Of a stretch of 42,211 nucleotides of DNA, positions 1 to 42,211 are shown piece after piece; within the stretch, counting starts at the first letter, position 1, and every line of letters starts with the position of its first letter. The stretch is from an uncultured Bacillota bacterium (lineage in GTDB: Bacteria > Bacillota_I > Bacilli_A > RFN20 > CAG-826). Both the position numbers and the translations under genes were made by a program. The DNA lies in the NCBI GenBank assembly GCA_949291655.1, contig CASEWT010000005.1:1-42211 (forward strand), written 5' to 3'. Under the pieces are notes generated by a model, which was not told the DNA's origin, searched no databases, and was given only the letters and a program-made list of their open reading frames with translations.

Positions 1-398
1 GCCTCCTAAAGAACACCGAACGGCCCGGCTGGCTCTTCATGGCTAAGTCCGGAGCCTCGACGATTTGGGAAAGTTGGGAAGGCCCAACGACGCCGGACCG
101 GGGTATCGCCTCGCTTAATCACTATTCGAAAGGCGCCGTCGTCGAATGGCTCATCCGCGGCATGTGCGGAATCAACGTCGCCGGGGAAAATTCTTTCCTC
201 ATCAAGCCTTTGCCGGGCGGGGATATTATGAGGGCTTACGCCTCCTACGATTCCATCTACGGCACGGTAACCTCGGCCTTCGAAAAGGCGGGCATCGCCT
301 ACCGTTACCTCATTGAGATACCCCCTAATTGCCAGGCCGAAGTCGAGCTGCTCGACGGCCGGAAGTTCCAAGTCGGGCCCGGGCGCCACGAATTTTGA
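1..398 (+). CDS. alpha-L-rhamnosidase-like protein (GH78), C-terminal fragment
   Basis: The reading frame is open from the left edge of the window, so the 5' part is missing; the ATG at 39 is an internal methionine, because the codons before it read on as LLKNTERPGWLF. The visible part matches the end of the catalytic (alpha/alpha)6 barrel and the C-terminal beta-sandwich of bacterial alpha-L-rhamnosidases: the motif TIWESWEG, then SLNHYSKGAVVEWL, and a closing segment ending in AEVELLDGRKF. Such enzymes remove terminal L-rhamnose from plant polysaccharides such as rhamnogalacturonan. This fits the pectin-galactan theme of the downstream locus, although it is separated from it by genes on the other strand. 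The family call is from recognised motifs; substrate is inferred. Confidence 0.82.
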   Translation, partial: LLKNTERPGWLFMAKSGASTIWESWEGPTTPDRGIASLNHYSKGAVVEWLIRGMCGINVAGENSFLIKPLPGGDIMRAYASYDSIYGTVTSAFEKAGIAYRYLIEIPPNCQAEVELLDGRKFQVGPGRHEF

Positions 399-525
399 AG
401 CGAGTGCCGAGCCTCTTCCGACCCCTTTGGGTTTTTCCGAACTCTTCCGGCTTCCTCGGAAGGAAGCTCGAGGAAGTTCGGTCTCGTTTCCCGATTGGAA
501 ATCAGGCCATTGGAAAAGGTGTCTT

Positions 526-556
526 TTGGCAAGGCCGTCCTCTTTGTTGGTAGAAT
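526..556 (+). promoter_or_regulatory. possible promoter of the first GNAT gene
   Basis: TTGGCA (526-531) and TAGAAT (551-556) are separated by 19 bp, which is longer than ideal. The -10 box lies 16 nt before the ATG at 573, and a gggaaagga Shine-Dalgarno-like stretch lies between them. Confidence 0.4.
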
Positions 557-572
557 TCCTGGGAAAGGACCG

Positions 573-1055
573 ATGCAAATGGTTTACCGTTGGGCGAAGC
601 TCGAGGATCTCGCAGAGATGCTATCCCTCCGGATGGAGGCGGTGCGGGAGATTTTCTCCTTCAAGGGGAACGTCGACTGCTCCTCTTTGGAGGGTCCGAC
701 CAGAGACTATTACACCCTCCACTTGCGGACGGGAACCCATGCCGCCATCATCGTCGAGGAGAACGGCATTCCGGTAGGGACCGGCGGGATTTGCTTCGAG
801 GAAGAACTTCCCTCGCCCGACAATCCGAGCGGCCGCTCGGCCTATCTCATGAACGTCTACGTCCGCCTTGAGGAACGGGGAAAGGGAATCGGGACGGAAA
901 TCGTGAGGCGCCTTCTGAAACGATGCGAGGAAGAAGGGGCCGGCAAGATTTACCTTGAATCGACGCCGCTTGGCCGGGAGGTCTATTACAAGCTTGGCTT
1001 CGTCGATTTCTCTTACCTTCTTCGCTTTCCCGTGGGCGAAGGAAGGAAAGACTGA
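573..1055 (+). CDS. GNAT family N-acetyltransferase
   Basis: A 160-residue protein that probably transfers an acetyl group from acetyl-CoA to an unknown amine. The acetyl-CoA-binding loop is visible as RGKGIG after the strand YLMNVYVRLEE, followed by the typical late strand and helix with YYKLGF, where a tyrosine often serves as general acid. The start at 573 is preferred over the in-frame ATG at 495 because homology begins with MQMVYRWAKLED and a purine-rich gggaaagga lies just upstream. The gene is alone on this strand and converges with the GrpB-deaminase fusion gene. Substrate cannot be predicted from sequence. Confidence 0.85.
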   Translation: MQMVYRWAKLEDLAEMLSLRMEAVREIFSFKGNVDCSSLEGPTRDYYTLHLRTGTHAAIIVEENGIPVGTGGICFEEELPSPDNPSGRSAYLMNVYVRLEERGKGIGTEIVRRLLKRCEEEGAGKIYLESTPLGREVYYKLGFVDFSYLLRFPVGEGRKD

Positions 1056-1079
1056 TTCCCGCTTGGAAGGTAAACTGCC

Positions 1080-2000
1080 TCAATCCGCGGTTCCGTCTCG
1101 GGAGGCACCCCACCATTCTGGGATCAGGGTCTTAAGGCGCACCGTCTTCCTCGGCTCGTAGGAGGAGAGAATTTCGATATCGCCGGCGGTCGGGCTCAAT
1201 TGCATCATAGCTTCGCGGCAAGCCCCGCAAGGCATCCCCGGGTTTCCGTTCGGCATGATGGCAACCAATTTGCGGATTTGGCTTTCTCCGTTTGTCAGCA
1301 TGTTCGCGATGGCGTTTCGCTCCGCGCACATCCCGAGGGAGCAAGGTGTGTCGATGCAAACCCCGACGTAGATATTCCCCTTCGATGTAAGAAGGGCCGC
1401 GGCTACGCCTCCGACCTCGACGAAAGAGGATACTCTTCTTTCTCCTTGGACTTTCCGCGCGGCGAGGAAGAGACGGTCCCACGACCCGTCGTAAAGAGTG
1501 AGCGCTCGCGCCTCCCTTTCGCGGAAAAAAGCCTCTTTTCCCTCGCAATACCCCTTTATGTCGTAAGGAAATGCCATGGCAAGAGACTTCTTGAGGCTTC
1601 CGTATTCCCTTTGCTCTTCCTCATGGGTTCGCATATAGTCCCGGAAGGCGAGATGCCGGGCGATGTTTGGCCAATCGTCGACTTGGAAGGCGTGGAGCTG
1701 GTGGGTTCTTTCGTCTCCGCCCTTGCGGAAGTAGCGCCGGCCGGCCATCCCGAATTCCCCGAGGCATTCGTATCCAAGTTCCTCAAACTTTCCCGATAGG
1801 ACATCTACTTCCTCAAGGCTTTTTACGACGGCCATGATGTCGATGATCGGCTTAGCCGGAAGGCCCGGCACCGAGGTACTTCCGATGTGGTAAAGGGAAA
1901 GGCAATTCCCGTCGAGGACGGCGGATATCGCGTCGCGTTCCCGTTGGTACTTCGAAGGCCACTTGGGATCGTAGTCGACGACGGTAACATGCTGTGGCAT
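1080..2000 (-). CDS. GrpB-like nucleotidyltransferase fused to a cytidine deaminase-like domain
   Basis: A 306-residue two-domain protein. Residues 1-165 match the GrpB/UPF0157 family, a nucleotidyltransferase fold: HIGSTSVPGLPAKPIIDI (38-55) carries the GS motif and an acidic strand. Residues 180-295 match the cytidine deaminase fold: CAE (225-227) supplies a zinc cysteine and the proton-shuttle glutamate, and PCGAC (257-261) supplies the other two zinc cysteines, C258 and C261. All zinc-site residues are present, so the deaminase half should be active on a nucleoside or a related compound. An AGGAGG Shine-Dalgarno sits just upstream of the ATG at 2000. The gene follows the minus-strand GNAT gene with a 76-bp gap and may be cotranscribed with it. 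Joint function of the two domains is unknown. Confidence 0.85.
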   Translation of the reverse strand: MPQHVTVVDYDPKWPSKYQRERDAISAVLDGNCLSLYHIGSTSVPGLPAKPIIDIMAVVKSLEEVDVLSGKFEELGYECLGEFGMAGRRYFRKGGDERTHQLHAFQVDDWPNIARHLAFRDYMRTHEEEQREYGSLKKSLAMAFPYDIKGYCEGKEAFFREREARALTLYDGSWDRLFLAARKVQGERRVSSFVEVGGVAAALLTSKGNIYVGVCIDTPCSLGMCAERNAIANMLTNGESQIRKLVAIMPNGNPGMPCGACREAMMQLSPTAGDIEILSSYEPRKTVRLKTLIPEWWGASRDGTAD

Positions 2001-2076
2001 TGGGTGTCCTCCTCTCCCCGGTTTCCAGTCGGTCCTTCTTGGAACCGCTAGCGCGGCCCGCCCCGGCGGTCGGCGG

Positions 2077-2589
2077 TCATAGATCCGCCTTCAAGATGGC
2101 ATACATCTTCATGTCGATGGTCTTCCCATTCTTGACGGCATTGCTCCTTAGCGTCCCTTCGTAACGGAAGCCGGCCTTTTCGAGGACCCGGCAGGAGGCG
2201 CGGTTTTCGGCAAAAGGCTCGGCGTAGATGCGGACGATGTCGGTCTTCTCGAAAACGTAGCGGCACAGTTGCTTGATGGCTTCGGTCGCGATGCCATGGC
2301 CCCAGCATTCCTCGGCGATGTAATATCCAAGCTCCGCCGTCTGGCGGTGGATGTTCTTCTGGCGGTAAGCCGCGATGCTTCCGACGAGCCTCCCATCGGC
2401 TTCGATGGCAAAGGAGAAGGTGTCACCCTCTTCCGAAGAAAGAATCTCCGTAATGAAGTTGACCGCGTCCTGCAAGGAATAGGGGTAGGGGATTCCGTCG
2501 CGGAGGTTGTCCTGGACCTTTTTGTTTCCGATGACGGACCTCAACCTCTCGGCATCCGACAGTGACCATTTCCTTATTTGGCAATTCAT
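2077..2589 (-). CDS. GNAT family acetyltransferase, RimJ/RimL-like
   Basis: A 170-residue acetyltransferase of the ribosomal-protein N-acetyltransferase type. Typical elements are YYIAEECWGHGIATEAI, containing the acetyl-CoA loop, and RASCRVLEKAGF, the signature helix of this subgroup near the C-terminus. The reading frame is open further upstream to 2754, but that extension looks non-coding. The ATG at 2589 is chosen because it is preceded by a GGAG-type ribosome site and the protein homology begins there (MNCQIRKWS). It probably acetylates an N-terminal or small-molecule amine; the exact substrate is unknown. It lies just upstream of the GrpB-deaminase gene on the same strand. Confidence 0.87.
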   Translation of the reverse strand: MNCQIRKWSLSDAERLRSVIGNKKVQDNLRDGIPYPYSLQDAVNFITEILSSEEGDTFSFAIEADGRLVGSIAAYRQKNIHRQTAELGYYIAEECWGHGIATEAIKQLCRYVFEKTDIVRIYAEPFAENRASCRVLEKAGFRYEGTLRSNAVKNGKTIDMKMYAILKADL

Positions 2590-2854
2590 TCTTTTCTCCG
2601 TTAATGGGGATGGGCCTAATTTATCATGTTTGTCCCTTACGCGGGCGCATAAGGCACCGCGAGAAGGAAATTGGCTGGCTATCAGAGTTCTTCCAACGCC
2701 TCTCGAAAGCATGAAGGCAGGGTTCCCGCTCTTTTTCGAAGGACGTTCCAACACGGGTAAGGAGTTAATCGAAAGAAGGGAGCAATGAGGCGGTTGATGG
2801 GCTATTCGGTCCTCGCAAAAAAGTTCCGACGATATTCAAAAACCTCACTTATAT

Positions 2855-2868
2855 TGTAAGCGTTTACA
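2855..2868 (+). promoter_or_regulatory. cre site (CcpA-type catabolite operator) before the galactan locus
   Basis: TGTAAGCGTTTACA fits the Firmicutes cre consensus (TGWAANCGNTNWCA) at every constrained position and is nearly palindromic. It lies 161 bp upstream of the AraC regulator start, immediately after a TATATT box at 2850-2855, a position suited to repression when a preferred sugar is available. That CcpA binds here is inferred, since no ccpA gene is in the window. Confidence 0.75.
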
Positions 2869-2906
2869 TTCGATTTTGATTTTCGTCCGGTCGTTTTCTT
2901 TCGATT
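2869..2906 (+). repeat. TTCGATT direct repeat, candidate AraC-family operator
   Basis: TTCGATT occurs at 2869-2875 and again at 2900-2906, 31 bp apart, about three helical turns. AraC-family activators usually bind direct repeats on one face of the DNA, and this pair lies upstream of an araC-type gene. The half-sites are short, so this could be chance. Confidence 0.3.
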
Positions 2907-2918
2907 ATTCCGGATTTT

Positions 2919-2947
2919 CATATGGAATGGTCTTCGTTTTCCATATG
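2919..2947 (+). repeat. CATATGG inverted repeat in the regulator promoter region
   Basis: CATATGG (2919-2925) is repeated in inverted form as CCATATG (2941-2947), 15 bp apart. A TAAAAT box follows at 2950-2955 and could be the -10 element of the AraC gene; no good -35 box is visible, as expected for an activator-dependent promoter. The repeat may be an operator or form an RNA or DNA hairpin. The rest of the gene-free stretch 2590-3029 shows only this, the cre site and the direct repeat. Confidence 0.4.
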
Positions 2948-3029
2948 GGTAAAATTTGAGCGGAATATAAATTAATCTTTTTGAAAGCCCTTTCATGTCC
3001 TTCAATACGAACGGCGAAAGGAAATCTAG

Positions 3030-3842
3030 ATGGGTTACGAAAACGACGCGGCAAGCTACATCGAACTCTCCCTTCACGAATGCGGAAGGGAGGAATGCCT
3101 GCCAGACAAAATCTTCCATTTCACCCCGAAGGAATACCACCTTTTCCATTACGTGCTGCACGGGAAGGGCATCTTCAGTTACAAAGGCCATGTCTACAAG
3201 CTGAAGCGGGGCGACATCTTCTACATTCCTCCGCGCGAGGTGCCCGTCTACCATCCCGACCCAAGCGACCCTTGGACCTACGAATGGATCGGCATCGGCG
3301 GCAGCCGGTCGACCGACCTCCTCAAGAAGGCCGGCATCTCCGGCGAGCGGCCGGTGTTCCACGACGACACCCTGGTTTACAAAACCCACTTCGACGCCAT
3401 CGTCAACGAGTACCTCTCGAAAGGCAAACTGAACCTCTATTGCCTCGGGCAAGCCTATTCTCTCTTTGGCCGTCTTTTCGGAAACGAACTGAAGTCCGAT
3501 GACCCGACGGTCCAGAAGACGGCCCACATCCTGGCGGCCAAAGAATACATCCACAACAATTACCAATTCGATATCAGCGTCGACGACGTGGCCAAAAACG
3601 TCGGCATTACCGCCAATTACCTGTCGAGTCTCTTCAAATCCTTCGAAGGGATGTCGACGAAGTTTTACCTCACCAAGGTCCGAATGGAAGTCGCGGCCAC
3701 CATCCTCCGTTCCGGGGCCTACCTCATCAAGGATGCCGGCGCGATGGTCGGCTACAAGAACCAGCTGCACTTCTCGAGCGAGTTCCGCAAGTACTACGGA
3801 ATGTGCCCGAGCGAATTTGCCAAAAAGGAGAAAAAGATATGA
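3030..3842 (+). CDS. AraC family transcriptional regulator of the galactan locus
   Basis: A 270-residue regulator. Residues about 15-110 form a cupin-like ligand-binding domain (HYVLHGKGIFSYKG, then a GDIFYIPP strand). Residues about 165-268 contain the double helix-turn-helix of the AraC/XylS family, ending with the classic VGYKNQLHFSSEFRKYYGMCPSEF. An AAAGGAA ribosome site precedes the ATG. The stop codon overlaps the start of the first galactanase gene (ATGA), so regulator and enzymes are translationally coupled. It most likely senses galactose or galacto-oligosaccharides and activates this operon; the ligand is inferred from context only. Confidence 0.92.
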   Translation: MGYENDAASYIELSLHECGREECLPDKIFHFTPKEYHLFHYVLHGKGIFSYKGHVYKLKRGDIFYIPPREVPVYHPDPSDPWTYEWIGIGGSRSTDLLKKAGISGERPVFHDDTLVYKTHFDAIVNEYLSKGKLNLYCLGQAYSLFGRLFGNELKSDDPTVQKTAHILAAKEYIHNNYQFDISVDDVAKNVGITANYLSSLFKSFEGMSTKFYLTKVRMEVAATILRSGAYLIKDAGAMVGYKNQLHFSSEFRKYYGMCPSEFAKKEKKI

Positions 3843-5962
3843 AAATCAGGCAAATCATCCCCCTCCTCGCCCTTTCTTCGGCCATCCTTTTATCCGGCTG
3901 CAACGGCGATGGCCCCGCGACGAGCGGCGCCTCCTCGGGCGGCGAAACGAACCTATCCTCGGGTGGGGGCGAGAGCCGCGAGGTAACCTTCGACTACGAG
4001 GAAGTCGCCTTCGAAAACACCTATGGCGAGGGCACCAACGACGAGAGCCACGACTACGATGGGCTCATCGTCAATCCTTTGACGAACGCTCTCCGGTCGG
4101 ATTTCGCCTACGGGGTCGACGCTTCGATGATCAGCGAGGTCGAGCGCCTCGGCGGCGTCTTCTACAACGAGGAAGGGAGAGAACAGGATATTTTCCAGAT
4201 CCTTGCCAACGACGGGGTCAACTTCTTCCGGGTCCGCCTTTGGAACAAGCCGAGCGACCGCTTTGGCCGCGGCTTCGGCGGCGGCAACAACGATGCGGCG
4301 ACCGACATCGAGCTTTGCAAGCGGGCCCAGGAAGTCGGGATGAACATCTGCGTCGACTTCCACTATAGCGACTTCTGGGCCGATCCCGACAAGCAGCAGA
4401 TTCCCCAGGAATGGCAGGCCTACGATGCCGAGGAAATCCCCGATCTCCTCCGTGACTTCACCGTCGAGACCCTCACCTCCTTCAAAGAGGCCGGGGTCGA
4501 GGTCGATGCCGTCCAGATCGGCAACGAGATCAACAACGGCATGATGGGCCGTTACGGAACGATCGACTGGAGCGACATGGACGGGAGCTTCGAATACATC
4601 TCTTCCCTCCTCAATAGCGGCATCCAGGGCATGAAGGAAGTCTTCCCGGATGCCTATTCGATCATCCATTTGGCCAACGGGACGAATGCCGACGAATTCG
4701 AGACCTACTTCTCCTACCTCGACCAAAACGGGGTTCCTTACGACATCGTCGGGGCCTCTTATTACCCAGCCCTCACCGGCGATCTCTCCCGCCTCCAGGA
4801 AAACCTCGACAACATCGCGGCGAAGACCGGCCATCCGGTCATGGTGATGGAGACCTCGTGGGGCTTCACCGACGACTATGTCGACGGGGTGACCGCGAAT
4901 TCCTACTCCGCCGAGGACGAGGACACCGGGGGCTACCTGACTTCCGAGCAGGCCCAAGCCACCTCCCTTCGCGACGTCCTCGACGTCCTTAGCCAAGTGC
5001 CCGACCAGATGGGTCTCGGCTGCTTCTATTGGGAGCCCTGCTGGCTCCCGGTGAGCCAAGACGGCGAAGTGGCCGGCTGGGCGAGCAAGTACGGGCAAAG
5101 CTATGCCGATTACGGCGACACGAGCCACAACTCCCTCTACACCGATGGCCTCGCGACTTGGTCCAACCAGGGCTGGTTCTCCTATAGCGGCAAGGAACTC
5201 GCTTCGGCCAAGGTCTACCGCCTCGTTCAGGAAGGCGGGGTCAACGCGACCGAAGAAGTTTCCCTCGCCGCCCGGGCCACGACTTATGAGGCGACGATCA
5301 ACCTCGCGGCCGACGAAACCCTCCCGGCGACCGGTCGGGTCGTGACCAACCTCGACGCCATCCGCGACGCCCCGGTCGTTTGGGACGAAGAAGAGGCGGC
5401 CGCCTGCGTCGAAGTCGGCGAATACGTCGTCCACGGCCTCCTCGACGGCCGTTACGAGGTCACCCTCAACGCTGAGTGCATCGAAAACTACATCGTCGAT
5501 CCCGGCTTTGAGCTGCAGGGCGGGAACGATTCCGTGAAGGATCCTTGGACCATTAGGAGCGTGTCTCCCGAGGGAGCCAAGATCGTGAAACTCGACCGGA
5601 AGAGCGATACCCGGACCGGCACGACCGACCTAAACTGGTACTACGGGGCCGGGGACTTCTCCTTCGACTTCTACCAAACCATCGAGAACATGCCGGCCGG
5701 AACCTACGACCTCACCACCTACCTCCTCGCCCCGAGCCAGAGCGATTTCGCCCAGGAACTCACTCTCTACGTGAGCATCGACGGGACGGAGACGACGCTC
5801 GATCTCTCGCCCCTCTGCGTCGGCTGGGGAAGAGGCTATCAGGAAGCCAACCTCCTCGGGCTTCAAATTTCGGAGGGGGCCACGCTTGAAGTCGGGATCC
5901 GCGGCGAATGCGCAAGCGCGGCTTGGGCCCATAACGACGACTGGAAACTCGTCAGGAGATAA
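3839..5962 (+). CDS. surface endo-beta-1,4-galactanase GH53 with C-terminal binding-type domain
   Basis: A 707-residue lipoprotein. A signal peptide ends in the lipobox LLSGC (Cys21), followed by a Gly/Ser-rich linker. The GH53 barrel covers about 88-460: LRSDFAYGVDASM starts it, QIGNE (226-230) carries the acid/base Glu230, and VMVMET (334-339) the nucleophile Glu338. A tryptophan-rich end (GCFYWEPCWLP) is typical of the family. After the barrel come a bacterial Ig-like segment (about 465-545) and a C-terminal beta-sandwich (about 550-707) that resembles galactan-binding modules such as CBM61. It should cut beta-1,4-galactan at the cell surface. AAGGAG precedes the ATG at 3839, which overlaps the regulator stop. 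The domain naming at the C-terminus is less sure than the GH53 call. Confidence 0.92.
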   Translation: MKIRQIIPLLALSSAILLSGCNGDGPATSGASSGGETNLSSGGGESREVTFDYEEVAFENTYGEGTNDESHDYDGLIVNPLTNALRSDFAYGVDASMISEVERLGGVFYNEEGREQDIFQILANDGVNFFRVRLWNKPSDRFGRGFGGGNNDAATDIELCKRAQEVGMNICVDFHYSDFWADPDKQQIPQEWQAYDAEEIPDLLRDFTVETLTSFKEAGVEVDAVQIGNEINNGMMGRYGTIDWSDMDGSFEYISSLLNSGIQGMKEVFPDAYSIIHLANGTNADEFETYFSYLDQNGVPYDIVGASYYPALTGDLSRLQENLDNIAAKTGHPVMVMETSWGFTDDYVDGVTANSYSAEDEDTGGYLTSEQAQATSLRDVLDVLSQVPDQMGLGCFYWEPCWLPVSQDGEVAGWASKYGQSYADYGDTSHNSLYTDGLATWSNQGWFSYSGKELASAKVYRLVQEGGVNATEEVSLAARATTYEATINLAADETLPATGRVVTNLDAIRDAPVVWDEEEAAACVEVGEYVVHGLLDGRYEVTLNAECIENYIVDPGFELQGGNDSVKDPWTIRSVSPEGAKIVKLDRKSDTRTGTTDLNWYYGAGDFSFDFYQTIENMPAGTYDLTTYLLAPSQSDFAQELTLYVSIDGTETTLDLSPLCVGWGRGYQEANLLGLQISEGATLEVGIRGECASAAWAHNDDWKLVRR

Positions 5963-5964
5963 AC

Positions 5965-7797
5965 ATGGCAAAACCCTTCATCCTCAACCTCGTCCACCGT
6001 CTCGAGCTTTCGCCGGAGTATTCCCAGAAAACCAACGGGGCCGGGGGTAAGGAGGACGCCTTCACCGGCGCCCTCACCTCCGAATCGGTCGAGATCTTCA
6101 AGACGCAGCAGCGCCTCGCCCACCTCAACGGGCTGAAGACGACGATCCAATTGACCTATGCCTCCCTCTTTTCCGACGAGTGCCTTGCCCTCGCCAAAGA
6201 AGACCACGAGAAGTACGGAGACGAAATCAGCCTCTCCCTCCTCGGCCTTCCCTGCCCCGAGTTCAAAAGCAAGTACAAGACCAAGGACTTCTGCATCTGG
6301 ATGTTCTCCGAGGAAGACAAGCGGGAGATCATCGACGACGTCTTTGCCCTCTTCAAGGAGAAGCTCGGCTTCTATCCTCATAGCACCGGAAGCTACTACC
6401 TCGATGCCTATTGCCTCAACTACATCCATGAGAAGTACCCCTCGGTGAAGGCGGCGGTGGCCACCTGCTTCGAAGAAGGCCCGAAGGCTTACCATACCTG
6501 CAACAACTCCTGGTACACCTTCCTCGACGGCGGTCCTTGGAACCCGTGGATCCCGAGCAAGGAGAACACCCATTGCCCGGCCTCTAACGCGGAAGACGAC
6601 TGCGGCATTGTCTGCATTCCCCACCTCTCGCGCGATGTCATGGCTTGCTTCGACGGGAACGGCAGCAACTTCGGCACCCATCCCCAGAACGTCCTTCGCG
6701 GGATGATTTACGACGACAAGCGCCGGATTCCTTATCTCTATAACCTCATCGACCAGTACCGCCACCTCGGGAAATGGAACCGCTACGCCTACAACATGAT
6801 GTTCGTCGGGCCGGGCTGGATGAACCGCTCGGGCCGCTGGGAGGTTCCTTACGAGGGCCTCTACAAGAGCTATGAGGACGCGATGCGTTACTACGGCAAA
6901 CTCAAGAAGGAAGGGCTTCTTATCGACATGACGATGGAGGAGTTCGCCTCCTTCTACCGGGAAGGCCTCGATTACCAAGAGCCCGAACGCTGCCTTTGGA
7001 AAGACATCCTCTACGGATCGAGCAAGCAGTACTTCTGGTATCTCGACCCCCATTTCCGGACGTGTCTCGACATGAACCAGGGCGGGGCGATGATCGACCT
7101 TCGGCCCTATGCTGCCAAGCTCCCTTGGAAGGTCGGGATCGGGACCCGCTCGGTCTACGATGCCAGCTATCCTTACCTCATCCAAGCCAACTACCGGGCC
7201 GGCTACTTCACCCATTATGCCGGGGAAGGGACCGTCAAATCCTACAAGGTCAAGCACGGCAGCGAGGCCTACGACGGCTGCCTCCAGCGGACGATGGCCC
7301 GCTGCGAGGTCCTGCCGAACGGGGACACCCTCCTTACCCTTGACCCGGTGACCTTCGTCTTCTCCGACCTCCGCTGCGAGATCGTTTCCCGTTTCCTTTT
7401 CAAGAAAGGGGAGGGGAAAATCGAGATCACCAGGGAAATCGCGAAGATCGAAGGGGAAGGCGAAGTCGAGATCGAGGAGTATCTCACCGGGGCCTTCGGC
7501 ATCAACGAATACCAAAGCGACATGAGCCGCATCGTCCTCATGAGCGAAGGCGAGAGCGGCCGCCAGGAAATCCGCTACGCGTATAAGTGCCGCGCCCTCC
7601 ACGAAGAAAAAGCCTCGCAAATCGCGGCTCTAATTCCCGATGTCGATACCCTTCTTGCCATGGGGAGCGAGGAAAAGGTCGCCGGAAGCGTCGAGGAAGG
7701 CTATGCCTTCTCGCCCTGTTACCGCCTTGCCCTCAGCAAGAAATTCGTTAGCAAAGGAGAACTAAGGACATGGCTCAGTCTAAGAAAGGCAAGCTGA
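5965..7797 (+). CDS. uncharacterised 610-aa cytosolic protein of the galactan operon, deacetylase/GH57-like barrel suspected
   Basis: I do not recognise this protein with certainty. It has no signal peptide and so should be cytosolic. Residues about 1-330 look like a NodB/polysaccharide-deacetylase or GH57-like barrel: YASLFSDECLALAKEDHEKY, then EISLSLLG, then LGFYPHSTGSYYLDAYCLNY resembles the conserved strand-turn order of that fold. The motif FGTHPQN (236-242) contains a candidate catalytic or metal-binding histidine. Residues about 390-600 are rich in beta strands (EVEIEEYLTGAFG) and may form a beta-sandwich. A barrel followed by a sandwich is common in glycosidases. It starts 2 nt after the galactanase stop, with CAGGAG upstream, and overlaps the next gene by 28 bp. 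I infer a carbohydrate-active enzyme acting on imported galacto-oligosaccharides; the reaction is unknown. Confidence 0.75.
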   Translation: MAKPFILNLVHRLELSPEYSQKTNGAGGKEDAFTGALTSESVEIFKTQQRLAHLNGLKTTIQLTYASLFSDECLALAKEDHEKYGDEISLSLLGLPCPEFKSKYKTKDFCIWMFSEEDKREIIDDVFALFKEKLGFYPHSTGSYYLDAYCLNYIHEKYPSVKAAVATCFEEGPKAYHTCNNSWYTFLDGGPWNPWIPSKENTHCPASNAEDDCGIVCIPHLSRDVMACFDGNGSNFGTHPQNVLRGMIYDDKRRIPYLYNLIDQYRHLGKWNRYAYNMMFVGPGWMNRSGRWEVPYEGLYKSYEDAMRYYGKLKKEGLLIDMTMEEFASFYREGLDYQEPERCLWKDILYGSSKQYFWYLDPHFRTCLDMNQGGAMIDLRPYAAKLPWKVGIGTRSVYDASYPYLIQANYRAGYFTHYAGEGTVKSYKVKHGSEAYDGCLQRTMARCEVLPNGDTLLTLDPVTFVFSDLRCEIVSRFLFKKGEGKIEITREIAKIEGEGEVEIEEYLTGAFGINEYQSDMSRIVLMSEGESGRQEIRYAYKCRALHEEKASQIAALIPDVDTLLAMGSEEKVAGSVEEGYAFSPCYRLALSKKFVSKGELRTWLSLRKAS

Positions 7798-8033
7798 ATT
7801 ACCGCTGCCCCTCGTGCTTCATCCGGGACATCGACATCGACATGTTCTACGACGAGGAAAAGAAGGAATACTACTGCCTCCGGTGCTGCTTCCACGGGAG
7901 TGAGGAGGAGGTCCTTCGCCTCAACGAAGTCCTGAAGTTCCGCTACAAGTGGATGGAAAAGCGGGTCCTCGATTTCGGGGAGGACAACAAGCCGGCTAAA
8001 GCCGTCGATTATGACGGCGGGGAAGAAAAATGA
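7770..8033 (+). CDS. small zinc-ribbon protein
   Basis: An 87-residue protein with two CxxC knuckles, C13/C16 (CPSC) and C36/C39 (CLRC), 19 residues apart, which is the layout of a rubredoxin-like zinc ribbon. The tail (about 45-87) is charged and probably helical, then disordered. Its start lies inside the end of the 610-aa gene (28 bp overlap) and is preceded by AAAGGAGAACTAAGGAC; its stop overlaps the ATG of the cytosolic galactanase. Such tight coupling implies matched synthesis with these enzymes. The function is unknown: nucleic-acid binding, redox sensing and a subunit or chaperone for a neighbouring enzyme are all possible. Confidence 0.8.
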   Translation: MAQSKKGKLNYRCPSCFIRDIDIDMFYDEEKKEYYCLRCCFHGSEEEVLRLNEVLKFRYKWMEKRVLDFGEDNKPAKAVDYDGGEEK

Positions 8034-9139
8034 AGCTCGGCGTCGATCTTTCCACCTATCTCGAGGAGAAAGCCTTCGGGGCCAAGTGGTACCTCGACGG
8101 CACCGAGGTCGACCCGCTGGAAGCCTTTCGGCGGAACGGCGTCGACTACCTCCGCCTCCGGGTCTGGAACAACCCCTACGGGAAAAGCGGCTCCCCCTTC
8201 CTCGGCGGTACCTCCGACCGCGGGAAGCTCCTCGAGCTCGCCCTCAAGGGCAAGGAACTCGGCTACGCCATCGTCGTCGATTTCCACTATAGCGACTTCT
8301 GGTGCGACCCGGCGAAGCAATTCCTCCCCCGGGCCTGGGAAGGGCTCGATATGGATGGGGTGAAGGCGGCTTTGCGGAAGTTTACCGCCGAGACGCTGCT
8401 CTCGCTCAAGGACGTTGGGGTCGAAGTCCACGGCGTCCAGATCGGGAACGAAATCACCAACGGCTTCCTCTGGCCCTTGGCCAAGCTGAACGGGACGGTC
8501 CCGAACCGGACGGGCTACGAAGCCCTATCCGTGCTTCTGAAGGAAGGCGCCTCGGCGGTCAAAAGCGTCTACCCGGACGCCCGTCTCATCCTCCATCTCG
8601 AGAATAGCGGCAACCGCCCCATCCTCGACGAATGGTTCTCCAGAATCAGCGAGCTCGGGGTTCCTTACGACGTCATCGGGCTCTCCTATTACCCCTATTG
8701 GCACGGGAGCATGGCGAACTTCTTCGAGAATGCCACTTATCTGAAGGGCAAGTTCAAGAAGGAGGTCGCCGTTATGGAAACGGGCTTCGCCTTCACCCTC
8801 GCGGACTACGAAAGCGGGGCCAAGGCGCCCCAGCTTGTCGTCAACGAGGAGGTTGCCGCCAAGATGAAGGAAAGCCTTCCCTACGAGTGCACGAAGGAAG
8901 GGCAGCGCCTCTACGTCCATGACTTCCTCGAGCGCTCGCGGGAAGCCGGCGTGAGCGAAGTCTACTACTGGGAGCCGGCCTGGATCCCGGTCAAGGGGGC
9001 CGGCTGGGCTTCCCTCGAGGGACAGGCCTACGTCCGCCAAGCCGAGATCAAGGAGACCCGGAACGAGTGGGCCAACCAGATCCTCTTCGATTACGAAGGC
9101 GAGGCCACCCCCGCCTTCGGCGAATTCAAAAACAATTGA
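8030..9139 (+). CDS. cytosolic GH53 endo-beta-1,4-galactanase
   Basis: A 369-residue single-domain GH53 enzyme with no signal peptide: the barrel begins at residue 2 (KLGVDLSTYL). VQIGNEITNG carries the acid/base Glu141 and VAVMETGF the nucleophile Glu250. YYWEPAWIPVKGAGW near the end is the family's conserved aromatic stretch. The start codon overlaps the stop of the zinc-ribbon gene (ATGA). GH53 enzymes are normally secreted, so an intracellular copy beside a sugar importer suggests it trims imported galacto-oligosaccharides, a job done by GH42 beta-galactosidase in the Bacillus subtilis gan operon. That role is inferred from localisation and context. Confidence 0.9.
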   Translation: MKLGVDLSTYLEEKAFGAKWYLDGTEVDPLEAFRRNGVDYLRLRVWNNPYGKSGSPFLGGTSDRGKLLELALKGKELGYAIVVDFHYSDFWCDPAKQFLPRAWEGLDMDGVKAALRKFTAETLLSLKDVGVEVHGVQIGNEITNGFLWPLAKLNGTVPNRTGYEALSVLLKEGASAVKSVYPDARLILHLENSGNRPILDEWFSRISELGVPYDVIGLSYYPYWHGSMANFFENATYLKGKFKKEVAVMETGFAFTLADYESGAKAPQLVVNEEVAAKMKESLPYECTKEGQRLYVHDFLERSREAGVSEVYYWEPAWIPVKGAGWASLEGQAYVRQAEIKETRNEWANQILFDYEGEATPAFGEFKNN

Positions 9140-9155
9140 TGGAAAGGAGATTAGC

Positions 9156-10379
9156 ATGAAAAAAGCCATCAAAGTCGTCTTCCCGGTCCTTGCGGCCGCC
9201 TCCATCCTCGCTTCCTGCACCCCTGACTCCACGACCGGCGGGAGCGGCACGACGACCCTCCTCGTCTGGGAAGACGCGAGCAACATCCCGACCCTCGAGA
9301 CGATTGCCGAGTACTTCAAGGCCGACTACAAGCGCGCCTACCCCCTTGCCCCGGACATCGAAATCCGTTTCGAGGCCCGGAACGAAGCGGCGGCGGTGAG
9401 CGACCTCCTGACCATCGGCGAGTCGGGCGAAGGGCCCGACATCGCGGCCATCACCTCGGACACCCTTGCGACGGCCGTCCGGAGCAATCTCGTCGCCCCG
9501 GCCACCTACGACGAGGAAATCAAGAACTGCTTCGAGCCGGAAATCGTAAGCAACGTCACCATCGACGGGGAGGTCTATGCCTACCCGATCACCTCCGAGT
9601 CGCAGACGATCATGTACGACCGGAGCAAGGTTGAGGATCCTTCTATCTTCGATAGCTTCGATGCCCTTCTTGCCTCTGGCGAATCCATCGCCTGGGACGT
9701 GAACGACGAGGATTGCGCCTATTATTGCTTCGGCTTCCTTACCGATGCCGACCTCTTCGGAGAAGACGGGACCGATGCCTCGAGCCTCAATCTCGACACG
9801 GAGAAAGGCGCCCAGAACCTCCTCGATGCCTTCACGACCTACCGCTCGGCGATTACCCCGGCCGCCCCGGAAACGGCTGCCGCCCTCCTTGCCGCCGGCG
9901 AAGTCGCCGGCATCGTCACCTCCCCGTTTCTCTACCAGACCCTCGCCAATAGCATCGGCGAGGAAAACGTCGGCCTCCATAAGCTTCCGACCATCAACGG
10001 GGAAGAGATGCGTCCCTTCTCCGGCTACAAGGAGTACGTCGTCTCGACCTACAGCAGCCAGCCGGCCCTTGCCCAGATGTTTGCCAACTACATCGTGAAC
10101 CCGGATAGCCAGATCCAGCGGATGCTCGACCTCAACTACCTCCCGACCCGTTACGACGGGGACGTCAACGAGTTCCTTGGAGAGAACGAGATCCTCGAGG
10201 TCTACCAAGAATCCTACGACCTCTCCAAGCCGATGCCGACGATCGAGCAGATGGGCTACTACTGGTCGCCGATGATCAACTTCTGCGAGCAGATGTGGAA
10301 CGCCGGGACCGCCCTTACCCTCGACCAAGTCAAAACGGGCCTTCAGGAAGTCGAAGACACGATTAAAGGCAACGACTGA
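9156..10379 (+). CDS. ABC transporter sugar-binding lipoprotein (galacto-oligosaccharide type)
   Basis: A 407-residue extracellular solute-binding protein of the maltose/oligosaccharide type. The signal peptide ends in ILASC with lipidated Cys21. The mature part opens with TTLLVWEDASNIPTLETIA, typical of this family, and continues with PDIAAITSD and GEVYAYPITSESQTIMYD, which matches the ligand-cleft strand seen in MalE-like proteins. GGAAAGGAGATTAGC precedes the ATG. It is followed directly by the two permease genes. Given three GH53 enzymes in the operon, the ligand is most likely a beta-1,4-galacto-oligosaccharide, as for GanS of Bacillus; that specificity is inferred. Confidence 0.9.
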   Translation: MKKAIKVVFPVLAAASILASCTPDSTTGGSGTTTLLVWEDASNIPTLETIAEYFKADYKRAYPLAPDIEIRFEARNEAAAVSDLLTIGESGEGPDIAAITSDTLATAVRSNLVAPATYDEEIKNCFEPEIVSNVTIDGEVYAYPITSESQTIMYDRSKVEDPSIFDSFDALLASGESIAWDVNDEDCAYYCFGFLTDADLFGEDGTDASSLNLDTEKGAQNLLDAFTTYRSAITPAAPETAAALLAAGEVAGIVTSPFLYQTLANSIGEENVGLHKLPTINGEEMRPFSGYKEYVVSTYSSQPALAQMFANYIVNPDSQIQRMLDLNYLPTRYDGDVNEFLGENEILEVYQESYDLSKPMPTIEQMGYYWSPMINFCEQMWNAGTALTLDQVKTGLQEVEDTIKGND

Positions 10380-12148
10380 TGAAGCAGGAAGCCGTTAAGA
10401 CATATCGGCCCACGAGCTTCGCTGAACGCGTCGCCTCCTCCTTCCGTTCCTGGAAGGAAACCTTCAAGGCGACCGACGGCCTCGGGAAGGCGGGGATGCT
10501 CGTCAATCTCCCCCTTCCCGGCCTCGGCACCGCTCTCCTCGGCCGCTTGGAGAAAGGCCTTCTCGCCTTCCTTGCCTATTTCTTCGTCTTCTTCCTCGCC
10601 GTCTACGTCGGAATCCAAAGGGGAAGCGGGGTCCAGCTCGATTCCTTCTCCATGGCCATTCTCTATCTCGTTTTGGTTTTGGCCCTGGCCTTCATGTTCG
10701 TCTCGGCCTTCCTTACCTCGATCGAGAAGGGGCGGGAACGGGCCCTCGATCCGCATCGCTACTACCTCGAAAGCATCTTCCAACATGGCTTCTTCTCCCT
10801 CGTCAAGGGAGCGAGGAAATACTTTGCCGATTACCGGGAGGCCTATGAAAAGGGGAACAAGAAGGAGCAAACCCTTCTCCTTTCTTCTTGGTTCATCATG
10901 GGAGTGAGCGAACTCGGCTACCGCCAGTTCGTCCGGGGCCTCGTCTACCTTCTTTCGGAAGCCGGGGTCCTCATCTATCTCATCCTCCGCGGTTTCTATG
11001 ACATCGGGGTCCTCGTTCGATTGAACGTCCTTTCTTCCCCGAACGGGGCTTTCGTCTATGGCATCATCGCCATCTTCCTCGTCGTCTATCTCGCCTTTGC
11101 CTATTTTTCCCACCTGAAGACGTCCCTCGCCCTTACGAAGGCCGAGCAAAAGGGCAAAGCGGAGACGCCGCGCGGAGAGCTTTCCTCCCTCATCAACGAC
11201 CGTTTCTCGGTCGTCGGGCTCACGATCCCGGTCCTCGGGGCCATCGCCTTCACCATCATCCCGATCACCTTTATGATCCTCACGGCCTTCACCAACTATT
11301 CCCTTACGACGGTGAACGGCTACGACAACTATTCGCCCCATCTAGGGATTCCCCTTCATTGGAGCGGCCTCGAGGCCTTCGAGCGGCTCTTCGCCAATAG
11401 TTCCTCCCTCGTCGACATGGTCAACGTCTTCGGCTGGACGATCGTCTGGGCGAGCGTGGCGACCTTCACCTGCTACTTCGGCGGCCTCCTCTTGGCCCTA
11501 TTGCTCAACAAGAAAGCCGTCAAGGGCAAGGTCGTCTACCGCTCGATCTTCGTCGTGGCGATGGCCCTTCCCCAGTTCGTCTCCCTCCTCGTCGTCCGTT
11601 CGATGTTCGAGCGTTACGGCATCGTGAACAACATCCTCATGAACCTCGGCTGGATAACCGAGCGCTTCGACTTCTGGGCCGACGGGACGTGGGCGAAAGT
11701 CCTCATCCTCCTCGTCAACATGTGGGTCGGCATTCCCTATTACATGCTTCTTATGAGCGGCCTTCTCCTCAACATCCCGAATGATCAATACGAGGCCGCG
11801 GACATCGAAGGGGCGACCGGTTGGCAGAAGTTCACCTCGATCACCTTCCCGGAAATCTTCTTCATGACGACCCCGGTCCTCATCACGAGCTTCGTCAACA
11901 ACATCAACAACTTCAACGTCATCTGGTTCCTGACCGGGGGCGGTACCGTCTCGACGATCTCGGGGACGGCCGGGAACACCGACATCCTGATCACCTGGCT
12001 TTACAAGCTGACCTTCCAGGCCGGGGCGGCTCCCGACTATAACCTCGCGGCCGTCGTCGGGATCATCATGTTCGTCATCTCGGCTACCTGCTCCCTTGTC
12101 ATCTTCCAGCGCTCGAAGGCCTATAGGGCCGAGGAGGAATACCGCTAA
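10379..12148 (+). CDS. sugar ABC transporter permease, MalF type with N-terminal membrane extension
   Basis: A 589-residue inner-membrane permease. The conserved binding-protein-dependent transport domain occupies about residues 280-585, and the EAA loop that docks the ATPase is YEAADIEGATGWQKF (471-485) followed by FPEI. The first 270 residues hold several additional hydrophobic segments (for example LLAFLAYFFVFFLAVYVG and AFVYGIIAIFLVVYLAFAYF) joined by a charged loop; MalF-type proteins often have N-terminal additions, but this one is long. The start overlaps the previous stop (TGATG). It forms the membrane channel together with the next gene. No ATPase is encoded nearby, so a shared MsmX-like ATPase elsewhere is expected. 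Confidence 0.92.
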   Translation: MKQEAVKTYRPTSFAERVASSFRSWKETFKATDGLGKAGMLVNLPLPGLGTALLGRLEKGLLAFLAYFFVFFLAVYVGIQRGSGVQLDSFSMAILYLVLVLALAFMFVSAFLTSIEKGRERALDPHRYYLESIFQHGFFSLVKGARKYFADYREAYEKGNKKEQTLLLSSWFIMGVSELGYRQFVRGLVYLLSEAGVLIYLILRGFYDIGVLVRLNVLSSPNGAFVYGIIAIFLVVYLAFAYFSHLKTSLALTKAEQKGKAETPRGELSSLINDRFSVVGLTIPVLGAIAFTIIPITFMILTAFTNYSLTTVNGYDNYSPHLGIPLHWSGLEAFERLFANSSSLVDMVNVFGWTIVWASVATFTCYFGGLLLALLLNKKAVKGKVVYRSIFVVAMALPQFVSLLVVRSMFERYGIVNNILMNLGWITERFDFWADGTWAKVLILLVNMWVGIPYYMLLMSGLLLNIPNDQYEAADIEGATGWQKFTSITFPEIFFMTTPVLITSFVNNINNFNVIWFLTGGGTVSTISGTAGNTDILITWLYKLTFQAGAAPDYNLAAVVGIIMFVISATCSLVIFQRSKAYRAEEEYR

Positions 12149-13029
12149 TGGCTAGCAAAGTGGCATCAAGGAAGGAAACGTCCCTCCGCCGGAGCCGGAT
12201 CGTCGATGCGGTCTGGAGCAACGCCCTCGTCATTCTCCTCGCCGTCCTTTGGCTCATCCCGGTCATCTACGTCATCCTCTTCTCCTTCAGCGACCAGAAG
12301 ACCTTCATCCTGGCCGACAGCATCCTTCCGACCGGCTATACCATCGACAACTACATCCGCATCTTTACCGAGGAAGACCGGATCATCATGTTCCCCCATT
12401 GGTACGGGAACACCTTGATTCTCTCCCTCTGCAACTGCCTCCTCGTCACCTTCTTCACCGTCCTCACGGCTTTCATCCTCTCCCGTTTCCGGTTCAAGGG
12501 CAGAAAGGCCCTCATGAACATCACGATGGTCCTCGGGATGTTCCCGGGGTTCATGTCGATGGTGGCGGTTTACCTTATCCTCAGCCTCCTCGGGCTCCTT
12601 GGCTCCTACTGGGCGATGCTCGTCTATTGGGTAGCTGGAGCGGGGCTCGGCTACTTCGTGACGAAAGGCTATTTCGACACCATCTCCAATGACATCGACG
12701 AGGCCGCAAAGCTCGACGGAGCCTCCCAAGCCCGCCTCTTCTTCCAGATCTATATCCCCTTGGCCAAGCCGGTCATCATCTACACGGCCCTCATGGCCTT
12801 CATGAGTCCCTGGGCCGATTACATCCTTTCCTCGATCGTCATCTCGAGCAATGAGGCCCGGACGATCGGCTATGGACTTTATAACCTCATGACCCCCGAC
12901 AACATCAACATCTACTTCACCCGTTTCTGCGCGGCCAGCGTCATCGTCGCCGTGCCGATCGTGGCCCTCTACATTGGGCTTCAGCGCTTCTTCGTCGCCG
13001 GGATCGCGGCGGGGGCCGTCAAGGGGTAA
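12148..13029 (+). CDS. sugar ABC transporter permease, MalG type
   Basis: A 293-residue permease with about six membrane segments, the first at residues 25-47. The EAA loop reads DEAAKLDGASQARLF (184-198) followed by the family's IPLAKP. GYFVTKGYFDTI just before the loop is typical of MalG proteins. The start codon shares bases with the stop of the MalF-type gene, and translation is probably coupled. It completes the importer that brings galactan fragments into the cell. The specificity is inferred from the operon. Confidence 0.93.
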   Translation: MASKVASRKETSLRRSRIVDAVWSNALVILLAVLWLIPVIYVILFSFSDQKTFILADSILPTGYTIDNYIRIFTEEDRIIMFPHWYGNTLILSLCNCLLVTFFTVLTAFILSRFRFKGRKALMNITMVLGMFPGFMSMVAVYLILSLLGLLGSYWAMLVYWVAGAGLGYFVTKGYFDTISNDIDEAAKLDGASQARLFFQIYIPLAKPVIIYTALMAFMSPWADYILSSIVISSNEARTIGYGLYNLMTPDNINIYFTRFCAASVIVAVPIVALYIGLQRFFVAGIAAGAVKG

Positions 13030-13033
13030 AGGC

Positions 13034-14743
13034 ATGAAAAAAGCTTGTTTGTTCCTCTTTCCCCTTTTGGCCTTGTCTTCCTGCGGGGGCTTGAGCGAAA
13101 GCTCCTCGGGCGGGGAGGCGGCCTCTTCAAGCGAAGCTCCCTCTTCTGAGGTCGCTTCCTCCTCGGAAGGAGACGCCTCTTCGTCCTCTTCGAGCCAGGA
13201 ATCGCTGCAAAAAGCCCTCAAAATAGACGATATCGACAATATCCTCGTCTACTATGGACTCCTTGACGGCTCGGCGCCCTTCGCGCCGGTCGCCCCGGTC
13301 GTCAAAGACGCAGAGGGTAATGTCGTTCCCCTCGATGAGGTGATCTTTTCCTACGAAGGGGACGACATCCGTTACGAAAACGGCGGCTTCATCGGCCTTC
13401 GGGGCGGCACTTCGACCGAAGTGACGGCCACCTCGAAGGACGGGGCAACCGGGACTTTCGAGGTTAGCGTCTATAACCGGGACTACCGGGAAAGGCACGA
13501 AGAAGCGGCCATCGAGGAAGGGTGGTACGGGGACGTCGACATCGATCCCGTCGCTTCCCTCGATGAAGGCTTTGCAAGCGGCATCGACATTTCCTCCTCG
13601 CTATCCATCTATGAATCGTGCGGGAGGTACTACGGTGCCTTCTACAACGAAATCGGGGAGGAGCAGTCCCTCTTCCAGATCCTTGCCGATAACGGAGTTA
13701 ACTGGGTCCGGCTTCGCCTCTGGGTCGATCCCTACAATTACACCCTCCTCGACGAAGACGGGAACCCGACGCCATACGGCGGCGGCATCTGCGATTATGA
13801 CCACGTTGAATGGATGGCTCATGAAGCCAAGATGGCGGGGCTAAGTGTCCTCCTCGACTTCCATTACAGCGACTTCTACACCGACCCAAGTAACCAAGTC
13901 ATACCGAAGGCTTGGGCCGACATCGCCACGGCCGGCGAAATGGGGGAGCAGATTTACGAATATACGAAATCGACCCTCGAAAGCCTATTGGCGGCTGATG
14001 CCCTTCCCGATGCCGTCGCCCTCGGCAACGAGACGACGACAGGGATGCTTACCCAGCTTCCGGGGACCGACGGGGCTGCCCTTACGGGCGATAACCCCGG
14101 CTACATCACCGGGAAAAGAAGCGCTCCCTCGAGCGTTGCCGGAACGGCTTATGGCGACAACTTCCGCCTTTACCTCCAAAAGGCGAATCAAGCCGTCAAG
14201 GACGTCGACGCGGATATCCTCACGATGGTCCACATGGCCCGGGGCCTTACGGCGACCGACAATATCATCGGCTACTTCGAGGACCTTTCCGCCATCGACT
14301 TCGACATCGTCGGCCTTTCGGGCTACGTCTACTATCAATGGCAAAACCCCTCGACCCTCCGAAAGGCCCTTGGCGAGATTGCCTCGGCCTTCCCAAGCAA
14401 GATGATCTCGATTGCCGAGCATAGCTACGGCTTCACCTACGAAGCCGACGCCCAAGGCAGCTTCACTTTCTCCGACTACCCCGATTCGGTTGCCGGACCC
14501 GTGAGTTCCTACGAGGTTTCGATCCAAGGCCAAGCCGAGTGCATCCGCGACGTCACGGAAGCCGTCTCCGACCTTGAAAACGGCTGGGGCGCCTTCTATT
14601 GGGAAGGGGCTTGGCGGATTCGGGCCGGGTGCGGCTGGGCCGACAGTCGCTCGAAGAACTCCTGGGCCAACCAAGGCCTCTTCTCCTACGACGGCAAGGC
14701 GCTCGGAAGCCTTCGGGCCTATTCCCTGATGTGGGGAAACTAA
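13034..14743 (+). CDS. second surface endo-beta-1,4-galactanase GH53 with N-terminal Ig-like domain
   Basis: A 569-residue lipoprotein starting at 13034; an in-frame ATG at 12974 lies within the permease gene and is rejected because the signal peptide MKKACLFLFPLLALSSC begins here and lipidated Cys17 follows. Residues 18-56 are a Ser/Glu/Ala-rich spacer. Residues about 63-150 look like an Ig-type domain. The GH53 barrel runs from about 180 to 560, with acid/base Glu333 (ALGNETTTG) and nucleophile Glu462 (SIAEHSYGF). It has inserts around the active site (residues 340-375) that the other two copies lack, which may alter the cleft. The spacing to the permease stop is 4 nt. It likely attacks galactan or arabinogalactan at the surface. 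Confidence 0.9.
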   Translation: MKKACLFLFPLLALSSCGGLSESSSGGEAASSSEAPSSEVASSSEGDASSSSSSQESLQKALKIDDIDNILVYYGLLDGSAPFAPVAPVVKDAEGNVVPLDEVIFSYEGDDIRYENGGFIGLRGGTSTEVTATSKDGATGTFEVSVYNRDYRERHEEAAIEEGWYGDVDIDPVASLDEGFASGIDISSSLSIYESCGRYYGAFYNEIGEEQSLFQILADNGVNWVRLRLWVDPYNYTLLDEDGNPTPYGGGICDYDHVEWMAHEAKMAGLSVLLDFHYSDFYTDPSNQVIPKAWADIATAGEMGEQIYEYTKSTLESLLAADALPDAVALGNETTTGMLTQLPGTDGAALTGDNPGYITGKRSAPSSVAGTAYGDNFRLYLQKANQAVKDVDADILTMVHMARGLTATDNIIGYFEDLSAIDFDIVGLSGYVYYQWQNPSTLRKALGEIASAFPSKMISIAEHSYGFTYEADAQGSFTFSDYPDSVAGPVSSYEVSIQGQAECIRDVTEAVSDLENGWGAFYWEGAWRIRAGCGWADSRSKNSWANQGLFSYDGKALGSLRAYSLMWGN

Positions 14744-14780
14744 CCGAGATTCTTCCATATTTTCCTCTTCCCTCGCCACC

Positions 14781-14799
14781 TAGAATGTAACCGCTTTCC
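14781..14799 (+). promoter_or_regulatory. internal promoter -10 box overlapped by a cre-like site
   Basis: TAGAAT (14781-14786) is a likely -10 box 32 nt before the next ATG. TGTAACCGCTTTCC (14786-14799) matches the cre consensus except for its last base and covers the expected transcription start. CcpA-type repression of the surface lipoprotein gene, separately from the upstream operon promoter, is inferred. No convincing -35 box was seen. Confidence 0.45.
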
Positions 14800-14818
14800 C
14801 AAAAGCAGAAAGGCTATT

Positions 14819-16057
14819 ATGAAAAAGAACGTTCTTGCGCTTCTTCTACCATCTCTCCTCGTTCTCGCCGCTTGCGGCGGAACCTCCTCTTCCTCCTCCG
14901 AAGAAGCTTCGTCTCCGACTTCCTCGGAAGAAGTCTCTTCCTCGAGCGAGGAAACCCTTCCCCCGGTTTCTTCTTCCTCTTCGGGCGAAGAAGAAATCCC
15001 CGGCTCCTCTACGAGCGAAGAGGATAGCGAACCGGTCATCGTCATCCCGACGGTGACCCCGACCATCCACCTTACCATCGATGGCATCACGGTCCTTGAG
15101 GAAAACGGCATCTACATCGGCTCGCCGAACATCGAAGGGGCGAGCGCCGAGGTCTGGGGATATGCCGAAGCGACGCTCGAGACGGCCGGGACCTATTCCT
15201 ACACCTTCCCGGAGACCGAGATCGAGCAATACATCGTCTTCCAGGTCTATGTCCAGAACAAGGAAGGCGGGGATTGGTCCGGCGTCCTCTGCGACGAATG
15301 CGCCGGGAACAAGGACATCCAGGTTCTGACCGAGGAAGGGGTCAACGATTACGACGTGACCGTCACCTTCTCCTCCCAGCCCGATTCGAGCAATGTCGTT
15401 AGCGATGTCACCTTCACCCTCACGGCGAGCGACGCTGAAGGGAACCCGATCGACGAGGAAGGCCTCTACATCGTGGCCTACGATTCGATCAATGGCGGCG
15501 GTTCCGAGACCGTTTGGAACAACGAAGGCAACGGCGTCTACTCCTATACCTACGAAAGCATCCCGGTGGGGGCCTTCACCATCAACCCCTATCTCGAGGC
15601 GACCAACGACATTACCAAGATCACCTGGAACAAATCCGACACCCTCGGGTCGGCCGGATACCACTTCGACATCGTCTCCGGGGTGAACGAATACAACTTC
15701 GCGGCAAGCTGGACGAACATTCCGACCCCTTCGACCGGGGAAGGCTACGAGGTAAGCATTACCCTTTCCCTCACGGAGTCCCTCGGGGAGGAGGCCGAAT
15801 ACCCCAAGATCGTCTTTGATGAGAGTTGGATTCCCCTCACGCCGACGGAAGGCGACGACCTCACGTGGACCTACGAAAGCACCTATGAAGAAGGAGCCCA
15901 CAGCTTCTACTTCTATTGGTGGAACGCCGCCGAAGGGGACCACCGGATTTATGCCGACGAGAATGGAAGCCTCTTCCAAATCGACCTAACCGGCGACGTC
16001 GCCCTCACGGTTACCGGGGCCTTCGACGGGGCAACCAGCGTCGGGACGCTGGCTTAA
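14819..16057 (+). CDS. surface lipoprotein with three beta-sandwich-like modules, probable glycan binding
   Basis: A 412-residue lipoprotein with no recognised enzyme domain. The signal peptide ends LVLAAC (Cys19). Residues 20-75 are a Ser/Glu-rich linker that would lift the rest away from the membrane. Three similar modules of roughly 100-120 residues follow (about 80-180, 180-300 and 305-405), each opening with a beta strand such as TIHLTIDG, DVTVTFSS or VSITLSLT and ending with an aromatic strand such as YSYTF, YSYTYE or HSFYFYWWNA. The pattern resembles carbohydrate-binding beta-sandwiches. AGAAAGG lies upstream of the ATG, and a terminator follows 16 bp after the stop. Placed last in the galactan cluster, it may hold the polysaccharide at the cell surface; this is inference. 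Confidence 0.7.
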   Translation: MKKNVLALLLPSLLVLAACGGTSSSSSEEASSPTSSEEVSSSSEETLPPVSSSSSGEEEIPGSSTSEEDSEPVIVIPTVTPTIHLTIDGITVLEENGIYIGSPNIEGASAEVWGYAEATLETAGTYSYTFPETEIEQYIVFQVYVQNKEGGDWSGVLCDECAGNKDIQVLTEEGVNDYDVTVTFSSQPDSSNVVSDVTFTLTASDAEGNPIDEEGLYIVAYDSINGGGSETVWNNEGNGVYSYTYESIPVGAFTINPYLEATNDITKITWNKSDTLGSAGYHFDIVSGVNEYNFAASWTNIPTPSTGEGYEVSITLSLTESLGEEAEYPKIVFDESWIPLTPTEGDDLTWTYESTYEEGAHSFYFYWWNAAEGDHRIYADENGSLFQIDLTGDVALTVTGAFDGATSVGTLA

Positions 16058-16073
16058 GCTTCGAGTTTCAAAG

Positions 16074-16095
16074 GCGGCCCTCCGGGGCCGCTTTT
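16074..16095 (+). terminator. intrinsic terminator of the galactan locus
   Basis: GCGGCCC (16074-16080), a four-base loop, then GGGCCGC (16085-16091) and TTTT. It closes the locus after the surface lipoprotein gene. Confidence 0.8.
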
Positions 16096-16128
16096 CCTTC
16101 CTTTCTCCCTTATTTTCGTCGGAAACAT

Positions 16129-16158
16129 TTGTCTATCTTTCATAAAAGCGGCCATAAT
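16129..16158 (+). promoter_or_regulatory. promoter of the isochorismatase-family gene
   Basis: TTGTCT (16129-16134) and CATAAT (16153-16158) with an 18-bp spacer. The predicted leader is about 17 nt and contains AAGGAG at 16168-16173. Confidence 0.65.
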
Positions 16159-16181
16159 GGGCCGACCAAGGAGAAACAACT

Positions 16182-16733
16182 ATGATCGAAAAAGGCAAAA
16201 CGGCCATCATCGTCGTCGACATGCTGAACGATTTCGTCACCGGGGCCCTCAAGTGCGACCGGGGGCTGGCCATCGTTCCCCACGTCAAGAAGCTCATCGA
16301 AGCGGCTCGGGAAAAAGGCGTTCCCGTCATCTTCGCCAACGACGCCCACATCAAGGGCATCGACCACGAGCTGAAGCTCTGGGGCGATCACGCGATTGCC
16401 GGGACGAAGGGGGCCGAGGTCATTCCGGAACTCGCCCCGACGGGTAAGGACTACGTCGTTCCCAAGCGCCGCTATTCCGGCTTCTTCCACACCGATCTCG
16501 ACCTCTTGCTGAGTGAGCTCGGCATCACGACTCTTGTCATGACCGGCCTCCACGCCCATATGTGCGTCCGCCACACCTCGGCCGATGCCTATCAGCTTGG
16601 CTACAAGGTCATCGTGGCGACCGACTGCACCGACTCCTTCACCAAGGAAGACTACGAGTACGGCATCAAATACCTCAAGGACGTCTATGGGGCCGAGCTC
16701 TATACTTCCGACGAACTGATTGCCCAGTTTTAG
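16182..16733 (+). CDS. isochorismatase-family cysteine hydrolase (nicotinamidase-like)
   Basis: A 183-residue amidase or hydrolase. The catalytic triad of the family is visible: Asp13 in IVVDMLNDF, Lys95 in VPKRRYSGF, and Cys128 in TGLHAHMCVRHT. The FHTDLDLLL segment after the lysine is also typical. Relatives convert nicotinamide to nicotinate or hydrolyse other amides; which one applies here is not decidable, and the metal-site histidines of true nicotinamidases are not all evident. AAGGAG stands 8 nt before the ATG. It is a single-gene unit with its own promoter and terminator. Confidence 0.88.
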   Translation: MIEKGKTAIIVVDMLNDFVTGALKCDRGLAIVPHVKKLIEAAREKGVPVIFANDAHIKGIDHELKLWGDHAIAGTKGAEVIPELAPTGKDYVVPKRRYSGFFHTDLDLLLSELGITTLVMTGLHAHMCVRHTSADAYQLGYKVIVATDCTDSFTKEDYEYGIKYLKDVYGAELYTSDELIAQF

Positions 16734-16742
16734 GGAAAAGAG

Positions 16743-16775
16743 ATGAAAAAATCCGCGTTTTGCGCGGATTTTTCA
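16743..16775. terminator. bidirectional terminator between convergent genes
   Basis: Arms ATCCGCG and CGCGGAT around a TTTTG loop are flanked by A-runs on the left and T-runs on the right, so the hairpin can end transcription of the hydrolase gene (plus) and of the thioesterase gene (minus). Confidence 0.85.
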
Positions 16776-16780
16776 TATTC

Positions 16781-17281
16781 CTAGTCGATTTCCTCGACAT
16801 TGTCGTCCGCCGGGCAGGGGACGTTCACGTCGCCAGGATCGAGGTGGCTATGGGGAGCGATGGTGTCGAGGGGGAGGAACATGTAGAGGGCCTCGCCCCG
16901 GGCCAAGAGGACATTGCCCATCGTCCTTATTTCGGCATGGCCCTTGAAGGTCAGGCTGGACATCGAATCGATGACCCCGATGCATTTGAGGGGGACGTCG
17001 TAGGGGACGCCCTTATGGTATTCGATGCTCAGTTTGATCGTGCACCCCCAAGATCCCGGCTTCTTGATCCAGATGGCCCGGCCGATCGTTTCGTCGATGA
17101 TGGCGGTGATCATTCCCCCGTGGGTGCGCTCCGGATAGGATTGGTGGTGCTTCTTGAAAGTGAAGAGGGAGATGAGGCTCCCGTCTTCCATCTCGTAAAA
17201 GCGGGCCTTGACGCCGTTGGGGTTGTCGAGGCCGCAGACGATGCAATCGTGAGATACCGTTTGTTTCTTGAGGACTTTCAT
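16781..17281 (-). CDS. hotdog-fold thioesterase, PaaI-like
   Basis: A 166-residue protein of the hotdog thioesterase family, likely hydrolysing an acyl-CoA. The central helix motif ERTHGGMITAIIDETIGRA contains the HGG and the acidic residue used in catalysis. It begins with a short cysteine-containing segment (HDCIVCGLDNPNG) found in many members. The frame is open upstream, but the ATG at 17281 is chosen because the domain begins there. No Shine-Dalgarno lies at a usable distance; instead a TATACT -10 box ends 8 nt before the ATG, suggesting a leaderless message. It diverges from rarA, which has the same arrangement. Confidence 0.85.
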   Translation of the reverse strand: MKVLKKQTVSHDCIVCGLDNPNGVKARFYEMEDGSLISLFTFKKHHQSYPERTHGGMITAIIDETIGRAIWIKKPGSWGCTIKLSIEYHKGVPYDVPLKCIGVIDSMSSLTFKGHAEIRTMGNVLLARGEALYMFLPLDTIAPHSHLDPGDVNVPCPADDNVEEID

Positions 17282-17289
17282 ACCTCGAA

Positions 17290-17295
17290 AGTATA
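17290..17295 (-). promoter_or_regulatory. -10 box of the thioesterase gene, leaderless arrangement
   Basis: Read on the minus strand the box is TATACT. It is separated by 8 nt from the ATG at 17281, so transcription should begin at or within 1-2 nt of the start codon. Confidence 0.55.
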
Positions 17296-17318
17296 TTCCT
17301 CGGCCCATTGCCCTTCTA

Positions 17319-17324
17319 TATAAT
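17319..17324 (+). promoter_or_regulatory. -10 box of rarA, leaderless arrangement
   Basis: A perfect TATAAT ends 7 nt before the ATG at 17332, with no Shine-Dalgarno between. The -35 region (TTCCTC at 17296-17301) is weak. Confidence 0.6.
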
Positions 17325-17331
17325 TTCGGCG

Positions 17332-18615
17332 ATGAACGAGCCATTGGCTTTTCGGGTCCGGCCAACGCACCTCCGCGACGTGATCGGCCAAAAGGGCCTC
17401 GCCGGCCCGGAAGGGATCCTCACGCGGTCCGCCGAGCGGAAGATGCCTTTTTCGATGATTCTTTTCGGCCCGCCGGGAACCGGGAAGACGACGATTGCCC
17501 GGGCTTATTGCAAGGACCTTGGCATCCATTTCGCGATGCTCAATGCCGTGACGACCGACAAGAAGGAAATGGAAAGGACGATTTCCGAATGCCGGCTTTA
17601 TCCTAGCGCCGTCATCGTCATGGACGAGGTCCATCGTTTGGACAAGACGAAGCAAGATCTTCTCCTTCCTTACGTCGAGGCGGGGGATTTCTATCTTATC
17701 GGCTGCACGACTGCGAACCCTTACGTGAGCCTTAACCGCGCCATCCGTTCGCGGACCCGCCTTCTCGAGGTCAAGCCTTTGGGCGAGGAAGAGGCCGTCG
17801 CCGGTTTGAAACGGGCCATTGCCGTCCCAAACGGGCTGGCCGGGAAACTCCATATCGACGATAAGGCTCTCTCCTTCATTGCCCGCCTTTCGGGTGGCGA
17901 CCTGCGCTTTTCCTTGAACGTTCTCGAGCAGTGCTTCCTCCAATATGGGGAGGAAGAGGTCGACGAAGCCAAGGTCGAGGCCATCGAAAGAGTGCCAAAC
18001 TACATGGCGGACAAAGACGAAGAGGAACATTACGACTCGGTCTCCGGGCTTCAGAAGTCCATTCGCGGAAGCGATGTCGATGCGGCTTTCTACTATTTGG
18101 CCCGCCTTATCGTTGCCGGCGACCTCGATAGCATCAAGAGGCGGCTTCTGGTCACGGCCTACGAAGACGTCGGCCTGGCCAATCCGGCCGCGGTCATGCG
18201 GTGCCAGCTGGCCCTTGATGCCGTCGACAAGATCGGCCTTCCCGAGGCGATGATCCCCCTTGGCTTCACGGTTGCCGAGCTTGCCCTTTCCCCGAAGAGC
18301 CGGGCCGCGTCGGAAGCGGTCGAAAAGGCGGTGGCGGAGGCCGAGAAGATGCCTTTTGTCGTCCCCGATTATCTTCGCTTTACCCCCGTCAACCTCCGCG
18401 AGGAGGAAAAGTATCCTTATGATCGCCCCGATCTATGGGAAAAGATCCAGTACCTGCCCGAAAGCTACAAGGGAGTTCGTTTTTACGTACCCAATCAAAT
18501 GAGCCTTTCGGCCATCGAGAAGGCTCTGAACCAGAACTATGCGCGGCTGAAAGCCATCCAAAGGAGCCGAGATCTCCCTTCTTTGAAGGCGAAGAAAACG
18601 CTGAAAAATCACTGA
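17332..18615 (+). CDS. rarA: replication-associated recombination protein RarA/MgsA (AAA+ ATPase)
   Basis: A 427-residue AAA+ ATPase that acts at stalled replication forks. Walker A is GPPGTGKT (46-53) and Walker B ends in MDEVHR (97-102), followed by an arginine-containing segment (RAIRSRTRLLEV). The C-terminal half carries the tetramerisation domain with the family signature YEDVGLANPAA and later LSPKSRAA. An in-frame ATG at 17308 would lie upstream of a perfect TATAAT, so the start is placed at 17332, where the conserved N-terminus (MNEPLAFRVRP) begins. Length is normal for the family. It ends within a cre-like palindrome that probably serves the next gene. Confidence 0.95.
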   Translation: MNEPLAFRVRPTHLRDVIGQKGLAGPEGILTRSAERKMPFSMILFGPPGTGKTTIARAYCKDLGIHFAMLNAVTTDKKEMERTISECRLYPSAVIVMDEVHRLDKTKQDLLLPYVEAGDFYLIGCTTANPYVSLNRAIRSRTRLLEVKPLGEEEAVAGLKRAIAVPNGLAGKLHIDDKALSFIARLSGGDLRFSLNVLEQCFLQYGEEEVDEAKVEAIERVPNYMADKDEEEHYDSVSGLQKSIRGSDVDAAFYYLARLIVAGDLDSIKRRLLVTAYEDVGLANPAAVMRCQLALDAVDKIGLPEAMIPLGFTVAELALSPKSRAASEAVEKAVAEAEKMPFVVPDYLRFTPVNLREEEKYPYDRPDLWEKIQYLPESYKGVRFYVPNQMSLSAIEKALNQNYARLKAIQRSRDLPSLKAKKTLKNH

Positions 18616-18626
18616 AAACGCTTTCA
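18613..18626 (+). promoter_or_regulatory. perfect cre site upstream of a small gene
   Basis: TGAAAACGCTTTCA is a nearly palindromic cre consensus match that includes the rarA stop codon. Its centre lies about 54 bp upstream of the predicted start of the small-gene transcript, a spacing at which CcpA activates rather than represses in Bacillus. Activation is inferred. Confidence 0.65.
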
Positions 18627-18639
18627 TTTGCATAAATAG

Positions 18640-18667
18640 TTGACCGACCGAACTTTTGGGATACAAT
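18640..18667 (+). promoter_or_regulatory. strong promoter of the 51-codon gene
   Basis: TTGACC (18640-18645) and TACAAT (18662-18667) with a 16-bp spacer. The transcript should begin near 18674, directly with a 6-bp hairpin (ACCTTC 18673-18678, GAAGGT 18684-18689). Confidence 0.8.
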
Positions 18668-18712
18668 GGCGGACCTTCCAAAAGAAGGTACAACGAAAGG
18701 AGGTCGATCGCG

Positions 18713-18868
18713 ATGAAATATTTCGACATCATCAAAGACAAATTCCAAACCCAATCCAGCTTCGACCTTGGTGAGGGAAAAGGAAACGAAAGCAACCTCG
18801 AGAAGTTCGCGGACGCATGCACCGATTCCTTCATCGACGGACTGCTCAGCGGTTTCGCCAACCTCTGA
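18713..18868 (+). CDS. small acidic 51-aa protein of unknown function
   Basis: I do not recognise this protein. It is 51 residues long, soluble and acidic, beginning MKYFDIIKDKF and ending in FIDGLLSGFANL; residues 28-49 may form an amphipathic helix. It has no signal peptide. The start is marked by a near-perfect AAAGGAGG 9 nt upstream of the ATG; the open frame upstream to 18656 overlaps the promoter and is rejected. It is a complete single-gene unit: cre site, strong promoter, 5' hairpin, strong ribosome site and terminator. The transcript (about 18674-18903) could also act as an RNA. Confidence 0.75.
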   Translation: MKYFDIIKDKFQTQSSFDLGEGKGNESNLEKFADACTDSFIDGLLSGFANL

Positions 18869-18876
18869 TGGTTACC

Positions 18877-18903
18877 GGCTTGCCCTTTCCGGCAAGCCTT
18901 TTT
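18877..18903 (+). terminator. terminator of the 51-codon gene
   Basis: GGCTTGCC (18877-18884), a six-base loop, GGCAAGCC (18891-18898), then TTTTT. An 8-bp perfect stem starting 8 nt after the stop codon. Confidence 0.9.
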
Positions 18904-18914
18904 CTTTCCGGAAG

Positions 18915-18943
18915 TTGTTTCTTCCTTAGACGAAGACGATAAT
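18915..18943 (+). promoter_or_regulatory. promoter of tRNA-Leu
   Basis: TTGTTT (18915-18920) and GATAAT (18938-18943) with a 17-bp spacer; the tRNA begins 9 nt after the -10 box. Confidence 0.75.
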
Positions 18944-18952
18944 TACCGGGCT

Positions 18953-19037
18953 GGGCCCTTGGCGGAATAGGCAGACGCGTTAGACTTAGGATCTAATGGG
19001 GCAACCCGTGCAAGTTCGATTCTTGTAGGGCCCACCA
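18953..19037 (+). tRNA. tRNA-Leu (anticodon UAG)
   Basis: An 85-nt class II tRNA. The acceptor stem pairs GGGCCCT (18953-18959) with AGGGCCC (19027-19033), discriminator A, and CCA is encoded. The anticodon stem is TTAGA/TCTAA around the loop CTTAGGA, giving UAG. A GGG/CCC long variable arm and the T loop TTCGATT are present. The tRNA has its own promoter and terminator. Confidence 0.97.
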
Positions 19038-19049
19038 CCTTGGATGGAA

Positions 19050-19075
19050 GCGCCTTCGGGCGCCTTTCTTTTTTT
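19050..19075 (+). terminator. terminator of tRNA-Leu
   Basis: GCGCC, a TTCG tetraloop and GGCGC, followed by a T-rich tract (19065-19075), 12 nt after the tRNA end. Confidence 0.85.
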
Positions 19076-19122
19076 GGCCGGGCGAAAGGACCTTTTTCTC
19101 TTCCTCCGGCCTTCTTCTACCC

Positions 19123-19128
19123 TACAAT
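19123..19128 (+). promoter_or_regulatory. -10 box of a glycosyltransferase gene, leaderless arrangement
   Basis: TACAAT ends 6 nt before the ATG at 19135; the six bases between (ATCTTC) hold no ribosome site. Confidence 0.55.
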
Positions 19129-19134
19129 ATCTTC

Positions 19135-20283
19135 ATGGCGCAGGAACGGCGGCTTTTCTGGCTGATGGAGCAGACCTCCTACCAAGGCGGGGTCGAAACG
19201 GTAAGCGAAGGCCTGATCGATGGCCTTGCCGACCGTTTCGAGGTAACGGTTGTCGTTCTCGACCGGCGGCCGGAAGATCCCCTATATTTCAATGACCCGC
19301 GGATCAAGACCGTCTATCTGGGCCTCGATTACCTGCCGCGGCAGGACCAGCAAATCGTCGGCTATTTCCGTTCAGGGCACCCTTTGAAAGGCCTTCGCGT
19401 TGTTTTAGGCGTTTTCTATTACCTCCTTCTCGGGCGTTTCCTCCTCCGTTCGAAAATAAAGAAGATGACAGGCGAGGACGATATCGTCTTGGCTTCCCTT
19501 TCGACTACCTACCTTGCGGTTCCGCGGGGAAGGAAGGCCATCTTCCATTATCATTTCAATGCCGAGCATTATTTCTCTTTCCTCGAACGCTTTGCCCGTG
19601 GGCTATCCCGAAAGCCCGATGTCGAGGTGTTTCTCTCGGAAGGCATCCTGAGGGATGTCAAGAAACGCTCGGCCTTCGCCCGCAAGCACGGAATCGCGAT
19701 CGTCAATCCCGTCAAACTCGCGCCGACGCGCGACATTTCCTATCACGGCGGGAAGCTTGTCTACATCGGTCGCCTGGCCGAGCAGAAAAACCCCCTTCTC
19801 CTCTTGAAGGCCGCCAGGATATTGAAAGAAAAGGGTGTGGCGTTTTCCCTCGACATGTACGGGGAGGGGAAGATGCGGCCGGAACTGGAGAGATTCATCG
19901 GGGAAAGCGTCTTGGGGGACTGCGTCATTCTCCATGGTGAAACCCGCGACGTGAAATCTGCCCTCTCTGAGAAGGACCTGCTCCTTCTTTCCTCGGCTTT
20001 CGAGGGACTTCCTTTGGTTGCCGGGGAGGCGATGAGCCAGAGCGTTCCCGTTTTCTCGACCCGCTTCGGCGCGACGGCCGAAGAGAGCATACCCCCGGGC
20101 ACAGGGGTCATCGTGGATAGCTTTGACCCGCAGGTTTACGCGGACGAGCTCGCTGCTCTTTTGCTTGATCCAGACAAAGTTCTCGCCCTCCGCGAAAAGG
20201 CCTACCGTTTTGCCCTCACCCGGACCAAAGACGCGGTAATCAAGGAATGGGAGAAACTCCTCGAAAAGGTAGCCAACGGCTGA
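19135..20283 (+). CDS. GT4-family glycosyltransferase
   Basis: A 382-residue GT-B retaining glycosyltransferase. The N-terminal lobe has the acceptor-side motif YQGGVETVSEGL. The C-terminal lobe starts at LVYIGRLAEQKNPLLLL and ends with EGLPLVAGEAMSQSVPVFST, the EX7E nucleotide-sugar motif of the GT4 family. It has no signal peptide; a hydrophobic patch (residues 85-103) may bind the membrane. Acceptor and sugar are unknown; glycolipid or cell-surface glycan synthesis is likely, given the second GT4 and the flippase-like gene downstream. It appears to be leaderless. Confidence 0.88.
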   Translation: MAQERRLFWLMEQTSYQGGVETVSEGLIDGLADRFEVTVVVLDRRPEDPLYFNDPRIKTVYLGLDYLPRQDQQIVGYFRSGHPLKGLRVVLGVFYYLLLGRFLLRSKIKKMTGEDDIVLASLSTTYLAVPRGRKAIFHYHFNAEHYFSFLERFARGLSRKPDVEVFLSEGILRDVKKRSAFARKHGIAIVNPVKLAPTRDISYHGGKLVYIGRLAEQKNPLLLLKAARILKEKGVAFSLDMYGEGKMRPELERFIGESVLGDCVILHGETRDVKSALSEKDLLLLSSAFEGLPLVAGEAMSQSVPVFSTRFGATAEESIPPGTGVIVDSFDPQVYADELAALLLDPDKVLALREKAYRFALTRTKDAVIKEWEKLLEKVANG

Positions 20284-20289
20284 AAACAC

Positions 20290-20319
20290 TTGCAAAAGTC
20301 CTTTCCTTTGCTTGATATA
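20290..20319 (+). promoter_or_regulatory. promoter of the ferritin gene
   Basis: TTGCAA (20290-20295) and GATATA (20314-20319) with an 18-bp spacer. The leader is about 80 nt and holds AAAGGAG at 20391-20397. No convincing Fur or PerR box was found. Confidence 0.55.
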
Positions 20320-20407
20320 GGTATTTTCGAGACGATTGCTCGAGCACATTGTTTGCCCCTTTGCCTTTTAGGGCCTAACCTTTGTAAATGAAAGGAGCAT
20401 CAAGGAT

Positions 20408-20893
20408 ATGCTTAACAAGAAAATCGCCGACCTCCTCAACGATCAAATCAACAAGGAACTCTACTCCGCCTACCTCTACCTCGACATCTCCGCCTACTAT
20501 CTCCGAAAGCACCTTTATGGCTTTGCTGGCTGGTTCAAGAAGCAAGCCGCCGAGGAAACCGAGCACGCCGACAAGATGATGTCCTACCTTGCCGAGCAGG
20601 GGGAGGCCATTGAACTGAAGGACGTGGCCCATGCCGGGAAAACCTACAAGGACCTCCGGGAGCCCCTGGCTTTCCAACTTGAGCACGAGATGTACGTCAC
20701 CTCTCTTATCAACGCCATCTACGATGCCGCCGATGAGGTTAACGACCGTCGGACGGCCCACTTCCTCGATTGGTTCATCGATGAGCAGACCGAGGAGGAG
20801 GCCACGGCCACGGCCCTTCTACGGAAATTCGACCTCTTGGCTGGCGATAACCGCGGCCTTTATGAGCTCGACGCCGAGCTCGGTAAGCGGTAA
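20408..20893 (+). CDS. ferritin (iron storage)
   Basis: A 161-residue ferritin of the bacterial non-haem type, which oxidises and stores iron as a 24-subunit shell. The four-helix bundle is evident: INKELYSAYLYLDISAYY with Glu17, then FKKQAAEETEHADKM with the ferroxidase Glu50 and His53, and later LEHEMYVTSLI and WFIDEQTEEE with further metal ligands. Length is normal. The gene is monocistronic, with its own promoter and terminator, and may buffer iron for the Suf pathway encoded 10 kb away. Confidence 0.95.
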   Translation: MLNKKIADLLNDQINKELYSAYLYLDISAYYLRKHLYGFAGWFKKQAAEETEHADKMMSYLAEQGEAIELKDVAHAGKTYKDLREPLAFQLEHEMYVTSLINAIYDAADEVNDRRTAHFLDWFIDEQTEEEATATALLRKFDLLAGDNRGLYELDAELGKR

Positions 20894-20910
20894 TCATCTC
20901 GCCGATTGTC

Positions 20911-20940
20911 GGAAATGCCCCCAATGGGGGGTTTCCTTTT
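20911..20940 (+). terminator. terminator of the ferritin gene
   Basis: GGAAA-TGCCCCC, loop AAT, then GGGGGGTTTCC followed by TTTT. A second small GGGG/CCCC hairpin follows at about 20944-20957. Confidence 0.8.
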
Positions 20941-21012
20941 CATGGGGCGAAAACCCCTCCTTTCGGCCTATATGTAGGTGAGAAGTCTCTCCTTGCGCGC
21001 CTGAGCGCGTGC

Positions 21013-21018
21013 TAAAAT
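21013..21018 (+). promoter_or_regulatory. -10 box of the flippase-like gene, leaderless arrangement
   Basis: TAAAAT ends 9 nt before the ATG at 21028, with no Shine-Dalgarno in between (CCCTCCGAC). Confidence 0.5.
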
Positions 21019-21027
21019 CCCTCCGAC

Positions 21028-22518
21028 ATGGACGAGTCAATCGACAAGAAGCAAAAGCGGAAAAGCCGTCGCGGCTACATCATTTCCCTCACGCTGGTTC
21101 TTTTGCTTACGGCGGTGGCCCTCCTTATCAACTTCCACACGGCCGGGGCTTCTATTTCCGGGAACGAGAACCTCGGGGTCTTCGATGCCATTGCTGCCGG
21201 GGCCAAATCGATTTTCGACGCCATGTCCCAGTGCGATCCGGTCTGGTTGACTGTTATTGCCGCCGTCATGGTCGTTTCCTATTGCATCGACGGGTTGGCC
21301 CTTTTGGTCTTTGCCCGCCTCTATACCCGGCATTACCGTTTTCACCAAGGCTTGGCCAATACCTTGGTCGGGGCTTTCTACAACAACGTGACGCCCGGGG
21401 CTTCCGGCGGCCAGTTCATGCAGGTTTACACCTTCAAGAAGCAGGGGATTCCCGTCTCGAACGGGGCCTCGATCATGGTCATGTGGTTCATCATTTACCA
21501 AGCGGCTCTCATCACCCTTGACGTCATTGCCCTCATCGTGATGGGGCCGAACCTCCTGAACCTCAATGGCATCGACATCCTCCCCGGCGATACGACCTTT
21601 CTTGGCTGGGGCGGGGAAATCACCATCGTTCCTCTCATCATCTTCGGCTTCGCCCTCAACGTGGCCGTCATCCTTCTTCTTTTCCTCATGTCCTACAGCC
21701 ATCGCTTCCATAATTTCATCCTTCATTACTGCATTGGCTTCCTTGGGAAAATCCACCTCCTCAAGAACCCGGACAAGACGCGGGAAAACCTCCGAATCCA
21801 GGTCGAGAATTTCAAGATCGAGCTGCGGCGGCTTTTCGGGAACATCCCGGTGACCATCCTCATCTTCGTTCTTCTTTTCTCAATCCTTTGCCTCCGTTTC
21901 TCGGTTCCCTATTTTGCCGGCCTGGCTCTCGACGCCTATGGCTCGAACGGCGGCTTCGACATCGCGATGATGTTCGACGCTATCTTCAAGAGCTCATTTC
22001 ACCAGATGGTGACGGGCCTACTTCCGATCCCTGGGTCGGCCGGCGTTTCCGAACTCTTCTTCAACACCATCTTCACCGGTTTCTTCCAAGCGACGGTTGC
22101 AACTGTCGATGGGGTTAGCGTCGTGATCCGAACCCAGAACGAGAACATGATGGCAACGCAGCTGCTTTGGCGGATCGCCACCTTCTATCTCGTCTTCATC
22201 GTCTGCGGCTTCGTCGCGGCCTTTTACCGTTCCCGCGGCGAAAAGGAGGCCGGCGTTTACCCGAGCCGCCAGACTTTCATCGACCTCCAGATGCTCACCT
22301 ACGAGGAGCGGAAGAGCTCTTCCGACACTTTGTACGAGACCCGGCAGCTCTCGAAGAAAGCCATCCGGAGCCAGCTTAAGGGGGAACGCTACCTGCCTGA
22401 TGGCTTCGACACCGGCGACGAGGTCTACATGAGCGAGGCCATCCATCGGCTTCCCGATGGCGGGACGGGGAAGGCCAAAGCCATTTCCCGGAGTGCGAAG
22501 CGGGGGAAGGCCGAATGA
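21028..22518 (+). CDS. lysylphosphatidylglycerol synthase/flippase-like membrane protein (UPF0104, MprF N-domain type)
   Basis: A 496-residue integral membrane protein with about eight hydrophobic segments. The family signatures are NNVTPGASGGQ in the first half and LPIPGSAGVSELFF in the second. It resembles the membrane half of MprF, which moves lipids across the bilayer, but lacks any aminoacyl-transferase domain. The hydrophilic C-terminal tail is about 95 residues. It overlaps the following GT4 gene by 4 bp (ATGA). Paired with a diacylglycerol-type glycosyltransferase, it may flip or present the glycolipid product; that role is inferred. Confidence 0.88.
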   Translation: MDESIDKKQKRKSRRGYIISLTLVLLLTAVALLINFHTAGASISGNENLGVFDAIAAGAKSIFDAMSQCDPVWLTVIAAVMVVSYCIDGLALLVFARLYTRHYRFHQGLANTLVGAFYNNVTPGASGGQFMQVYTFKKQGIPVSNGASIMVMWFIIYQAALITLDVIALIVMGPNLLNLNGIDILPGDTTFLGWGGEITIVPLIIFGFALNVAVILLLFLMSYSHRFHNFILHYCIGFLGKIHLLKNPDKTRENLRIQVENFKIELRRLFGNIPVTILIFVLLFSILCLRFSVPYFAGLALDAYGSNGGFDIAMMFDAIFKSSFHQMVTGLLPIPGSAGVSELFFNTIFTGFFQATVATVDGVSVVIRTQNENMMATQLLWRIATFYLVFIVCGFVAAFYRSRGEKEAGVYPSRQTFIDLQMLTYEERKSSSDTLYETRQLSKKAIRSQLKGERYLPDGFDTGDEVYMSEAIHRLPDGGTGKAKAISRSAKRGKAE

Positions 22519-23690
22519 GAATCGTCATCTTCACCGATACCTATCCCCCCGAGATCAACGGGGTGGCCACCAGCTGCCGGAACCTTTACCGAACCTTGAC
22601 CGAGCACGGGGAAAAGGTCATGGTCGTCACGACCAACCCGTGGAACGAAGAACTCTACGAAGATGGCGATATCGTCCGCATACCCGGCATCAAACTGAAG
22701 AAATTGTATGGCTATCGGGCCGCTCCCTTTTTCAACAAGGAAGCCATGAGGCTCGTTCACGATTTCCGGCCCGACGTCATCCATAGCCAGCACGATGCCG
22801 GGGTCGGCCAGTTTGGCTTCATTGCCGCGAGCCGCCTCAATCTCCCGGTCGTCTATACCTTCCACACGATGTACGAGGACTACACCTACTACGCGACCAA
22901 GGGATTCATGGACCGGGCGGCCAAAGGCATCGTTCGGCAGTACATCCACCATAAGTCCAGGACGGCCGACGAGTTCATCTGCCCCTCCTCGAAAATCAAG
23001 GAATACATGCGGTCCATCGGGATTGACAGCTATATTTCCGTCATTCCGACTGGCATCGACTTCTCGGCTTTCGACCGCCGTAAAGTCAACCGCAAGCTCG
23101 TTAACGAAATCCGTCGCCAATACGGCATCCCGACTTCGACTTACGTCATCCTTTCCCTCGGGCGGGTCGCCAAGGAAAAGTCGATCGACATCTGCCTGAA
23201 AGGCTATGCCAAATACCTTTCCAACGGCCCGGCTCGGGAAACCCTCTTCGTCGTTGTTGGGGGAGGGCCGGCCCTCAAGGAACTCAAGAAACTCGTAACC
23301 GAGCTTCGGATCGAGGACCATGTCCTTTTCATGGGCCCGGTCAATCCCGATAGCGTCCCTCTTTACTACCAGCTCGGCAATTGCTTCGTCTCGGCTTCCA
23401 TCACCGAGACCCAAGGTTTGACCTTCATGGAGGCGATGGCCTCCTCACTTGTCCTCTTTGCCCGTTACGACGACACCCTTCTCGGAACGATCAAGGACGG
23501 GGAAAACGGCTTCTTCTTCCTCGACGAGGACGATTTTGCCGCGAAGCTTCCGAAGATTGTCGCCTTGAGCGGGTCCCGCCTCAAGGGCATCGTCGAGGCC
23601 GGGCTTTCCTCGATCGAGCCCTATTCCCTTGAGCGCTTCTATCGAAATGTCATGGAGGTTTATCGCCGTGCGGTCAAGAAAGGGTGGTAG
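22515..23690 (+). CDS. GT4 glycosyltransferase, diacylglycerol glucosyltransferase-like
   Basis: A 391-residue retaining GT-B enzyme. The N-terminus FTDTYPPEINGVATS and the segment YTFHTMYEDYTYY are characteristic of 1,2-diacylglycerol 3-glucosyltransferases of Gram-positives and Acholeplasma, which begin glycolipid synthesis on the inner leaflet. The donor site has LSLGRVAKEKSID and ETQGLTFMEAMASS (EX7E). The start overlaps the flippase-like gene, and the end overlaps recX, so the three are one operon with yhaM. The exact sugar is not certain. Confidence 0.88.
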   Translation: MRIVIFTDTYPPEINGVATSCRNLYRTLTEHGEKVMVVTTNPWNEELYEDGDIVRIPGIKLKKLYGYRAAPFFNKEAMRLVHDFRPDVIHSQHDAGVGQFGFIAASRLNLPVVYTFHTMYEDYTYYATKGFMDRAAKGIVRQYIHHKSRTADEFICPSSKIKEYMRSIGIDSYISVIPTGIDFSAFDRRKVNRKLVNEIRRQYGIPTSTYVILSLGRVAKEKSIDICLKGYAKYLSNGPARETLFVVVGGGPALKELKKLVTELRIEDHVLFMGPVNPDSVPLYYQLGNCFVSASITETQGLTFMEAMASSLVLFARYDDTLLGTIKDGENGFFFLDEDDFAAKLPKIVALSGSRLKGIVEAGLSSIEPYSLERFYRNVMEVYRRAVKKGW

Positions 23691-24483
23691 GAAAGTCGTT
23701 TCCTTCCTTCCTAGCGCCTCAAAGGCTGGTCGTTACGTCCTCCTTCTCGACGACGGAAGGAAAGTCGTTTCCTACCAGCTCGGCCTCGAGGAAGCCTCGC
23801 TTTTTCCTTTGTATGTGGGGAAGGTCCTTTCGGCGAAGGAGGAAAATGCCCTCGCCCAGGCCCTTGCCTCCTCGAAGGCCCGAAGCAAGGCCCTCGCCCT
23901 CCTCAAAAGGCGGCCTTATGCGGAAAAAGAACTAGAGGAAAGGCTCCTTCGGGACGGAAAGCTCAAGTATCCCGAGGTGAAGGAGGCTACGCGCTTCCTT
24001 TCGGAAGAGGGCCTCGTCGATGACCGTTCCTATGCCATCGACAAAGCCGAAGAAGCCGCTTATACCCTCAAAGGGAAGCGGAAGGTCCTTCATGAGCTCA
24101 GGGAAGCCGGGGTCGATGAAAGCATCGTCTCTTCCCTTTCCTTTGATCAGGAGAGGGAAAAGGCCGCCGAAGATCTAAAAAGGATCCTTCCCCGCCTTGC
24201 TTCTTGCCCTTTGAAGGAGAAGAAGGAGAAGGCCTGGCGGGCCTTGAGCCGGGACGGGTACGAGGACGAAGTCATCTTCCCGCTCCTCGCGACGCTTTCC
24301 GAGGACGAGGAAAGAGTGCTTGCCCGCCTTGAAATCGAAGCGCGCAACGCCTACCGGCGCCTTGAAAGGAAGTATAATGGCCGCGAACTGAATGGCCGCG
24401 TCTACGAAGCTTTGGCCCGGAAAGGCTTCCGGCCAAGCGCCATCCGCGCGGTCATGGAAAGGCTCAGCAATGATCTTAGTTAA
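23668..24483 (+). CDS. recX: regulatory protein RecX
   Basis: A 271-residue protein that binds and restrains RecA filaments. It consists of three-helix RecX repeats, seen from ALALLKRRPYAEKELEERLL onward, with FLSEEGLVDDRSYA as the most typical motif. The first 85 residues form a charged beta-rich N-terminal extension (GRYVLLLDDGRKVVSY). The start is placed at GTG 23668 because GGAGG stands 9 nt upstream; an ATG at 23647 lacks such a site. The start lies inside the glycosyltransferase gene. Confidence 0.88.
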   Translation: MRSRKGGRKVVSFLPSASKAGRYVLLLDDGRKVVSYQLGLEEASLFPLYVGKVLSAKEENALAQALASSKARSKALALLKRRPYAEKELEERLLRDGKLKYPEVKEATRFLSEEGLVDDRSYAIDKAEEAAYTLKGKRKVLHELREAGVDESIVSSLSFDQEREKAAEDLKRILPRLASCPLKEKKEKAWRALSRDGYEDEVIFPLLATLSEDEERVLARLEIEARNAYRRLERKYNGRELNGRVYEALARKGFRPSAIRAVMERLSNDLS

Positions 24484-25405
24484 GGATATCGTCGACGGCA
24501 TGCACGTTCGGGGCGAATACCTCGTAAGTAGCCTCGTCCAAGGGGTCTCCAATGCCGGAAAGAAATACCTAACCATCGTTCTCCAAGACAAAACGGGGAC
24601 CATCGACGGGAAGAAATGGGAAATCGAGGAGGGCGATCTCGAGGTCTTTGCCCCGCGCCACGTCGTTTACGTGGAAGGGGAAGCGAATCTCTTTAAGAAC
24701 AATCTTCAGCTGAAGATCCTAAGCGGGACCGAGGTTCCCGCCTCGAGCGTCGATCTCGACCGCTTCGTCGCCCCCTCCCCGGTCGCGAAGGAGGAGCTGG
24801 CCAAGAAACTCGATGGCTATCTCTCCTCGCTTAAGGATGGCGAACTGAAAACCCTCGTTACCTCGATCGTAGACAAGTACCGCGACCGCTTCCTCGATTG
24901 GCCGGCCGCCGTCCGGAACCATCATGCCTACCGGTCCGGCGTTCTTTACCACTCCCTTTCGATGGCCGACCTGGCCGAAGAGGTCGCGAAACTTTATCCT
25001 TCCCTCGACCGCGACCTCCTCATCAGCGGCTGCCTCCTCCACGACCTCGGGAAGTGCATCGAGCTTTCCGGTCCTGTTGCCACCGAGTACACCCTCGAGG
25101 GAAAGCTCCTCGGCCATATCAACATCATGGCCGGGATCGTCCGCGAAGAGGCCGATCGCCTGAAGATCGGAGGCGAGACCCCCGACCTTCTTGCCCACAT
25201 GATCCTTTCCCATCACGGAAAGCCGGAATTCGGAAGCCCGGTCCTTCCCCTTACGAGGGAAGCCATGGCCCTTTCGATGATCGATGACTTCGATGCCAAG
25301 ATGAACATGCTCGACAAAGCCCTCGAAGGAACGAAGCCCGGCAACTGGACCGAAAGGATCTTCGCCTTCGACAACCGTTCGTTCTATAAGCCGAAGCGGG
25401 GATAG
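24470..25405 (+). CDS. yhaM: 3'-5' exoribonuclease YhaM-like (OB plus HD domain)
   Basis: A 311-residue nuclease. An OB-fold nucleic-acid-binding domain occupies residues 1-95 (YLTIVLQDKTGTIDGKKW), and an HD phosphohydrolase domain occupies about 140-300, with metal ligands around His161 and the HDLGK motif at 191-195 and a later ILSHHGKPEFGSP. This order is that of Bacillus YhaM, which shortens RNA (and DNA) from 3' ends. The start at 24470 is supported by GGAAAGG upstream; it overlaps recX by 14 bp. Confidence 0.92.
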   Translation: MILVKDIVDGMHVRGEYLVSSLVQGVSNAGKKYLTIVLQDKTGTIDGKKWEIEEGDLEVFAPRHVVYVEGEANLFKNNLQLKILSGTEVPASSVDLDRFVAPSPVAKEELAKKLDGYLSSLKDGELKTLVTSIVDKYRDRFLDWPAAVRNHHAYRSGVLYHSLSMADLAEEVAKLYPSLDRDLLISGCLLHDLGKCIELSGPVATEYTLEGKLLGHINIMAGIVREEADRLKIGGETPDLLAHMILSHHGKPEFGSPVLPLTREAMALSMIDDFDAKMNMLDKALEGTKPGNWTERIFAFDNRSFYKPKRG

Positions 25406-25412
25406 CCCTTAG

Positions 25413-25455
25413 GCAAATGAAAAGCCGGTTTCCGATGTGAGACCGGCATTTTGCA
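25413..25455. terminator. bidirectional terminator between yhaM and the HIT gene
   Basis: AAAAGCCGGT and ACCGGCATTTT (stem GCCGGT 25424-25429, ACCGGC 25442-25447) give T-runs on both strands between convergent genes. Confidence 0.8.
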
Positions 25456-25466
25456 TAGGTTTTTGC

Positions 25467-25883
25467 CTATTTGAGTCCCTGGGAAATGTCCTTGGCGAGG
25501 GCCGGGAGGTTGAGGGTGGAAGAGTCCATGGCCTTCATCTCGAGTTGGAAGCCGCCTTCCCCGCGGACATAGCGGGGAATGACATGGACATGGAAGTGGG
25601 GGACGCTTTGCCCGGCCATTTCGCCGACGTTGGTGAGGATATTGATGCCTTTGGCGCCAAGAACGGCGATCTCGGCTTGGCCAATCCGCTGGGCGACGTC
25701 CATCACTTTGTGGAGGAGGTCTTTCGGGACGGAGAGGAAATCCTGGTAATGGGCCTTCGGGATGACGAGGCAGTGCCCCTTGGCAACCGGGGAGACGTCA
25801 AGGATGGCGACGACCTCGTCGTCTTCATAGACCTTGCTCGAGGGGAGTTCCCCTTCGACGATGCGGCAGAATACGTCTTTCAT
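25467..25883 (-). CDS. HIT-family protein, Hint-like nucleotide hydrolase
   Basis: A 138-residue histidine-triad protein that probably hydrolyses adenosine phosphoramidates or related nucleotides. The triad is VPHFHVHVIPR, with His98 the expected nucleophile, and the N-terminal CRIVEGELPSSKVYEDD is typical. AGGAG stands 6 nt before the ATG. It follows the large lipoprotein genes on the minus strand, after their terminator; a TATAAT (25924-25929, minus strand) lies just before that hairpin and might be its own -10 box. Confidence 0.94.
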   Translation of the reverse strand: MKDVFCRIVEGELPSSKVYEDDEVVAILDVSPVAKGHCLVIPKAHYQDFLSVPKDLLHKVMDVAQRIGQAEIAVLGAKGINILTNVGEMAGQSVPHFHVHVIPRYVRGEGGFQLEMKAMDSSTLNLPALAKDISQGLK

Positions 25884-25902
25884 GGCTTTCTCCTAAAGGA
25901 AA

Positions 25903-25922
25903 GGGGCAGGTTGCCCTGCCCC
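25903..25922 (-). terminator. terminator after the large lipoprotein genes
   Basis: GGGGCAGG and CCTGCCCC form a perfect 8-bp stem with a four-base loop, followed on the minus strand by TTTCCTTT. Confidence 0.8.
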
Positions 25923-25940
25923 CATTATATTCCTTCTTCC

Positions 25941-27758
25941 TCAGTCGTAGATGTCCGGGAAGGTCGAGACGAAGTAGTCGTAGACATAGGTGTCGTGGAA
26001 GATGACGCCCATGAGCTCGACGTAGTAGGCATTGCTCGACGAGGTCCAGGTATCGCTCGAGGAGAGAAGGTAGCCGATCGTCCGGAGAACATAGTCAGCG
26101 AAGCTCGAAGTTTCCTCGGCGTGGGCCGGGAGCTCATCGTAGTACTGGTCGCCGTAGCTCTCGTTGACCTTGGCCCGCTTCACCGCCTCCTCGACGACGG
26201 TGATGTAGTAGGTGCCGTCGGAGAGGTAGATGTATGGGTACTCGTTCGAGGTGTCGTAGGTCTCCGGGAGGAGATAGTAGTTGCCGTTGCGGTAATAGCC
26301 GTAGTCGAGGTCGGCATTTTCGTACTTCCCATCGACGTAGGACACGCTGTCGACTTCGTTGGCGACCCGGGTGTCGAAGAGGACGCTCGAGAGCGGGTAG
26401 CTGTCGTCCATGGCGGAGGAGTTGGCATACCAGCCGTTGGTCGTGTGGTCTTCGGCCTGAAGGGTGTTCGTCTTGATGTCGAAGCCGGTTTGGACGCTAT
26501 AGGCGCCGCTGTTGGTGAAGTCGCTCCGGACGCTCGTGTCGTCGAGGAAGCGGTTGTTCCAGACGGCCGTGCCGCCATCCATCGTGATGAGCTTTTGGAG
26601 ATTGTCGAGGATGGTACCAAGAGCCGAGGGGCTGTAATACTGGATGGTATCTTGGCTCCACGGGAGGGTGATGGTCTTCAGACCGCCGCGGTCGGCGTTG
26701 TCCCAGCCGGCCTCGTCGTAGATGTTCCGGGCCATTTCCATCGTCTCGGCGTCCCACGTCTCGTAGGAGAAGTCGTAGCCTTGGTAGAGGGCATCGAGGA
26801 AGTTGAGGTCGTACTTTTCGACATCGGCGCTCGAATTCTCGATGACGAGCTTGCTATAGGCCGTGAGAAGGTCGCTTACGGCGCCCGGATAAGCGGTGGA
26901 CTCCGGAAGGGCGATGTAGCTGACTTCCCGGGCCGAGGAAAGCTCGAGGGTCGAGCGGTTGACCGTGTAGAGATATTCGACGGTCAGCTCGTTCCGGTAG
27001 ATATCCGGAAGGACGGTCGCGTCGATGTAGTTCTCGTAGGTGCCGAAAATGTCCTTGAAGTAGGCATTGGCGATGTCCCCGTCGTGGTCTTTGTTGCCGC
27101 CGTCGAGGATGCGCGTGGCGCTAGGATCCTCGTCGATGGCATCGGTCAGGACGTAGGTGCCGAGGATCTGGGTGTAATCCTCGTTATAGGGAGCAATGCC
27201 GTTTTCTTCTTGGGCCAGGTCGTAGTAACTGGCGATCTGGGCATCGTAGAACTTCTTCTCGACGAAGCGGGAACGGTCCTGATAGGTCGTGTCGTTCACG
27301 TAGCCGAGGAAGACGGTCCGGATGCGGAAGAGGACATCCTGGTAGAAGGAGACGACTTTGCTGCTGACCCCATGGCCTTCGGCATCATGGTAGGCCGGGT
27401 AGGTATCGGCAAAGGCCTGGATGGCCGTTTGGTCGCCGCTTTCGACGGTGCTCCGGAGCCCGGCAACGACGGTGCCGTCGGCCGCCGTGGTGTCGAAGAA
27501 GTTCCCGTAAACGGACGTCGCGTAGATATAGAGGACGTTGTTGAGAACGCGCTCGGAGTTCGTGTCGCCCGAGGAAACGAGAGCGTCGTAGATCTCGCCC
27601 AGCCGGTTCTGGTAGAGCCCGTCGTCGGCCAGGTTGAGGATCGGGGAATCGTAGGTTTCCGGCGTCGGAAGAGCCTCGAAGTCGTCGCAGCCCGCAAGGA
27701 TGAGGGACGCGCTGGCGAGAAGCGCCAGGAACAAGGGTTTCTTTTTATTGAGCGTCAT
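25941..27758 (-). CDS. large lipoprotein of unknown function, foldase-operon partner
   Basis: I cannot assign a function. It has 605 residues from the ATG at 27758; an upstream ATG (27773) lacks a ribosome site, whereas GGAG stands 9 nt before 27758. The signal peptide ends LILAGC (Cys24). The mature protein is acidic and very rich in Asp, Tyr, Ser and Thr. Its first helix-rich stretch (LGEIYDALVSSGDTNSERVL) looks like the corresponding region of the parvulin-type lipoprotein encoded just upstream (EFDRVYEVLVRNYYND), so the two may be distant paralogs. No parvulin motif is apparent. The start overlaps the upstream gene by 14 bp. It may be a degenerate PrsA-like chaperone. Confidence 0.7.
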   Translation of the reverse strand: MTLNKKKPLFLALLASASLILAGCDDFEALPTPETYDSPILNLADDGLYQNRLGEIYDALVSSGDTNSERVLNNVLYIYATSVYGNFFDTTAADGTVVAGLRSTVESGDQTAIQAFADTYPAYHDAEGHGVSSKVVSFYQDVLFRIRTVFLGYVNDTTYQDRSRFVEKKFYDAQIASYYDLAQEENGIAPYNEDYTQILGTYVLTDAIDEDPSATRILDGGNKDHDGDIANAYFKDIFGTYENYIDATVLPDIYRNELTVEYLYTVNRSTLELSSAREVSYIALPESTAYPGAVSDLLTAYSKLVIENSSADVEKYDLNFLDALYQGYDFSYETWDAETMEMARNIYDEAGWDNADRGGLKTITLPWSQDTIQYYSPSALGTILDNLQKLITMDGGTAVWNNRFLDDTSVRSDFTNSGAYSVQTGFDIKTNTLQAEDHTTNGWYANSSAMDDSYPLSSVLFDTRVANEVDSVSYVDGKYENADLDYGYYRNGNYYLLPETYDTSNEYPYIYLSDGTYYITVVEEAVKRAKVNESYGDQYYDELPAHAEETSSFADYVLRTIGYLLSSSDTWTSSSNAYYVELMGVIFHDTYVYDYFVSTFPDIYD

Positions 27759-29931
27759 AGTAGCAAGCTCCATTGTTGGTCCAGGTTTCGTCTTTGTCGA
27801 TCTGCCCGTACTGGACGGCGCAGTGTTCGGAGATAAGCGTACCGGTCATCGTGCTGGATCCCTGGCTCCGGGCCTCGTCTTGGGCTTGGAGAAGCTCGGC
27901 ATAGGTAAGCCAGTTGGTCTTCCACGTCTCGAAGTTGTCGTCGGTGGTCGATTGACGGGAGGTCCGAACGTAGGTTTGGAGATCCTTTTCGACGCCGGCG
28001 TCGGCAAACTCGATCTTGGCCCCGTCGCTTGAGGAGGTTCCGTCGACCAGAGACTGGAACTGGAAGCTCGTCAGGTTGTCGTTGTAGCCGCGGATCTCGC
28101 TGACGAGATTGCTCGACCGGGTGTTCTGGGTGCTCGTCTGGGTTCCCTGGTAGGTGACGAAAGTGCTGAGGTCGTTGCCTTCGCTATCCGTCGGGTAGGA
28201 GGAACTGGAAGTGGTGTAGGTCGTGTAGTACTGGCTGAGGGTAGCCGTGCCATCGGTCGCCGCGGCGTTCTCGACGTATTCCGTCTGGCCGTCCTTCGGG
28301 CTGCTCGGGTCGCTGATCGTTGTGGCGCTGAGCCCGTATTGGGAAAGGGCCGAGCGGTTGATGACGATGAAGTGGACCCCTTGGTAGCTGTCGGTGCCGG
28401 CCCGGACGACGAGGACGACCTGGCCTTCGCTATTGGTCAGGACATTGTCGTTTTGGGAGCCGTTGATGCCGGGGAGGATGTCCGTGGTATCGACTTGGAA
28501 GCCCGGGAGCGAGGCGAAGAAATCGCTATGGGCGCCTTCGTAGTTCTCGCCGGTGACGTAATAGGTATCGGAAACGGTGTTGGTCGCCTGCTGGCCCGCC
28601 GTGACGATGTCGTTGCTTCCGATCGTCGTGGCAATCTGCGAAAGGGTGTTCATCTCGATGGCGTTCGGGGTGATGACGCAGACATTGTGGCGGTTGAAGT
28701 ACTTATTGAAGATGATGTTGCGCGGATAGAAGATCGCGTTGTTGTCGTTGACCCGGTTGCCGTTTTGGTCGGTGTCGACGTCGCTATTCTCAAGAAGGGC
28801 GAGGGCCGCGCCGAAGGGGATGGTCCCGATTCCCTTGTTGGTGAAATACTCGTTGACCGTTTCGCCGCTGCTCAGCGTTTGAGTATCGTCGACATCCGAA
28901 GTGGAGGCCGCGTCCTCGGTGAGCCCCGGGGTGATCCGGTAGACGTTTTCCGAGCCGTAGGTTGTCCCCTTTTCCCGTTGGTTATATAAGGATTCGTACG
29001 CGTAGATGCCGAGCTTGAACTCGTTGACGAGGTCGCTGTCCATGACCTTGGTCATAAGGCCGGTGGAGCTATCGGTGGCAAGTTCGCCGCCGTTGGCCGC
29101 CGAGCCGGTATCGCCCGAGAACTGGGCCGCCAGCTGGCTGAAGGTCGGCCGGTTGGTCAGGGTCTGGAGACGCTCGTTGACGCCGGCCAAGCGGAGGATC
29201 AAGGTCGCGAGGTTGGTCGCTTCGCCGCCGCCGTTTTCGCCGGTTTCGGTAATCGTGTCCTGCGTGTAGTTGCCGCTCGTGGCGCTCGTGAGGCTGATGA
29301 GAATGTGGCGGATGTGGTAGGGCATCTGTTCCTTCAGATAGCCGGCATCGCCGCGGCCCCATTCTTCGCTCTCCGGGAAAGCGGCCCGGGTCTCGCCGTC
29401 GATGGTGAGTTCGCCATCGCGCATGACTTCGGTTCCGTTGATGCTGCTATCGCCGGTGCCGAAAGTGGCGTAGAAGTCGTCGAGGAAACGGGACTGCTCT
29501 TCCTGATAGAGGTGATATTGGTAGAGCTCATCGGCGTTTTCGCAATCGTGCGAATTGAGAATCGTCTGCCATTCCTGCTCGAAGGTCGTGCCGTTGCTCG
29601 AAGCGTTGCTCGTGGCGGTTTGCTTGTCGGTAATGACATCGGCGCGAGCCCTGTCTTCAAGCGTCCTCAGGACGCTGGCTTGCGAGGGGTCGTTGTAATA
29701 ATTCCGGACCAAAACCTCGTAGACGCGATCGAACTCGGTGCTGAGCGAACTCCCGTCGTCGAGATAGTCATCCAGAAGCTGCTCGGCGGTATAGCTAACG
29801 CGATTGCCTTGGGCGTCGGTGTAGGTAAGAACACTTCCGTCCGTCGTCTCCGTCGGGTAGTTGCACGCCGAGAGACCAACGGTGACACCAAGCAACAGAG
29901 CTAGGCCGAGGGCACTTCTTTTTTTGTTCAT
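27745..29931 (-). CDS. PrsA-like lipoprotein with parvulin-type peptidyl-prolyl isomerase domain
   Basis: A 728-residue lipoprotein, about twice the usual PrsA length. The signal peptide ends VGLSAC (Cys23). Residues 60-155 resemble the helical chaperone region of PrsA/SurA. A parvulin-like domain starts at YHIRHILISL (205-214) and includes FSQLAAQFSGDTGSAANGGE, the hallmark of the PPIC family, but with long Thr/Asn/Ser-rich inserts. GVHFIVINRSA, further on, may be its last strand. It should help secreted proteins, such as the large galactanases, fold outside the membrane. The start at 29931 fits the signal peptide; the nearest AGGAGG is an unusually long 16 nt upstream. An operator-like palindrome lies in its promoter. 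Confidence 0.78.
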   Translation of the reverse strand: MNKKRSALGLALLLGVTVGLSACNYPTETTDGSVLTYTDAQGNRVSYTAEQLLDDYLDDGSSLSTEFDRVYEVLVRNYYNDPSQASVLRTLEDRARADVITDKQTATSNASSNGTTFEQEWQTILNSHDCENADELYQYHLYQEEQSRFLDDFYATFGTGDSSINGTEVMRDGELTIDGETRAAFPESEEWGRGDAGYLKEQMPYHIRHILISLTSATSGNYTQDTITETGENGGGEATNLATLILRLAGVNERLQTLTNRPTFSQLAAQFSGDTGSAANGGELATDSSTGLMTKVMDSDLVNEFKLGIYAYESLYNQREKGTTYGSENVYRITPGLTEDAASTSDVDDTQTLSSGETVNEYFTNKGIGTIPFGAALALLENSDVDTDQNGNRVNDNNAIFYPRNIIFNKYFNRHNVCVITPNAIEMNTLSQIATTIGSNDIVTAGQQATNTVSDTYYVTGENYEGAHSDFFASLPGFQVDTTDILPGINGSQNDNVLTNSEGQVVLVVRAGTDSYQGVHFIVINRSALSQYGLSATTISDPSSPKDGQTEYVENAAATDGTATLSQYYTTYTTSSSSYPTDSEGNDLSTFVTYQGTQTSTQNTRSSNLVSEIRGYNDNLTSFQFQSLVDGTSSSDGAKIEFADAGVEKDLQTYVRTSRQSTTDDNFETWKTNWLTYAELLQAQDEARSQGSSTMTGTLISEHCAVQYGQIDKDETWTNNGACYYDAQ

Positions 29932-29974
29932 AAGTGTGGACTCGAATCCTCCTTTTCCAAACATTGCGCTTCTA

Positions 29975-30003
29975 AGGATATTCTCTAAAGAGAATGGGTG
30001 CAA
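29975..30003 (-). promoter_or_regulatory. promoter of the large lipoprotein operon
   Basis: On the minus strand, TTGCAC (-35, 29998-30003) and TATCCT (-10, 29975-29980) are 17 bp apart. The predicted start is about 37 nt before the ATG at 29931. Confidence 0.55.
29980..29995. promoter_or_regulatory. perfect palindrome ATTCTCTAAAGAGAAT, candidate operator
   Basis: Two 7-bp inverted arms, ATTCTCT and AGAGAAT, flank AA. The element lies between the -35 and -10 boxes of the lipoprotein promoter (touching one -10 base), where a bound repressor would block RNA polymerase. The regulator is unknown. Confidence 0.55.
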
Positions 30004-30036
30004 GGAAATATTTGACGCCCCGTTTTACCGTATCGT

Positions 30037-30065
30037 TTGAAGGCCAAAGACCGCTGTCCTAGAAT
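30037..30065 (+). promoter_or_regulatory. promoter of the suf-mnmG-par operon
   Basis: TTGAAG (30037-30042) and TAGAAT (30060-30065) with a 17-bp spacer; predicted leader about 17 nt with AGGA at 30077-30080. Confidence 0.75.
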
Positions 30066-30087
30066 AGCGGCGCAGCAGGAACGCAAG

Positions 30088-30921
30088 ATGGAAAAACTAG
30101 AAATCATCGACCTTCATGCCTCGGTCGGAGGCACTCAGATACTTCGGGGCGCGAACCTCGAAATCCGGCGGGGCGAGTCCCTTGCCCTCCTTGGTCCCAA
30201 CGGGCATGGGAAGAGCACCCTCCTCGGCCTCATAATGGGGAATCCGCGCTATCGCCTCGACAGCGGGAAAATCATCCTCGACGGAGAAGACATCACCTCC
30301 CTTTCCGCCGATGAGCGGAGCAAGCGGGGCCTCTTTTTGGCCATGCAGAACCCGAGCGAGATCCCGGGCCTCAACTCGGCCGATTTCCTCAAGGCGATGA
30401 TGAACGCTCACCGGCAAAAGAAGATTTCGCTCCTTGAGTTCTATCGAGCTATGAACGGGGCCTACGAGAAGATGGGTATCCCCCTCGAGATGAGCAAACG
30501 GAACCTCAACGAAGGTTTTTCCGGCGGCGAGAAAAAGAGGAACGAAATTCTACAAATGCTACTTTTAAATCCATCGTTCGCGATGCTCGACGAAATCGAT
30601 TCGGGCCTTGACGTGGATGCCATCAACGTGGTTGCGAAAGCCATCAACGAGGAGGCAGCAAAGGGAACCTCGTTCCTAATCGTCTCCCACTATGCCCGCC
30701 TCTATAACCTCCTCAAGCCAACCCGGGCAGCCATCATGATCAATGGGCGGATCGTCGTCGATGGCGATGCCTCGCTTATCCAAAGGGTGGACCGCGAGGG
30801 CTACGAATGGATCAAGCGCGAGCTCGGCATTGAAATCGAAAAGGAAATCGCCCCGGCGATGAACCAGGTGTCGATTGGCGTCTGCGCCACCAAGGAAGCG
30901 GCGAACAATGGAAGCAAATAG
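30088..30921 (+). CDS. sufC: Fe-S cluster assembly ATPase SufC
   Basis: A 277-residue ABC-type ATPase that drives the SufBCD scaffold on which iron-sulfur clusters are built. Walker A is GPNGHGKST (36-44), the signature is FSGGEKKR (144-151), and Walker B with the catalytic glutamate is LDEIDSGLD (167-175). The Q-loop MQNPSEIPGL is typical of SufC. The start at 30088 is chosen because AGGA stands 7 nt upstream and homology starts with MEKLEIIDL. It is the first gene of an overlapping operon; it overlaps sufD by 14 bp. Confidence 0.96.
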   Translation: MEKLEIIDLHASVGGTQILRGANLEIRRGESLALLGPNGHGKSTLLGLIMGNPRYRLDSGKIILDGEDITSLSADERSKRGLFLAMQNPSEIPGLNSADFLKAMMNAHRQKKISLLEFYRAMNGAYEKMGIPLEMSKRNLNEGFSGGEKKRNEILQMLLLNPSFAMLDEIDSGLDVDAINVVAKAINEEAAKGTSFLIVSHYARLYNLLKPTRAAIMINGRIVVDGDASLIQRVDREGYEWIKRELGIEIEKEIAPAMNQVSIGVCATKEAANNGSK

Positions 30922-31606
30922 GCGCCTAATCGATTACTTCCACGGCCTTCCTTCGAGCGTCGAAATCGACGTGGGAGAAGGAGAGGATGTCTTGCTCCGG
31001 CTTCTTCCGGACGAGCCTTTCGAAGATGTCCATTTCAAGGTAAATGTTTCCAAGAATGGGAGATTTGAAGGCGTTTTTGCGGATATTATCCATCATAATG
31101 GCCATTTTTCCATCGACATCGAGCTTCAGGGCGAAGGGGCTAATGCCCACTGGTTGCTTTCTTCCATCGGGCTTGGAAGCGACCGCAAGGCCTTCGAGCC
31201 GAGCGTCACTCACAAAGCTTCCAATACCGAGGCTACAATGGAAAGCTATGGCGTCGCTGCCGGCGAAAGCCGGCTTTCCTTCGCCGGGGTTAGCCAAATC
31301 GAAAAGGGTGCCCGGAAGGCGAAGACAAGGCAAAGCGCCAAGGTCATCGTCTTCGACCCCTCGAGCGACGGCAAATCCTCCCCGGTCCTCAAGATCGGGG
31401 ACAACGATGTCGAAGCTTCCCATGCCGCCGTCGTCGGCCGCCTCAACGAAGAGCATCTTTATTACCTTGAAAGCCGAGGCATTTCCCGGGAAGAGGCCCG
31501 GCGGCTGATCGCCATGGGGTATCTGGCCCCGGTCATGCCCTATTTTGGCGAAAAGGAATGCTCCCGCATTAGCGAATCCATCAAAGGAGGACTTTTCCAT
31601 GATTGA
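30908..31606 (+). CDS. sufD: short SufD-like scaffold protein
   Basis: A 232-residue protein, about half the usual SufD length. The part present matches the C-terminal half of SufD: KVIVFDPSS, then LKIGDNDVEASHAAVVG (the conserved histidine-containing segment) and LYYLESRGISREEARRLIAMGYL, as in SufB/SufD. The N-terminal helical region and much of the beta-helix are shortened to about 110 residues. Its position between sufC and sufS is the standard Firmicutes place for sufD. It should pair with SufB and SufC; whether the short form is functional is unproven, but no frameshift or stop is visible. Confidence 0.8.
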   Translation: MEANRRLIDYFHGLPSSVEIDVGEGEDVLLRLLPDEPFEDVHFKVNVSKNGRFEGVFADIIHHNGHFSIDIELQGEGANAHWLLSSIGLGSDRKAFEPSVTHKASNTEATMESYGVAAGESRLSFAGVSQIEKGARKAKTRQSAKVIVFDPSSDGKSSPVLKIGDNDVEASHAAVVGRLNEEHLYYLESRGISREEARRLIAMGYLAPVMPYFGEKECSRISESIKGGLFHD

Positions 31607-32828
31607 CCCATATGTATTGAGAAAAGACTTTCCGATGTATGTAAATCAAGTAAAGATGCAAGGCAAGCCCCTCGTCTTTCTGGACAATGCTTCGACGACC
31701 TTCAAGCCTTACTCGGTGGAGAAAGCCGTCCTTCGATACTACGAGACGGAAACCAGCAACTCCCACCGTGGCGACTACGATCTTTGCTATAACATGGACC
31801 AAGAGGTGCTGGGCACGAGAAAGAAGCTGGCTCGCTTCATCAACGCCTCCCCCGAGGAAATCGTCTTTACTTCCGGTACAACCTCCTCGCTTAACCTCGT
31901 GGCTTTCGGTTATGGTGCCAAGCACCTGAAAGCCGGGGACGAAATCCTCATCACCCAGGCTGAGCACGCCTCCAACGTCCTTCCTTGGTTCAAAGTCGCC
32001 GAAATGACCGGTGCCAAAATCGGCTATATCCCTCTCGACGAAGAAGGAAAACTGACGGTTGAGAACCTTAAGAAAACCCTGACCTCGGAAACAAAAATCG
32101 TGGCCGTCGCCCACGTGACCAATGTCTTGGCCCACATTGCCCCGATCAAGGAAATCGCCAAGCTTGCCCACGAACACGGGGCAATCCTCGTTGTCGACGG
32201 GGCCCAGTCAGTACCTCACATACCGACGGACGTCAAAGACCTCGATTGCGATTTCCTGGCTTTCTCGGGCCACAAGATGCTCGGGCCGACCGGTATCGGC
32301 GTCCTCTATGGAAAATACGACCTCTTGTGCCAGACCGACCCCTTCATGACGGGCGGCGGGATGAATGCCAAGTTCGACATGTGCGGGGACGTTGGCTATC
32401 TGGCCCCGCCGATGAAGTTCGAGGCCGGGACCCAGAATCTCGAGGCTATCATCGGCCTCGGCGCTGCCGTCGATTACCTCATGGGCATCGGGATGGATAG
32501 CGTCGAATCCCACGACGATATGCTTAAGCGCTATTGCGTCGAAGAACTCGAAAAGACCGGGATGGCCGACATCTACAACCCGACGAGCAAAGGGGCCATC
32601 GTCGCCTTCAACATCAAAGGCGTTTTCGCTCAAGATGCGGCCACTTTCCTCAATAGCCGCGGGATTGCCTGCCGAAGCGGCAACCATTGCGCGAAGATCC
32701 TCATCGACTACCTTGGGGTCGGGGCCACGGTCAGGGCCAGCTTCTACCTCTACAATACGAAGGAAGACATCGATGCTCTCGTCGATGCCGTCCGCCACGG
32801 AAAGGAGTTCCTCGATGCCTACTTTTGA
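31599..32828 (+). CDS. sufS: cysteine desulfurase SufS
   Basis: A 409-residue PLP enzyme that removes sulfur from L-cysteine for cluster assembly. The PLP lysine is Lys226 in FSGHKMLGPTG, the aspartate motif is VVDGAQSVPH, and the persulfide cysteine is Cys364 in CRSGNHCAK, the short type II loop of SufS. AAAGGAGG stands 8 nt before the ATG at 31599, which overlaps sufD by 8 bp. Sulfur is handed to SufU, encoded next. Confidence 0.97.
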   Translation: MIDPYVLRKDFPMYVNQVKMQGKPLVFLDNASTTFKPYSVEKAVLRYYETETSNSHRGDYDLCYNMDQEVLGTRKKLARFINASPEEIVFTSGTTSSLNLVAFGYGAKHLKAGDEILITQAEHASNVLPWFKVAEMTGAKIGYIPLDEEGKLTVENLKKTLTSETKIVAVAHVTNVLAHIAPIKEIAKLAHEHGAILVVDGAQSVPHIPTDVKDLDCDFLAFSGHKMLGPTGIGVLYGKYDLLCQTDPFMTGGGMNAKFDMCGDVGYLAPPMKFEAGTQNLEAIIGLGAAVDYLMGIGMDSVESHDDMLKRYCVEELEKTGMADIYNPTSKGAIVAFNIKGVFAQDAATFLNSRGIACRSGNHCAKILIDYLGVGATVRASFYLYNTKEDIDALVDAVRHGKEFLDAYF

Positions 32829-33261
32829 GATAACCCCGCAAATCATGCGGGAAATCATCATGGACCATTATTCCAATCCCCGGCACAAAGGGGTGCCGAG
32901 CGGCGAGGGATATCGCAAAATCCATACCGATTCGGTCAATTGCATCGACGATTTCGATGTCTATGTGAAAGAAGACGGCGGGAAGATTTCCGATGCCAGA
33001 TGGGAAGGGGTCGCTTGCACCATTTCGAGCGCCTCGACCGATATCCTTTGCGACCGCGTCATCGGGATGGACGCCGATGAAGCCCACCGCTTGGTCGGGG
33101 AGTTCCTCGCCATGATCGAGGAGAAGCCCTACGACAGCGAAATCCTCGACGAAGCCTTGGCTTTCAAGAATACCGGAAAGCAAGCGGCCCGCATCCACTG
33201 TGCCACGATGGGCTGGACCGCTCTCGACGAGTTGATCGGAGGAACGAAATCCAATGGCTGA
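32815..33261 (+). CDS. sufU: SufU zinc-dependent sulfur transfer protein
   Basis: A 148-residue member of the IscU-like family. Zinc ligands match Bacillus SufU: Cys43 and Asp45 in VNCIDD, Cys68 in [11 protein letters not shown], and Cys129 in IHCATMGW. In Bacillus this protein accepts sulfur from SufS rather than acting as scaffold. AAAGGAG precedes the ATG, which lies inside sufS (14 bp overlap); its own stop overlaps sufB by 8 bp. Confidence 0.95.
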
Positions 33262-34648
33262 CACCCCCTTCCTCGACGAGGCGAAATACGATTTCAAGAC
33301 CGATGCCAAGGTCCTTTTTACGACGGGCAAAGGGCTTAGCGAAGACGTCGTACGCCAAATCAGCGCCGTGAAGGGCGAGCCCGAATGGATGCTCGAATAT
33401 CGGCTGAAGGCCCTCAAAGCCTTCGAGAGGATGCCACTTCCTTCTTACGGACCCGACCTCGGCTTCCTCGATTTTCCTTCCTATACGTATTACACGCGGG
33501 TCGCCAAAGGCGAGGAAAGCGACTGGGATGCCGTTCCTATGGCCGTTAAAGAAACCTTCAACCGCCTTGGTATCCCCGAGGCCGAGCAGAAATACCTCGC
33601 CGGGGTCACGACCCAGTATGAAAGCGAAGTTGTCTACCACAACATGCTCGAGGAGGTCCAAGAGAAAGGGGTTATCTTCCTTTCGACCGACCAAGGACTG
33701 AAGACCTGCCCCGATATCTTCAAGAAGTACTTCGGGAGTGTCGTTCCCTTTGCGGACAACAAGTTCGCGGCCCTGAACGGGGCCGTCTGGAGCGGTGGTT
33801 CCTTTATCTATGTTCCCAAAGGCGTTCATCTTGAGAAGCCGCTTCAATCCTATTTCCGGATCAACAACGAGAAGACCGGGCAGTTCGAGCGGACGCTTAT
33901 CGTCGTCGACGAAGGCGCCGACATCAACTACGTCGAAGGCTGCACAGCCCCGGTCTATAGCAAGGAATCCCTCCATGCCGCGGTCGTTGAGATCGTCGTT
34001 CTCAAAGGCGCGAGGTGTCGTTATACGACCGTTCAGAATTGGTCGACCAACATCGTGAATCTCGTTACCCAACGGGCCCTTGTCGAAGAAGACGGGCTCA
34101 TGGAATGGGTCGACGGGAACATCGGAAGCTACCGGAACATGAAATATCCGGGGTGCATTCTTAAGGGCGACCGGGCGAGGGGAAATGCCATTTCGATTGC
34201 CGTCGGCGGGAAGAACCAGTTTCAGGATAACGGAGCGCGGATGATTCATGTCGGGAAAGACACTTCCTCGACGATCGTCTCAAAGTCGGTCGTCCGCGGC
34301 GGCGGAACCGTCAACTACCGGGGCACCGTGAGGATGCTCCCTGGGGCCGAGAACGCCCATAGCCATGTCGAATGCGACACCCTCATTCTCGACGAGGCGA
34401 GCCAAAGCGACACCTTTCCCAAAAACGAGATCATGAACGGGAGCAGCTATATCGAGCACGAGGCGACCGTTTCCAAGATCAACGAGGACCAGCTTTTCTA
34501 TCTCATGAGCCGAGGTCTAAGCGAGGAAGAGGCGACTGAGATGATCGTGATGGGCTTCATCGAGCCCTTCGCGCGGGAACTTCCGATGGAGTATGCCGTC
34601 GAGCTCAACCAGCTTCTGAAGCTCGATATGTCGGAGTCGGTCGGCTGA
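33254..34648 (+). CDS. sufB: Fe-S cluster scaffold protein SufB
   Basis: A 464-residue scaffold of normal length for the family. Conserved SufB segments are [38 protein letters not shown] (with the conserved cysteine) and the C-terminal [19 protein letters not shown]. The cluster is assembled on the SufBCD complex in the cytosol. The next gene, mnmG, begins on its stop codon (TGATG). Confidence 0.97.
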
Positions 34649-36513
34649 TGGACTACGATGTCGTCGTCGTCGGCGGGGGACACGCCGGAATCGAGGCCGC
34701 CCGGGGTGCCTCTTCAATTGGGGCCAAGACCCTTCTTTTGACGATGGACATCGCGATGATCGGAAACACGCCCTGCAATCCCCATATCGGTGGAAGCGCG
34801 AAGGGAATCGTCGTTCGAGAAGTGGATGCCCTCGGCGGCCTCATGGGGCTGGCCGCGGATGCCCATCCTCTTCAGATCAAAATGCTCAACCGGAGCAAAG
34901 GACCAGGCGTGCGCTGCCTGCGGGCTCAGGTTGGAAAACACGATTATCCTAAGCAAATCCTCTTTCTTTTGCGGGAAATTAAGGGCTTGGATATTGTAGA
35001 GGAGGAAGTTTCGTCCCTTCTTTACGACGGAGAGAGGGTCCGGGGCGTCTATCTCAAAGATGGCACGCCGGTTACCTCCAAGGCGGTCGTCTTGACTACC
35101 GGCACTTTCCTCGATAGCCGGATAATCCGGGGCAAGGATTCCATTCTCTCCGGCCCCGACGGCCTTCCTCCGTCCCTGAGGCTTGCCGAGGACCTTCGCG
35201 GCCTTGGCCTCCGGATGGTCCGCTTCAAGACCGGGACCCCTCCGCGCCTTGCCTACGAGAGCATCGATTTCTCGAAAGCCGAAATCGAGCCGGGGGAGGA
35301 AGGGCCCTTGGCTTTTTCCTATCTCACCACGAAATATACCCCCCTCAAGGACCAGCTTCCTTGCTATCTCGTCTACACCAACGGAAGGACCCACGATCTC
35401 ATTCGTGCCCACCTTCAGGAGTCGGCCGTCTATTCCGGGCTCATCAAGGGAACCGGACCGCGCTATTGCCCTTCGATCGAAAGCAAACTCGTCCGTTTCC
35501 CCGACCGGGCACGCCATCAGCTTTTCCTCGAACCGGAAGAGGATGATTACTCCTCGGTTTACCTGCAGGGTTTCTCCACCGGTTTCGGAGAGGAAATGCA
35601 GGAGAAGATGGTTCGGACCATCGTTGGCCTAGAGAACGCGCGGATCCTTAAATACGCCTATCAGATCGAATACGACGCCATCGACAGCCTCGAGTTCGAC
35701 CGCCATTTGCGGGTCAAGAAAGTCCCCGGTCTCTTCGGAGCCGGCCAAATCTGCGGGACTTCCGGCTACGAAGAGGCGGCCGGCCTCGGCTTGGTTGCCG
35801 GGGCCAACGCCGCCCTGAGCGCCCTTGGCCGCCCTCTCTTCAGCCTTGGCCGGAACGAATCTTACATCGGCGTGATGATCGACGACTTGGTCACCAAGGG
35901 AGCCGACGAGCCCTATCGCCTCCTCTCCTCGAGGGCCGAGCATCGCCTCCTTTTGCGGCACGACAACGCCGATCTCCGCTTGACCGAAAAGGGACGGCAA
36001 TTCGGCTTGGTCGACGATCTCCGCTATGCCTCTTTCCTCGGAAGAAAGGCCGAGCTTCAAAAGGGTCGCGCCGCCCTTGAGGCGGCAAAGATTCCCTTTT
36101 CCGAGCGGAGGAAGGCCATTCTTTCAAAAGCCGGCTATGTCGATGAAGGCAGGTCGCTCCGTGCCATCGACCTCTTGAAGCGGAGCCGCGTGAGCCTTTT
36201 GGACGTTTCGTCCCTCGTTGATGGCTTTCCAGCCCTCGGCCCCGATAGCCTCCTGACCCTCGAGACGGAGGTCAAGTTTGCCGGCTATCTTTCCCGCGAG
36301 GAAAGGGAAATCGCCGAAGCGGCATCCTACGAAGGGATGACCCTTCCCCCGGACATCGATTACCATAACGTCGACGGCCTTCGGCTCGAGGCCCGGGAAA
36401 AGCTTCAGGAGCGGCGTCCCTCGACCATTGGGGAAGCCGGGCGGCTTCCCGGGGTCAATCCGGCTGACGTCACGGTGCTTCTGCTATATTTAAGGAGGAC
36501 GCGCGGACAATGA
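34648..36513 (+). CDS. mnmG: tRNA uridine 5-carboxymethylaminomethyl modification enzyme MnmG (GidA)
   Basis: A 621-residue FAD protein that, with MnmE, modifies the wobble uridine of several tRNAs. The dinucleotide site VVVVGGGHAGIEAA starts at residue 5, followed by NTPCNPHIGGSAKG, with the conserved cysteine of the family, and later GLFGAGQICGTSGYEEAAG. The length is normal. It starts on the sufB stop codon and overlaps rsmG by 4 bp. Linkage of mnmG-rsmG-parA-parB is the classic origin-proximal order. Confidence 0.97.
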   Translation: MDYDVVVVGGGHAGIEAARGASSIGAKTLLLTMDIAMIGNTPCNPHIGGSAKGIVVREVDALGGLMGLAADAHPLQIKMLNRSKGPGVRCLRAQVGKHDYPKQILFLLREIKGLDIVEEEVSSLLYDGERVRGVYLKDGTPVTSKAVVLTTGTFLDSRIIRGKDSILSGPDGLPPSLRLAEDLRGLGLRMVRFKTGTPPRLAYESIDFSKAEIEPGEEGPLAFSYLTTKYTPLKDQLPCYLVYTNGRTHDLIRAHLQESAVYSGLIKGTGPRYCPSIESKLVRFPDRARHQLFLEPEEDDYSSVYLQGFSTGFGEEMQEKMVRTIVGLENARILKYAYQIEYDAIDSLEFDRHLRVKKVPGLFGAGQICGTSGYEEAAGLGLVAGANAALSALGRPLFSLGRNESYIGVMIDDLVTKGADEPYRLLSSRAEHRLLLRHDNADLRLTEKGRQFGLVDDLRYASFLGRKAELQKGRAALEAAKIPFSERRKAILSKAGYVDEGRSLRAIDLLKRSRVSLLDVSSLVDGFPALGPDSLLTLETEVKFAGYLSREEREIAEAASYEGMTLPPDIDYHNVDGLRLEAREKLQERRPSTIGEAGRLPGVNPADVTVLLLYLRRTRGQ

Positions 36514-37196
36514 CTTTCCAGGATTTGATATCCTCCTTCCCGGAGGCGGTAGATGCGAACAAGGTGGAGGCGATTAAACGCTTTTTCGTTTTGCTTGTCG
36601 AAAACAATGCCGCGACGAACCTGACGCGAATCGACGAGGAAAAAGAAGCGGTGGTCAAGCATTTTTACGACTCATTGGCCGTCACCCGGCTCCTCAAGAT
36701 CGAGGGAAAGGTCGCCGATATCGGGTCGGGGGCCGGCTTCCCCGGGATTGTCCTTGCCATTGCCTTTCCGTCTACCCATTTCTGGCTTGTCGAGAGCAAT
36801 GGCAAGAAGTGCCGCTTCCTTCACCTTGCGGTCGAGAATCTTGGGTTAAGAAACGTATCAATCGTCAATGCCAGAGCCGAGAATCTTCGGGACAAGGAAG
36901 CGTTCGACATCGCCATTGCCCGGGCGGTCAGCGACCTTCGCATCCTTTCCGAGCTCGTTGCCCCGATTCTGAAAATCGGCGGCCATTTCGTCGCGATGAA
37001 GGGGCGAAACGTCGAGCCGGAGCTTGAAGGGGCCAAGCGGGCCCTTAGGGAAATGAACCTTGCCTTAGAGAAGGAAGATCGTTTCCTCCTTCCCGAAGAG
37101 ATGGGGGAAAGAGATAACCTTCTCTTTGTCAAAACTAAGAAAAACAGCCGCAAATATCCACGGGATTATGCGGAAATCAAAAGGAATCCTCTATGA
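36510..37196 (+). CDS. rsmG: 16S rRNA (guanine-527-N7)-methyltransferase RsmG (GidB)
   Basis: A 228-residue SAM methyltransferase. The SAM-binding motif is VADIGSGAGFPGIVLAIAFP, preceded by the conserved NAATNLTRI and followed by VNARAENL. AAGGAGG lies 12 nt before the ATG, inside mnmG. It overlaps parA by 4 bp (ATGA). It methylates G527 of 16S rRNA, by family. Confidence 0.96.
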   Translation: MTFQDLISSFPEAVDANKVEAIKRFFVLLVENNAATNLTRIDEEKEAVVKHFYDSLAVTRLLKIEGKVADIGSGAGFPGIVLAIAFPSTHFWLVESNGKKCRFLHLAVENLGLRNVSIVNARAENLRDKEAFDIAIARAVSDLRILSELVAPILKIGGHFVAMKGRNVEPELEGAKRALREMNLALEKEDRFLLPEEMGERDNLLFVKTKKNSRKYPRDYAEIKRNPL

Positions 37197-37969
37197 AGCC
37201 CCGCATTATCGCCATCGCCAATCAGAAAGGCGGAGTCGGGAAGACGACGACCGCGATCAATCTTTCGAGCGCCCTCGTCGCCCATCATAAGAAAGTGCTC
37301 TTGGTCGACTTCGATCCTCAGGGAAACGCCGGCCGGGGGCTTGGAATCGACGTAAACTCGCTCATGGCTTCGAGCCTCGATGCCCTCTTCGTCCCAGATC
37401 CCTTGTCGCTTGCCCTCCCGACTTCGGTCGACGGCCTCATGGTTTTGCCAAGCAACCTTCGCTTGGCTTCCCTCGACAGCAAGGTCAGCGAGCAACGGAT
37501 CGCTGATCCTTTCTTCCTTTTGCAAAAGGCCCTGGCAAAGGTTTCGGCCGGGTTCGATTACATCGTTATCGACTGCCCGCCGAGCCTTGGGCTACTGAAC
37601 ATCAATGCCCTCGTCGCCAGCGATTCGGTGCTCATCCCCGTCCAATGCGAGTATTTTGCCATGGAGGCGGTCGCCGCCATCCTTTCATCGATTTCGAAAA
37701 TCCAAAAGGATTACAATCCTCGGCTGAAGATCGAAGGTTTCCTCCTTACGATGTATGATCCGCGGACGAGCCTTGGGACCGAGGTGGCCAGACAAGTTCG
37801 CGGTCTCTTCAAGGAAAACACCTTCTCGACTTCCATTCCGCGCAACGCCTCGATTCCCGAGGCTAGTGCCCGGGGGCTTCCCGTCACGAGTTATCGCCCG
37901 AGTGCCCAGGGGGCCTTGGCTTACTTTTCGTTGGCTCGCGAGGTAATCGACCATGAACAAGAAAGGTAA
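37193..37969 (+). CDS. parA: chromosome partitioning ATPase ParA (Soj)
   Basis: A 258-residue ParA ATPase with the deviant Walker A KGGVGKTTT (from residue 12), DFDPQGNAG, and the Walker B strand YIVIDCPPSLGLL. The short N-terminus with no DNA-binding extension marks it as chromosomal. It works with ParB to segregate origins. It shares bases with rsmG and overlaps parB by 17 bp. Confidence 0.96.
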   Translation: MKPRIIAIANQKGGVGKTTTAINLSSALVAHHKKVLLVDFDPQGNAGRGLGIDVNSLMASSLDALFVPDPLSLALPTSVDGLMVLPSNLRLASLDSKVSEQRIADPFFLLQKALAKVSAGFDYIVIDCPPSLGLLNINALVASDSVLIPVQCEYFAMEAVAAILSSISKIQKDYNPRLKIEGFLLTMYDPRTSLGTEVARQVRGLFKENTFSTSIPRNASIPEASARGLPVTSYRPSAQGALAYFSLAREVIDHEQER

Positions 37970-38789
37970 CCTCAATCCGAGCCTTGAGGAGCTCGTCAAG
38001 AAATTTTCGAAAAGCGACGTCATTGCCGAAATGGAGAAGGAGTACCAGTCCCTCTCCCCAACCGAGCTCCCCCTACGGGAAATCGACGATTCCCCTTTTC
38101 TCAAGCGGGTTGAGCCGAATCCAACCATTATTGAGCAGATGATACCTTCCATTAAGCAAAAGGGTCTTTTCAGTCCCTTGGTCGTCAGGCGCGTGTCTTC
38201 GCATTACGAGCTTATCCTCGGCCGCAAGCGGTACTTCGCGGCCAAAAAGGCCGGCCTCGAAAGCGTGCCGACGGCCATCAAGGATGCCGACGACGAGGAA
38301 ACCCTCCTCATGCTTTTGGCCGATACCCGGGACCAAAGGGAGGCCAACGTCGTGGAGATGGCCGTCCTTTACGATGCCCTTTCTGCCCGTTACGGATATT
38401 CGAAGAATCTCCTGGCCACCCTTTCCCATCAAAGCCGTAGCCAGGTCGTCAACTCGATGCGGATTCTTTCCCTTCCCGACGACGTCATCACCATGGTCTC
38501 TAAGGGAGAGCTTTCCTACGGGCATGCCCGGGCCCTTTGCCCTTTGTCGTCGAGCCTTGTCCATCGCGCGGTCCGGGAGATTGTCAAAAACAAGCTTTCG
38601 GTCCGCGAAACCGAAGTGCTCTCCGCCGTCCTCAAGGGCGAGAAAAATGATCCCGATCACCCGGATTTGGCTCTTTTGACCGGGGCCCAAAGCGTGGTTG
38701 AGAAGGGAAACAGCATCGACTTCCGCTTTTCCACGAAAGAAGAAAGAGAAACTTTCATAAGCCTTTTGCTTAGTTTTTTGAACAAATAG
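37953..38789 (+). CDS. parB: chromosome partitioning protein ParB (Spo0J)
   Basis: A 278-residue ParB with N-terminal CTP-binding domain (KQKGLFSPLVVRR and LGRKRYFAAKKAG, in place of the usual GERRxRA), a central helix-turn-helix (YSKNLLATLSHQSRSQVVNSM) and a C-terminal dimer region. The usual ENIQR box reads DTRDQREAN, so both nucleotide-binding boxes are divergent. No parS-like palindrome (GTTTCACGTGAAAC) was found in the window. It is the last gene of the nine-gene operon; no terminator is evident. Confidence 0.93.
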   Translation: MNKKGNLNPSLEELVKKFSKSDVIAEMEKEYQSLSPTELPLREIDDSPFLKRVEPNPTIIEQMIPSIKQKGLFSPLVVRRVSSHYELILGRKRYFAAKKAGLESVPTAIKDADDEETLLMLLADTRDQREANVVEMAVLYDALSARYGYSKNLLATLSHQSRSQVVNSMRILSLPDDVITMVSKGELSYGHARALCPLSSSLVHRAVREIVKNKLSVRETEVLSAVLKGEKNDPDHPDLALLTGAQSVVEKGNSIDFRFSTKEERETFISLLLSFLNK

Positions 38790-38823
38790 CCCTTTTTCTC
38801 CTCTTAGGTGCTTCTTTAGTCTA

Positions 38824-38851
38824 TTTACAGAAGCCGCCCATTCATTAAAAT
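38824..38851 (+). promoter_or_regulatory. promoter of the FMN riboswitch-ribU unit
   Basis: TTTACA (38824-38829) and TAAAAT (38846-38851) with a 16-bp spacer; transcription should begin near 38858, the first base of the aptamer. Confidence 0.8.
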
Positions 38852-38857
38852 GGCTAT

Positions 38858-38967
38858 GCTTCAGGGCGACGAGAATTACGTCGACTGGCGGTATAGCCCG
38901 CGAGCCTCAATCGAGGCACGAGCCGGTGAGATTCCGGCGCCAACGGTAAAGTCCGGATGTTAGAAGC
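38858..38967 (+). promoter_or_regulatory. FMN riboswitch aptamer (RFN element)
   Basis: The conserved RFN pieces appear in order: CTTCAGGGCGA, CTGGCGGTATAGCCCGCGAG, AGCCGGTGAGATTCCGG, CAACGGTAAAGTCCGGATG and the closing AGAAGC. The P1 stem is GCTTC (38858-38862) with GAAGC (38963-38967). It senses flavin mononucleotide and controls the downstream riboflavin transporter. Confidence 0.97.
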
Positions 38968-38987
38968 CGAACGGAGTTTCTGCCTTG

Positions 38988-39017
38988 CCCTCTAGCGCTT
39001 GCCTCTAGGGGGTTTTT
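38988..39017 (+). terminator. riboswitch-controlled terminator that also buries the ribU ribosome site
   Basis: CCCTCTAG (38988-38995) pairs with CTAGGGGG (39005-39012) and is followed by TTTTT. The 3' arm is itself the only Shine-Dalgarno-like sequence (AGGGGG) before the ATG at 39020, so both transcription and translation could be shut off together. Confidence 0.85.
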
Positions 39018-39019
39018 AC

Positions 39020-39715
39020 ATGGATTGGCATAGTGTCGCCAGCATCGTTCTCATCGTCGCCTTCCTCGTCCTCATCATCCTCTTTTACCTCAAGGAACAC
39101 CGTTCTTCTTCTTTCGATTGGCCGCGGTTCGTCGCGCGGGTGGCCGTTTTCAGCGCCATTTCAGCCGTTCTCTATGTGGTCCCCCTGTTCCAGATCAACC
39201 TTCCTATATTCCCTTCCTTCCTAGCCCTTCATTTCGACGAGATTCCCATTTTCGTCTGCGGCTTTGCCTATGGCCCGGTTCCGGCTTTGGCCGTCATTCT
39301 CGTCAAGACGGTAATCAAGCTTCCCTTTACCTCGACTCTTTGCGTCGGCGAGCTGAGCGATCTCCTTTTCTCGACCGCCTTTGTCCTCCCGGCGGTCCTC
39401 GTCTACCAGAAGAAACGGAACCTCAAAGGCGTAGCTATCGGTTTTGCTCTTGCCACCCTCATCCAGGTCGTCGTCGCCATGGTCATGAATGTCTATGCCA
39501 TGCTCCCCTTCTACATGTTCGTCATGGGCTTTTCGGAGGAAGCACTCCTATCGGTGTGCCAAGCGGCGAACCCGGCCATCACGAGCCTTGGCTGGCCTTA
39601 TGCTTTCTTGGCCGTCCTTCCGCTCAACCTCATCAAGGACGCGATCGTCATTGTCGTGACCTTCATCGTTTACCGGACCCTCCACGTCTTCCTTCGCTAC
39701 CAAAAGCAAGCCTAG
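39020..39715 (+). CDS. ribU: riboflavin ECF transporter substrate-binding component RibU
   Basis: A 231-residue membrane protein with about six hydrophobic helices. Early family features include LPIFPSFLALHFDEIPIFVCGFAYGP, here split by the helix turns, where the FLxxDxxxxP-type pattern contacts riboflavin, and a C-terminal NLIKDAIVIVVTFIVY. It is the S component that binds riboflavin; energy comes from a shared EcfAA'T module encoded elsewhere. The start at 39020 sits 2 nt after the terminator T-run; the FMN riboswitch upstream strongly supports the ligand. Confidence 0.93.
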   Translation: MDWHSVASIVLIVAFLVLIILFYLKEHRSSSFDWPRFVARVAVFSAISAVLYVVPLFQINLPIFPSFLALHFDEIPIFVCGFAYGPVPALAVILVKTVIKLPFTSTLCVGELSDLLFSTAFVLPAVLVYQKKRNLKGVAIGFALATLIQVVVAMVMNVYAMLPFYMFVMGFSEEALLSVCQAANPAITSLGWPYAFLAVLPLNLIKDAIVIVVTFIVYRTLHVFLRYQKQA

Positions 39716-39751
39716 GAAAATGGGGCGGCATGTCCTTCCCGGTCTAAAGAA

Positions 39752-39782
39752 GAAAAAAATAAGCGGCAGTGCCGCTTATTTG
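39752..39782. terminator. bidirectional terminator between ribU and ferredoxin
   Basis: AAATAAGCGGC and GCCGCTTATTT form an 11-bp stem around AGT; the A-run on the left gives a strong T-run for the minus strand. Confidence 0.85.
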
Positions 39783-39829
39783 AGCAATGGCAGCTTAGTC
39801 GAGCCGCCGCTTGGGCGCTCGCGAAGCGC

Positions 39830-40018
39830 TTAGATGTCTTCTTCGATAGCGCCAACCGGGCAAGCGGCGACGACTTCATCGAGCCTGCTTTCGTCTTCGA
39901 GGTCGCCGATGACTTCGCTCTTGCCGTCATCGGTGAAGGCAAAGACTTCCGGAGCGGTCGAGACGCAGAGCCCGCATCCGATGCAGGCATCAACGTTTAC
40001 TTTGACTTTCTTGGCCAT
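39830..40018 (-). CDS. ferredoxin, single [4Fe-4S]
   Basis: A 62-residue ferredoxin. Ligands are Cys12, Cys15 and Cys18 in ACIGCGLC and Cys53 in AACPVGAI, which bind one [4Fe-4S] cluster. The acidic body and length match the ferredoxins of Bacillus and clostridia. It is an electron carrier whose partner is not indicated by the locus. AGGAGG stands upstream of the ATG, and it has its own good promoter and terminator. Confidence 0.97.
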   Translation of the reverse strand: MAKKVKVNVDACIGCGLCVSTAPEVFAFTDDGKSEVIGDLEDESRLDEVVAACPVGAIEEDI

Positions 40019-40043
40019 TTCGATGTCCTCCTAAACCGCTCCG

Positions 40044-40072
40044 ATTATAGGTGAGGTAGCCCGCTGCTTCAA
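40044..40072 (-). promoter_or_regulatory. promoter of the ferredoxin gene
   Basis: On the minus strand, TTGAAG (40067-40072) and TATAAT (40044-40049) are exactly 17 bp apart. This is the best promoter in the window. Confidence 0.85.
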
Positions 40073-40109
40073 TCGACAAACCTCCTTCCGGGGTCCGGAA
40101 ATCCCCTTT

Positions 40110-40140
40110 AGGCCGTTTACGGCCTTTTCTTCCTTTTTTT
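40110..40140 (+). terminator. plus-strand terminator with no gene before it
   Basis: AGGCCG, loop TTTA, CGGCCT, then TTTTCTTCC and a run of seven Ts. No plus-strand gene lies between it and the terminator at 39782. A second stem (TTCCGG/CCGGAA) precedes it. Confidence 0.7.
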
Positions 40141-40164
40141 GCTGAAGGGAAATGGACTTGAAGG

Positions 40165-40170
40165 TAGAAT
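40165..40170 (+). promoter_or_regulatory. -10 box of the cmk operon, leaderless arrangement
   Basis: TAGAAT ends 7 nt before the ATG at 40178 (AAACGCG between), with no ribosome site. Confidence 0.5.
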
Positions 40171-40177
40171 AAACGCG

Positions 40178-40462
40178 ATGAAAACGCGCACCCGGACCGA
40201 CAAATGGAGAAAGTATCGGGCCAAGATCCGCTCGCTTCCCGAGGAGGCCTTCGAGGAGAAGAAGGAAAATGCCATTTCTTTCAGCAAGGTCGATCGCGAT
40301 AGGCTCGAAGGTTCGCTTTCCCCTAGCTATGAGCCGCGGCTTCAGACGACCCCTTACAAGGCTTTTCTGGCCAAGAAGCGGCGGAACCTCCTTATCAAGG
40401 TCGGCTCTTTGCTAGCCACGATTCTCCTTTTTGTCCTCGCCTATTTCATCCTCGTCAAATAG
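40178..40462 (+). CDS. small single-pass membrane protein of unknown function
   Basis: A 94-residue protein I do not recognise. Residues 1-70 are highly charged and hydrophilic (KTRTRTDKWRKYRAK), and residues 72-92 form one C-terminal transmembrane helix (VGSLLATILLFVLAYFILV), so the charged part should be cytoplasmic. The start at 40178 is chosen because an upstream start would overlap the -10 box. It lies 13 bp before cmk and is probably cotranscribed with cmk and der. Confidence 0.65.
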   Translation: MKTRTRTDKWRKYRAKIRSLPEEAFEEKKENAISFSKVDRDRLEGSLSPSYEPRLQTTPYKAFLAKKRRNLLIKVGSLLATILLFVLAYFILVK

Positions 40463-40475
40463 AAAAGGAACTTCC

Positions 40476-41159
40476 ATGGAAAACAAGCACTACGCCATCG
40501 CGATCGATGGTCCGGCCGCCGCCGGGAAAAGCACGATTGCCAAGCGGGTCGCCAAGGCTCTCGGCTTCACCTATGTCGACACCGGCGCGATGTATCGGGC
40601 CTTCACGAACGCCGTCATCAAGAAAGGGCTTGACCCGAAGGATGAGCAGCAGGCCGTGAGTTTGATTCCCGGGATGGAAATCGACCTCCTCGAAGACGGA
40701 CGGGTGATCTGCAACGGCGAAGACGTCACCAAGGTCATCCGCGAGCCCCTCATTTCGGGCAACGTCTCCTATATCGCCGCCATGAAGCCGATTCGGCTGG
40801 CCCTCGTCGACATGCAACGAGCCATCGCGACCAAGCACTGCGTCGTCATGGACGGCCGGGATATCGGCACTTACGTCCTTCCCAATGCCGATGTGAAGAT
40901 CTTCCAGACGGCTTCGGTCGAGACCCGGGCCATCCGTCGCTATGAGGAAAACATCCAAAAGGGCATCCCGACTTCTCTTGAGGACGTCAAAGACGACCTT
41001 CGCAAGCGCGACTACATCGACTCGCATCGGGATTTCGCTCCGCTTAAGCCGGCGGTCGACTCCATTTTGATCGATACTTCCTTCTTCTCGATCGACCAAG
41101 CGGTCGAAGCTGTCCTTGAAGCTGTGCGGAAGAAGCTTGGAGGCCTTCCGAGATGCTAG
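40476..41159 (+). CDS. cmk: cytidylate kinase
   Basis: A 227-residue kinase that phosphorylates CMP and dCMP. The P-loop is GPAAAGKST (12-20), followed by YVDTGAMYRAF and later VVMDGRDIGTYVLPNA, all standard for Cmk. AAAAGGA precedes the ATG at 40476. Its stop codon lies inside the start of der (overlap of 7 bp). The cmk-der order is widespread in Firmicutes. Confidence 0.97.
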   Translation: MENKHYAIAIDGPAAAGKSTIAKRVAKALGFTYVDTGAMYRAFTNAVIKKGLDPKDEQQAVSLIPGMEIDLLEDGRVICNGEDVTKVIREPLISGNVSYIAAMKPIRLALVDMQRAIATKHCVVMDGRDIGTYVLPNADVKIFQTASVETRAIRRYEENIQKGIPTSLEDVKDDLRKRDYIDSHRDFAPLKPAVDSILIDTSFFSIDQAVEAVLEAVRKKLGGLPRC

Positions 41160-42211
41160 GGACCGTTGCCCTCGTCGGGCGCCCCTCGGCCGGGAAGAGC
41201 ACCATCTTCAACCGGATTGTCGGGGAGCGGCGTTCGATCGTCGAGGAAACCCCGGGCGTCACCCGGGACCGCCTCTACGCCCATGCCGAATGGCTGACCA
41301 AGCAGTTCACGGTCATCGATACCGGCGGCATCCAGTTGAAAAACGCCCCCTTCCAGGCCGAGATCCGGGCCCAGTGCGAAATCGCCATGGAAGAAGCCGA
41401 CCTCGTCGTCTTCGTGACCGACGGCCACGGCCTTTTGACCGACGACGACCGCCTCATCGCGAAGATGCTCCACCAAAAGAAGAAGAAGACGATTCTCGTC
41501 GCCAACAAGATCGACAACGTCGAATCGATTGGCGACATGTCCGAGTATTACCGCCTTGGTTTCGGGGAGCCGATGGCCGTCTCGGGCGTCCACGGAATCG
41601 GGATCGGGGACCTTCTTGACCGCATCGTGAAAGAACTTCCGGAAAGGGAGATGCCCGACTATCAAGGAGCGATTTCCTTTTCCCTCATCGGCCGCCCGAA
41701 CGTCGGGAAGAGCTCGCTTGCGAACCGCCTGATCGGGAAGGAGCGGAGCATCGTCGCCGCGATCGAGGGGACGACCCGCGATTCGACCGACACCCCCTTC
41801 GAGCGCGATGGGACCAAATACGTGGCCATCGATACGGCCGGCCTTTTGAAGCGGGGGAAGATTTACGAGTCGATCGACAAGTATGCTGCCCTTCGGGCCT
41901 TAAGCGCCATCGACCGTTCGGAGGTTTCCTTCATTCTCATCGATGGATCGGAAGGCATCCGCGAACAAGACAAGCACGTCGCCGGCTATGCCTTCGAAGC
42001 CAACAAGGCCATGGGCATTGTCGTCAACAAGTGGGACCTTGCCAAGAAAATGGGCAAGACAAAGGAAGGTTTTGCGAAGGAAATCCGCACGGCCTTCAAA
42101 TTTCTCGACTTCGCCCCGATCGTCTTTCTCTCGGCCATGACGGGAGAGGGGTGCCAAAAGGTGCTGGAGGTCTGCCGCCTGGCCCACGAAGCCTATAACC
42201 GGCGGGTTTCG
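41153..42211 (+). CDS. der: ribosome biogenesis GTPase Der (EngA), 3' end outside the window
   Basis: The frame stays open to the window end, giving 353 residues of a protein usually about 440 long; the C-terminal KH-like domain is missing only because the window ends. Two GTPase domains are present. The first has GRPSAGKST (9-17), where most Der proteins read GRPNVGKST, then DTGG and NKID. The second has the standard GRPNVGKSS near residue 180, DTAGLLKRGKI and NKWDLAKK. It acts in assembly of the 50S ribosomal subunit. GGAGG lies upstream of the ATG inside cmk. Confidence 0.96.
   Translation, partial: MLGTVALVGRPSAGKSTIFNRIVGERRSIVEETPGVTRDRLYAHAEWLTKQFTVIDTGGIQLKNAPFQAEIRAQCEIAMEEADLVVFVTDGHGLLTDDDRLIAKMLHQKKKKTILVANKIDNVESIGDMSEYYRLGFGEPMAVSGVHGIGIGDLLDRIVKELPEREMPDYQGAISFSLIGRPNVGKSSLANRLIGKERSIVAAIEGTTRDSTDTPFERDGTKYVAIDTAGLLKRGKIYESIDKYAALRALSAIDRSEVSFILIDGSEGIREQDKHVAGYAFEANKAMGIVVNKWDLAKKMGKTKEGFAKEIRTAFKFLDFAPIVFLSAMTGEGCQKVLEVCRLAHEAYNRRVS

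Follow-up and report, generated by a model that had tools for sequence, protein, structure and literature searches.

A galactan-linked 610-residue protein and its overlapping zinc-ribbon gene: a putative two-subunit cytosolic glycosidase

A protein of 610 residues, encoded in a galactan operon of an uncultured Bacillota bacterium, does not stand alone, as the gene of a small zinc-ribbon protein, here termed ZnR, accompanies it in every close relative examined. There is about an even chance that the two form a two-subunit cytosolic glycosidase for galactan fragments. A wider proposal, which we hold to be somewhat less probable than that, is that the pair represents a new glycoside hydrolase family. 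Its activity would depend on ZnR as a separate subunit whose translation is coupled to that of the large chain, and it would comprise two or more substrate branches, one linked to galactan and one to GH29. The physical complex, the catalysis and the substrate of the pair are what we infer from the evidence given below. If true, the pair would carry out the final step of galactan use in Bacilli with small genomes. It would also be a glycosidase needing a tiny zinc-ribbon subunit, and a function screen with the large protein alone could then give a false negative.

The galactan operon and the gene pair

The window, i.e., the whole stretch of 42,211 nucleotides that was analysed, contains the following galactan genes:

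3030 to 3842, + strand: AraC-type regulator, with which the cluster opens (PF02311, E 2.6e-18; PF12833, E 3.2e-17)
3839 to 5962, + strand: GH53 endo-beta-1,4-galactanase with a lipoprotein-like N-terminus (PF07745, E 5.5e-101; Big_4); the ORF opens at 3803 and the likely ATG is at 3839
5965 to 7797, + strand: the 610-residue protein, predicted (AlphaFold2 and structure search) to consist of a (beta/alpha)7 barrel (residues 1-338) and a mutarotase-like beta-sandwich (339-610)
7770 to 8033, + strand: ZnR, a zinc-ribbon protein of 87 residues; its first 28 nt lie within the 3' end of the large gene (-1 frame), and it shares 4 nt with the GH53 gene that follows
8030 to 9139, + strand: GH53 without a signal peptide, judged from the N-terminus (PF07745, E 1.5e-88)
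9156 to 10379, + strand: ABC solute-binding lipoprotein, distantly GanS-like (PF13416, E 1.2e-22; NF053763, E 3.8e-29, below the cut-off of that model)
10379 to 12148, + strand: MalF-type permease (family search)
12148 to 13029, + strand: MalG-type permease (family search)
13034 to 14743, + strand: GH53, lipoprotein-like by its N-terminus (PF07745, E 1.8e-74); the ORF opens at 12974 and the likely ATG is at 13034

This is one operon with three GH53 paralogues, of which one is apparently cytosolic. The three paralogues suggest that the shortening of galactan chains takes place outside the cell and also within it, the enzyme at 8030-9139 being presumably the cytosolic one. AraC homologues occupy the same position in relatives, and a three-GH53 arabinogalactan locus has been described in R. 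hominis and R. faecis (PMC5320581). Elsewhere in the window, at 25437-27836, an ORF of 799 residues with no Pfam match lies downstream of glycosyltransferase genes.

The large gene is an intact ORF running from ATG to TGA. An earlier reading of this DNA, made from the sequence only, had placed it between two GH53 genes, which is borne out (3803-5962 and 8030-9139, both PF07745). It had also described the product as lacking a signal peptide. On inspection, the N-terminus is indeed not signal-peptide-like, and the protein looks cytosolic. The description of the ORF as unrecognised was likewise confirmed: it is a conserved gene for which searches of Pfam, NCBIfam and PHROGs gave no family match, and even at E 10 the Pfam search returned noise only. 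Neither the GH1, GH2, GH35 and GH42 beta-galactosidase models of Pfam nor, apart from noise, the GH57 model of Pfam/NCBIfam matched it. A sequence search of the PDB found nothing, and a profile of the protein retrieved 3lm3 only, weakly (E 0.23 and 1.1). Literature searches for the family, or for a GH53-linked protein of unknown function, also found nothing.

The gene is kept as a gene across many Bacilli and Clostridia genomes. Close copies (59-94% identity) are present in 9 of 97 related genomes besides its own, together with one distant copy. When 84,980 species genomes were scanned, at least 556 relatives were obtained among 592 candidates, and 80 were kept; those listed are mostly from Lachnospiraceae, Clostridium and uncultured Bacilli. 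Viral contigs contained none, and plasmids gave two weak partial matches. Hundreds of mostly gut-associated bacteria have the large gene, most often beside galactanases, and neither protein of the pair is named by the family models searched.

The single-protein view taken in the sequence-only reading was incomplete, as it missed the overlapping ORF of ZnR, which is present in all 92 close-relative loci (the window, L002-L010, L012-L091, L096 and L097); some of these are the same genome twice (e.g., L002/L012 and L005/L013), so the independent genomes are slightly fewer. ZnR starts 28 nt inside the 3' end of the large gene, in the -1 frame, behind an SD-like motif. The ATG and the overlap of exactly 28 nt are found in every one of these loci, and the SD-like motif in 90. 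The exact overlap may be partly frozen because both ends are coding, and the universal retention of ZnR is the stronger point. Its two cysteine pairs (C13-x2-C16 and C36-x2-C39) are invariant in the aligned relatives. In the window and its four nearest relatives, dN is 0.03-0.15 against a dS of 0.3-3, a ratio by which ZnR is judged to be under purifying selection. A -1 frameshift fusion of the two genes was considered and rejected, as inspection by eye showed no classical slippery site and ZnR carries an ATG and an SD-like motif of its own.

The association also holds when approached from ZnR. In 395 genomes of the class, its matches fell in exactly the six where a close copy of the large gene also occurs, plus one weak match (36%, in G293), which was set aside as it contains a stop and the large gene is not nearby. 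Among 299 genomes around Roseburia (Lachnospiraceae), 40 have ZnR, and the large gene is directly upstream in all 40, being frame-interrupted in one. Plasmids yielded no ZnR and viral contigs one fragment. A diverged pair was found in G626 (locus L185), with a large protein 35% identical (E 1e-117), a ZnR 29% identical with the same cysteines, and an overlap of 31 nt by ORF coordinates.

Predicted fold, conserved loops and candidate catalytic residues

Two AlphaFold2 models of the large protein were obtained (pLDDT 77.9 and 83.0; pTM 0.83 and 0.87). In the structure search, residues 1-338 aligned with NodB/CE4 and GH57 barrels (Z 17-20), and residues 339-610, in the better model, with galactose mutarotases (Z 17-20). 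The NodB/GH57-like barrel and beta-rich C-terminal half that had been proposed from the sequence were hence recovered, and a carbohydrate-active fold is supported. A shared fold is no demonstration of function. The top structural match is 3LM3 (BDI_3119 of Parabacteroides distasonis; residues 2-489, Z 25.9-29.5, 374 and 371 residues aligned), an unassigned structure titled 'putative glycoside hydrolase/deacetylase', with an identity of only 14-16%.

CE4-fold chains stand among the top barrel matches (Z about 18-20; 1z7a, 3cl6 and 3qbu at 19-20), and this favours the suggestion that the protein is a CE4-type deacetylase for acetylated galactan fragments. However, the metal triad of that family, i.e., the motif-1 Asp and the motif-2 H[ST]xxH, is present in 0 of the 92 relatives, and the deacetylase is scarcely credible.

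The barrel is of the same class as those of the GH57 and GH38 glycosidases, and it gives a Z of about 17-18 to several GH57 chains. The GH38 enzyme Bl_Man38C aligns over the full length of the model, though with an rmsd of 21. Unlike the members of these families, the protein has no Pfam match and does not conserve the GH38/GH57 first-strand motifs: the metal-binding H-x-D of GH38 occurs somewhere in 13 of the 92 relatives and is not conserved at strand b1. In GH57, the nucleophile is a Glu on b4 and the acid/base an Asp on b7; here, judged from the strands of the model, b4 has D147 and b7 (275-281) has no acidic residue. The solved glycosidases of this fold class act mostly on alpha-linkages, a point against the explanation preferred here. 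We know of no separate small subunit in GH57 or GH38.

Three positions hold an acidic residue in all the aligned relatives: D147, E170 (Asp in one ZnR-less relative) and D224. In the model, they follow strands b4, b5 and b6, respectively, and may be regarded as candidate catalytic residues.

In the first model, the pLDDT of three loops of the large protein, 169-191, 231-247 and 397-421, was under 50. The first two were still low in the second model, where the third shrank to 410-419. These loops are very highly conserved (mean modal frequency 0.95, 0.98 and 0.91, against 0.79 in the rest of the protein), a comparison that is suggestive and not blind, as they were picked for their low pLDDT. 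The low values may merely reflect near-invariant columns without covariation. The diverged protein of L185 keeps the loops (14/23, 8/17 and 11/25 identical, whereas the identity over residues 1-168 and 422-610 is 28%). In two ZnR-less relatives, near which ZnR was looked for and not found, the loops are largely lost, the identities being 4/23 and 2/23, 1/17 and 2/17, and 3/25 and 6/25. The loops are likely to be a docking or active-site region. In the glycosidase proposed here, the large chain would supply the barrel of GH57/GH38 class and the beta-sandwich, while ZnR, from its overlapping and probably translationally coupled gene, would dock on these loops and complete or order the active site.

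Small zinc-finger proteins are known as obligate partners of some enzymes: in McsA-McsB, acetone carboxylase gamma and BbsA-BbsB, a small zinc protein is likewise encoded beside the larger enzyme that needs it. None of these is a carbohydrate-active enzyme of the present fold, and homology of ZnR to the three partners is unsupported (McsA, weak, E 2.0). Zinc ribbons are common among nucleic-acid binding proteins, and ZnR gives weak matches to the ribbons of TFIIB and DnaG. These speak for ZnR as a regulator or chaperone that shares the transcript without being a subunit, which is compatible with whatever function the large protein has. Yet ZnR tracks the large gene and not the GH53/ABC operon. 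It occurs at loci that have no GH53 and, in the diverged pair, beside different genes; close to the ZnR-less relatives, whose proteins lack the loops, none was found. Such a role is judged to be distinctly unlikely.

Neighbours and possible role of the pair

Co-occurrence with GH53, a check suggested along with the original annotation, was examined in 79 of the 80 kept loci, those where the gene caller found the large gene (the mis-called L012 was left out). GH53 lies within the fetched flanks (~10 kb) in 72 of the 79 and is the next called gene in 55, by the gene-calling used. Other galactan and arabinogalactan genes were also linked, and many loci carry GH42, GH2, galK/galT, LacI and ABC genes.

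In the proposed pathway, the lipoprotein GH53 enzymes would release galacto-oligosaccharides, the ABC transporter would import them and the cytosolic GH53 would shorten them. The pair would then hydrolyse the products to free galactose, feeding the Leloir pathway. GH42 and LacZ-type GH2 beta-galactosidases hold the same position, at the intracellular end of galactan breakdown, and are often encoded alongside the pair in relatives; their fold is unrelated to that of the 610-residue protein. A family search covering the beta-galactosidase families GH1, GH2, GH35 and GH42 only was run on 12 Bacilli genomes with the pair: GH42 and GH35 gave no match in any, GH1 is present in 3, GH2 in 11 and galactokinase in 12. 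It had been claimed that the locus encodes no beta-galactosidase. This stands for the galactan locus, but the genome itself has three GH2 matches elsewhere (one below the cut-off), and none for GH1, GH35 or GH42. GH173, a further candidate for the missing beta-galactosidase, was set aside as it belongs to clan GH-A (PMC8810776).

The idea that the pair stands in for the missing beta-galactosidase fits G204 best. This genome of 0.8 Mb (96% complete) has no match to GH1, GH2, GH35 or GH42; it carries the pair together with GH53 genes, and galK-galT-galM lie nearby. Genome incompleteness, or a galactosidase family other than these four, could still account for this. In other relatives, GH42 or LacZ-like GH2 adjoins the pair, so replacement of a beta-galactosidase cannot be its sole role, and a further enzyme with plain beta-galactosidase activity would be superfluous in such loci, which counts against the two-subunit enzyme acting on galactan fragments.

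A phosphorylase or another non-hydrolytic enzyme (epimerase or transglycosylase) acting on galactobiose might be suspected from the C-terminal half, which resembles galactose mutarotase. The galactose-mutarotase fold accompanies glycosidases too. Galactokinase in all 12 genomes, as well as galK-galT-galM near the G204 galactan locus, points to free galactose, and hydrolysis is therefore favoured over phosphorolysis. The phosphorylase offered in the sequence-only reading is thus disfavoured, and we consider the whole non-hydrolytic group highly unlikely.

GH53 was searched genome-wide in seven genomes and gave no match in four (C. tertium, C. nigeriense, L042 and Diplocloster L091). As these carry the large gene, beta-1,4-galactan cannot be the sole substrate. 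Their copies adjoin GH36-like genes or, in C. tertium, a PL27-like homologue of a gum-arabic rhamnose-glucuronate lyase (5no8, E 1.6e-116), and PL27 acts on gum arabic (PMC8377490). The pair might, then, remove a sugar that caps (arabino)galactan or belongs to its side chains, such as a terminal arabinose or another substituent, and leave the beta-1,4-galactosyl bond alone. Its occurrence next to GH42/GH2 beta-galactosidases, the PL27-like and GH36-like neighbours of some copies and the diverged pair beside GH29 all agree with this. In G204, however, some enzyme should cleave galactobiose, as no GH1/2/35/42 match is present. We rate this specificity as unlikely, though by no means far-fetched.

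The diverged pair appears to represent a second, different substrate branch. Within the 15 kb fetched around it, GH29, Gfo/Idh, zinc dehydrogenase, xylose-isomerase-like and ABC genes were seen, and no GH53 was noted. At L185 6004-7203 and 7255-9167 (G626:C4), the pair adjoins genes of an alpha-L-fucosidase (GH29), a Gfo/Idh oxidoreductase and an isomerase.

A distant ZnR-less relative of 789 residues, with chitobiase-C and F5/8 C domains, is encoded at L098 286-2655 (G118), beside a gene of 904 residues which reads like GH38, and is possibly another branch of the superfamily. A profile comparison of the 610-residue family with a GH38-like neighbour gave no usable alignment.
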